A stretch of DNA of 43,924 bases. Origin: Draconibacterium sp. Its GTDB lineage: Bacteria; Bacteroidota; Bacteroidia; Bacteroidales; Prolixibacteraceae. The stretch's first letter is position 1. Every line of letters starts with the position of its first letter. This document shows positions 1 through 43,924 of the stretch, in pieces. The notes below the pieces were generated by a model that did no database searches, was not told the DNA's origin, and saw only the letters and a program-made list of their open reading frames with translations. The translations under genes were made by a program, and so were the position numbers. Where the stretch lies: assembly GCA_011620585.1 (NCBI GenBank), contig WOYV01000122.1, positions 5,489 through 49,412 of the forward strand, in the 5' to 3' direction.

Positions 1-1
1 T

Positions 2-103
2 GTGAATTACGATGGGCCGGCCAAAGAACCCGCCGAAAAGATTTCAGAAAAATGTTACGAAAGGACCCGTCCCGTGCTTGAATACCTGGCTGGCTTAAGT
101 TGA
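2..103 (+). CDS. C-terminal end of an unidentified protein (partial)
   Basis: A reading frame is open from the window edge and ends at TGA 101-103, giving the last 33 residues of a protein. The visible tail is hydrophilic and probably helical (it contains PAEKISEKCYERTRPVLEY). I do not recognise the family. It converges with the nuclease gene, whose stop lies only 11 bp away. That tight convergent spacing is the main reason to believe it is a real gene end. Confidence 0.45.
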   Translation: MNYDGPAKEPAEKISEKCYERTRPVLEYLAGLS

Positions 104-114
104 TTCTTTAAAAA

Positions 115-2955
115 TCAGAACCTGCGACAAATTCCCTTGTATGAACAGTAGCTGCATTTATCGGTATGTACCGTCTGTACAAATTCATTTTCAGCCGAAT
201 AGATTTCAGTAACCAAAGTTTTAAGCGCAGATTCAAAATCATCTGCAACTTCGCTAAAAACAAAGGACTGACCGTTCCGCCTGATATCCGGATTAAAATT
301 AGGTTCAAAAAGTTTTCGTAAACTGTAAACCGACGGCTTAACCTCTTGCGTAGGTTTTTCGGCTGATACCGCCCAACTGTAAATTAGTGCCTGTAAAATT
401 TCTTTCTTCGGGTCTTTATCATCGCGAACAAACAATTCGTCGAGTTCTTTAAAACCAAGAGAGTTAACATTTCCTGTTTTGTAATCGAGCACCCGCACCA
501 GTCCGTCTTTTACATCCAGGCGGTCGATGGTACCTCCCACCCATATTTTTTGGCCCGAAATTTCAAGCTGTCGCTTATATTTCTGCTCAAGGCTAAGAAT
601 AGTAAATGGAGCCTGTAACATATCGATTTTCAGTAGCTGCCTGACATAGGTTTTTATATTCTCGAAAAACAAAAGTGTTTTGCCTTCGAGTTTTATTTTG
701 CCCCCTTTTTGTTTCAAATAATGCTCTCCAATCAGCCGGGTTATTTCATTGTTGATCGTTACATAGTCTTTGGAAATATTTCCCAGATCTCCTTTTTGAA
801 TAAGTTTTCCGGCAAAGGGTGCATAAAGTGTTTCCATGGTATCGTGGAAAATGGTACCAAAAATAGCCCCGTCGATTTCTTCTTTTACTTCTTCCTGCTC
901 GGGCAAACCGGCTATATAATTGAAATAAAATTTAAGGCTGCAATTCAGGTACGTATTTATGGCGCTCGGCGATAGCGGATGATCCGCGGTATTTCGTTCC
1001 CTTAGCTTCGCTACCGCGGCCTCCGAGCTTTTAATACGAATTTCCTGAACAGGATCGTTGGTAAAAACAAAATTGAGATTCAGCATTTCGGGTTTGTGTA
1101 CCGAATCGTACTGAAGCTGAAAACCATAACGACTCAGTTCGCCGGTATTGATTCCCTCCTTCACCACACTATAAGTAGCGGTTACGTTTTGTGCACGTTG
1201 AATTAGCCGGTAAAAATAGTACGCATACATGGCATCCTGTTCATCGATACCCGGCAAACCAAACCCCAGCCTTACATTAAAAGGAATAAACGATGGCGCA
1301 GTAAATTTACGTGGCCATTTGTTTTCGTTCAACCCCAGGATAATCAGATTTTCGAAGTCGAGACAGCGGGTTTCCAATATACCCATTACCTGCAAACCGC
1401 TAAGAGGTTCACCTTCAAATGCTACCGAAACCTGCCCTATATATTGCGAAAATAACCTGAAATAAACCGTTTCGCTAATTGTACGCTGTTGCTTTTCGAG
1501 CGTTGTCTGTACCACTGCTCCCAGTTTCTCAATCGCCTGGTAAATTGCAAAAATCAACTCTTTCAACATTGTATCCTGTTGTTGTTTTTCTTTTTGCTGC
1601 TGATAAAACAGCGCCAGTATCGCTAAAAAATAGGCACTGTAATCTTCAGTTCTCCCGGGCAATTGAAAAATCAGGCGATGCAAGGGCGAAAAATCAAGTT
1701 CATCCAATTTTAAGGTAATGCGGTTTCTCTTTTTCAGATCAAGAATAAATGCCTTACTTTTTTCCGACTCGGTAAAAGTCAGCAACTGGTGATTCAGAAT
1801 ATCGGTTACATAACGATGATAGGCCACCAAAGTACCATCTTCGCTTCGTTTGTTCTTAAGCAAATTCACGAGTAACATCAAAAAACCGTATAAAACCGAG
1901 TTCCTTACCGGATAACCCATCGTGATGTTGACTGTTCCAATTTCTCCAGGGATGGCTCCCAGGGCAGAAAACAACAGCGATTCATCAGCAAGTACAACAG
2001 CTGTATTATCAAATTCGGGATGATAGCCTTTGGCTGTTTCCTCCAGAAAATTTGGGATTTGTTGCGATTGCCCGTAAACCGACGAAACGGCGAGCAGTTT
2101 TAACGACTTTCTGTTCTTAAAAACTTCGGTGTTTAATTCAAAATCCTGCGGCGGCGGAAAACGGTTAAGGTTATTGCGCATAAAATAGCCTGCTTCATTC
2201 CGATCGTCATCGACATATGCAAGATCATAATCCCAAAGAAAAACGGCTTTTCCTGATTTTTGCAGGTAATCGAATACCCTTGTTTCACAGGCATTGAGTG
2301 CATTCAAACCAATGATATAGTATTTTTCGAATCGAAATTCGAGAGTACTTTCCTTGATTTGTTCAGCTACTTCCCGGTCGATCATCCCCGGATAAGCCAG
2401 GCGCTGGTTCTGTAAAGTATGTTTAAAATCGGCGTAAACTGGATACAATTTATCCCAGATTGCCAGGTACTTGTCGCGAAAGCCGCTCTTTTCGGCCACC
2501 GCAATATTCCCCCAAAACTGCTCTAACGCCTTTTTCTGTTGATCGGTCAGGTAATCAAAGATCGATTCGATTTCTTTTAGGTCGGAAACATTTGTAAACA
2601 AATCTTTAGCATTAACCAGGTAACGGTCAATATCGTTAAAATCGGACAGAAGAATTTCGCCCCAGAAATAAAACTCATCAAAGGTTTCGGCGCTTTTGGT
2701 GTGCTGGCAAAACACATCGTACAACACCGAGATTAACTGTAGTTTTTCGCCCGGATGCGACTCTGAATACGACGAAAACAATTCGTTTACCGTTGTAACT
2801 TTCGGTCCAATTTCGGCGTGCTCAATCTCTTTCTGCAAATACGAAGTAAAAAATACACCCGAACGGCGGTTCGGAAATACCAGGCAAAGTTCTTTCAGAT
2901 TGTTTCTATGTCGGCTATAAATGTATTTGGCGCACTGCGAGAGAAATCGTTCCAT
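115..2955 (-). CDS. PD-(D/E)XK nuclease family protein, AddB-like (RecB-type exonuclease)
   Basis: The product is 946 residues. The N-terminus carries the FPNRR motif common to AddB-like proteins, and the long middle is an inactive-helicase-like region. The C-terminal third is a PD-(D/E)XK nuclease: the GGTIDRLDV strand supplies D811, and LDYKTG supplies D824 and K826. Four cysteines (C672 in YLNCSLKF, then C934, C937 and C943 at the extreme C-terminus) match the 4Fe-4S staple of AddB-type nucleases, in which one cysteine precedes and three follow the nuclease core. By family it would process double-strand DNA ends with an AddA/UvrD-type helicase. No such helicase gene is in this window, so the partner must lie elsewhere. 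Confidence 0.85.
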   Translation of the reverse strand: MERFLSQCAKYIYSRHRNNLKELCLVFPNRRSGVFFTSYLQKEIEHAEIGPKVTTVNELFSSYSESHPGEKLQLISVLYDVFCQHTKSAETFDEFYFWGEILLSDFNDIDRYLVNAKDLFTNVSDLKEIESIFDYLTDQQKKALEQFWGNIAVAEKSGFRDKYLAIWDKLYPVYADFKHTLQNQRLAYPGMIDREVAEQIKESTLEFRFEKYYIIGLNALNACETRVFDYLQKSGKAVFLWDYDLAYVDDDRNEAGYFMRNNLNRFPPPQDFELNTEVFKNRKSLKLLAVSSVYGQSQQIPNFLEETAKGYHPEFDNTAVVLADESLLFSALGAIPGEIGTVNITMGYPVRNSVLYGFLMLLVNLLKNKRSEDGTLVAYHRYVTDILNHQLLTFTESEKSKAFILDLKKRNRITLKLDELDFSPLHRLIFQLPGRTEDYSAYFLAILALFYQQQKEKQQQDTMLKELIFAIYQAIEKLGAVVQTTLEKQQRTISETVYFRLFSQYIGQVSVAFEGEPLSGLQVMGILETRCLDFENLIILGLNENKWPRKFTAPSFIPFNVRLGFGLPGIDEQDAMYAYYFYRLIQRAQNVTATYSVVKEGINTGELSRYGFQLQYDSVHKPEMLNLNFVFTNDPVQEIRIKSSEAAVAKLRERNTADHPLSPSAINTYLNCSLKFYFNYIAGLPEQEEVKEEIDGAIFGTIFHDTMETLYAPFAGKLIQKGDLGNISKDYVTINNEITRLIGEHYLKQKGGKIKLEGKTLLFFENIKTYVRQLLKIDMLQAPFTILSLEQKYKRQLEISGQKIWVGGTIDRLDVKDGLVRVLDYKTGNVNSLGFKELDELFVRDDKDPKKEILQALIYSWAVSAEKPTQEVKPSVYSLRKLFEPNFNPDIRRNGQSFVFSEVADDFESALKTLVTEIYSAENEFVQTVHTDKCSYCSYKGICRRF

Positions 2956-3156
2956 GAATTAGTTTATTCTTCAAAGTTCAGAGTTTCGATGAAAATAACA
3001 AGATACCGGACTTAAATTTTACTATTTTTATTCGCCAACTAAAACTGAAATTCTGAATATCATGAAATGAGCATGATTAGTAAAAATACCAACCGGTATG
3101 AAAATATTTCTATCATGCGAATTCCATCTGACAATTTAAAAACAAATTATATACAG

Positions 3157-4848
3157 ATGAAAATATACTTTACAATTCTGGCATTTTTCCTTTTATCATT
3201 TCAAATTGTTGCACAAGATCGTATTACCGGGCAACCTTTTGCCACACGAAGCGAAGTAATTGCCCAGCACGGGATGGCCTGCACAAGCCAGCCACTGGCG
3301 ACCCAGGCGGCACTCGATATGCTGAAAGCCGGCGGAAATGCAATCGACGCCGCTATTGCAGCCAATGCAGTGCTCGGGCTAACCGAGCCCACCGGAAATG
3401 GCATGGGTGGCGACTTATTCGCGATTGTTTGGGATGCCAAAACCAAAAAGCTTTACGGACTAAACGCCAGCGGACGTTCTCCGTATGATTTAACTCTTGA
3501 ATATTTCAAGGAAAAAGGATATGAAAAGATACCGGCTTACGGGCCTCTGCCTGTTTCGGTTCCCGGTTGCGTGGATGGCTGGTTTGAGCTGCATAACAAA
3601 TTTGGAAAGTTACCTATGGGCCAGGTGCTGAACCCGGCTATTTCATATGCTGAAAACGGGTTCCCACTGAGCGAAGTCATCGCGTATTACTGGGGAAGAA
3701 ATGCACCGTCGTTAAAAAAATATCCCGGGTTTGCCGAAATTTTCATGCCCAACGGAAAGGCTCCTGAAAAAGGCGAAATATTTAAGAATCCGTACCTGGC
3801 TAAAACCCTACGGACGGTTGCAGAGAAAGGCCGTGATGAATTTTACAAAGGTGAAATTGCCCGGAAAATTGTGAAATATGTGCGCGAGCAAGGTGGATTT
3901 CTGAGCATGCGTGATTTCGAAGATCATCGTTCAGAATGGGTAGAACCTATTTCGGTGAATTACCGTGGTTACGATGTATGGGAACTTCCGCCAAACGGAC
4001 AGGGAACTGCAGCACTTGAGATGCTTAACATCTTAAAAAACTTTAATGTGGCTTCGATGGGTTTTGGATCGGCTGAATACATCCACTATTTTGTGGAAGC
4101 CAAGAAACTGGCCTTTGAAGACCGTGCCAAATACTATTCCGATCCCGGTTTTAACAAATTACCAACAGAACAACTGATTGCTGAAGATTATGGAAAAAAA
4201 CAGGCGGCTATGATCGCTCCTGATCATGCAGCAAAGAGTTATCCCGCATGGGGAATGGAACATGGGAACACCATTTACCTGGCCACTGCCGATGAAGAAG
4301 GAAATATGGTTTCACTAATCCAGAGTAATTTCCGTGGTATGGGTTCGGGAATGACCCCCGGCCAGCTTGGTTTTATTTTACAGGACCGTGGTGAGCTTTT
4401 TTCACTGGATGAAGGACACATGAATGTTTACGAGCCGCACAAACGTCCTTTCCACACAATTATTCCGGCTTTTGTAACCAAGGATGGAGAGCCGTTTATG
4501 AGTTTTGGTGTAATGGGTGGCGATATGCAACCACAGGGACATGTTCAAATAATCTGTAACGTTATAGACTTTGGGATGAACCTGCAGGAAGCCGGCGACG
4601 CACCACGCATTCAACACACGGGATCGAGCGACCCGACTGGCGGCGAACTTATGAACAATGGAGGACAGGTGACCCTTGAAAGTGGAATTCCGTATACCTC
4701 GATCCGCAGATTAATGGAGATGGGCCACAAAATTGGGTTCGATTTTGGACCGTACGGAGGCTACCAGGCCATTATGTGGGATCCAGTAAACAAAGTATAT
4801 TACGGCGCTTCCGAATCGCGCAAAGACGGACAGGCGGCGGGGTATTGA
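3157..4848 (+). CDS. gamma-glutamyltransferase family protein, secreted (Ntn hydrolase)
   Basis: I start at ATG 3157 because it begins a clean Sec signal peptide (MKIYFTILAFFLLSFQIVAQ). The upstream in-frame ATG at 3067 would put 30 polar residues ahead of it. The 563-residue product matches the family throughout: residues after the signal show GMACTSQPLAT and LKAGGNAIDAAIAAN, followed by the glycine-rich EPTGNGMGGD. The processing site and catalytic threonine should be T372 in HGNTIYLA, and GVMGGDMQPQGH is the later glycine motif. The family self-cleaves into two subunits and transfers or hydrolyses gamma-glutamyl groups, for example on glutathione, in the periplasm. Substrate cannot be told from sequence. 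It stands alone between divergent and convergent neighbours. Confidence 0.88.
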   Translation: MKIYFTILAFFLLSFQIVAQDRITGQPFATRSEVIAQHGMACTSQPLATQAALDMLKAGGNAIDAAIAANAVLGLTEPTGNGMGGDLFAIVWDAKTKKLYGLNASGRSPYDLTLEYFKEKGYEKIPAYGPLPVSVPGCVDGWFELHNKFGKLPMGQVLNPAISYAENGFPLSEVIAYYWGRNAPSLKKYPGFAEIFMPNGKAPEKGEIFKNPYLAKTLRTVAEKGRDEFYKGEIARKIVKYVREQGGFLSMRDFEDHRSEWVEPISVNYRGYDVWELPPNGQGTAALEMLNILKNFNVASMGFGSAEYIHYFVEAKKLAFEDRAKYYSDPGFNKLPTEQLIAEDYGKKQAAMIAPDHAAKSYPAWGMEHGNTIYLATADEEGNMVSLIQSNFRGMGSGMTPGQLGFILQDRGELFSLDEGHMNVYEPHKRPFHTIIPAFVTKDGEPFMSFGVMGGDMQPQGHVQIICNVIDFGMNLQEAGDAPRIQHTGSSDPTGGELMNNGGQVTLESGIPYTSIRRLMEMGHKIGFDFGPYGGYQAIMWDPVNKVYYGASESRKDGQAAGY

Positions 4849-4878
4849 GGTTGAACTAAATTCACTGTCAAACTTAGG

Positions 4879-7800
4879 TTATTTTTTAAACAGTGGGTCG
4901 GCACCTATTGTGCCTTCCAGTTCTTGCAGATACTGTTTCGAATCCACGTGTTTCAAACAATCTTTTGCTTTTTCAATCCTGCTGTCAATATTCATTTCTT
5001 CCACCAAAATGACATTGTCTTTATTGGCTTTAAAATCTTCGAGATAAGCCAGTTGACGTTTGTAAAAAGCCACATCCTTTTGCTGTTTTAGCAAAAGGCG
5101 CGCTTTGTACCAATCGCTTTTGATCACCTCTTCGCGTTTGAACAGTTTGCGCAATCCCGGATCACTTATGTCTTTCCCTTCGTAATGACCGTAAGCCATC
5201 ACATGTAAAAGTACTTTTAAAGGAGGAATGGCTGATTCCACGCTGCCGTCTTCAAAAAAAGGCAGAGCTGCACGTTGCATGGCTTCGGTAATGTTGTTGA
5301 TCCCATCCACATAATCGTCCATACCTTGCAATTCGGGTTTAAGCATGCGTTCGTTAAAAACAGCCAGCGGTTCATCAAACAAACGGTTCATGCACCGGAA
5401 TGCAAAATTCTTGGTGATCCTGTAACCCAAACGGCTGGCCAATACTTTTTTGCCTTTGTATTCAAAGTCCTCTAATTTTTCAAGACTTCCGTTTTCGATC
5501 AGTTTTTTCGGATCGCGATCTTCAGGAACCAAACGTGCCCAGATTTCGGGAACCAGAATACTGATGTCGTGGTCAAAACGATTTTCAGGCCCGATGTAAC
5601 CGGCGGCGGAACTAAAACCATTGTATTCGGTAAGAATGTACGACAACAAGGCATTGTTCAGGTCGGTTGTTGGAACCAACATATTGAACGGCCCTTTGGT
5701 GAGCGCACCCTCCAAACCGGCACCGGTAGTTGAAGGCGATTTCCCTGTGATACTGGCAATAAAATCCATAAATAATTCAGGCAGTTCCTGGTAATGGATT
5801 GGGTTGTACACCGCCAGGGGTCGAATACCGGCTTTACGGTCAGCCGGATTATTTCTTCGTCCGGGAAGAACAGCGTTCACCGGCCAGTAAACCGGATCGG
5901 CAGGTTTGATTTTCCGGAATAATCGCACTCCGATTTCTCCCAAGTACGAATCAAGTGTTTCCTCTTTAAAAATATTTTGTTGCAGGTATCGGGGATTTTT
6001 TGTGGGTTCGCCATCCACAATGCGAGGATGGGATGGAATGACGAAGTAATTATCGTCGTTGTTTTTTACGATCGAACAAACAAAGTCTTTAACCGGTTGT
6101 GTATATTTTTCGAAACTGATGGCATTCTCCGCCAGTTCAATAGCATTTTCCCGGGTCAGTGGTTCGTAATTGGTCAGGAAAGTATCGTGATCGACAATCT
6201 CCCGTTCGGCTTCCTTATCGTAGCCTCTGATTACCGCCTCGTCGGGGCGCTGGAATAGATAACTTTCGCAGTTGGCCACCAGTTTTACACTAGGGTTGGG
6301 GTATTCTGAATTCAGGTTGCTCAATCGCTTCGCCGGAACGGTAATTGTGGCTGAAATATCGTCTTCAGTCTGGATTTTCACACTCGGCACAAAATCGGAC
6401 CTCAATTTATGCAGATACCAACGTCCTTCTTCGTTAAAACCAATTCGCACGTAACTTGCGGTAATCGGGTTGTGTTTGTATCTCAACACATTCCCGGGTC
6501 GGCCATTTACAATTTCAACATTAAACAGCTCGCGCCATTTTAAACCCACTTCTTCCACACCACGGTAATGGCGTTTCACAAACAAAGCTAAAGTGTGCAC
6601 GTATTGCGGAATATCTTTCAAAAAATTATTGTATTCGTCGTTGTAATTATCCGAAGGTGTCAACAGTTTAACGGCCGATCCCAAAGTGCGTTCCTTGCTC
6701 AGAAACGAGCGGGAATCACTTGCATCCGGATAAATTACTTTCCACCGTTTCGAATAATCGTAGTTGATAATTTCGTCAACTTTTATTACTGCCTGTTCAA
6801 GGTTTTCGATATAGAAATATCCATACTTGATCGCGTTCTGCATCGATTTCGAAATTTCCGATTTTCCGCCACCGGAAACGGTACTGGGTTTGTGGCAGAA
6901 AACACCTTCCGGTGAGGTATCGATTATCCGCCACATCGATTGGGTTGGGTGTTTTACCAACTGGAATTTATGGCCTGTAGGATGAACATATACTTTATCG
7001 GGCGACAACTTCAGGCTGTATTCCTTGTTTTTGTACTTCCAGGAAACCGAGCTTTTTTCGATATCGATATCTGCATTTTCAGGAATGTACACCACATCTG
7101 AATATTTTTTATCGATGGCGTAATTTCCTTCTTTTACTTCGATTTTATCGGCCAGTAATTTTTTTACTTCCTCGAATGAATATGGCTGGCTGAATTTTTT
7201 TGTAAAGTTGGCCCCAAAAACACTGTCGCTCATGTTTCCACGCGGGAAAGCAATAGCGCCGCCCGAGTGTTCTTCTTCAACCAAACCATAAAGATTGGCC
7301 GAATAACTGATCTGTGTTTTGATTTCCTTTTTCGAATATCCATAGTAGTTGTCGGCGATCAAAGTTACCACTACCCCACGTTCGTCACGACAGGTCAGTT
7401 TAAACGGAGTACCATCATTGTAGAGTTCATTTTCGTCTTTCCAGCACATGCCGTCTTTTTTCTGACGCGGCGACGCATCGTCGTAGTGAGGCAAACCCAC
7501 GTCTTTCTTTTTAAGTTTGGTAAGCTGCGGCGCCAGAATGATACACCCGGTGTGCCCGGTCCAGTGGTCAATATCAAGTGCTGCATCGTTAACAGCCAGG
7601 TTGTGGTCGCCGGCATTTCCAAAAATCGACTCCACAAAATCGAGGTTACTCACCAAACTTCCCGGCGCAAAAAAGCGAATCTCCATCGATTTTTCGCTGA
7701 TCACTCCTTTTACTTCGGGACAAACAATCGGGCGCAGTAGAAGCGAGGCCATTACTTTTGCCGTTTGGTCCTGTTTCGAAGTAAATGGGAGTAATTTTAG

Positions 7801-8364
7801 TTCGTCAGATGGATTAAGCGCCGCATACAGCAAATGCGCAAAAGTAATTTTTGGTACTTCCTTTTTATCGAGTGGGACCGGAAGTCCTCCACGTACAATG
7901 TGAAAAGTTCCTTTGGTGGTTCGTTTATCGTTGGCAGGGTTATTTAAAATCCCCTGTTTTAAACGGTACGAACTCAGCAGTTCGCTTTTAAATTCATTGC
8001 CATTGGGCGGCAAGCTCAATTCGCGGGCCATTCCCTTTTGGTTTAATACCAGCGTGGCAGATGGCAAACGGAATTCTTTATCGAAATTAACTTCCTTTAA
8101 ATAATCATCGATGAAATTTTGTATTCGTGTGTCCACCGGCGACAGATGTCCGCTCAGCAAACGCGATTTCTCGCGGAAACTATTGATAAGCCCTTCGGTA
8201 AGTGACTGAAACTTTGAATTGGCATATTTTTCGTCGGCATCCGAATCGTCGTTAAAAATCGGTTGCCCCAGCGATGCCAGTTGCAGATTGATGTACTGGA
8301 TCATATCGCGGCGGTCGCGAATCATTCTTTTGTTCGCTTTTTTGGGTCGTAGCTTGTTTTCCAT
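4879..8364 (-). CDS. large conserved protein of unknown function with P-loop-like motifs
   Basis: The 1161-residue product has no signal peptide or membrane segment, so it is probably cytosolic. I cannot assign a function. Visible features are a Walker-A-like SGGGKSEISKS with G498-G500, K501 and S502. A second GKS at 874-876 lies in ITGKSPSTTGAG, next to a highly patterned stretch (EGALTKGPFN). Around residues 265-400 are segments rich in H, D, G and C (DIDHWTGHTGCII, GVVVTLIADNYYGYSKKE). The GGGKSE loop and the glycine-rich blocks recall PEP-carboxykinase-type P-loops, but that is an impression, not a demonstrated homology. The N-terminus is basic. It is transcribed alone, divergent from exonuclease III across a gap with a perfect inverted repeat. 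Confidence 0.8.
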   Translation of the reverse strand: MENKLRPKKANKRMIRDRRDMIQYINLQLASLGQPIFNDDSDADEKYANSKFQSLTEGLINSFREKSRLLSGHLSPVDTRIQNFIDDYLKEVNFDKEFRLPSATLVLNQKGMARELSLPPNGNEFKSELLSSYRLKQGILNNPANDKRTTKGTFHIVRGGLPVPLDKKEVPKITFAHLLYAALNPSDELKLLPFTSKQDQTAKVMASLLLRPIVCPEVKGVISEKSMEIRFFAPGSLVSNLDFVESIFGNAGDHNLAVNDAALDIDHWTGHTGCIILAPQLTKLKKKDVGLPHYDDASPRQKKDGMCWKDENELYNDGTPFKLTCRDERGVVVTLIADNYYGYSKKEIKTQISYSANLYGLVEEEHSGGAIAFPRGNMSDSVFGANFTKKFSQPYSFEEVKKLLADKIEVKEGNYAIDKKYSDVVYIPENADIDIEKSSVSWKYKNKEYSLKLSPDKVYVHPTGHKFQLVKHPTQSMWRIIDTSPEGVFCHKPSTVSGGGKSEISKSMQNAIKYGYFYIENLEQAVIKVDEIINYDYSKRWKVIYPDASDSRSFLSKERTLGSAVKLLTPSDNYNDEYNNFLKDIPQYVHTLALFVKRHYRGVEEVGLKWRELFNVEIVNGRPGNVLRYKHNPITASYVRIGFNEEGRWYLHKLRSDFVPSVKIQTEDDISATITVPAKRLSNLNSEYPNPSVKLVANCESYLFQRPDEAVIRGYDKEAEREIVDHDTFLTNYEPLTRENAIELAENAISFEKYTQPVKDFVCSIVKNNDDNYFVIPSHPRIVDGEPTKNPRYLQQNIFKEETLDSYLGEIGVRLFRKIKPADPVYWPVNAVLPGRRNNPADRKAGIRPLAVYNPIHYQELPELFMDFIASITGKSPSTTGAGLEGALTKGPFNMLVPTTDLNNALLSYILTEYNGFSSAAGYIGPENRFDHDISILVPEIWARLVPEDRDPKKLIENGSLEKLEDFEYKGKKVLASRLGYRITKNFAFRCMNRLFDEPLAVFNERMLKPELQGMDDYVDGINNITEAMQRAALPFFEDGSVESAIPPLKVLLHVMAYGHYEGKDISDPGLRKLFKREEVIKSDWYKARLLLKQQKDVAFYKRQLAYLEDFKANKDNVILVEEMNIDSRIEKAKDCLKHVDSKQYLQELEGTIGADPLFKK

Positions 8365-8466
8365 TTTCTTAATTTTACTAAAACGCTATAAAAATACGAT
8401 TAAAAGACTAAACAGTCCAGAATAGTCAAATACAAAGCCACATATTTAATGATTTGCTAAGCATTA

Positions 8467-8488
8467 TTAACCAAACACTATTGGTTAA
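8467..8488. promoter_or_regulatory. perfect inverted repeat in a divergent intergenic gap
   Basis: TTAACCAA (8467-8474) and TTGGTTAA (8481-8488) are perfect 8-bp arms around a 6-bp spacer. The repeat lies in the 199-bp gap between the divergent 1161-residue protein and exonuclease III. Symmetry and position suit a dimeric regulator binding site, but no regulator gene is adjacent. No good TAnnTTTG promoter was seen in this gap on either strand. It could also be a short hairpin in the 5' leader. Confidence 0.35.
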
Positions 8489-8563
8489 GTTCCATTGTTT
8501 TCTTTTCTCTAAATTATTTCAAGGTGACATTGATTTTCAAAATTTTTTATCTTGCAGAAAAAA

Positions 8564-9334
8564 ATGAAGTTGATATCGTGGAACGTGAACGGGTTACGCG
8601 CCGTAGCTCAAAAGAATTTTTTTGATGATCTGAAAAACATGGATCCCGATGTGCTCTGTATTCAGGAAACAAAAGCCCAGGAAGACCAGGTAGCAGAAAC
8701 ACTGGCAGGAGTAACCCAATACTACATTTACTCAAATGCTGCCGAAAAGAAAGGGTATTCAGGAACGACTACCTTATCCAAAGTGGAGCCGCTTTCGGTA
8801 AGGCGTGGTATCGGAATTGGCGAACACGACAACGAAGGCCGTGTGTTGTGCCTCGAATACGAAAAGTTTTTTTTGGTAAATGTTTACGTTCCCAACTCGG
8901 GAAGTGAATTAAAAAGACTGGGTTACCGCCAGGACTGGGACCTTGCTTTTTTCAATTATCTGAAAGAGCTGGAAAAAACAAAGCCGGTAGTGGTTTGCGG
9001 CGATTTTAACGTGGCCCATAAGGCCATCGACCTTGCAAGGCCAAAAGCCAATTACAACAAATCGGCGGGATACATGCAGGAAGAAATCGATGGCATGGAC
9101 CGTTTTACCTCGGGTAGTTTAATCGACAGTTTCAGGTATTTTAATCCCAACACGGCGGACAAATATACGTGGTGGAGCTACCGCGCCGGGGCACGTGGCA
9201 AGAACATCGGCTGGAGAATCGATTATTTTCTAGTAAGCGAATCATTTCTGCCATCGGTTAAAAGCGCATTTATTTTAGATGAAGTTATAGGTTCCGATCA
9301 CTGTCCGGTTGGAATTGAAATTGATGTTTCTTAA
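8564..9334 (+). CDS. xth: exodeoxyribonuclease III / AP endonuclease
   Basis: ATG 8564 starts exactly at the conserved MKLISWNVNGLRA; the frame can be opened 12 bp earlier only with a TTG. The 256-residue product has the full exonuclease-phosphatase motif set: N7 in WNVNG, the metal-binding Glu in CIQETK, NVYVPNSG, GDFNVAH, WRIDYFLVS and the catalytic GSDHCPV near the C-terminus. The length is normal for the Xth family. It cuts DNA 5' of abasic sites and removes 3' blocks in base excision repair. The stop is 18 bp before the start of the serine-hydrolase lipoprotein gene, so the two may be co-transcribed, with no obvious functional link. Confidence 0.95.
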   Translation: MKLISWNVNGLRAVAQKNFFDDLKNMDPDVLCIQETKAQEDQVAETLAGVTQYYIYSNAAEKKGYSGTTTLSKVEPLSVRRGIGIGEHDNEGRVLCLEYEKFFLVNVYVPNSGSELKRLGYRQDWDLAFFNYLKELEKTKPVVVCGDFNVAHKAIDLARPKANYNKSAGYMQEEIDGMDRFTSGSLIDSFRYFNPNTADKYTWWSYRAGARGKNIGWRIDYFLVSESFLPSVKSAFILDEVIGSDHCPVGIEIDVS

Positions 9335-9352
9335 CCCGTGAGATCGTTATCG

Positions 9353-10459
9353 ATGAAAAACCTTATTTACCTTATTGCTATAATTGTTCTTTTACTTTCG
9401 GCGTGCAGCGGAGGCGAAGAAAACACTGAAAACCCACCTGTAGAAAAAGAGCTATACTTCCCACCCGCCACCTCAGATGTATGGCAAACGGTTGATCCTG
9501 CCGACCTGGGATGGAATACCGACTCCATAAATTCATTATTTACTACCCTTTTGGGAAACGGAACACGGGCGTTCATCATCCTGCAGGACGGGAAAATTGC
9601 GTTGGAACATTATTGGGGAAACAATATCCTGAATACGGGTGAATTTACTTCCAAATCGCTTTGGTACTGGGCCTCCGCCGGGAAAACCCTGACAGCATTT
9701 TTAATTGGTATGGCGCAGGAAGAAGGCTTGCTAAATATTTCTGATAAAACATCGGATTACCTTGGAGTTGGCTGGACTTCGATGAGTAAAGAAAAAGAAG
9801 ATTTAATCACCATCCGCCACCAACTAACAATGACCACCGGACTCGACTACACCGTTCCCAACACCTATTGTACCGATCCCTCGTGTTTGCAATATAACGC
9901 AGATGCGGGCAACCAATGGTTCTACCACAACGCGCCGTATACTTTGTTAAAGGATGTCATCCTGAGTGCAACCGGGATGGACGAAAACGACTACATTCAT
10001 CAAAAACTGGAGATAACAACAGGAATGAGCGGAACCTGGGCCTACGACGGCACCAACAACGTGTATTACAGTGTACCGCGCGATATGGCCCGGTTTGGGC
10101 TGCTGATCCTGAATAAAGGGAAATGGGATCAAACTGAAATCATGATTGACCAGGATTATTTTACAGACATGACAACTACTTCGCAAGATATTAATCCGTC
10201 ATATGGTTATTTATGGTGGTTGAACGGAAAAGAAAAAATCATTTATCCCGGAATTCCTGTTCCTGTAAAAATGCAGCTTTCTCCCGATGCCCCGGCCGAC
10301 CTGATCGCTGGCGCCGGTAAGAACGGTCAGTTTGTGGATGTCATTCCCGGTTTGAATATGGTGGTTGCTCGCATGGGAGAAGCACCCGACGAAGCAGTTG
10401 TCCCAATTCTTTTTCATAACGAAATGTGGAAAAAGATTAATGCGGTAATTGGACGATAA
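9353..10459 (+). CDS. serine hydrolase (beta-lactamase/class C family), lipoprotein
   Basis: I take ATG 9353 over the GTG at 9338 because it opens directly into an SpII signal with lipobox LLLSAC and C18. Glutamates at +4 and +5 after the cysteine resemble the acidic export signal that sends Bacteroidota lipoproteins to the cell surface. The 368-residue mature region has the SxxK motif in WASAGKT, a Y-x-N-like YHNAPY, and a later AGAGKNGQ in place of the H/K-T-G box. Family members include esterases and D-aminopeptidases as well as penicillin-binding enzymes, so the substrate is unknown. The gene ends 38 bp before the convergent malQ stop. Confidence 0.85.
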   Translation: MKNLIYLIAIIVLLLSACSGGEENTENPPVEKELYFPPATSDVWQTVDPADLGWNTDSINSLFTTLLGNGTRAFIILQDGKIALEHYWGNNILNTGEFTSKSLWYWASAGKTLTAFLIGMAQEEGLLNISDKTSDYLGVGWTSMSKEKEDLITIRHQLTMTTGLDYTVPNTYCTDPSCLQYNADAGNQWFYHNAPYTLLKDVILSATGMDENDYIHQKLEITTGMSGTWAYDGTNNVYYSVPRDMARFGLLILNKGKWDQTEIMIDQDYFTDMTTTSQDINPSYGYLWWLNGKEKIIYPGIPVPVKMQLSPDAPADLIAGAGKNGQFVDVIPGLNMVVARMGEAPDEAVVPILFHNEMWKKINAVIGR

Positions 10460-10497
10460 GCTGTTTTTAACCAGAAAAATAATTAGCCAAGCCGATC

Positions 10498-13218
10498 TTA
10501 AACTTCTGGGTTCCTTCCTGAGGAATGCACCATTGCTGCTAATAAACGATTAAAATCAACGGCTTCAATCATTTCTTCCAAACTCAGAATCATACGGTAG
10601 CGCCACTTGTTTTTCTCGTCGCTGGGTACGTTAATTCTTTCCTTATCGGTTTCGTCCCAACGCAAATCGCCATCCATTGCAATCAGGTCCTGAATCGGGA
10701 AGATTGTCCACATGGCAGGCGAATACAGGTGTTGCTTAATAATATCGCGGCAAACCCAGGGTTCGGCAAAATAAGGAGCATCGCCGTTGTGCCCGAGTAC
10801 GTGGTTAAAGAAACGTTGGGTTTTTTCCCGGTTCTCCTCCCACCAACCTCTTATAGTCGACATGTCGTGGGTTGATGTTGTACAAACACTTAAATAAGGT
10901 GCATCGGCAGGATGCCCAAACTCAATATCCGGATTTTTAGGCATGCGCTGAATCTCCAGACTAAGAATATTCAGATCACTCATTACTTCCGGAACCGTAT
11001 CGGGAACCATTCCCAGGTCTTCTCCGCAAATAAGCATATCGCTTGCCCCGGTTAATGCGGGAAGTTTTTTCATTGCCTCGTTTTTCCAAAACTGCTCGTG
11101 ACGCCGGTAAAAGAAATCAATGTAAATTTCGTCGAGGCGATCCTTTGTTTCCATATCGAGTTCACGATACGAAAAAGTATAATGCAATGCAATACGTGGA
11201 TGATAAGCTTCGTGGGCCGTTTGAGGATCGCGTATAAACAGTACCTCGTCGAGCAAGGCAATCAATCCGTCACGGATGGTTATTTCTTTTTCTGTCAATT
11301 TCCCTTCTTCGTCATCCACAGGCGTAAAATGGGCATATATTTTCTTTTGTGTGTCAAAGCCAGCTTTTAAATCAAATACGTTGTATTCTGTTTCTTCGAG
11401 GTAGTCCTTTCTCACTTCCCCGGTAAACTCTCCAAATATTTCGTGTAAAAAATGTCCCCTGATATAGGGTTTCACCATTCGTTCGAAATCGAAAGAAACT
11501 CCGCGTTCCATCAATTCGCCAGGCGACATCGGTAACCCGGGTTTAAAATAGCCAAGCAAACCATGCAAAGCATTTTGAGGTATCTCCCAAATACGAAAGA
11601 AGCCTAAAATATGATCGATGCGGAAAGCATCAAAATATTTCGACATGGCTTGCAAACGGTCTTTCCACCATGCAAAACCATCCTTCTCCATTTCTTCCCA
11701 ATTGTAGGTTGGAAAACCCCAGTTTTGGCCCTGTGCCGCAAAATCGTCTGGTGGCGCACCGGCCTGACCGTTCAGGTTAAACAGTTCTGGCTTGGTCCAG
11801 GCTTCTATACTGTTTGGACTAATGCCAATCGGGATATCGCCTTTCAGTGCCACCCCCCTTTCGTGGGCATACGCAACAACCTCTTTCAGTTGCCGGTCGA
11901 GGTGAAATTGAATAAAATAATGCACCGCGATGTGTTCGAAGTGTTCCTCTTTTGGATCAACCAGTTTTTGTATTTTTTTGGGATTGTACCCCGCCCAGCT
12001 TTCCCACTCCCTGAAGTTGCTGGTACGATGCTTATCGCGCAGGTAACAAAAAGCAGCGTAAGGTTCGAGCCAGCCCCTGTTCTCCCCGAAGAAAGATTTA
12101 AATTCATCGCTCTTCTCTACCGCTTTCCATTGCTGATCAAAAATAAGTTTATAATACTCCGACTTTACTTTAGTGACCTCCACATAATCGACGTAAGGTT
12201 TGGCATTCAGCGCCAATCTTTTTGCCTCGAACTCTTCCATCTTAACCGGGTCGTTAAGTTTGCCGAGTGTTTCGAGGTTTAAATAAACCGGATGCAGGGC
12301 AAAAACCGAAATGGCTTTGTACGGATACGAATCGAGCCACGAATGAGTAGCCACAGTTTCATTGACTGGCAACAACTGTATCATTTTTAACCCGGTGGAA
12401 ACCGACCAGTCAACCAATTTTTTTATGTCGTTGAATTCGCCAATTCCGAAGCCTTCTTTTGTGCGAAGAGAAAATACCGGAACTGCAACTCCTGCCCCTT
12501 TCCACGGGGCTTCACTGAAACGGAATTTTTCGTCGTTTTGAATATGAACAATACTCTCAGCGTTTTTATCCACATAATACAAAATACGTTCGTTTCCGTC
12601 TTCCCAATGCGAGATTTTTCCACTGGCAATATCAACCAGCACATATTTATAATTCAACGGAAATCGTACCTGATGAAGCGAAATGTTCACTTTCCAAACA
12701 GGATATTCAGACGGATCCATCAGCAACGGCGTTTTCCAATTGCCAAGCGCTTTTTGATTACCAATAATGGCCAGCGTTTTCCCTTTGGGAATTCGGGTCT
12801 CGCGCAGGCTGAATTGTACCGAACGTTTGTAAAATTTTAATGGCGCTTTCACCTCATCAACAGGTGGCGGCATCAGCGCTTTGGTAAAAACCTGGGTTTG
12901 CATCGCCGAGACAGGGTCGGCCTGCGAACGCCAATAATCACGAATCTCCAATATCCCGTGTTCGCTAATTCTAAAAATACGGTTTTTGCCCCCCTCCCAT
13001 TTTCCTGCATAATTATGGGCTTTAACAAGGTATTTGTATTCAAAATCCTGAAACGTATCGCTCACAATGCTTGCTTCCCATTCTCCATCGCCATTGTGAT
13101 ACATCGGGAATGCATCCTCTTCTTTCCATGCACCGAGAGATGCTTCCGATCCGGTCAGGTATACACTTTCGCCCCAGTGCGTGTGAAAATTAATCCTGAA
13201 TGTTATTTTCTTTCCCAT
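10498..13218 (-). CDS. malQ: 4-alpha-glucanotransferase (GH77) with tandem starch-binding N-terminus
   Basis: ATG 13218 starts MGKKITFRINF, the first strand of a CBM20-like domain; an upstream ATG at 13278 adds only unrelated residues. Two CBM20-type domains fill about residues 1-240 (TGSEASLGAW, then GNQKALGNWKTP). The GH77 barrel follows. Catalytic residues are visible: nucleophile D535 in FRIDH, acid/base E733 in ICGEDLG and D785 in STHDMSTIRGWW. At 906 residues it is far longer than E. coli MalQ and resembles the plant DPE2 layout. It moves maltodextrin segments between glucans in the cytosol. A TATATTTG element (13276-13283, minus strand) 57 bp upstream suggests its own promoter. No other glycogen or maltose gene is adjacent. 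Confidence 0.93.
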   Translation of the reverse strand: MGKKITFRINFHTHWGESVYLTGSEASLGAWKEEDAFPMYHNGDGEWEASIVSDTFQDFEYKYLVKAHNYAGKWEGGKNRIFRISEHGILEIRDYWRSQADPVSAMQTQVFTKALMPPPVDEVKAPLKFYKRSVQFSLRETRIPKGKTLAIIGNQKALGNWKTPLLMDPSEYPVWKVNISLHQVRFPLNYKYVLVDIASGKISHWEDGNERILYYVDKNAESIVHIQNDEKFRFSEAPWKGAGVAVPVFSLRTKEGFGIGEFNDIKKLVDWSVSTGLKMIQLLPVNETVATHSWLDSYPYKAISVFALHPVYLNLETLGKLNDPVKMEEFEAKRLALNAKPYVDYVEVTKVKSEYYKLIFDQQWKAVEKSDEFKSFFGENRGWLEPYAAFCYLRDKHRTSNFREWESWAGYNPKKIQKLVDPKEEHFEHIAVHYFIQFHLDRQLKEVVAYAHERGVALKGDIPIGISPNSIEAWTKPELFNLNGQAGAPPDDFAAQGQNWGFPTYNWEEMEKDGFAWWKDRLQAMSKYFDAFRIDHILGFFRIWEIPQNALHGLLGYFKPGLPMSPGELMERGVSFDFERMVKPYIRGHFLHEIFGEFTGEVRKDYLEETEYNVFDLKAGFDTQKKIYAHFTPVDDEEGKLTEKEITIRDGLIALLDEVLFIRDPQTAHEAYHPRIALHYTFSYRELDMETKDRLDEIYIDFFYRRHEQFWKNEAMKKLPALTGASDMLICGEDLGMVPDTVPEVMSDLNILSLEIQRMPKNPDIEFGHPADAPYLSVCTTSTHDMSTIRGWWEENREKTQRFFNHVLGHNGDAPYFAEPWVCRDIIKQHLYSPAMWTIFPIQDLIAMDGDLRWDETDKERINVPSDEKNKWRYRMILSLEEMIEAVDFNRLLAAMVHSSGRNPEV

Positions 13219-13275
13219 ATTGCTGATTTTTCTGATCGTGTAAATTAACCCATTGAAGTTACTGGAAAATCGGCA

Positions 13276-13283
13276 CAAATATA
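13276..13283 (-). promoter_or_regulatory. candidate -7 element for malQ
   Basis: On the minus strand this reads TATATTTG, an exact match to the Bacteroidota -7 box TAnnTTTG, 57 bp upstream of the malQ ATG. No TTG lies at the usual 17-23 bp further upstream, so only half of the promoter is supported. Confidence 0.4.
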
Positions 13284-13449
13284 ATGTCGGAAGTCAATTA
13301 TTAATTCTTAAAAGCAAGAATCAATCTGCCCGTGTTTACGATCTTAACATAAGCCAAATAATTCATTTTCGGAATTTACTCCGTCCTGATTATTGATATA
13401 CAAAAGTTTTATTAAGCAATATGAAAAAGCACAGAAGATGTGCAACAGG

Positions 13450-14001
13450 TTACTGCTTTGCAGTGATCCACCCCACTATTTGTTCATCGTCGGGTTTGGT
13501 TTTTGGCGGGTAAGTCGCGATCAGTTTTCCATTCTCATCGATCAGGTATTTTTGAAAGTTCCAGGTAACTTTCGAATCCATCACTCCATTTTGGGTTTTT
13601 TCGGTAAGCCAGTGATACAATTCGTGCATGTCGTCGCCTTTTACACTAATCTTTGCCATCATCGGGAATGACACACCATAATTTTTCTCGCAAAAAGCAG
13701 CTATTTCCTCATTTGTGCCGGGTTCCTGTTTCAGAAAATTATTGGCCGGAAAACCAATGATCACAAATTTGTTGCCGCCATATTGTTCATACAGTTTTTC
13801 GAGATCTTCGTATTGGGGGGTAAAACCGCATTTCGAAGCGGTATTCACTACCAGCACTTTTTTACCCTTTAATTGAGAGAGATCGAATTCCGATCCATCA
13901 ATAGCTTCGACCTTAAAATCGTAAAATCCTTTTTGTGCTTTTGCCTGTTGAACAACTCCGGTTATGAGAAAGATAACTATAATCAAAAGTTTTGTTTTCA
14001 T
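13450..14001 (-). CDS. glutathione peroxidase family protein, exported
   Basis: The 183-residue product starts with a Sec signal peptide (MKTKLLIIVIFLITG, cleavage near AKA-Q). The peroxidase core shows NTASKCGFTPQY with peroxidatic C58, then GFPANNF and the catalytic-site VTWNFQKYLI. The residue at the selenocysteine position is cysteine, as in most bacterial members, which usually use thioredoxin rather than glutathione. The exported form would detoxify peroxides in the periplasm. A 231-bp gap separates its stop from the malQ start on the same strand, so they are probably separate transcripts. Confidence 0.93.
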   Translation of the reverse strand: MKTKLLIIVIFLITGVVQQAKAQKGFYDFKVEAIDGSEFDLSQLKGKKVLVVNTASKCGFTPQYEDLEKLYEQYGGNKFVIIGFPANNFLKQEPGTNEEIAAFCEKNYGVSFPMMAKISVKGDDMHELYHWLTEKTQNGVMDSKVTWNFQKYLIDENGKLIATYPPKTKPDDEQIVGWITAKQ

Positions 14002-14158
14002 TGTATTCCTTTTTTAAATAAAACAGCCAACAAAGAGAATAGTTTTAGACTTTCTTTGAATATTATCCCCTGTATTACAACATTGTCGATGCCCACTCGA
14101 TTTTGGTAGAATAAATGAAATATAATATACTTGTGAATCAGTAATTAAAATTTGTGGG

Positions 14159-14659
14159 ATGAAGAATCGGGAGAAGACTAGTTCGAAAGCTTTCAGGAAT
14201 TATTATTATAACCTGTTTTCTTTCTTGCCTTTTGTTTTCCTGTTATTTACCGGGATTGTGGTACTACGATATCATGGCGGCGCTCCATACGAGACTAAAT
14301 CTATAGGAATTGACGGAAATCAATGGCTATTGGTTCACCGGGTTACAGCGCTCGTCAATATTCCCTTAATTATCATTCATTTATGGCTGAATGCACATTG
14401 GATCAAGAAATTGGTCACATTTAAAATGAATGGGAAAAACAACGGGATGAACCTTACCCTTTTCACAATTTTCATCGTTTGCGCCACTACGGGTTTGCTT
14501 GCCTGGTTTGTTTTCGAAGGTGAACCATTGGGGCAGGTACTACGCGAAGTCCACAACAAACTGGGTTTACTGCTGATCTTCTTTTTCGTTATCCACCTAA
14601 GTAATTACTATAAGTGGTTTTTGCATATGACAAAAAAATACCTGGGGAAAAATAAATAA
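14159..14659 (+). CDS. four-helix membrane protein with paired histidines (DUF4405-like cytochrome b)
   Basis: The 166-residue protein has four hydrophobic segments, at about 20-37, 57-77, 98-116 and 133-150. Histidines sit in pairs fourteen residues apart in two of them: H60/H74 and H132/H146. That spacing is the classic b-heme arrangement of four-helix cytochrome b proteins such as DUF4405 members. The role is probably electron transfer in the inner membrane; the partner is not encoded nearby. There is no recognisable signal beyond the first helix. It is followed by a long gene-poor stretch. Confidence 0.7.
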   Translation: MKNREKTSSKAFRNYYYNLFSFLPFVFLLFTGIVVLRYHGGAPYETKSIGIDGNQWLLVHRVTALVNIPLIIIHLWLNAHWIKKLVTFKMNGKNNGMNLTLFTIFIVCATTGLLAWFVFEGEPLGQVLREVHNKLGLLLIFFFVIHLSNYYKWFLHMTKKYLGKNK

Positions 14660-14922
14660 TGAAACTTGCAGCGACATGCTGGTTTGGGCTCTGCGCCCGG
14701 GCATTGTCAGCGTCAAAACAACACCTGGGCGATGATCAGAATCCTCTCTTACAACAACTAAATCAGGTAAAAAATTCAAACCGCCTCGATAACTTTTGTG
14801 CGCAAAGATCATTTAAACGGCTTTAATTTTTTCAGCATTTTCTGTTTAACCGGGTTTGTAGTAAAATAAACAGTTGGGTATAAAATGCTGTTTAAACAAA
14901 AACTAAAAACGAACTTAATACG

Positions 14923-15069
14923 ATGTCTATGAACAATCAAACAATGAAAAAATTCCTTTTTCTTCTTAAAGCGACTTCTCTGTATACTTTGGGCCTTCTA
15001 TTCTTTTGTTGGGTTTGTACACTGCAAATATTCAAACAATGGTTATGTCTGCCTAATTTTTATTGCTGA
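14923..15069 (+). pseudogene. short frame resembling the leader of a SusC/TonB-dependent receptor (possible remnant)
   Basis: A 48-codon frame starts at ATG 14923. Its N-terminus (MKKFLFLLKATSLYTLGLL from internal residue 8) and hydrophobic core ending in TLQIF look like the long signal peptide of a SusC-type outer-membrane protein. The frame then stops with no barrel sequence. An inverted repeat (TAAACAG 14867-14873, CTGTTTA 14888-14894) lies just upstream. The simplest reading is the stub of a deleted receptor gene. It could equally be a small membrane protein or a chance frame. Confidence 0.3.
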
Positions 15070-15314
15070 TTTAGTTGGGCAATAAAACCCAAAATATACT
15101 AAGTACTTTGCCTACGGTTAATCAAGTAATTATGTAATTCTACTCTTAAAGTTTGATGAATAGCCGGTGGATTTCTCCCATTAACCAAATCTTTTTATAG
15201 TGTTTCCAAGGTAATTTCGGAGGTAGAAATCGATATTGTAAAGCAAAGACCCCCTGCCAAATATTTCTTACTGAAAATCATTTTGAACACGCCTAACAAT
15301 TCCACTTTCTGTTG

Positions 15315-15322
15315 TATTTTTG
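15315..15322 (+). promoter_or_regulatory. candidate -7 element for ettA
   Basis: TATTTTTG matches TAnnTTTG exactly and lies 22 bp before the ettA ATG. The nearest upstream TTTG (15282-15285) is 29 bp away, longer than the usual 17-23 bp, so the -33 half is uncertain. Confidence 0.4.
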
Positions 15323-15344
15323 AGCGCGTATAAATTCAACTAAA

Positions 15345-17030
<1,686 letters not shown>

Positions 17031-17040
17031 TTAAATACGA

Positions 17041-19155
17041 TTATTCCTTTATTCCTATCTGGTCAAAAATAAAGGCATATTCCAAAGCTGTTTCATGTAT
17101 CCACTCGAAACGTCCTGAAGCGCCGCCGTGCCCGTAATCCATGTTAATTTTGAAAATCAGCGGGTTTTCATCGGTCTTCATGTCGCGAAGTTTGGCCACC
17201 CACTTTGCCGGCTCGAAATACTGTACCTGCGAATCGTGTAAACCAGTGGTTGCCATTATCGCGGGATAATCTGTTGCCTGTACATTGTCGTATGGCGAAT
17301 ACGAAAGCATATAATAATAGTATTTCTCGTCCTTCGGGTTTCCCCACTCATCAAACTCACTGGTAGTAAGTGGGATACTTTCGTCCAACATGGTAGTTAC
17401 CACATCGACAAAAGGCACAGCGGCAATTACACCTTTGTACAGATCGGGACGTAAATTTATACAGGCCCCCATAAGTAAACCTCCCGCACTGCCCCCCATG
17501 GCAAACAATTTATCTGAGGTTGTATAACCATCATCGATCAAATACTGAGCACAGTCGTTAAAATCGGTGAAGGTGTTCATCTTGTTCAGAAGCTTACCGT
17601 CTTCGTACCACTGACGACCGTTGATCTGGCTGCCACGGATGTGTGCAATGGCATAAACAAAACCCCTATCCAAAAGAGGTAAACGTGATAATGAAAACGA
17701 AGGGTCCATCGTGTATCCATACGAACCGTAGCCATATAAAAGCGTTGGATTATTACCGTTCTTTTTCATTCCCTTTTTGTATACAACCGACATCGGGATT
17801 TTAGTTCCGTCGCCGGCAGTCGCATAAATGCGTTTGGTTTCGTAATTATTCTTATCAAATCCGCCCAACACTTCCTGTTGTTTCAGTAAAATGCGTTCTT
17901 TGGTTTTCATATTGAAATCGAAAACCGAGCTTGGAGTAGTAAGAGATGTGTAACTAAAACGGAACGTATCGGTATCGAATTCAAGATTGGTTGATGAGCG
18001 TACTGTAAATACTTCTTCATCAAAATCGATGTAATATTCCTCTCCTTTCCATGGCATAATACGTAAACGGTTTATTCCTTCAATACGTTCGGTTACCACC
18101 AGGTAATCTTTAAATACGTCAAAGCCTGACAAATAAACATCGCTGCGATGCGGAATTACCTCTTCCCAGTTTTCTTTTTCCGTGGCATTTAACGGAGTTC
18201 GCATCAAACGAAAGTTTTGCGCGTCGAGGTTGGTGCGGATGTAAAAGTAATTGCCAGCCTGATCAACTGAATATTCCAGTGCATGTACGCGTGGCTGAAC
18301 CAGCTTAAATTCGCTTTCCGGATGGTTGGCATCCAGGTAACGATATTCAGTAGTAAGCGTACTTTCGCTACCAATAATGATGTAATTCTGCGATTTGGTT
18401 TTATAAACAAAGGTCGAATAGGTTTCATCTTCTTCATAAAACACCTGTACATCGTCGGTAATGGGCGTGCCCAAAACGTGTTTCATAATTTTCATTGAGC
18501 GAAGGGTAACATCGTCTTTCAGCGTATAATAAACAGTCTTGTTATCGTTGGCCCAAACCGCGCCACCCGTGGTCAGCGGAATAGCATCGGGGAAAAGTTC
18601 GCCGCTTTCCATATCTTTAAAATAGATGGTGTATTTACGTCGGCTGAGCGTGTCGACACCATAGGCCAGTATGCGATTATTTGTACTTACCGAAGCTCCG
18701 CCAATGGCATAATATTCAAAACCATCGGCCATGGAATTCACATCAAGCATTACTTCTTCTTCTGCATCAAGACTTCCTTTTTTTCGGCACAACAGGAAAT
18801 ATTCCTTGTCGGCTTCGGTACGGTCGTAATAGTAATATCCGTTTTCCCTGTACGGAACCGATTCATCGTCGGGTTTAATCTTCGATTTGATTTCTTCGTA
18901 GAGTTTTTTCTGAAGTGCTTCAGTATGCTTCATCACTGCATCGGTGTGGGCATTCTCGGCTTCCAGGTATGCAATTACTTCCGGATTTTCACGTTCGTTC
19001 AACCAATAATAATTATCGATCCGCGTGTTTCCGTGAATAGTTAATTCTTTGGGGACCTTTTTCGCAACCGGCGCTTCAATTTTCTCTTTAGCAGCACACG
19101 AAGCCAGTATTAGAGCAATGAACAGCAAATAAAAAACAGACCTTAGTTTCATCAT
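17041..19155 (-). CDS. S9 family prolyl oligopeptidase / oligopeptidase B, lipoprotein
   Basis: The 704-residue product begins with an SpII signal (lipobox LILASC, C20), so it is anchored in the cell envelope. The N-terminal part is the beta-propeller; IDNYYWLNERENPEV is the typical family opening. The C-terminal hydrolase has the catalytic triad S556 in GGSAGG, D641 in GLHDSQV and H676 in YGHGGASG. Family members cut short peptides after proline or basic residues; the overall pattern looks closest to oligopeptidase B. E. coli PtrB is cytosolic, so the lipid-anchored form suggests peptide degradation outside the cytoplasm. It is divergent from the symporter gene with a 70-bp gap. Confidence 0.92.
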   Translation of the reverse strand: MMKLRSVFYLLFIALILASCAAKEKIEAPVAKKVPKELTIHGNTRIDNYYWLNERENPEVIAYLEAENAHTDAVMKHTEALQKKLYEEIKSKIKPDDESVPYRENGYYYYDRTEADKEYFLLCRKKGSLDAEEEVMLDVNSMADGFEYYAIGGASVSTNNRILAYGVDTLSRRKYTIYFKDMESGELFPDAIPLTTGGAVWANDNKTVYYTLKDDVTLRSMKIMKHVLGTPITDDVQVFYEEDETYSTFVYKTKSQNYIIIGSESTLTTEYRYLDANHPESEFKLVQPRVHALEYSVDQAGNYFYIRTNLDAQNFRLMRTPLNATEKENWEEVIPHRSDVYLSGFDVFKDYLVVTERIEGINRLRIMPWKGEEYYIDFDEEVFTVRSSTNLEFDTDTFRFSYTSLTTPSSVFDFNMKTKERILLKQQEVLGGFDKNNYETKRIYATAGDGTKIPMSVVYKKGMKKNGNNPTLLYGYGSYGYTMDPSFSLSRLPLLDRGFVYAIAHIRGSQINGRQWYEDGKLLNKMNTFTDFNDCAQYLIDDGYTTSDKLFAMGGSAGGLLMGACINLRPDLYKGVIAAVPFVDVVTTMLDESIPLTTSEFDEWGNPKDEKYYYYMLSYSPYDNVQATDYPAIMATTGLHDSQVQYFEPAKWVAKLRDMKTDENPLIFKINMDYGHGGASGRFEWIHETALEYAFIFDQIGIKE

Positions 19156-19225
19156 CCTTTATTTTCTTTAATGTGTAGCAAATATCAATTATTATTACAG
19201 ATTTTAGATATTTGTAACCGGTATT

Positions 19226-20572
19226 ATGCAAGTAGAACTAACAATCATCGTTTACTTTCTGTTCATCGTCGGAATTGGCGTTTTTTCGGCCTTTCAGGTG
19301 AAAAAGCCCGACGATTATTATGTAGCGGGCAAACGGGCCGGTTTAGTCCCGGTTTCCGGAAGCCTGCTGGCAACCATTCTTGGTGGTTCTGCTGTTTTGG
19401 GAACCATCGAACTTAGCCAGAAAACCGGATGGCCTGCATTGTGGTTTTTGTTTAGCGCTGCGCTTGGATTATTTGTTTTGGCGCCGGTATCTAAATATGT
19501 TCGCAGGTACGGCAACTTTACCTTGCCCGAACTTCTGGGCCGCTTTTACGGAAAGAAAGCCGAAACAATTGCTTCGCTGATAATTCCCCTGGCATGGCTC
19601 GGAATTGTAGCTGCACAAATAATTGCGGCAGCTAAAATATTAAACGGACTCGATTCGATTACTTACCAACAAGCTGCACTGATTTCAGGTGCCGTATTCA
19701 TTGTTTATACCTTGTTGGGCGGACAATGGAGCATTCTGAAAACCGATACTTTACAATCGGTTTTGATCGTTGTTGGATTAATTGCGATGCTTGTATTTTT
19801 ATTTACCGATCCGCAAAAGACGGTTACAGAAGCCTTTTCTTTCCATGCACTTTTTAACGAAAAATTCAAATTTATCGATCTGTTGGTCCTGCTGATCACC
19901 TACTCGGTAACTTTCGTGGTTGGTCCTGATATTTACTCTCGTGTGTTTTGTGCAAAAAATGAGAAAACTGCTTCACGAAGTGTTTTGATTGTAGCCATTC
20001 TTTTAATTCCCATTTCTTTTGGGTTGACTTATCTGGGAGTATATTCGGGAGGTTCGGGAGAAGAAATTGTGAGTTTTGCCCAACATTTATTACCCACCTG
20101 GGCCTATGGTTTGTTTCTTGCTGCCCTGCTTTCGGCAGTAATGTCATCTGCCGACACCACGCTCCTAACTTCTTCCATTATTTTAAGCGAACTGATAACT
20201 GGTAATCTGGATAGGAAAAAATCCTTATCGCTCACTCGTTTTCTTATTGCGGTAACCGGGATTTTGAGTCTTATAATTGCATTATATGTCACTTCGATCA
20301 TTCAGGCGCTTTTGCTCGCCCTTACTTTTTTTTCAGGCGCTTTTGTGATACCGACCCTGGCTGGCTTATTAAGTTGGAAAGTAAACAAAAACAATGTCGC
20401 ACTGGCTATGGTCGTTGGAGGATTAATTGCTCTTTCCGGGAAAATATTCGACATGTTCCACCATGAAACTATCGCGAATATCCTGATTTTTGGCGCTTAC
20501 CTTATAAATTCCCTTTTATTATTTTTCCCAACCGGTATAATCCCGATTCAATCTAAATTGCATAAGAATTGA
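19226..20572 (+). CDS. sodium:solute symporter family (SSS) transporter
   Basis: The 448-residue integral membrane protein has about 12-13 hydrophobic helices. It shows the SSS fingerprint near the N-terminus (KPDDYYVAGKRAGL, then ATILGGSAVLGT) and the helix-5 region with YTLLGGQWSILKTD. The sodium-site-like region SAVMSSADTTLLTSS occurs in the middle. It imports an organic solute with Na+ across the inner membrane. The substrate (sugar, amino acid, proline, sialic acid and others are all known) cannot be read from sequence. It stands alone between the divergent peptidase and the kinase operon. Confidence 0.9.
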   Translation: MQVELTIIVYFLFIVGIGVFSAFQVKKPDDYYVAGKRAGLVPVSGSLLATILGGSAVLGTIELSQKTGWPALWFLFSAALGLFVLAPVSKYVRRYGNFTLPELLGRFYGKKAETIASLIIPLAWLGIVAAQIIAAAKILNGLDSITYQQAALISGAVFIVYTLLGGQWSILKTDTLQSVLIVVGLIAMLVFLFTDPQKTVTEAFSFHALFNEKFKFIDLLVLLITYSVTFVVGPDIYSRVFCAKNEKTASRSVLIVAILLIPISFGLTYLGVYSGGSGEEIVSFAQHLLPTWAYGLFLAALLSAVMSSADTTLLTSSIILSELITGNLDRKKSLSLTRFLIAVTGILSLIIALYVTSIIQALLLALTFFSGAFVIPTLAGLLSWKVNKNNVALAMVVGGLIALSGKIFDMFHHETIANILIFGAYLINSLLLFFPTGIIPIQSKLHKN

Positions 20573-20680
20573 AAAGATTAGATTGATGTTTTTATAAAAT
20601 ATATAACTTAAGCCAATATTATTTCACATTATCCTGCCGATTATCAGGATTCTACCAGAAATGAAATAGAAAACTTAAAA

Positions 20681-22567
20681 ATGTATAAACGCTTAATTGA
20701 AAATAGCCTGACCAACGAATATTTTTTCTATTCCCATAATCTCGATGGTAAGTATCTTTATATAAGTCCTTCTGTGGAAAAAATATTAGGATATTCGGTT
20801 GAAGAAGCTAAAATGGGCCTGGTGAAACATATGACCGACAGTGAGTTCAATAAGCGGACAATCGAAACCCAAAAAAAAAGCGCTAACGGAGAAAAGCAAA
20901 ATACATTTGAACTCGAACTGTATACAAAATCGCGTGAAATAAAAGTTATTGAGATAACAGAATCGCCCAATTATGATTCGGATGGAAACCTGATTTCAGT
21001 TGATGGTGTTGCACACGACATTACCGAAAGGATAAAAACAGAAAGGATTATCCAGCAACAAAATGAGGAACTAAAAAGACAGGATGATGAACTGAAAAAA
21101 AACCTCGAAACTCTGCTCGCAAAAAACAAAAACATCGACAAACTCAAAAAAGAAGTAGAAGATCGTTTTCAGCTTCTGCTAAATATTATAAATGAAATCC
21201 CTGAAAAAATCTTTCTGAAAGATGATCAAGGCAAGTTTCTGGTTGCAAATAGTCCGGTTGCACGAAACTACGGGCTTTCTCCAACTGAAATAATCGGCAA
21301 GTCAGACTTTGATTTTTATCCGCCCGAGCTTGCGGCACAAAAATTTCGACGCGAACAGGAAATAATAAAAAGTGGTGTCGCCCACTCATACGAAGAAGGC
21401 GATTTTGAAAAAGAAGACGGGCTGATTGTGAATACCCGGATAAAGCCTTTTAAATTGAGTGAAAACACAATTGGCGTTCTGGGCATTCAGATCGATATTA
21501 CACAAATAAGAAAAAAGGAACAGGAATTACGGGTTCTGAATGAGCAGTTGACAGCCAGAACCGAGGAATTGAAAAATACCCTCGAACACCTGAAAGAAAC
21601 CCAGTCACAACTGGTTCATTCCGAAAAAATGCGTGCGCTCGGAAATTTGATTGCGGGTATCGCGCACGAAATAAATACACCCATCGGCGCCATCAGCGCA
21701 TCGGTCAGTAATATATCTGCTTCGCTCGATTCCTCGATGCAAAACATTTTTACACTTTTTACAAAACTAACAAAGAAGGAATTGCTGATCTTTTTGAGAA
21801 TCATGAACATGATCAAAAAAAGCCGGCCTGCCATTATTTCGAAAGAAAGACGACTGTATAAAAAAGAAATCCAGGAAAAGCTTGAAAAGGCGGGGTGTAA
21901 ACATACACAACCGGTAAGCGAACTGATTATTTATCTTAACCTTTACGACGAAACCGATAAACTGATCAAAATTCTGGATGTCGAAAATCCGGAGTTTATA
22001 TTAAAAGCCGTCCGCGATATTTATTCGGTTCGTAAAAATTCAGAGAATATTAAACTGGCCGTTGAAAAAGCTTCAAAGATGGTGTTTGCCCTAAAAAAAT
22101 TCGCACACAAGGAGCAAAAAGAAATAAAAGAACCGGTCAACCTGGTCGAAAATATTGAAACCGTGCTGACACTCTATCATAACCAACTCAAGCAGTCAAT
22201 TGAAGTGGTAAAGGATTTTGATGATGTTCCTCTTATAAATTGTTATCCAGATGAATTAGTACAGGTATGGTCGAACCTGGTATCAAATGCAATTCAGGCC
22301 ATGAATTATCAAGGCAGACTGGAAATTCATATCAGGAATCTGAAGTCAGAGGTAAAAATAAGTATTATTGACAATGGAGTGGGCATTCCTAAAGACCTGC
22401 ACGAGAAAATCTTCGAACCATTTTTCACCACAAAAAAGGCAGGGGAAGGTACCGGAATCGGCCTTGATGTTGTGAAACGTATTGTCAAAAAACACGACGC
22501 TAAAATTGAACTCGAAAGTGAACCCGGGAAAGGGACCGCTTTTCATATACTTCTTCCTGTTAATTAA
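20681..22567 (+). CDS. cytosolic PAS-PAS sensor histidine kinase with a large insert before the ATPase domain
   Basis: The 628-residue protein has no membrane segments. PAS 1 spans about residues 5-115 (YFFYSHNLDGKYLYISPS) and is followed by a coiled coil. PAS 2 covers about 165-275 (IPEKIFLKDDQGKFLVANS), with a second coiled coil after it. The phosphoacceptor H329 lies in GIAHEINTPIGAIS. About 120 residues then separate the H-box from the second dimerisation helix, including a Lys-rich patch and LIIYLNLYDETDK. The C-terminal HATPase has an N-box (WSNLVSNAIQAM), DNGVGIP and GTGIGLDVV. Ten bases separate it from a receiver gene, so it very likely phosphorylates the two receivers downstream. 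The ligand is unknown. Confidence 0.9.
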   Translation: MYKRLIENSLTNEYFFYSHNLDGKYLYISPSVEKILGYSVEEAKMGLVKHMTDSEFNKRTIETQKKSANGEKQNTFELELYTKSREIKVIEITESPNYDSDGNLISVDGVAHDITERIKTERIIQQQNEELKRQDDELKKNLETLLAKNKNIDKLKKEVEDRFQLLLNIINEIPEKIFLKDDQGKFLVANSPVARNYGLSPTEIIGKSDFDFYPPELAAQKFRREQEIIKSGVAHSYEEGDFEKEDGLIVNTRIKPFKLSENTIGVLGIQIDITQIRKKEQELRVLNEQLTARTEELKNTLEHLKETQSQLVHSEKMRALGNLIAGIAHEINTPIGAISASVSNISASLDSSMQNIFTLFTKLTKKELLIFLRIMNMIKKSRPAIISKERRLYKKEIQEKLEKAGCKHTQPVSELIIYLNLYDETDKLIKILDVENPEFILKAVRDIYSVRKNSENIKLAVEKASKMVFALKKFAHKEQKEIKEPVNLVENIETVLTLYHNQLKQSIEVVKDFDDVPLINCYPDELVQVWSNLVSNAIQAMNYQGRLEIHIRNLKSEVKISIIDNGVGIPKDLHEKIFEPFFTTKKAGEGTGIGLDVVKRIVKKHDAKIELESEPGKGTAFHILLPVN

Positions 22568-22576
22568 ATTTGTTCG

Positions 22577-22990
22577 ATGATGAAAAAAGCAATAGTTTGT
22601 GTCGACGACGAAAGTATTATTCTTAACAGTTTGGGTGAACAGATCGAAAACATGTTTGGAAGCGATCTTATTTATGAGTATGCCGAAAATGCGGAAGAAG
22701 GAATGGATGTGTTGGAAGAACTGATGGCAGAAGGAATAAAAGTGATGGTGATTGTTTCGGATTGGCTGATGCCCGGCAAAAAAGGCGACGAATTTTTAAT
22801 TGAAGTTCATAAGAAATTTCCAAATATTATCAAGGTATTGTTGACAGGGCAAGCCGATGAAACGGCCATCGAAAATGCCAAACAGAATGCCAATTTATTT
22901 GCCTGCATCCATAAACCATGGACAGCAGAACAATTGGAAACAGTAATTAAATCGGGAATTTCGGATAACGAAAAACAGGGGGACGAGTAA
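22577..22990 (+). CDS. single-domain response regulator (REC only)
   Basis: The 137-residue protein is a lone receiver domain. It has the acidic pair D10/D11, phosphoacceptor D62 in VSDWLMPG, the switch Thr in VLLTGQ and Lys in IHKPW. There is no output domain, so it acts through protein contact or as a phosphate shuttle. It is the middle gene of an operon. Its stop codon overlaps the next start by one base (TAATG, 22988-22992), which implies translational coupling. It closely resembles the N-terminal receiver of the next gene, so one probably arose by duplication. Confidence 0.92.
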   Translation: MMKKAIVCVDDESIILNSLGEQIENMFGSDLIYEYAENAEEGMDVLEELMAEGIKVMVIVSDWLMPGKKGDEFLIEVHKKFPNIIKVLLTGQADETAIENAKQNANLFACIHKPWTAEQLETVIKSGISDNEKQGDE

Positions 22991-24174
22991 TGCAAAGACA
23001 AGTTATTTTATGTATTGATGACGAAAAGATAATTTTACAGGCTCTTGAAGAACAGCTAAAAAATACCTTTGGCGACGAATACGAAATTGAGACTTCGGAT
23101 AGTGGAGATGACGCTATTGAATTCTTTAAAGAATTAAAACAGGAAGGAATAAATGTTCCGGTAATTATTTCCGACTACATTATGCCCGGCATGAAAGGCG
23201 ACGAGGTGTTAAAGGAAATTCATAAACTTTCGCCCGGATCGCTCAAAATATTGTTGACCGGACATGCCGATATCGAAGGTATCAGTAACGCCATTAACAA
23301 TGCCCAACTGTATCGTTTCATTGCCAAGCCATGGGATAAAGAAGATCTGGTCCTTACTGTAAGAGAAGCCATTAAAAGTTTCCTGCAGGAAATAAAAATC
23401 AGGATACAGAATGATGAGTTACTTAAATTGAATGCTTCGCTGGAAGAAAAAGTAAAAGAACGCACGGCTGAATTGCTTGTTGCCAACGCATCGAAGGACA
23501 AATTCTTCTCAATCATCGCACACGATCTTAGAAATCCGTTTAGTGCCTTGCTCGGCCTAACTGAACTTTTGATCGAACAATGGGATGCCATTGATGAAGA
23601 AATCAAGATCAGTCTTTTAAAAGATCTGCAAACTTCGTCGAAAATTACTTACAACCTTTTACAGAATTTATTGGAATGGTCGCGTTCTCAAACTGGCAAG
23701 ATAAAAGTTGAAACCGTTCGCCTCGACGCAGGAACCCTCGTAACAGAAACTATTAACGTGCTACAAAAACAAGCCGAAATAAAAGAAATCACAATTCAAA
23801 ACAATATTCCTGCCGGAACCTTATGTTTGGCCGATCATAACATGATTTCAACTGTCTTGAGAAACCTGATTTCTAATGGTATTAAATTTACGAACCAGGG
23901 AGGCATGGTAAAAGTAAATGTTACTCCGAAAGAAAATATGTACCAGTTTAGTGTCGAAGATAATGGAGTTGGCATGAGTGACGAAATTAAATCCAAGCTG
24001 TTTCGGATAACAGAAAAGATAAAGCAACAGGGAACCGCCAAAGAAGAAGGTACCGGACTGGGTTTGATACTTTGCAAAGAATTTATCGAAAAGAACGGTG
24101 GCTCTATTTGGGTAGAAAGCGAAGCCGGGAAGGGAAGCAAATTCTTTTTTACCTTGCCAAAAAGCGGGGATTAA
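22990..24174 (+). CDS. REC-linked histidine kinase (receiver at the N-terminus)
   Basis: The 394-residue protein has a receiver at about 1-125 (D10/D11, phosphoacceptor D62 in ISDYIMPG, Lys in IAKPW). A coiled coil at about 130-165 leads to HisKA with H178 in SIIAHDLRNPF, then HATPase_c with ISNGIKFTNQGG, DNGVGM and GTGLGLILCKEF. There are no membrane segments. The order is the reverse of common hybrid kinases, so the receiver is likely an input that controls the kinase. With the two upstream genes it forms a phosphorelay. Its TAA overlaps the convergent peptidase stop in the 4-bp palindrome TTAA (24171-24174). Confidence 0.92.
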   Translation: MQRQVILCIDDEKIILQALEEQLKNTFGDEYEIETSDSGDDAIEFFKELKQEGINVPVIISDYIMPGMKGDEVLKEIHKLSPGSLKILLTGHADIEGISNAINNAQLYRFIAKPWDKEDLVLTVREAIKSFLQEIKIRIQNDELLKLNASLEEKVKERTAELLVANASKDKFFSIIAHDLRNPFSALLGLTELLIEQWDAIDEEIKISLLKDLQTSSKITYNLLQNLLEWSRSQTGKIKVETVRLDAGTLVTETINVLQKQAEIKEITIQNNIPAGTLCLADHNMISTVLRNLISNGIKFTNQGGMVKVNVTPKENMYQFSVEDNGVGMSDEIKSKLFRITEKIKQQGTAKEEGTGLGLILCKEFIEKNGGSIWVESEAGKGSKFFFTLPKSGD

Positions 24175-25952
24175 ACAGGAAGTGTCAATTTATCAAGAAA
24201 ATCGTGTAACGACTCCGAAAGAAATGGTTTGAGTTCCCTGTTTACCCTGGCATGATAATCATTCAACCAGGTTTTCTCGTCTGTGGTTAAAAGCTCTGGC
24301 TGAATTAAAGTTGTATCAACCGGACAAAGTGTAAGCGTTTCGAAGCCCAGGAAACGGCCGTATCCGGTTACTTCCTTTTCAATACAAACCATCATGTTTT
24401 CAGTGCGAAGTCCGTATTTCCCTTCCCGGTAAAAGGCGGGTTCGTTCGACATTACATTACCCGGTTCTATTCTGTTATCATTTAATTCCTGACGGATTGC
24501 CATTGGTCCCTCGTGCACGTTTAGAAAGTGCCCCACTCCGTGTCCGGTCCCATGTCCGTAATTCATTCCACGGTTCCAAAGCGCCTGCCGCGCCAGAATA
24601 TCGAGGTTACAACCTTTAGTTCCGTATGGAAATACCGCATTACTCAAGGCAATCATCCCCTTTAATACCAAGGTATAATCTTCCTTTTGCTGATCGGTGA
24701 CTTTTCCTAATGCAACCGTGCGCGTGATATCCGTAGTTCCTTCGAAGTATTGTCCTCCCGAATCAAACAAAAGTATTCCATCAGCTTCCAAAGGCAGCGC
24801 GTCATCAGGCCCCACACTTAAATGAACGATGGCGCCATGCTCGCGGTAACCGACAATGGGTGGAAAACTTTCGCCCTGAAACCCTTCCTGTTTAGCCCTA
24901 AATTCTTTGAGCTTCACCCCCACATCATATTCCGAGATCATCTCATTGCCAATCATACTTTTCAGCCAAAACAGAAATTCAACGAGTGCAACACCATCCT
25001 TTTTCATAGCCTTTCTGAATCCATCGATTTCGGTTGCATTTTTGCGCGACTTCAACAGCGAGATTACTGAAGTTCCTTCCAGTATTTCATTGTTATCGGT
25101 CAATTTAGAAAATGATAAATAATTCAGGCCCGAAGGATCGATCCAGATTTTATTGTTTTTAAGTTCGCTTAGATAATCGTAAAAAGCGGTGTATGATTTT
25201 ATTTCCACACCATCGTTTTCAAGTTTTAAAGCCAGGGTCTGATCCAATTTATCACTCTCTGCAAACAGCACGCTTATATCAGCTCCGATTATCCCAAAGC
25301 CTGTAAATACAGGATTGTAAGCAATATCACTGCCACGCAGGTTATACATCCAGGCCAGTTCGTCGAGCATGGTCACCAGGTGAAGGCCTGCTCCGCGACT
25401 GGCAAGTTCGGCGGCAAGCATATCCTGTTTTTCCTTTCGCGATAATCCTGCATATTTCACATCCAGTCCGAAGGCTTTATCAGCAGGGATCAAGGGCCTG
25501 TCTTCCCAAATCCGTTCAAAAAGATCGGGAGTTTCAATCAGTTTGATATTTTTCTTTTGAAGAACTCCTTGAAGTGTACGAAAAGCACTTACTGTGAGGG
25601 TTTGTGTATCGATCCCGACTTTACTGCCGTCTGGCAATTTTAGCGCCAGCCAGTTTTCAGGCGGCACCGCATCCGGAACACGTAGTTTCATCATCTCGAT
25701 TCCGGTTCCCTGAAGCTGTTCGGCAGCCTGTAAAAAATAACGAGAATCGGTCCACAGAGCGGTTTCATTTTGAGTAAGCACCACAATGCCATACGAACCG
25801 GTAAAACCTGAAATAAATGCACGCGTTTTCCAACGTTCGGGCAGGTATTCACCCGAATGCGGGTCGGTACCCGAAATATACCAGGCATCCACATTCAATT
25901 TTTTCATTTCGGTTCGAAGAGCTGTCAGTCGTTGCTGAATTACATTGTTCAT
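24171..25952 (-). CDS. M24B aminopeptidase P family protein (Xaa-Pro aminopeptidase)
   Basis: The 593-residue cytosolic protein has two creatinase-like N-terminal domains (about 5-300) and a C-terminal pita-bread fold. The dinuclear metal ligands are all present: D397 in LFDSGGQY, D408 in TTDITRT, H475 in GVGHFLNVHEG, E504 in SNEPAFY and E518 in RTENM. The three-domain length matches eukaryotic-type APP1 and Bacteroidota homologues rather than the shorter E. coli PepP. It removes the N-terminal residue from Xaa-Pro peptides. It is the last gene of a minus-strand run, 12 bp after the NUDIX gene. Confidence 0.94.
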   Translation of the reverse strand: MNNVIQQRLTALRTEMKKLNVDAWYISGTDPHSGEYLPERWKTRAFISGFTGSYGIVVLTQNETALWTDSRYFLQAAEQLQGTGIEMMKLRVPDAVPPENWLALKLPDGSKVGIDTQTLTVSAFRTLQGVLQKKNIKLIETPDLFERIWEDRPLIPADKAFGLDVKYAGLSRKEKQDMLAAELASRGAGLHLVTMLDELAWMYNLRGSDIAYNPVFTGFGIIGADISVLFAESDKLDQTLALKLENDGVEIKSYTAFYDYLSELKNNKIWIDPSGLNYLSFSKLTDNNEILEGTSVISLLKSRKNATEIDGFRKAMKKDGVALVEFLFWLKSMIGNEMISEYDVGVKLKEFRAKQEGFQGESFPPIVGYREHGAIVHLSVGPDDALPLEADGILLFDSGGQYFEGTTDITRTVALGKVTDQQKEDYTLVLKGMIALSNAVFPYGTKGCNLDILARQALWNRGMNYGHGTGHGVGHFLNVHEGPMAIRQELNDNRIEPGNVMSNEPAFYREGKYGLRTENMMVCIEKEVTGYGRFLGFETLTLCPVDTTLIQPELLTTDEKTWLNDYHARVNRELKPFLSESLHDFLDKLTLPV

Positions 25953-25964
25953 TACAGATCGGGT

Positions 25965-26501
25965 TTACAGGTTTCTTTTGCTTAATTGGAAATAGTTCTT
26001 TACAAAGCTTTTTATCGAAGGGGCCGGAATTTGGCCGTAATCTATTTCTTCTTCATAATAAAAGCGATAAGCCAGAATATCATCCATCGCTTTCAGGTTT
26101 TCTATCGATTTTACCGTGACTTTGAATGCCATATCCAACGTAAAAACGGTGTAATCTGAAAATATATATTCGTTGGGCGCCGAAGCCAGGTATTCCATGC
26201 TAATCACCTGTAAGCCCAGTTCTTCTTCCAATTCGCGTTTAAGGGCCTGTTCGGCAGTTTCCATCGGATCAACAAAACCACCCGGTAAATCGAGCTTACC
26301 ATAATCAGGTTCCACTCCGCGTGTCACCAGCATCAGTTTTCCGCGCTCATCGCTTATCAGGGCCGCCACGGCAGCTGCTGAATTTATAAAAAAATGAAAA
26401 CCACAATGGTTGCATTTCAACGATTTTTCACTGGAACGACTGAACGTATCAGATCCGCATTTGGGACAAAATTTTAAAACCTGGAGCGGGTGGGCATTCA
26501 T
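25965..26501 (-). CDS. NUDIX hydrolase with N-terminal zinc ribbon
   Basis: I start at ATG 26501, giving 178 residues that open into MNAHPLQVLKFCPKCGS. The frame runs on upstream for 31 codons, but that DNA is a low-complexity TGATGAATG-type tract and not protein-like. Residues from about 11 form a two-CxxC zinc ribbon (CPKCG, CNHCG). The Nudix box GX5EX7REXEEXGX is complete in GGFVDPMETAEQALKRELEE. The zinc ribbon resembles NudC/NADH pyrophosphatase, but the SQPWPFPxS signature is absent, so the substrate is open: a nucleotide-sugar, NDP or dNTP derivative. It sits between the esterase and peptidase genes. Confidence 0.85.
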   Translation of the reverse strand: MNAHPLQVLKFCPKCGSDTFSRSSEKSLKCNHCGFHFFINSAAAVAALISDERGKLMLVTRGVEPDYGKLDLPGGFVDPMETAEQALKRELEEELGLQVISMEYLASAPNEYIFSDYTVFTLDMAFKVTVKSIENLKAMDDILAYRFYYEEEIDYGQIPAPSIKSFVKNYFQLSKRNL

Positions 26502-26586
26502 ATTAATTGATTTAAGAATTTCGATTAACGAGTGGTGATTCTCAGAACTGTTCCTTCGTAAATCGTTAATCATCATTCTACATTCA
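26502..26586 (-). repeat. low-complexity spacer tract (TGATGAATG-type)
   Basis: The 85 bp between the esterase stop and the NUDIX start begins on the minus strand with repeated TGATGAATG-like words and is open in the NUDIX frame. Its translation (MNDECRMMINDLRR) has the look of the spurious reading of a degenerate repeat, which I recall from other environmental Bacteroidota. I treat it as non-coding and use it only to argue for the later NUDIX start. Confidence 0.35.
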
Positions 26587-27489
26587 TCATTCAATGATCT
26601 TTCTCGCTTTCAGCCAATCCATAAACATAGTGGGCCAATTGTCGGAAGGGCGGCCATCTTTTCGCATTCCAAAGCCATGTCCGCCAAACTGAAAAATGTG
26701 TAATTCAGCTGCAACACCGTTTCTTTTGAGAGCAGAATAGAACTCGATTGAATTACGGGGCGGCACCGCTTCATCATCGTCAGCCAGAATCAGGAATGTG
26801 GGCGGCGTTTTATCCGAAACATTTAATTCATTCGAGTATTTCTGCACCAACTCCATATTGTGCCCGGGGCCAATCAGATTTTCACGCGATCCCATATGTG
26901 TAAATTCTTCATTCATAGTAATAACGGGATACAAAAGCAGCATAAAATCGGGACGGCAACTTACTTTCCCTATCGGATCCTCACTACCTGGATTTCCTTC
27001 ATCGAAAACCGTACCTGCTGTTGAAGCCAGGTGCCCGCCTGCCGACGAACCTGCAATTCCAATTTTATTCGGGTCGATCCCCCACTCTTTGGCGTTGGCG
27101 CGTACTATCCGCATCGCCTGTCTTGCATCACCCGACGGGATCTCATGAATTTGGTTCGGTAAACGATATTTCAGAACAATGCCAGCAATACCGTTTTTCT
27201 TAAAAAACTCAGCCATATCATAACCTTCGTGGTCCATGGCTTCAATTACGTAGCCTCCACCCGGGCAGATCACAACTGCAGTTCCGGTATTTACTTCTTT
27301 TTCAGGAAGATAAACATACATTTCAGCTTCTGAAACATTGCGAACACGAACACCATCGTACTTTTCTTCGGGCGTAGTAATCCCGTTATCGTTGGGGGCG
27401 CCGTTCGGCCACACTTTCAATACTTTATCCTGCGCCAGCAAACTGATTCCCGTGAGAAAGAGGATGGTTAAAAGACTTATTTTCTTCAT
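26587..27489 (-). CDS. alpha/beta-hydrolase esterase, exported
   Basis: The 300-residue product starts with a Sec signal (MKKISLLTILFLTGISLLAQ). The fold shows the oxyanion CPGGGY motif, nucleophile S149 in AGSSAGGHLAS, the acid in ILADDDEAVPP and His in FGGHGFG. This is the BD-FAE/acetyl-xylan-esterase-like group common in Bacteroidota, which strips acyl groups from plant or algal polysaccharides in the periplasm. No glycan-degradation locus surrounds it, so the natural substrate is uncertain. It starts 7 bp after the conserved protein gene upstream and is probably co-transcribed with it. Confidence 0.9.
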   Translation of the reverse strand: MKKISLLTILFLTGISLLAQDKVLKVWPNGAPNDNGITTPEEKYDGVRVRNVSEAEMYVYLPEKEVNTGTAVVICPGGGYVIEAMDHEGYDMAEFFKKNGIAGIVLKYRLPNQIHEIPSGDARQAMRIVRANAKEWGIDPNKIGIAGSSAGGHLASTAGTVFDEGNPGSEDPIGKVSCRPDFMLLLYPVITMNEEFTHMGSRENLIGPGHNMELVQKYSNELNVSDKTPPTFLILADDDEAVPPRNSIEFYSALKRNGVAAELHIFQFGGHGFGMRKDGRPSDNWPTMFMDWLKARKIIE

Positions 27490-27496
27490 AATTCTA

Positions 27497-28030
27497 CTAT
27501 TTTGTTTTCACTCCAACAAAATAATGATCCTTTTCGGAAAACAAAACATTAAATGTAGTTAACGAACCGTAAACACGCGTAATGTATTGCTGAAGATTGA
27601 TTTTCTCTTCGTCGCTGAGCGCCCCGTTACTGTTAATATTCTGCTCCAATACCCGCAAACGGTCGCGGAGCATCACAATTTTATGAAAGAAGGTTTCGAT
27701 AGGAATTTCTTTGGGTTGCAACGAAGGATTGGCTGGTTTCATGATCAAGGTCCCACCCTGCCATTTTTCGCCCAACGGTACAATCTCGCTTAATGCACCA
27801 TACTGATCGAGTACGTAAGTCATAACCCGTTCAATATCTTTTACCGACAGACCCATTTTTGTGGTCGATGGTCCTTCTTCCAAAACGCTTAGGTCGGTGT
27901 TGCGTTTGGTAATTTCCATTTTACCCCCCCGTTCAAAAAAAATCTCGTAAGCGGTCAGGTTGTCTTTGCTAACAATTCCCTGTCCGTAGCGCGGATGATC
28001 CACGCGGGTCCCAACTTTTAAGTCTTCCAT
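27497..28030 (-). CDS. conserved protein with N-terminal Tudor/SH3-like domain
   Basis: The 177-residue soluble protein has no signal peptide. The first 55 residues (VGTRVDHPRYGQGIV, then YEIFFERGG) look like the small beta-barrel found at the C-terminus of UvrD/PcrA and in CarD-like proteins. Those barrels contact nucleic acid or RNA polymerase. The rest is mostly helical and charged, and I do not recognise it. It is probably the first gene of the run leading to the esterase, NUDIX and peptidase genes. Function unknown. Confidence 0.75.
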   Translation of the reverse strand: MEDLKVGTRVDHPRYGQGIVSKDNLTAYEIFFERGGKMEITKRNTDLSVLEEGPSTTKMGLSVKDIERVMTYVLDQYGALSEIVPLGEKWQGGTLIMKPANPSLQPKEIPIETFFHKIVMLRDRLRVLEQNINSNGALSDEEKINLQQYITRVYGSLTTFNVLFSEKDHYFVGVKTK

Positions 28031-28132
28031 TTTCGTTGATTTTTAGAGAAGGCTTAAAAGTAGAATTTTTTCAGCAGATTAGGATGGGTTTAAAAAGGAT
28101 CTGATCTTCTTTTGAGGGATATAATCACTACT

Positions 28133-28170
28133 GTCCGGGGAACTTTGGAGAGATTCCTCTCTTCGCCCGG
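28133..28170. repeat. structured intergenic hairpin element
   Basis: CCGGG and CCCGG arms enclose an inner perfect hairpin (GAGAG, ATTC, CTCTC). This gives a nested two-tier stem in the 167-bp gap between the SpoIID-like gene and the Tudor-like gene. No T-run follows on either strand, so it is not a clear terminator. Its right half resembles dispersed intergenic elements I recall from other bacterial genomes. Only one copy is in the window. Confidence 0.35.
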
Positions 28171-28197
28171 AACGACAAACCTTTTGAAGGGGTTAGC

Positions 28198-29529
28198 TCA
28201 ATACCGTCTTTCGAGCGAAATATTTTTAAAATAATGATGTAGGATTTCGTCGTATTTGTATCCTTTGTGTCCCATTACTGCAGCGCCAATCTGACACAAA
28301 CCTACTCCGTGCCCCCAGCCAGCGCCGTGTAATACAAACCTGCCCGGTATTCCGTTTTCAATTTCCAGCTTCTCAACACTAAACGCCGAACTGTAGAGAT
28401 GTGATTTGCTGAACCAGCGACGTATTTCAAGCTCCTTTCCAACGGTTATTGTCTTTTTCGAACCCACAATTTTCAATCGAATTAAACGCCCCGAAGTTCC
28501 TCTTTCAACTGGAATCAGATCGATGATGGTCCCGAAGTCGTTGCCCGAGCGGTTCAAAATCAGTTCTGATAATTGTTGGTTGGTGTATTCAACCGTCCAG
28601 CGGTAAAAGTCTTTGGCAGTCCAGTCGTAGTCGTTCAGTACCTGCTTTAACACCTCTTCATCCTTGGTATTACAAAAGGCTTCCGGACTGTTATTCAACC
28701 AGGCAAGCGCATTTTTTTCAACAGTCAGGTCTTTTTCAAAACCGGACGGAAATTCGGGATTGTCAATCACGGCGGTTAAATACGGATGGTTAACAGGCTC
28801 CCAGCAATTCTCAAAAAGTTCGGCAACACCACCACAACATTTCGAAAAACGCGCATCGCAAACCCTACCATTGTATGATAAAATAACTCCCGAAGTTTCG
28901 GTTACCGCTTTCACAACATTTGGATTATGTGCACGGGTAATTCCCTGGTAACGCTGACAATGGTCGTCGGCACAAACATGAAAGTTTGCGTGGTCCTCGC
29001 GGTCGTACCATTTTATATATTCATCATTTGTCGAAAAAGCGCTTTCGTAATGTTGTGTTGTAACAGTTATTTTCTCCTGTTTCTCAATCTGTGCAATTAG
29101 CCAACTCCTTGAAATAATGGCATGGGCTTTTAACAGATCAAGCGAACTATTGGCGCTCATTTCCGACGATATTACACTAATCAGGTAATCTTCCAATGGC
29201 AGAATGTTAATGGCTGTGATCTTCCCGTTTTCGATGATCAGTTTCAAACCGCCCCTGAATTTTTGATTCTCCTGCTGTTCCCAGTGAAAGTTTACACCGA
29301 TGGTAACATCCTTAAGTTCGAAAGCAGCCGATGTTGTATCGACCGGCACAAATAACAATTGATTTTGCTGAACAGGAGAACCCGAAAGTTGAATCTTCCC
29401 CTTATCGATCGTAACCGACTGATTTCCGACAAAAAACTGGTCGTTTCCGATGAGTTTAAATTTTCCGATCAGATTAAAATCAATCGTTTCGCGGCTCATC
29501 ACGCCGACAGTTATTTCAGGATGTTTCAT
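28198..29529 (-). CDS. SpoIID/LytB domain protein without a signal peptide
   Basis: ATG 29529 opens MKHPEITVGVMSRE, 10 bp after the kinase stop. An earlier in-frame ATG at 29574 would overlap the kinase gene. The 443-residue product shows the family core LPLEDYLISVISSEMSANSS followed by KAHAIISRSW, a CCGG cysteine pair, and the C-terminal GWGHGVGLCQIGA. SpoIID of Bacillus is a lytic transglycosylase on denuded peptidoglycan strands, and LytB is an amidase enhancer. This copy shows no signal peptide or anchor, so it appears cytosolic. It is the last gene of the GT2-kinase-SpoIID operon divergent from murQ, which points to intracellular handling of peptidoglycan-derived glycans. Confidence 0.88.
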   Translation of the reverse strand: MKHPEITVGVMSRETIDFNLIGKFKLIGNDQFFVGNQSVTIDKGKIQLSGSPVQQNQLLFVPVDTTSAAFELKDVTIGVNFHWEQQENQKFRGGLKLIIENGKITAINILPLEDYLISVISSEMSANSSLDLLKAHAIISRSWLIAQIEKQEKITVTTQHYESAFSTNDEYIKWYDREDHANFHVCADDHCQRYQGITRAHNPNVVKAVTETSGVILSYNGRVCDARFSKCCGGVAELFENCWEPVNHPYLTAVIDNPEFPSGFEKDLTVEKNALAWLNNSPEAFCNTKDEEVLKQVLNDYDWTAKDFYRWTVEYTNQQLSELILNRSGNDFGTIIDLIPVERGTSGRLIRLKIVGSKKTITVGKELEIRRWFSKSHLYSSAFSVEKLEIENGIPGRFVLHGAGWGHGVGLCQIGAAVMGHKGYKYDEILHHYFKNISLERRY

Positions 29530-29539
29530 GGTCTTGAAT

Positions 29540-30721
29540 TTATTTTGAAAGAAATGCATCAATTCCGGCACCAAGCGCCGGCGCTTCCCGCAATTTTGAA
29601 GTTTTAACTATCGAGTCGAGATTCTGATAATGTGTTTTTACATACCCGTCTAAATGTTCAGAATTTTGAATCAGTTTATGCAGGCGATACAAAATGGGAG
29701 TTTTCACAATTTCATTTCCAATTTTGTCTTCAAACAGATCGCCCAACCGCTGTCCGATTACAATTGTATCAAATACTTTCCCAATATGCTCATGTTCAGA
29801 AACCGGTTTCACACGATTCGGATTAACAAAGCCGAAGAGGTCGGGCCAGCCCCGGTTCAAGGTAACAATGCGCTCGTACAAGAGTTTTGCCAGGTTATTA
29901 TTCACCAACTCAAAAGTTTTGATGGCGGCTTTTTCTCCTTGTTTAGCCAATTCAGAAATTTGTAAAGGAAAAATCCCTGCCGAATTAAGTTCTTCAACTG
30001 TTTTTCCGGTAAATTCTGAGTAGGTTCTCTGTATTCCACTCACCGAAGTCACCCTCTCCAGGGGAAGTCCTTCTTCGCTTTTCATCTCCCAGGTTTTGGC
30101 TATCCAGGTTTTGGCATTGTCGAAAGTCAACAACTTTCCATCGAGTTTCATGGCATCCGCCACGCCTGTCCCTCCCCCCAGGTAATACGCGTTTTTGGCA
30201 GTGCGGAAAAGTCCTTCATCCGAATAATTCTCGCCAATACCGCAATAATCGGCATCACTTCCCAAATGACTGATCGGCGCCAGGAGCTTGATATTTAACT
30301 CCTTCAATCGTTTTTCCAGATTTTGTGCGTAATCCAGCATCCGCGGGCCATTGGCAACCACTGCGATTCCACGTTTGTCCACAGTTTTTAGGCCTGGCAT
30401 GCCTATACCAATCAATACATTGGCACATGAAATTTTTTCAGTCAGGCAGGCAATCGCCTGTGCACAGGCTTCTACATAAACTGCGGCCTGTTGTTTTTCT
30501 TCTGAAGTTGGATTGATAGCGGCCACATCTCGCTCATGTAACTGGGTTGGTAAATCAAGCGGTTTAAAGTTTGGAATAAACCTATCGATTTCACGGTAAG
30601 ATTTCGTGACACTGGCATTCCCCAGCGAAAATGTCGATTTCTCCGTGTCATGAATTATTTCCCAGGCGCTCACCTTGGTAGCTCCACCGTCGATGCCGAT
30701 CAGCAAGGTTGGTTTATCCAT
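29540..30721 (-). CDS. BadF/BadG-type sugar kinase, probable MurNAc/GlcNAc kinase
   Basis: I prefer ATG 30721, which overlaps the GT2 stop by 8 bp (ATGGATAA); a start at 30733 would add four residues. The product has about 393 residues. The ASKHA phosphate-1 loop LIGIDGGATKVSAW is at the N-terminus, with GIGMPGL and YYLGGGTGVADAM later. BadF/BadG-family members include eukaryotic GlcNAc kinase and the MurK enzymes that make MurNAc-6-phosphate in Clostridium and Tannerella. MurQ, encoded divergently 1.7 kb away, uses exactly that product, so a MurNAc kinase role is the best inference. At about 390 residues it is longer than typical MurK, so specificity needs testing. Confidence 0.82.
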   Translation of the reverse strand: MDKPTLLIGIDGGATKVSAWEIIHDTEKSTFSLGNASVTKSYREIDRFIPNFKPLDLPTQLHERDVAAINPTSEEKQQAAVYVEACAQAIACLTEKISCANVLIGIGMPGLKTVDKRGIAVVANGPRMLDYAQNLEKRLKELNIKLLAPISHLGSDADYCGIGENYSDEGLFRTAKNAYYLGGGTGVADAMKLDGKLLTFDNAKTWIAKTWEMKSEEGLPLERVTSVSGIQRTYSEFTGKTVEELNSAGIFPLQISELAKQGEKAAIKTFELVNNNLAKLLYERIVTLNRGWPDLFGFVNPNRVKPVSEHEHIGKVFDTIVIGQRLGDLFEDKIGNEIVKTPILYRLHKLIQNSEHLDGYVKTHYQNLDSIVKTSKLREAPALGAGIDAFLSK

Positions 30722-32288
30722 TCTTATTTCCATTCTTATTTAGTTCTTTACGGCGAAGAATGCTTTCTTTTCGCATAAAATCCTTGGCTTCGTCGTTCCG
30801 GTCGATGGTTGCCTGATCGATGCTGTGATCGGTACCTCCCGAGTGACGGATCACTTTATAAATAGGGTCCCAAACACGGCCAATCCGGTGTCTTTCGCTG
30901 ATTTTCATTACCATCTGGTAATCTTCCCCATAATTGCGCGCATAAGGTTCTTCGTTCATGCTAAAGCCAATTTCTTTGATCAGCGCAATCGGAATCGAGC
31001 GCGGCGCCCCTGCCCCGTTGATTCTTAACAAATTATTTCGTCCATTCTCTTCCGTCCATTCGTCGTGTGTTACCACCGGAATTTGCTCCATCCGGGTGAT
31101 ATTTCCAGAAGTATCTTTTTCCCACACTTCGTATGAGCCGATAACCATGCCAATTTTTGGATCGTTTTTATATACTGAAAGAATTTTTTCCACCGCATCC
31201 GGTGTTAAACGATCGTCGGAATCAAGCTGAACGTAGTACTCGCCACGGGCAATTTTTGCCCCCGAGTTAAAACACAAACCAAGATTGTTTATATCGTGTA
31301 CCAGCAAACGAACTTCAGGTAACGAAGCATCGTATTTTTCGCCACCTTGCATATATTTTTTTACAGAAGAAATGGTTGGGTCCTCATCCCCGCCGTTCAC
31401 CGCCACAATCACTTCCACTTCGCGAACCGTTTGTGCCTGAACACTTTCTATCGCATCGCAAATAAATTCAGGACGATTATTTACCGGAATTATTACCGAA
31501 GCTTTCAATGTGGCTGATGAGTCAGCCTTGGGACGTGTTGTATAAAAAGCCCCTGGTTCGAGGTAGGCGCCAACCCTTTTTAAATGAGCCGAAAGAATCT
31601 GTTCCGCTTCGAGCTGACTGTCTTTGCCGGCCAGCAAATAATCAAAAACATTGTGCGCTTTCGATTCTGCCATCAAACGGTACATCGATCCGGCGTAGCG
31701 GTTTGAAATATGCAGCAATTCGTGTTCTTCCGAAATCTTTAACCGTAAATCATAAAGAGAATTGAATTTTACATCAACAGAAACGCCGCCACATTTTTGT
31801 AATGCCACGTTGGTAAAAAAGAAAACTTTTCCGTAATCCTGGTTATCGCGCACACGGCCAATGTGGCGCTTTAATAAATGTTTTTCTTTTACAACTCCAT
31901 TTTCAAGTAATTCATAATCGGCGTAAATCATTCCGGTCTTTGGATTGTTTCTCACCGCCAAAATACAAAGTTCAAGGGCACTCTTTTTAAGCACTATCTC
32001 CTGCGTACGGTTATCAATATAAAAATGAAAATCAGCCTCAACTGCATGAAACGCTTCGCCTAATTGAACCGATTGCCGATCAGTAACGAGATTCAGAAAA
32101 TTAACTTTTATTGAACTGGTATTCAAAGTTTTTATCTCGTCGGCAAGTTCTGTGGATTTTGTGTCGTCGATGATCGTTATTTCGAAGTCCTGCACGGTTT
32201 GATCAAAAACAGAACGTACACTGCGCAACCATGCTTCTTTGTCGTATGTGGCTGATTTAGAATGATGTAATACAATATTTGTTTTCAT
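30714..32288 (-). CDS. family 2 glycosyltransferase with two GT-A domains, the first degenerate
   Basis: The 524-residue protein has two GT-A-like halves. The first (about 1-240) begins with HHSKSATYDKEAWLRSVRSV, but where a DxD is expected it has YIDNRTQE, so it probably lacks activity. The second (about 265-510) is complete: SVIIPVNNRPEFICDAIESV, DSDD in QLDSDDRLTPDA, and a GEDYQM motif near the base. No signal or membrane helix is seen. It is first in the operon with the sugar kinase and SpoIID-like genes. The acceptor is unknown; the setting suggests a glycan related to cell-wall fragments. Confidence 0.85.
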   Translation of the reverse strand: MKTNIVLHHSKSATYDKEAWLRSVRSVFDQTVQDFEITIIDDTKSTELADEIKTLNTSSIKVNFLNLVTDRQSVQLGEAFHAVEADFHFYIDNRTQEIVLKKSALELCILAVRNNPKTGMIYADYELLENGVVKEKHLLKRHIGRVRDNQDYGKVFFFTNVALQKCGGVSVDVKFNSLYDLRLKISEEHELLHISNRYAGSMYRLMAESKAHNVFDYLLAGKDSQLEAEQILSAHLKRVGAYLEPGAFYTTRPKADSSATLKASVIIPVNNRPEFICDAIESVQAQTVREVEVIVAVNGGDEDPTISSVKKYMQGGEKYDASLPEVRLLVHDINNLGLCFNSGAKIARGEYYVQLDSDDRLTPDAVEKILSVYKNDPKIGMVIGSYEVWEKDTSGNITRMEQIPVVTHDEWTEENGRNNLLRINGAGAPRSIPIALIKEIGFSMNEEPYARNYGEDYQMVMKISERHRIGRVWDPIYKVIRHSGGTDHSIDQATIDRNDEAKDFMRKESILRRKELNKNGNKNG

Positions 32289-32373
32289 TAAATACCAGGT
32301 TTTGAATTTTTTACTTCCTCAATTTTGTGTCAGAACCGATTCTTAAATAATTCTTATCCAAAATTTGAAAGAA

Positions 32374-32408
32374 CAAAGATATGCGAAATTTGTATTACAT
32401 ATTACAAA
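32374..32408 (-). promoter_or_regulatory. promoter of the GT2-kinase-SpoIID operon
   Basis: On the minus strand a TTTG (32408-32405) is followed after 23 bp by TATCTTTG (32381-32374), an exact TAnnTTTG. It lies about 85 bp before the GT2 ATG. The TTTG is part of the right arm of the 18-bp palindrome, so a bound regulator would cover it. Confidence 0.55.
32390..32407. promoter_or_regulatory. operator palindrome between murQ and the GT2 operon
   Basis: TTGTATTACATATTACAA is an imperfect palindrome in the divergent gap. It matches the site upstream of the FadR-type regulator gene at 16 of 18 positions (20 of 22 with the shared AAAT flank). It overlaps the -33 element of the GT2 promoter and lies just upstream of the murQ -7 box. 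One dimer could therefore repress both directions. The length and AT-rich TTGTA/TACAA arms suit the FadR/GntR class. Confidence 0.65.
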
Positions 32409-32418
32409 TTTTTTATCC

Positions 32419-32426
32419 TATTTTTG
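32419..32426 (+). promoter_or_regulatory. -7 element of murQ promoter
   Basis: TATTTTTG matches TAnnTTTG exactly, 29 bp before the murQ ATG at 32456. The nearest upstream TTTG is in the operator arm (32389-32392), 26 bp away, slightly long. An upstream ATG at 32381 lies before this promoter, which supports ATG 32456 as the true murQ start. Confidence 0.55.
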
Positions 32427-32455
32427 TTCCGGTTTGTCAACAAATATACACAGAA

Positions 32456-33262
32456 ATGAAAGTTACAGAAACTGCTTCGTTGTACGATAATCTTGAGCTT
32501 ATGTCGGTGAAGGAAATCCTGACAAGCATTAATAATGAGGATGCAAAAGTTCATTTGGCGGTTCAAAAAGAGATTCCAAAAATCGAAAAACTGGTTGAGC
32601 AACTGGTTGACCGTGTTAAAATGGGTGGACGTTTATTTTATTTGGGAGCCGGAACCAGCGGTCGTCTTGGCATTCTGGATGCTTCGGAAGTGCCTCCTAC
32701 TTACGGTATGCCTGAAGGTGTGGTAGTTGGATTGATTGCCGGAGGAGACTCGGCCATTAGAAAAGCAGTGGAATCGGCTGAAGACAACGAACACGGAGGA
32801 TGGAAGGATTTAAAGGCTTTTAAAATCAATAAAAAAGACACTATTGTTGGTATTGCCGCTTCGGGCGGAACTCCATACGTAATTGGCGCTTTAAAAGACG
32901 CCCGGGAAAACGGTTTGCTTACGGCCTGCATCACCTGTAACCCCGATTCCGAAATTTCAAAAGTGGCTGACATTGCCATCGAACCAATTGTGGGACCCGA
33001 GTTTGTTACCGGCAGTACCCGTATGAAAGCCGGAACGGCACAGAAACTCGTGTTGAACATGATCACTACTTCGCTAATGATAAAACTCGGCCGTGTAAAA
33101 GGCAACAAAATGGTGGACATGCAACTTACCAACAAAAAGCTGGTGGAACGCGGTTCGCGGATGATTATGGAAGAAACCGGCATCGATTATGAAGAAGCCA
33201 AACGATTACTTTTATTGCACGGGTCGGTACGGGCGGTACTCGATAATTTAAAAACGAACTGA
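32456..33262 (+). CDS. murQ: N-acetylmuramic acid 6-phosphate etherase
   Basis: The 268-residue product begins MKVTETASLYDNLELMSV, the usual start of Bacteroidota MurQ. The SIS-fold motifs are all visible: GAGTSGRLGILDASEVPPTYG with the catalytic Glu at residue 78 (equivalent to E. coli Glu83), AGGDSAIRKAVESAEDN with the second Glu, ASGGTPYV, and GSTRMKAGTAQK. It cleaves the D-lactyl ether of MurNAc-6-phosphate to GlcNAc-6-phosphate in the cytosol. It faces a BadF-type kinase across a shared operator and ends 4 bp from the convergent epimerase stop. No phosphotransferase or MurT-like transporter for MurNAc is in the window. Confidence 0.96.
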   Translation: MKVTETASLYDNLELMSVKEILTSINNEDAKVHLAVQKEIPKIEKLVEQLVDRVKMGGRLFYLGAGTSGRLGILDASEVPPTYGMPEGVVVGLIAGGDSAIRKAVESAEDNEHGGWKDLKAFKINKKDTIVGIAASGGTPYVIGALKDARENGLLTACITCNPDSEISKVADIAIEPIVGPEFVTGSTRMKAGTAQKLVLNMITTSLMIKLGRVKGNKMVDMQLTNKKLVERGSRMIMEETGIDYEEAKRLLLLHGSVRAVLDNLKTN

Positions 33263-33266
33263 GTAT

Positions 33267-34394
33267 TTATATTTTTACAACCCCGATCCCCGGCCGGTCA
33301 TTCAAAGTAACTTTTCCGTCAATCACTTTCATCCCGTCAAAAATATCGTTGCTGATTAACAGGGCGCCATCCAAATCGGCCCAATCAACCAATGGGGACA
33401 ACTGCGAAGCGGCTGAAATGGCACACGACGTTTCTGTCATACAGCCTAACATCACTTTCATATCAAGCGCTCTGGCAACATCCACCATTTTTTTAGCTTC
33501 TCGCATCCCGGTACTTTTCATCAGTTTTATATTGATACCGGTATAAACATCTTTGAATCCCGGAATATTGTGAATGCGCTGAAAGGCCTCGTCGGCAATG
33601 GTTGGCAGCGGACTGTGTGCCGTGAGCCAGGCCATATCATCGATTTGTTCTTTTGGCATGGGTTGTTCAACAAAAACAATCCCCTTTTCTTTTAGCCAGT
33701 ATATCATGTCAAGCGCCATCTGGCGGTCGGTCCAGCCTTGGTTTACATCCACACAAAGTGGGACATCGGTCACCGAACGGATGGTTTCAATCATTTCTTT
33801 ATCATTCTCGCGGCCCATCTTCACTTTCAGCACTTTAAAACCGGCGGCTTCCTTTGTTTTTTCCACTACCATGTCGTGTGTATCAATCCCAATGGTAAAC
33901 GAAGTGTATGGCGTTCTACCGGGATCAAGACCCCAGATTTTATACCAGGGTTGTTGCATTATTTTCCCAACCAGATCATGCAAGGCAATGTCGACCGATG
34001 CTTTGGCGGCACGATTTTCAAGTTCAATGCCATCAATGTATCCCAGAATTTCATCCATCCGAAAAGGATCGTTAAATCCTGAAAGATCGACCTTTGACAG
34101 AAAACGTGCAACGGTTTCGTGCGACTCGCCAAGGTATGGCGGCATCGAAGCTTCGCCATAACCAATAAGTCCGTCGTATTCCAGTTCTACCAGCATCACG
34201 GGCGTTGTGGTTCTCGAACTGGTTGCCAAAGTAAAAGCATGTTTTAACTGTAGTTCGTAAGGTTGAAATCGTAACTTCATTTTTGCATTTTTTGAAATGG
34301 AATATTTGTTGAAAGGTTGGGCTGAAACCGGGAATAAAAACCCACCGGAAACGGCAGCTGCACTCTTTATAAAATTTCTTCTCCTGATTTTCAT
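33267..34394 (-). CDS. dipeptide epimerase (L-Ala-D/L-Glu type, enolase superfamily) with a Tat-like signal
   Basis: The 375-residue protein opens with a twin-arginine motif (RRNFIK at residues 5-10) and a short hydrophobic stretch ending PVSAQ. The enolase-superfamily core is complete: acid/base K190-x-K192 in KVKMG, metal ligands D216 (VDVNQGW), E243 (VEQPMP) and D268 (IADEAF), and K290 (NIKLMKS). This is the L-Ala-D/L-Glu epimerase pattern that converts the muropeptide dipeptide to L-Ala-L-Glu. The known enzymes YcjG and YkfB are cytosolic. A Tat signal would place this one in the periplasm beside the NlpC/P60 enzyme encoded just upstream. If the leader is wrong, MKLRFQPYEL at residue 39 would be the start. 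Confidence 0.9.
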   Translation of the reverse strand: MKIRRRNFIKSAAAVSGGFLFPVSAQPFNKYSISKNAKMKLRFQPYELQLKHAFTLATSSRTTTPVMLVELEYDGLIGYGEASMPPYLGESHETVARFLSKVDLSGFNDPFRMDEILGYIDGIELENRAAKASVDIALHDLVGKIMQQPWYKIWGLDPGRTPYTSFTIGIDTHDMVVEKTKEAAGFKVLKVKMGRENDKEMIETIRSVTDVPLCVDVNQGWTDRQMALDMIYWLKEKGIVFVEQPMPKEQIDDMAWLTAHSPLPTIADEAFQRIHNIPGFKDVYTGINIKLMKSTGMREAKKMVDVARALDMKVMLGCMTETSCAISAASQLSPLVDWADLDGALLISNDIFDGMKVIDGKVTLNDRPGIGVVKI

Positions 34395-34459
34395 CTTATT
34401 AAAATAATTTAATTTTCAAGGCATAAGATGGAACTCGTCCCGATTTACGGGGACTCGTT

Positions 34460-35647
34460 TCATTCCGAAAGTATTTGTTTGTAAAACTCATTATCGTAAA
34501 TCCATTCAATACCCTTTCCGTCGGCATGTCCGATAATTCGCCGGGCACGAACAAAGGCTTTTTCATAATATTCGGCATAATCTTCGCTCAGCGGATCGAG
34601 GCTGTTCACGCGAACTTTCCCCGAGGAATGGATAAATTTCTTGTTGCCAATATATAAACCCGCGTGAGTTACTTTTTCAGCATAATCCGGAGCTTCTTTT
34701 CGTCCAAAAAACAAAAGATCGCCGGGTTGTAGTTTGTCGTATCCTTCTGAGGTATCTACCAGTTCGCCGTACAATGTTTGCTGCGAAGCATCGCGCTGAA
34801 GAATCAGGCCCTGCCTGTAAAAAACCGTTTTGGTGAAACCGCTGCAATCGAACATTTTGGGCGATGTGCCTCCCCACAAATAGGGTGTCCCCTTACATAC
34901 AAATGCAGTAGAGATGAGTTCTTTCAAGTCAATTTGTTTTTGTTTCCAGACACCCAGCGAGCTACATTCTTCTTTCTTAACAAATGCTTTTCTGTCGTCA
35001 GGCAAAATTATTTCATACGAATTTGAAGTACTTGTTAGCACGTTTAACAAGTCGCCCATTACCAAGTCCAATTCCGGTTTTTCAAGATTAGCGGAAACGA
35101 ATCCGGTACCCGATTGTTTTGTATAGATGACCTTTTCCTGTTGTTTCCAAAGCGCTAATTCTTCTTTCGATTTTAATGAAATCGCAGCACGGTCGACCCA
35201 GCCAAAATAATGATCGGGGGTTTGCACCAGGTACCAGCCGTCTTCTTCCTTGTAAACTTTAACAGGAGTTCCAAGCAATGCCTGGGTGGACAGCTCGGAC
35301 GGGTGCGTTCCTTCTGCACGAATATTACAAACCGATAAGGTGACCAGCGCCCATGGATTTTCGATGAACTTTTTTTGCGGAAGTAATTCAAGCTGAAAAT
35401 CCAGGCGGTTCTGTTGTGCCATTTTTTCGAGCTCAATATAAGCTGCCTCCGACACGGTGGCACCTTTTAACACCAGCTTGTCGTTCAATGTTGTGGTGTG
35501 AATATCCCAATACATCAGTCTTTGATCGGGAATATGACGTTCACGGATCAATTTGATCTCGTGGTCAAAATCTTGCGGATCGTTGGTCGAACAGGCGAAA
35601 GCAAACAAAGTTATTATTGGTATTATCAGTCGTCTAAAATGTTTCAT
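34460..35647 (-). CDS. NlpC/P60 endopeptidase lipoprotein, YkfC-like
   Basis: The 395-residue product has an SpII signal (lipobox FAFAC, C19). Two SH3-like regions follow (about 100-160, with GTPVKVYKEEDGWYLVQTPD, and about 180-230). The C-terminal NlpC/P60 domain has C268 in FDCSGF, H328 in VTHAGLYIG and H340 in KFIHSSG. SH3-NlpC proteins of the YkfC type cut the gamma-D-Glu-diaminopimelate bond of peptides with a free N-terminal L-Ala, producing L-Ala-D-Glu. That is the substrate of the epimerase encoded 65 bp downstream. It lies 21 bp after the restored end of the frameshifted lipoprotein gene. Confidence 0.92.
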   Translation of the reverse strand: MKHFRRLIIPIITLFAFACSTNDPQDFDHEIKLIRERHIPDQRLMYWDIHTTTLNDKLVLKGATVSEAAYIELEKMAQQNRLDFQLELLPQKKFIENPWALVTLSVCNIRAEGTHPSELSTQALLGTPVKVYKEEDGWYLVQTPDHYFGWVDRAAISLKSKEELALWKQQEKVIYTKQSGTGFVSANLEKPELDLVMGDLLNVLTSTSNSYEIILPDDRKAFVKKEECSSLGVWKQKQIDLKELISTAFVCKGTPYLWGGTSPKMFDCSGFTKTVFYRQGLILQRDASQQTLYGELVDTSEGYDKLQPGDLLFFGRKEAPDYAEKVTHAGLYIGNKKFIHSSGKVRVNSLDPLSEDYAEYYEKAFVRARRIIGHADGKGIEWIYDNEFYKQILSE

Positions 35648-35668
35648 TACAGTTTATATTTCAGTGCT

Positions 35669-36002
35669 TTAGTTATTCAAATATTCCACTTCCATGTGAT
35701 AATCCCAGGTATCGAAATAAAGATTACCTCCCTTCCATTCAAGTTCGCCGCGCTGAAAATCGTAGGGTTAAAGGAAATTCTTTTCGCATCCGGGAAAGCT
35801 TTTCAAGCTGAACGATATAGTTTTTATTCGCCACCGAATCGTTCCGGCTTTTAGCGATTTTCTGTCCCAGCACGAGTTCTACCTGCAACCAATTCCCATC
35901 TGCAATCAACTTATTCATATCCGTTTCAGGGGTATTTCTACAAGAAGCCCCCAAAAGCAACAGGGTTAAAAACAGATTTACCGGGTACACGAATCGTTTC
36001 AT
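35669..36002 (-). pseudogene. frameshifted lipoprotein remnant, possibly from a transglutaminase-type protein
   Basis: ATG 36002 starts an SpII lipoprotein (LLLGASC, C21) that overlaps the regulator stop by ATGA. The intact frame ends after 87 residues at 35739. Removing one base from the GGG run at 35765-35767 restores a frame through GELEWKGGNLYFDTWDYH to TAA 35669-35671, about 110 residues, ending 21 bp before the NlpC start. The middle (KLIADGNW, then LSRMRKEFPLT) recalls the N-terminal helical part of Bacteroidota transglutaminase-like lipoproteins, with the catalytic domain missing. That family link is from memory and weak. A sequencing error at GGG is also possible. Confidence 0.55.
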
Positions 36003-36730
36003 TTTTCGAAAGTGGTATGCAAATATCGTTTGTAAATTTCGTAGGTACGGTCCAAATGTTCGTTCATTGCCTTTGTGGCATCCGTGTGTTTCTGCTTGTT
36101 AATCGCATCAAAAATCAGAAGGTGGCTTTCGTGCGTTACTTCCTTTTCGTCGTCGACACTGGCATAAATAAAATTACGCATCCGGGGAAGCAACGAATAA
36201 ATCGGTTCCATGGTAATCTGCACAATCGGATTGTGTGTTGCCCGCGCGATGAGCAGGTGAAATTTATTGTCCAAATCAGATTCCAACTGAATATTATCCG
36301 GATCGCAGGCCCTGAAAAGTTCGATATTTTCCTGGATATCCGACAGATCGTTCTGGGTGCGTTGGGCAGCAGCCAATCCTGCAATTTGAGGTTCAAACAA
36401 ACGGCGAACTTCAATAATCTGCGGAATCAGATTCTGATCGAACTGCATGTCGTAATACAAGTCCATCGTTTTTATGGCATCATCCACTTTAAACCCGGTG
36501 ACCGTCATTCCGCTACCCTTTGTTATTTCGATCAATCCCCGTGCACTCAGTCTTCGAAGGGCCTCTCTCAATGCAGTCCGGCTAACTCCAAAGGCTCCGC
36601 AAAGTTCGCGTTCGGTAGGCAACTTCGAACCTACCGGCAATTTTTTCTCCCGGATGGCCGCTTCAATCTTTCGTTCGATTTTCTGGCTAAGCGTTAACTT
36701 ACTGCCAATATTCGTAAATAATTCATCCAT
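35999..36730 (-). CDS. FadR-type GntR transcriptional regulator (FCD domain)
   Basis: The 243-residue protein has an N-terminal winged helix-turn-helix at about 10-75 (GSKLPTERELCGAFGVSRTALREALR), the GntR signature. The C-terminal all-helical FCD ligand domain has metal-ligand candidates in DLDNKFHLLI, THESHLLIF and NEHLDRTY. It is the first gene of the operon encoding the NlpC/P60 peptidase and the epimerase. An 18-bp palindrome sits 17 bp before its start codon and overlaps its -7 box, and the same palindrome controls murQ. It probably represses the recycling island and responds to a wall-derived sugar or peptide. Confidence 0.92.
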   Translation of the reverse strand: MDELFTNIGSKLTLSQKIERKIEAAIREKKLPVGSKLPTERELCGAFGVSRTALREALRRLSARGLIEITKGSGMTVTGFKVDDAIKTMDLYYDMQFDQNLIPQIIEVRRLFEPQIAGLAAAQRTQNDLSDIQENIELFRACDPDNIQLESDLDNKFHLLIARATHNPIVQITMEPIYSLLPRMRNFIYASVDDEKEVTHESHLLIFDAINKQKHTDATKAMNEHLDRTYEIYKRYLHTTFEK

Positions 36731-36747
36731 TATTTTCCTTTCAATAC

Positions 36748-36765
36748 TTGTAAGATGTATTACAA
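36748..36765. promoter_or_regulatory. operator palindrome upstream of the GntR-family gene
   Basis: The minus strand reads TTGTAATACATCTTACAA, with perfect arms TTGTAA and TTACAA around six bases. It matches the murQ/GT2 operator at 16 of 18 positions. Its location overlapping the regulator's own -7 element indicates autoregulation. Confidence 0.65.
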
Positions 36766-36770
36766 ATTTA
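36763..36770 (-). promoter_or_regulatory. -7 element of the GntR-NlpC-epimerase operon
   Basis: TAAATTTG on the minus strand matches TAnnTTTG, 32 bp before the regulator ATG. Its last three bases are inside the operator palindrome. No well-spaced -33 TTG was found. Confidence 0.45.
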
Positions 36771-36964
36771 AACTATTTCTGCTTTTATTGATGGAATTGA
36801 TCCAAATTCAGAAAAACATTAAATGAGGGTTGCAATTCCAAACAACGCAAAACATCATCAATACAAATCTGACAGTATAGACCATCTTTAATTATCAAAT
36901 TAAAAGTAAAATGTAAGTTAAACTTTAAATTCATCTTAATTTGCGGATTTAAATTTTAAATCAT
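36771..36964. other. AT-rich gap between the GntR promoter and the ilv promoter
   Basis: This stretch separates divergent transcription units. Apart from the regulator's operator and -7 element on the left and the ilv promoter on the right, I see no gene, RNA or repeat in it. Confidence 0.5.
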
Positions 36965-36994
36965 TTTGATAATAAATTTTAATGTTTACTTTTG
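36965..36994 (+). promoter_or_regulatory. promoter of the ilv leader and ilvDBN operon
   Basis: TTTG (36965-36968), an 18-bp spacer and TACTTTTG (36987-36994) form a complete Bacteroidota promoter with exact TAnnTTTG. Transcription should begin near 37000, about 17 bases before the leader-peptide ATG. Confidence 0.75.
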
Positions 36995-37016
36995 CTTTCA
37001 AACATAAAACAGACAA

Positions 37017-37082
37017 ATGAAAGTAACTAATAACATTCTGGTCCTCGTCGTTGTCATTCTTGGAAACACTGAGAAAGGCTAG
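37017..37082 (+). CDS. ilv leader peptide (branched-chain amino acid attenuation)
   Basis: A 21-codon frame starts at ATG 37017, about 17 bases after the predicted transcription start, and ends at TAG 37080-37082. Residues 7-15 are ILVLVVVIL: nine consecutive Ile, Leu or Val codons, and residue 3 is also Val. Its last codons form the antiterminator's left arm (37071-37080), so ribosome position decides which hairpin forms. This is the logic of ilv leader peptides in enterobacteria. Starvation would stall the ribosome in the Val/Leu run and leave the left arm free. Completing translation would cover it. Confidence 0.82.
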   Translation: MKVTNNILVLVVVILGNTEKG

Positions 37083-37145
37083 TTTATGTTATAAGTTATT
37101 AAAGATATTTAGCGAGCCTTTCTCAAAACCGGGAAAGGCTTTTTT
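37071..37145 (+). terminator. attenuator: antiterminator and intrinsic terminator before ilvD
   Basis: Arm A (37071-37080, GAGAAAGGCT) can pair perfectly over 10 bp with arm B (37115-37124, AGCCTTTCTC). Arm B can instead pair with arm C (37131-37140, GGGAAAGGCT) over 10 bp with one G-U pair and a 6-base loop, followed directly by a six-T run (37140-37145). A-B is the antiterminator and B-C a strong intrinsic terminator. They exclude each other. A contains the final leader-peptide codons and stop. The ilvD start is 33 bp after the T-run. Confidence 0.85.
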
Positions 37146-37178
37146 AATACAAAAAACTAAAGAAAAAGATAAAACAGT

Positions 37179-39008
37179 ATGCAGATTCCATTACGAAGCA
37201 ATACCACCACTCAAGGTCGCCGAATGGCAGGAGCCCGAAGTCTTTGGCGGGCAAACGGGATGAAAGAAGAACATTTTGGGAAACCGCTGATTGCTGTGGT
37301 TAATTCTTTCACACAATTTGTCCCCGGACATGCACATTTACACGATATTGGCCAACACATCAAAGGCCTGATAGAGAAACAAGGTTTTTTTGCCGCCGAG
37401 TTCAATACCATTGCTATCGACGATGGAATTGCCATGGGACACGACGGAATGTTGTATTCGCTCCCCTCGCGCGATGTGATTGCCGACAGTGTAGAATACA
37501 TGTGTAACGCGCACAAGGTGGATGCCATGGTTTGTATCTCGAACTGCGACAAGATCACTCCCGGAATGTTAATGGCGGCCATGCGTTTGAATATTCCGGC
37601 AGTATTTGTTTCAGGCGGGCCGATGGAAGCTGGTGTGGTTGATAAAAAACAACTCGACTTAGTGGATGCGATGGTTATGGCTGCCGATCTGAAAATCAGC
37701 GACGAATACCTGGCCCAGGTCGAAGAAAACGCCTGCCCTACTTGTGGATCCTGCTCGGGAATGTTCACGGCCAATTCAATGAACTGTTTAGCCGAAGCAA
37801 TTGGGTTGGCCCTTCCCGGAAACGGAAGCATCGTAGCGACTCATGCCAACCGCAAGCTGTTGTTTGAAGAAGCAGTTGAAAAAATTATAGCCGCTACCAA
37901 AACATATTATTACGAAGGAAACGATTCGGTACTTCCCCGCAGGGTTGCATCGCGCGATTCGTTTTTAAATGCCATGAAACTGGATATTGCCATGGGAGGC
38001 TCGACCAACACCGTTCTGCATTTACTGGCTATTGCAAACGAAGCAGGTGTTGATTTTACCATGCGCGACATCGATCAGCTTTCGCGGATCACACCCAACC
38101 TTTGTAAAGTGGCGCCAAGTTCGCATTACCACATGCAGGATGTTAACCGTGCCGGTGGAATCCTTGCCATTTTAGGTGAGTTAAACAGGGGTGGCTTAAT
38201 TGAAACAAACGTCACTCGCGTTGATGGAAAAACCCTGGCAGAAGCCATTGCTGATTACGATATTAAAAGCCCGACGGTATCCAACGATGCTATCCGCAAA
38301 TTTAAATCGGCGCCCGGTGGTGGCCGAAACTTAACCATGGGTTCACAAAACAGCACATATAAAGAACTTGACGACGACCGTTCGAAAGGGTGTATCCGCG
38401 ATATCGAACATGCTTATAATAAAGATGGTGGATTGGCCATTTTATTTGGAAACATTGCTAAAAAAGGATGTATTGTAAAAACTGCCGGCGTTGATCCCAC
38501 GATTTACCAGTTTACCGGAGCAGCCAAAGTTTTCGATTCGCAGGATGATGCAGTAAACGGTATTTTGGGCAACTCGGTGCAAAAAGGCGATGTGATCGTG
38601 ATTCGTTACGAAGGGCCAAAAGGAGGCCCGGGAATGCAGGAAATGCTCTATCCTACTTCGTACCTGAAATCGATGCAATTGGATAAATATTGTGCACTGA
38701 TAACCGATGGACGGTTCTCGGGCGGTACCTCGGGTTTATCCATTGGCCATGTTTCGCCGGAAGCGGCAGCAGGCGGCGCCATAGGATTGATCCGTAACAA
38801 CGACAAAATACAAATTGATATCACGGCACGTTCCATCAACCTGGTGATTTCGGAAGAGGAACTGGAAACCCGCCGAAAAGAAGAAGAGGCAAAAGGTCCG
38901 CAAGCCTGGAAACCGGCATCAAGAGAACGGAATATTTCGAAAGCGTTGAAAGCATATGCCAGCCTGGTTTCTTCGGCCGATTTGGGGGCCGTGCGCCTGA
39001 TAGATTAA
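37179..39008 (+). CDS. ilvD: dihydroxy-acid dehydratase
   Basis: The 609-residue protein opens [20 protein letters not shown], as in E. coli-type IlvD. The cluster ligands are C119 and C123 in [12 protein letters not shown], with C186, C189 and C192 in [12 protein letters not shown]. At the position where 2Fe-2S-type enzymes have a further cysteine, this protein reads VPGHAHL as E. coli does, which points to the oxygen-sensitive 4Fe-4S type. It dehydrates dihydroxy acids to the keto-acid precursors of valine and isoleucine. It is the first structural gene after the attenuator; ilvB begins 62 bp downstream. Confidence 0.96.
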
Positions 39009-39070
39009 TAAAAAAGAATAATAAATTAATTAACTGATACGCCATTCTTTGGCCGACAAAAACAATTGAT

Positions 39071-40768
39071 ATGACAGCAAAAAAAGTTACCGGTTCACAG
39101 GCAGTAATCCTTTCTTTGTTAGAGGAAGGAGTGGATACCATTTTTGGATACCCCGGCGGTGCGATAATGCCCGTTTATGATGCCCTGTACGACCACAGCG
39201 AAAACGTAACACACATTTTAACACGCCACGAACAGGGAGCCATTCACGGGGCACAGGGTTTTGCCCGCGTAACCGGAAGACCGGGGGTTTGTTTTGCCAC
39301 ATCCGGCCCAGGCGCCACTAACCTTATGACAGGAATCGCGGATGCCATGATCGATTCAACCCCTTTGGTCTGTATAACCGGTCAGGTGGCTTCTCCCCTG
39401 CTCGGAACCGATGCTTTCCAGGAATCTGATATCGTGGGCATGTCGATCCCGGTGACCAAATGGAATTACCAGGTAACCACTCCTGAAGAAATCCCGGAAG
39501 CCATTGCACAGGCCTTCTATATTGCCAACTCGGGCCGTCCGGGACCGGTGCTGATCGACTTAACCAAAGATGCCCAGTTTGGAGAACTGGACTTTGAGTA
39601 TAAAAAATGTACAAAAATACGTTCGTACCTGCCCGAAATGAGAGTCGATCCGCACCACGTAAAAGCCGCAGCCGAATTAATTGATGCCGCTAAAAAACCA
39701 ATGGTCCTTTTTGGAAACGGAATCATTATCGGTAGGGCTGAAGACGAATTGAAGGAATTTGTCGAAAAAACAGGAATTCCTGCAGCCTGGACAATTCTTG
39801 GCTTGTCAGCTCTCCCCTCCAACCATCCTTTAAATGTGGGAATGCTCGGAATGCACGGAAATTATGGCCCAAACCTGTTGACCAACGAAGCCGATCTGAT
39901 TATTGCTGTTGGAATTCGTTTCGACGACCGTGTAACCGGGAAAGTGAGCGAATATGCGAAACAAGCCAAAATTATTCACATCGAGATCGACCCCTCTGAA
40001 GTAAACAAAATTGTTATGGCAGATGTAGCTGTTATTGGCGACTCGAAGAAAGTGCTGAAAATGCTTACGGATAACGTGAAGCAAAATAATCACGCCGAAT
40101 GGCTGAACGAGTTCAAAAAATGCATGGACATCGAAATCGACAAAGTCATCTCGAAAGATTTGTATCCCGAAAAACCCGGGTTAACCATGGGTGAAGTAAT
40201 TCGCCTGGCTTCGGAAAAAACCAACCACGATGCCATTTTGGTTACCGATGTGGGCCAGCACCAAATGATCGCTCAACGTTATTTCAAATTCAACCGCTCG
40301 CGCAGCAATGTTACCTCCGGTGGACTGGGAACCATGGGTTTTGGTTTGCCGGCAAGTATGGGCGCCCAGTTGGGGGCTCCCGACCGTACCGTAATTGCCG
40401 TAATTGGCGACGGGGGGTTCCAGATGACGATCCAGGAACTGGGAACCATTGCACAAAATAAATTACCTGTAAAAATCATTTTGATGAACAATAATTTCCT
40501 GGGTATGGTGCGTCAGTGGCAACAATTATTTTTTGAAAAACGGTATTCGTTCACCGAACTCCAGAATCCCGATTTTATTATGATTGCAAAAGGTTTTGGC
40601 ATTGACGGTCACAAAGTAAGCCAACGGGAAGATCTGGACAGCAGTGTTGACAAAATGCTGGCACACGACGGGCCTTATCTGCTTGAAGTAACGATTGAGA
40701 AAGAAGATAATGTGTTTCCGATGGTTCCATCCGGAGCATCTGTTTCGGATGTTATGCTCGAACCATAA
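39071..40768 (+). CDS. ilvB: acetolactate synthase, large (catalytic) subunit
   Basis: The 565-residue protein has the three domains of ThDP-dependent synthases. The N-terminal Pyr domain has catalytic E54 in RHEQGA and FGYPGGAIMPVYDAL. The middle domain carries the FAD-binding-like region (VGIRFDDRVTG). The C-terminal PP domain has the ThDP motif GDGGFQMT starting at G446 and ending MNNN. It condenses pyruvate with pyruvate or 2-oxobutyrate. ilvN follows after 27 bp. No signal peptide; cytosolic. Confidence 0.96.
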   Translation: MTAKKVTGSQAVILSLLEEGVDTIFGYPGGAIMPVYDALYDHSENVTHILTRHEQGAIHGAQGFARVTGRPGVCFATSGPGATNLMTGIADAMIDSTPLVCITGQVASPLLGTDAFQESDIVGMSIPVTKWNYQVTTPEEIPEAIAQAFYIANSGRPGPVLIDLTKDAQFGELDFEYKKCTKIRSYLPEMRVDPHHVKAAAELIDAAKKPMVLFGNGIIIGRAEDELKEFVEKTGIPAAWTILGLSALPSNHPLNVGMLGMHGNYGPNLLTNEADLIIAVGIRFDDRVTGKVSEYAKQAKIIHIEIDPSEVNKIVMADVAVIGDSKKVLKMLTDNVKQNNHAEWLNEFKKCMDIEIDKVISKDLYPEKPGLTMGEVIRLASEKTNHDAILVTDVGQHQMIAQRYFKFNRSRSNVTSGGLGTMGFGLPASMGAQLGAPDRTVIAVIGDGGFQMTIQELGTIAQNKLPVKIILMNNNFLGMVRQWQQLFFEKRYSFTELQNPDFIMIAKGFGIDGHKVSQREDLDSSVDKMLAHDGPYLLEVTIEKEDNVFPMVPSGASVSDVMLEP

Positions 40769-40795
40769 TTGTCAATCCACTAAAAACGAAATAAA

Positions 40796-41338
40796 ATGAG
40801 AAAAGAATATATCATCACCGTATACTCAGAAAACCACATTGGGTTGCTGACCAGAATTACCATTGTTTTCACCCGCCGTAAAATCAACATCGATAGTTTA
40901 ACCGTATCGGAATCGGCTATTCCCGGTATTTACAAATTCACCATTGTGATCCACGAAACCGAAGCTCAAACACAAAAAGTGGTGAGCCAACTCGAGAAAC
41001 TGGTTGACGTAATGAAGGCTTTCTATCATACCAGCGAAGAAATGATTTCCCAGGAAATTGCCTTGTACAAGGTCCCGATCGAACCAATATACGAAAGCGA
41101 TGCTATCGAAAAGATTGTACGTCGTAACAGCGCCCGGATACTTGAAATCACTAAAGATTACGTGGTTATCGAACGAACCGGGCACAAGGAAGAAACACAG
41201 GCCCTGTTCGAAGAACTGAACCAATTCAAGGTAATGCAGTTTATCCGTTCGGGACGCGTAGCCATTACGCGCGATCCGATCGAGCGTTTGTCGGAATTCC
41301 TGAAAGAACGCGACGCATATTTAGACAGCCTGGATTAG
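40796..41338 (+). CDS. ilvN: acetolactate synthase, small (regulatory) subunit
   Basis: The 180-residue protein has an N-terminal ACT domain (about 3-78: ITVYSENHIGLLTRITIVFTRR, including the HIGLL feedback-binding loop). A C-terminal regulatory domain ends KERDAYLDSLD. It binds the large subunit and confers valine inhibition. It is the last gene of the operon; a terminator lies 22 bp downstream. ilvC and leu genes, often in the same operon in other bacteria, are not present here. Confidence 0.93.
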   Translation: MRKEYIITVYSENHIGLLTRITIVFTRRKINIDSLTVSESAIPGIYKFTIVIHETEAQTQKVVSQLEKLVDVMKAFYHTSEEMISQEIALYKVPIEPIYESDAIEKIVRRNSARILEITKDYVVIERTGHKEETQALFEELNQFKVMQFIRSGRVAITRDPIERLSEFLKERDAYLDSLD

Positions 41339-41359
41339 TACAGCTATCAGAATATTGAA

Positions 41360-41385
41360 GCCTGGCAAAACTGTCAGGCCTTTTT
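41360..41385 (+). terminator. intrinsic terminator of the ilvDBN operon
   Basis: GCCTGGC (41360-41366) and GTCAGGC (41373-41379) form a 7-bp stem with one G-U pair and a 6-base loop, followed by TTTTT (41381-41385). It lies 22 bp after the ilvN stop and closes the operon. Confidence 0.75.
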
Positions 41386-41405
41386 ATTTGTATTTTATCC
41401 CTGCC

Positions 41406-41426
41406 TGAATATCTTCTGATTGCATC
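41406..41426. repeat. degenerate CRISPR-like repeat or tracrRNA anti-repeat
   Basis: TGAATATCTTCTGA followed by TTGCATC reproduces 21 bases of the 36-nt repeat at 42852 with a 3-base deletion. As a crRNA partner on the minus strand it would give a 14-bp lower stem, a bulge and a 7-bp upper stem, the usual shape of a crRNA:tracrRNA duplex. It could instead be an eroded array repeat. It lies just after the ilvN terminator. Confidence 0.45.
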
Positions 41427-41428
41427 CC

Positions 41429-41455
41429 CGCCTGAACGAAGCCAGTTCGGGCAGG
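41429..41455. repeat. structured intergenic hairpin
   Basis: GCCTGAAC and GTTCGGGC form an 8-bp stem (one G-U pair) around GAAGCCA. An earlier CCTGCCTGAA (41400-41409) can compete for the same right arm. I recall hairpins of this GCCTGAACGAAG type between genes in other Bacteroidota. No T-run follows on either strand. Confidence 0.4.
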
Positions 41456-41514
41456 AAAACACAACGACTGTTTGCTGCAATGCTGCGAAAACCAAGAAAT
41501 AAACAATTAAAAAT

Positions 41515-42780
41515 ATGATACAAACAATAAAAAAGATAATTCTTGGAACATTAATTCTATGTTCGACAAATTTGATTTTTGCCCAACCAAATTATCCAGC
41601 ACCAACTGGCGTTTGGTGCAGTTGCCCACCAACAACAGGGATAGGAAATGGTTCGGTTGACCCAGCAGTAGCCTCAAAATCTTATGTAAATGGAATATTA
41701 GTTCGGGTTGTCTGGAAAGATATTGAACCCGTGGATGATACTTACAACTGGTCGCTAATTGATGATCAAATTACTGCAGCCATATCGTATGGGAAAAAAA
41801 TTTCACTCGCAGTTGGAGGTGGGCCCAACACGCCTCAATGGCTATATGGGTTAGGAGCGAATTCGATTAGTTATAGTTTACCTTTTTCAGGAACTATGCC
41901 TATTCCATGGGATGCTGTTTTTTTAGACAAATGGACTGATTTTATTTCTGAACTTGGAAGTAGATACCAAAATGATACGACTATTCAATTGGTTTATATC
42001 ACTAATTCTTCTCAAAATGGTTTTGAGATGCAAATACCATATAATCCAACGCCTTCATATACTTCGATTGGATACACTGATCAACTGGTAATTGACTCCT
42101 GGACTCAAATTATGGATGTATATAATGCTGCATTTCCCAATCATTATTTAACCAATGATTTCCATCCGGTGAACACAAGTGACGCTGTTGCGGACTCGGT
42201 ATATAATTATGCTATTGTGAATTTAGGTTCCCGCTACGGTGCAAATGCCTGGTGGTGGACACAAAACAATACTTCCGTTTATCCTTCGCAATATGCTATA
42301 TTGCAGCATTCTGCCAACTCGAATGCGTTCAGCGGAATTCAAATGGCGGCCAGTGGGGTTACAAACCCATCAAATTTTGGAACCGGTGGAATGCCGGAAG
42401 CGTTGAACCTGGCCATTTCGAATAATGTTTGCTATTGGGAAATCTGGAACAACGACATTACTGATGGTTCGTTTGATTTATTACTCGCTAATGCGGTTTG
42501 TTCGCCTATATTAGGAGTAGAAGAGATAAGTGATATTGAGAATAATCTAGCTATATTTCCAAATCCTTCACAGAAAATTTTTACAATAACCCTAAAAAAC
42601 AATTTTATTGAAGAAATTGAAGTGATAAATGAGTTAGGACAACCAATATTCAGAAAAGAAAACCTAAACAACAGTCAATACATGTTAGACATCGGAAATA
42701 ACATTGACGGTATCTTCTTTTTGAAAGTAACTGACGACAAAAAAACAATATCGTACAGAAAAATAATACTGAAAAAGTGA
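41515..42780 (+). CDS. T9SS-secreted glycoside-hydrolase-like protein
   Basis: The 421-residue product begins with a Sec signal (LGTLILCSTNLIFAQ). Residues about 40-330 look like a beta/alpha-barrel glycosidase: VRVVWKDIEPVDDTYNWSLIDDQI followed by KISLAVGGGPNTPQWLY, and late WEIWNNDI with a possible catalytic Glu. I cannot fix a GH family. The last 80 residues are a type A T9SS sorting domain (NLAIFPNPS, ELGQPIFRK, then a basic KKTISYRKIILKK end), so it is exported to the surface or medium. Codon use is more AT-rich than the ilv operon. It lies between a degenerate CRISPR-like repeat and the mini-array, which suggests acquired or rearranged DNA. Confidence 0.8.
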   Translation: MIQTIKKIILGTLILCSTNLIFAQPNYPAPTGVWCSCPPTTGIGNGSVDPAVASKSYVNGILVRVVWKDIEPVDDTYNWSLIDDQITAAISYGKKISLAVGGGPNTPQWLYGLGANSISYSLPFSGTMPIPWDAVFLDKWTDFISELGSRYQNDTTIQLVYITNSSQNGFEMQIPYNPTPSYTSIGYTDQLVIDSWTQIMDVYNAAFPNHYLTNDFHPVNTSDAVADSVYNYAIVNLGSRYGANAWWWTQNNTSVYPSQYAILQHSANSNAFSGIQMAASGVTNPSNFGTGGMPEALNLAISNNVCYWEIWNNDITDGSFDLLLANAVCSPILGVEEISDIENNLAIFPNPSQKIFTITLKNNFIEEIEVINELGQPIFRKENLNNSQYMLDIGNNIDGIFFLKVTDDKKTISYRKIILKK

Positions 42781-42851
42781 TTCGGGAAAAAGCACAGCCA
42801 CTACCAATTAAGCATTCTGATGGCAGGTAAAATGCTAAATATAATTGCCCG

Positions 42852-42953
42852 GTTGAATATCTTCTGAATTTTGCATCAAACCACAACCGTTTACGGTTCT
42901 TTACTCATTCTTCGGAAGTTGAATATCTTCTGAATTTTGCATCAAACCACAAC
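42852..42953. CRISPR. two-repeat CRISPR-like mini-array
   Basis: Two identical 36-nt repeats (42852-42887 and 42918-42953) enclose a 30-nt unique spacer (42888-42917). The repeat starts GTTGAATATC and ends CAAACCACAAC, so both ends are GTTG/CAAC-like, as in many type II repeats; 36-nt repeats with 30-nt spacers are also type II dimensions. No third repeat occurs at the expected phase on either side. No cas gene is in the window. A degenerate copy lies 1.4 kb upstream. It could be an orphan or decayed array, or the end of a larger locus outside the window. A plain dispersed repeat pair is the alternative. Confidence 0.6.
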
Positions 42954-43119
42954 AGTAACTATAATCATTGTATCATCATGTAATCCTACTGATGATCTTG
43001 TATTTGATGATGAAAATATTTGCATTGATTCCATGTTTTTGAACGATTCAAAAATCATACAGGATAGCTTGAATAATCCAGAAAATAGTTCTACTTTAAC
43101 GGCAACAAATACACCTTAA
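42954..43119 (+). pseudogene. 5'-truncated lipoprotein gene abutting the array
   Basis: The frame is protein-like from just after the second repeat: TIIIVSSCNPTDDLVFDD has a lipobox-like VSSC, followed by an acidic tail ending TLTATNTP. The region before the cysteine is too short for a signal peptide, and the only starts lie inside the repeat. The frame stops at TAA 43117-43119, one base before the next lipoprotein ATG. It appears that the repeat boundary has replaced the gene's start. A small functional protein from the TTG at 42937 is possible but unlikely. Confidence 0.45.
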
Positions 43120-43120
43120 T

Positions 43121-43798
43121 ATGAAAAAACTTTTAATCCTTTTAACATTTATTATTGGACTCGGCAGCTGTCAGAAAGAGTGCCTGTGTCCTGAAACCGG
43201 ATCTATTCCATTTGTTTATGTTTTCCTAAGTGAATACACAACTACAAGTCTGGATAAATATCAGCCAATCCCTGATGTTAATACTTACAGACATGACAGT
43301 TACTGGTTTGAGATCAAGACAAATACTGTAAATTATTGTAGTACAAGTGGATTTGAAGTAACAGACTCCACTGCTATGATTTTGTTTTCTAAACAAACCT
43401 TAACATCATTGTCTGATAATAGTTATAGTCAGATTCTTAAACCTGGTTTTAATATAAGTATAACAACTTCACCAATTACCGGAGTTGCATATTACAATGG
43501 TTATTTTGACTGGTCACTTATACATGGGGCACTATCTATTGGTGGTACGTGGTCTGCTTCTGTTTCTCAGACAGATACATTTATTATGGACGACGAAACA
43601 ATAATGGATGTGTTCAGTAACTATGATCTGACGTATGATAACGACGGTAATTTAATCTATTACGATTATGAAGAAGATGGTTATTTACCGGTACCTGATT
43701 ACTACACAAGAACCAAAACTTCAAGAATTTATCTTGAGAATGTTGGCTTATTCCGTAAAGAAGATTTAGTAAGTATCGGGGAATGTGAGTTTCTATAA
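43121..43798 (+). CDS. lipoprotein of unknown function
   Basis: The 225-residue product has a clear SpII signal (MKKLLILLTFIIGLGSC, C17) followed by QKECLC, so it is membrane anchored. The rest is rich in Tyr, Thr, Ser and Asp and looks like beta structure. Asp/Tyr-rich DLTYDNDGNLIYYDYEEDG at about 170-190 could bind a metal ion. I do not recognise the family. It starts one base after the truncated lipoprotein frame and is followed by a hairpin, so it ends its own short unit. Its base composition is AT-rich like the T9SS gene. Confidence 0.75.
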   Translation: MKKLLILLTFIIGLGSCQKECLCPETGSIPFVYVFLSEYTTTSLDKYQPIPDVNTYRHDSYWFEIKTNTVNYCSTSGFEVTDSTAMILFSKQTLTSLSDNSYSQILKPGFNISITTSPITGVAYYNGYFDWSLIHGALSIGGTWSASVSQTDTFIMDDETIMDVFSNYDLTYDNDGNLIYYDYEEDGYLPVPDYYTRTKTSRIYLENVGLFRKEDLVSIGECEFL

Positions 43799-43824
43799 AG
43801 ACTGTTCGATACTTAACAATACAG

Positions 43825-43856
43825 GTACTCCCTACAACGGGAGTACTCTTTATAAT
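43825..43856 (+). terminator. likely terminator after the unknown lipoprotein
   Basis: GTACTCCC (43825-43832) and GGGAGTAC (43839-43846) form a perfect 8-bp stem with loop TACAAC, followed by TCTTTATAATTT. The T-tract is interrupted, so termination may be moderate. It lies 26 bp after the stop codon. Confidence 0.6.
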
Positions 43857-43881
43857 TTAAAAAAAAGATTATGAAGCACCC

Positions 43882-43924
43882 ATGATAAAAAAAGCACAAA
43901 CAAGCATGAAAATAGGTAACTTGT
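43882..43924 (+). CDS. possible start of a gene running off the window
   Basis: ATG 43882 opens a frame (MIKKAQTSMKIGN) that remains open to the window end. Fourteen codons are too few to judge. It follows the terminator-like hairpin, where a new gene would be expected. Confidence 0.2.
   Translation, partial: MIKKAQTSMKIGNL

Follow-up and report, generated by a model that had tools for sequence, protein, structure and literature searches.

Layout of the ilvDBN leader locus and its recurrence in relatives

The 43,924-nt stretch of Draconibacterium sp. DNA analyzed as a whole (the window) carried ilvD, ilvB, and ilvN in this order on the forward strand, all named by NCBIfam profiles, together with a compact leader region upstream of ilvD (Table 1). 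This region started with the pair TTTG/TACTTTTG (18-nt spacer), which we take to be of the Bacteroidota promoter type, and the leader ATG followed 22 nt downstream of TACTTTTG. The promoter-like pair and the 21-codon frame with its uninterrupted run of nine Ile/Leu/Val codons (ATT CTG GTC CTC GTC GTT GTC ATT CTT), both put forward in the original prediction, were present as described; a nine-of-nine stretch of branched-chain amino acid (BCAA) codons was unique to the leader among the 619 ATG-started ORFs of 8–45 codons that the two strands of the window contain. The leader ORF ended 96 nt before ilvD. Arm A overlapped the last leader codons and reached one base into the stop TAG (37080–37082), so the stop overlapped the 3′ end of arm A, while arm B was drawn on by the terminator as 37114–37124. 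A gene for a GntR-family regulator lay at 35999–36730 on the reverse strand, divergent from the leader promoter.

Table 1. Features of the leader locus and the downstream genes in the window
Feature	Position	Strand	Basis
Promoter −33-like element TTTG	36965–36968	+	DNA read directly
Promoter −7-like element TACTTTTG	36987–36994	+	DNA read directly
Leader ORF MKVTNNILVLVVVILGNTEKG*, 21 codons	37017–37082	+	ORF read; leaders in relatives
Nine-codon Ile/Leu/Val run, leader codons 7–15	37035–37061	+	DNA; selection on Ile/Leu/Val; codon bias
Possible protector segment P (uncertain)	37038–37049	+	Predicted pairing with arm A; weak comparative support
Arm A TGAGAAAGGCT, antiterminator 5′ half	37070–37080	+	DNA; pairing; covariation
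Arm B AGCCTTTCTCA, common to antiterminator and terminator	37115–37125	+	Pairing; covariation
Arm C GGGAAAGGCTT, terminator hairpin 3′ half	37131–37141	+	Pairing; covariation
T6 tract, intrinsic terminator	37140–37145	+	DNA read directly
ilvD, dihydroxy-acid dehydratase, first gene downstream	37179–39008	+	NF009103, 1049 bits (cut-off 710); TIGR00110, 789 bits (cut-off 618)
ilvB, acetolactate synthase large subunit	39071–40768	+	TIGR00118, 731 bits (cut-off 538)
ilvN, acetolactate synthase small subunit	40796–41338	+	TIGR00119, 103 bits (cut-off 57)

An IlvD protein search of species genomes, of which the best 80 loci were kept, gave together with the window a set of 81 ilvD loci, and an upstream stretch of 260 or 350 nt was examined for each of them; the nearest named relatives belonged to Maribellus (86–88% IlvD identity). 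A leader, a terminator, and A:B pairing occurred together in 65 of the 81 loci (63 called by script, minus the doubtful L081, plus L034, L037, and L060 recognized by eye). The 16 loci without a call were as follows: (i) 12 loci in records titled as other phyla (Desulfobulbaceae, Spirochaetaceae, Fibrobacter, etc.), where IlvD was 69–73% identical to that of the window and no leader was found upstream, with only 229 nt of upstream sequence present in L070 and a terminator-like hairpin without a leader in L080; (ii) L038 and L057, whose contigs ended about 115 nt upstream of ilvD with the terminator still visible; (iii) L059, titled Alistipes, with no leader in the 480 nt upstream; and (iv) L081. 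Titles of metagenome bins may be wrong: L032, titled Chitinophaga pinensis, had a leader nearly identical to those of L030 and L036 (titled Prolixibacteraceae or Bacteroidota) and is probably a mislabelled metagenome bin.

The −7 box TA[CT]NTTTG occurred in 40 of 60 loci at a distance of up to 60 nt 5′ of the leader start, compared to 1 of 165 control stretches; the other 20 loci lacked it. A TTG at the matching distance was present in 31 of the 40 relatives' promoters having the −7 box, and the box lay a median of 20.5 nt (range 13–32) from the start codon. From the predicted start site, the leader transcript would have a 5′ untranslated region of about 15 nt. Translation in Bacteroidota initiates largely without Shine-Dalgarno pairing, and presumably none is to be expected at the ilv leader, unlike at enterobacterial attenuators.

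Alternative pairings and ribosome geometry

Arms A and B were complementary at 11 of 11 bases; the perfect pairing originally predicted was thereby confirmed, with its length corrected from 10 to 11 bp. The alternative pairing of arm B with arm C just before the T6 tract was likewise found as predicted, as a hairpin of 11 pairs (−15.6 kcal/mol). The leader RNA (151 nt) had a folding energy of −39 kcal/mol (z = −4.48), which was equalled by none of 200 shuffles.

Enterobacterial attenuators are built from an ORF of cognate codons, an antiterminator arm, and a terminator before the first gene. The window leader had an ORF rich in codons for the end products of its operon, an intrinsic terminator between this ORF and the first gene, and mutually exclusive antiterminator and terminator with one arm in common. 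In the mechanism proposed for it, RNA polymerase would start just 5′ of the leader ORF, trailed by a ribosome. With charged Ile, Leu, and Val tRNA in ample supply, the ribosome would reach the stop and mask arm A, B:C would form, and transcription would stop at the T tract. If any one of the three charged tRNAs were scarce, the ribosome would stall on the nine-codon run with its leading edge ending 5′ of arm A; free arm A would pair with arm B once the latter was made, the terminator would come too late, and ilvDBN would be transcribed. From this arrangement, we infer that the leader is translated, that polymerase and ribosome are suitably timed, that termination takes place near 37145, and that the operon responds to BCAA supply.

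Masked folding was applied to 62 leaders, under the assumption that the ribosome covers 12 nt, counted from where the A-site codon begins, and that all upstream RNA is closed. When the RNA was folded to the end of arm B, the predicted A:B probability exceeded 0.5 in 62/62 leaders with the ribosome on the BCAA codons, in 0/62 with the ribosome at the stop, and in 36/62 without a ribosome; in this model, a ribosome on the control codons thus left arm A free and one at the stop masked it, as ribosome-mediated attenuation would have it. For the full transcript at equilibrium, B:C prevailed over A:B in 62/62 leaders with the ribosome at the stop and in 61/62 without a ribosome, but with a stalled ribosome A:B won in only 13/62 while the terminator won in 49/62. 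Equilibrium folding of the whole leader was rejected as the switch on account of these 49 failures; the switch would therefore have to be kinetic and be decided before arm C is transcribed.

The position of the stop codon varied among the 62 leaders: it lay at or beyond the 3′ end of arm A in 27 of them and at or near the 5′ edge of arm A (within 6 nt either way) in 35. The notion that the stop lies inside the antiterminator thus held in the window for the first base of TAG only and did not extend to the leaders as a group. Arm A followed the last BCAA codon at a median distance of 8 nt (IQR 7–9; range 0–32; negative values were impossible by construction). This spacing between control codons and arm A, and not the stop position, was what the leaders kept, as a mechanism based on the ribosome footprint demands.

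The same leaders could also work with a third, protecting helix, in the manner of the four-segment E. coli trp attenuator: a segment P would pair with arm A, and an untranslated leader would terminate. This elaboration of attenuation is a tentative possibility, which we hold to be less probable than its absence. In the predicted fold of the window, arm A was paired with the first part of the BCAA run, own P:A pairing beat that with swapped P in 47 of 72 comparisons (Wilcoxon p = 0.008, relatedness not corrected), P:A was more stable than synonymous nulls drawn with ilvD codon usage in 49/62 leaders, and the 36/62 leaders reaching A:B above 0.5 with no ribosome and before arm C is made would fit a protected arm A in the rest. 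However, the gain was small when measured against the leaders' own codon pool (40/62, mean rank 0.43), the A:B probability of the window was already 0.97 without a ribosome before arm C is made, and base composition alone makes BCAA codons, which are pyrimidine-rich, pair with a purine-rich arm. The design had been predicted to be a minimal two-hairpin one: the two hairpins were there, but with a protector helix predicted in the window and somewhat favored among the leaders the word minimal may be too strong. In the A-B loop (37083–37113 in the window, and in relatives), a weakly kept motif TATGT...AAAGATATTTA was noticed by eye, and this loop could form a small hairpin in some relatives, a pause site being possible.

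Coupled evolution of the arms and the leader codons

The A:B pairing had a mean energy of −15.7 kcal/mol, compared to −12.3 kcal/mol when partners were exchanged among loci and −7.6 kcal/mol when the A region was shuffled; A:B beat all 50 shuffles in 46 of 63 loci, and the worst locus was matched by 3 of 50. For covariation, 77 segments were cut (63 from the script and 14 by eye), and a sequence-only alignment was made of 54 of them, with 23 near-duplicates or most divergent segments left out. In these 54 segments, A:B formed standard pairs in 92.7% of cases, with both sides changed in 6 of 11 pairs, and B:C was paired in 98.7%, with both sides changed in 6 of 10 pairs; the compensatory changes to be expected of the original prediction were thus found in both helices. 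Pairing dropped to 43–58% (A:B) and 42–72% (B:C) when the partner was slid. None of 500 column shuffles reached the observed number of paired cells or the covariation score for either helix; two of five measures for A:B were not beyond shuffling, the pairs changed on both sides being reached by 11/500 shuffles and the further pair types by 70/500. With fixed columns across all 77 segments, 86.1% (A:B) and 93.5% (B:C) were paired. The clearest change across all three arms was GAAAGG/CCUUUC/GAAAGG versus GAAUGG/CCAUUC/GAAUGG, and two class-level genomes had divergent arms GUGAGGCAC/GUGCCUCA/UGAGGCAC with the same logic. One or two A:B mismatches with B:C still paired were seen in the L025–L037 clade, and A:B was weak in L097 (−9.1 kcal/mol) and L107 (−6.3 kcal/mol). 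A chance origin of the leader architecture was rejected by this comparison, given its recurrence and covariation.

The leader codons were compared within 32 pairs of nearest leaders having the same length. Of 86 single-base differences at Ile/Leu/Val codons, 77 left a codon for Ile, Leu, or Val, with 45.4 expected without selection, and the conservation of BCAA codons anticipated by the original prediction was thereby borne out. Codon choice in the 62 leaders differed from that in ilvD of the same loci: (i) for Val, GTC made up 54% versus 10%; (ii) for Leu, CTC made up 24% versus 9% and CTA 23% versus 4%, while CTG made up 3% versus 25% and TTG 2% versus 20%; and (iii) for Ile, there was hardly any bias (ATT 70% versus 60%). 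Three codons of the window run were GTC, alongside a single CTG and a single GTT. Pairing with arm A could account for part of the Val/Leu bias. Elf and Ehrenberg explained control-codon choice by selective charging, and a leu attenuator blunted by CUG in place of CUA was cited there (PMC1183508).

These data also bear on three readings other than attenuation. The ORF might encode a functional, very hydrophobic micro-peptide with its own start, stop, and intrinsic terminator, with ilv expressed through read-through or a promoter further downstream and with arm A incidental. Against this, arm A coevolved with arm B, Val and Leu codons were biased to rare ones, Ile, Leu, and Val substituted for each other, and short ORFs rich in His, Trp, Leu, and Phe stood before hisG, putative trpE, leuA, and pheA, respectively, in the group (see below), which makes the micro-peptide very improbable. 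A riboswitch, T-box, or protein-bound leader sensing the amino acid directly, with the ORF secondary, would look alike, its 5′ leader being structured and its hairpins mutually exclusive. Such a leader can hardly be credited either: Rfam gave no match at gathering score in the window and eight further loci (including the own-genome his, trp, and leu leaders), the A-B and B-C loops varied in length and sequence among relatives, and the best-kept part outside the arms was the reading frame. An Rfam scan by E-value over 351 bases returned nine weak matches, all to unrelated families, and a known leader family, riboswitch, or T-box was rejected for want of a match at gathering score. Translational coupling or reinitiation on ilvD in place of termination deserves next to no credence: it has been proposed that leader ORFs near genes increase translation by reinitiation (PMC4833913), but the leader here ended 96 nt before ilvD with a strong terminator-like hairpin in between.

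With the coupled evolution, the kept BCAA codons, and the masked folding all in support of the attenuation originally predicted, the ilvDBN leader is very probably a classical ribosome-mediated transcription attenuator; at the level of sequence, this reading draws on the ORF, the alternative pairings and their coupled evolution, the codon class, and the place before BCAA genes.

Distribution, other amino-acid operons, and known systems

In a class-level sample, 32 of 149 genomes had a TIGR00110 match at E ≤ 1e-150, and a leader attenuator was recognized in 10 of 30 class-level ilvD loci (L082–L086, L096, L097, and L106–L108). These 10 included all five TIGR00110-matching genomes of the order to which the window belongs. 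In several of the 20 leader-negative loci, another coding region seemed by eye to reach ilvD. BCAA-rich ORFs with terminators in L099, L104, and L111 were not counted, as they looked like the ends of longer proteins.

A covariance model trained on ilvD leaders only, with rough E-values, matched 60/60 family genomes at E ≤ 0.05 and 91/198 order genomes at E ≤ 0.01. All 38 loci fetched by this model had IlvD, LeuA, or IlvB downstream in tblastn searches with these three proteins as queries (33 IlvD, one weak IlvD, two LeuA, and two IlvB), a figure that is not independent since at least 7 of the 38 were training sequences (L206, L207, L212, L214, L216, L223, and L236). The LeuA and IlvB cases were new, as the training set contained ilvD leaders only. 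The weak IlvD match (33%) lay about 0.9 kb downstream in L235.

The leader detector was run over 78 loci on both strands. Hits inside genes (at least two Trp codons in several loci, and one Ile/Leu/Val hit in L136, reverse strand) were dropped by position and by eye. The candidates before other amino-acid genes were as follows: (i) hisG of the window's own genome was preceded by a candidate His-rich leader MINRLAHHGHHGINQPTGRL with terminator and antiterminator (L122:1179–1297), and a His-rich short ORF stood before 11 of 12 hisG loci in own and related genomes, of which nine were called by script (terminator plus A:B) and two by eye (ORF alone; L113 and L121), with no His-rich ORF found before hisG in L118; (ii) leuA of the own genome had a candidate GTG-started Leu/Ile-rich leader VKLHINISILLGILILLKQG (L191, reverse strand, 2145–2271), whose arms UGAGAAUGG/CCAUUCUCA resembled those of many ilvD leaders, and leaders were found before 12/12 best LeuA_dimer loci and before none of the 12 second leuA copies, the second copy of the own genome sitting inside the operon; and (iii) Phe/Tyr-rich leader ORFs with a terminator preceded pheA in 2 of 12 loci, belonging to two other families of the order (L194:1333–1460 and L205:1331–1471), with no leader before pheA of the own genome. 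No thrA leader was found in the three genomes examined.

The ilv leader is a further instance of a known attenuator class and not a new mechanism. Comparative predictions of leader attenuators were reportedly made in work by Vitreschak (2004), whose abstract is said to name some Bacteroidetes/Chlorobi cases, and by Lopatovskaya (2010). Priority is therefore not claimed. The original prediction held such a leader to be uncharacterized in this phylum: a search of titles, abstract starts, and passages found no description of one in Bacteroidota, while the 2004 paper may contain predictions for it. The Bacteroides thetaiotaomicron transcriptome study mentioned in passing sORFs 'reminiscent of leader peptides' (PMC7366714), and a paper from 2021 on the his genes of Bacteroidota and related phyla contained neither 'leader' nor 'attenuator' and used 'attenuation' once, for enterobacteria (PMC8305728).

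The enterobacterial ilv, leu, his, and trp attenuators, for which the comparison drew on attenuation theory (PMC1183508), were similar to the leader described here in their short cognate-codon ORF with the antiterminator arm just after it, their terminator 5′ of the first gene, and their avoidance of CUG among Leu codons. The leader differed from them in that it came from another phylum, had no Rfam leader-family match, had a possible protector that was only predicted, and started 13–32 nt from the −7 box where this box was found. The ilvBNC/ilvB-II motif of Corynebacterium (PMC11857589, PMC10272879) was similar in its BCAA-rich uORF before an acetohydroxyacid synthase operon and in its competing terminator and antiterminator, whereas the C. 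glutamicum model had three hairpins with an anti-antiterminator, another operon order, and another sequence.

A much broader proposition seems to us evenly balanced between true and false: that leader-peptide attenuation of ilv, leu, his, trp, and phe operons is general and ancient in Bacteroidia, that it operates without Shine-Dalgarno pairing on nearly leaderless mRNAs, and that it has been repeatedly duplicated into tandems of one specificity that would sharpen the response (see below). If true, it would imply tight coupling of polymerase and ribosome in the phylum. The leaders offer concrete sites for measuring transcription-translation coupling in Bacteroidota, for which our search of titles and abstract starts returned no test. 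The bias to GTC, CTC, and CTA and the avoidance of CTG and TTG would provide a test of selective-charging theory (PMC1183508) in a distant lineage.

Units of one specificity in series were found before ilv and trp genes. Two ilv attenuators in series preceded ilvD in L033 (2700–2977), L034 (2700–2975), and L242, and two ilv-type attenuators in series preceded ilvB in L217 and L231. Counted by eye among the matches listed, two same-strand model matches with starts 138–448 nt apart occurred in 13 or more of the 60 family genomes. The chorismate-binding gene that we take to be trpE was preceded by two consecutive Trp-rich ORFs, the first being MKKINTIWLPWWGLLT and the second including NNNWWWHNNFLQHS, in 9 of the 12 best loci (L127–L135), which belong to the own genome and to eight relatives. 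In the own genome (L135:590–880), each candidate leader ORF was followed by a hairpin and a T tract; the first trp unit had a terminator and A:B pairing by script in 6/9 loci, and a hairpin of the second unit was visible by eye in three loci. We know of no tandem transcription attenuators of one amino-acid specificity, and a literature search found none by title or abstract start. Two leader peptides have been described in the translational attenuation of ermB (PMC8274638), and Salmonella mgtCBR has two leader-ORF attenuators in series whose units sense different signals, ATP and proline (PMC3641672). Some ilv and trp loci here likewise have two units in series, but with codons for the same amino acids in both. 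Such same-specificity units in series would serve as natural experiments on sensitivity. In the second leader of L034, the BCAA run was eroded (MKHYSTYHLAVRLVILRRL).
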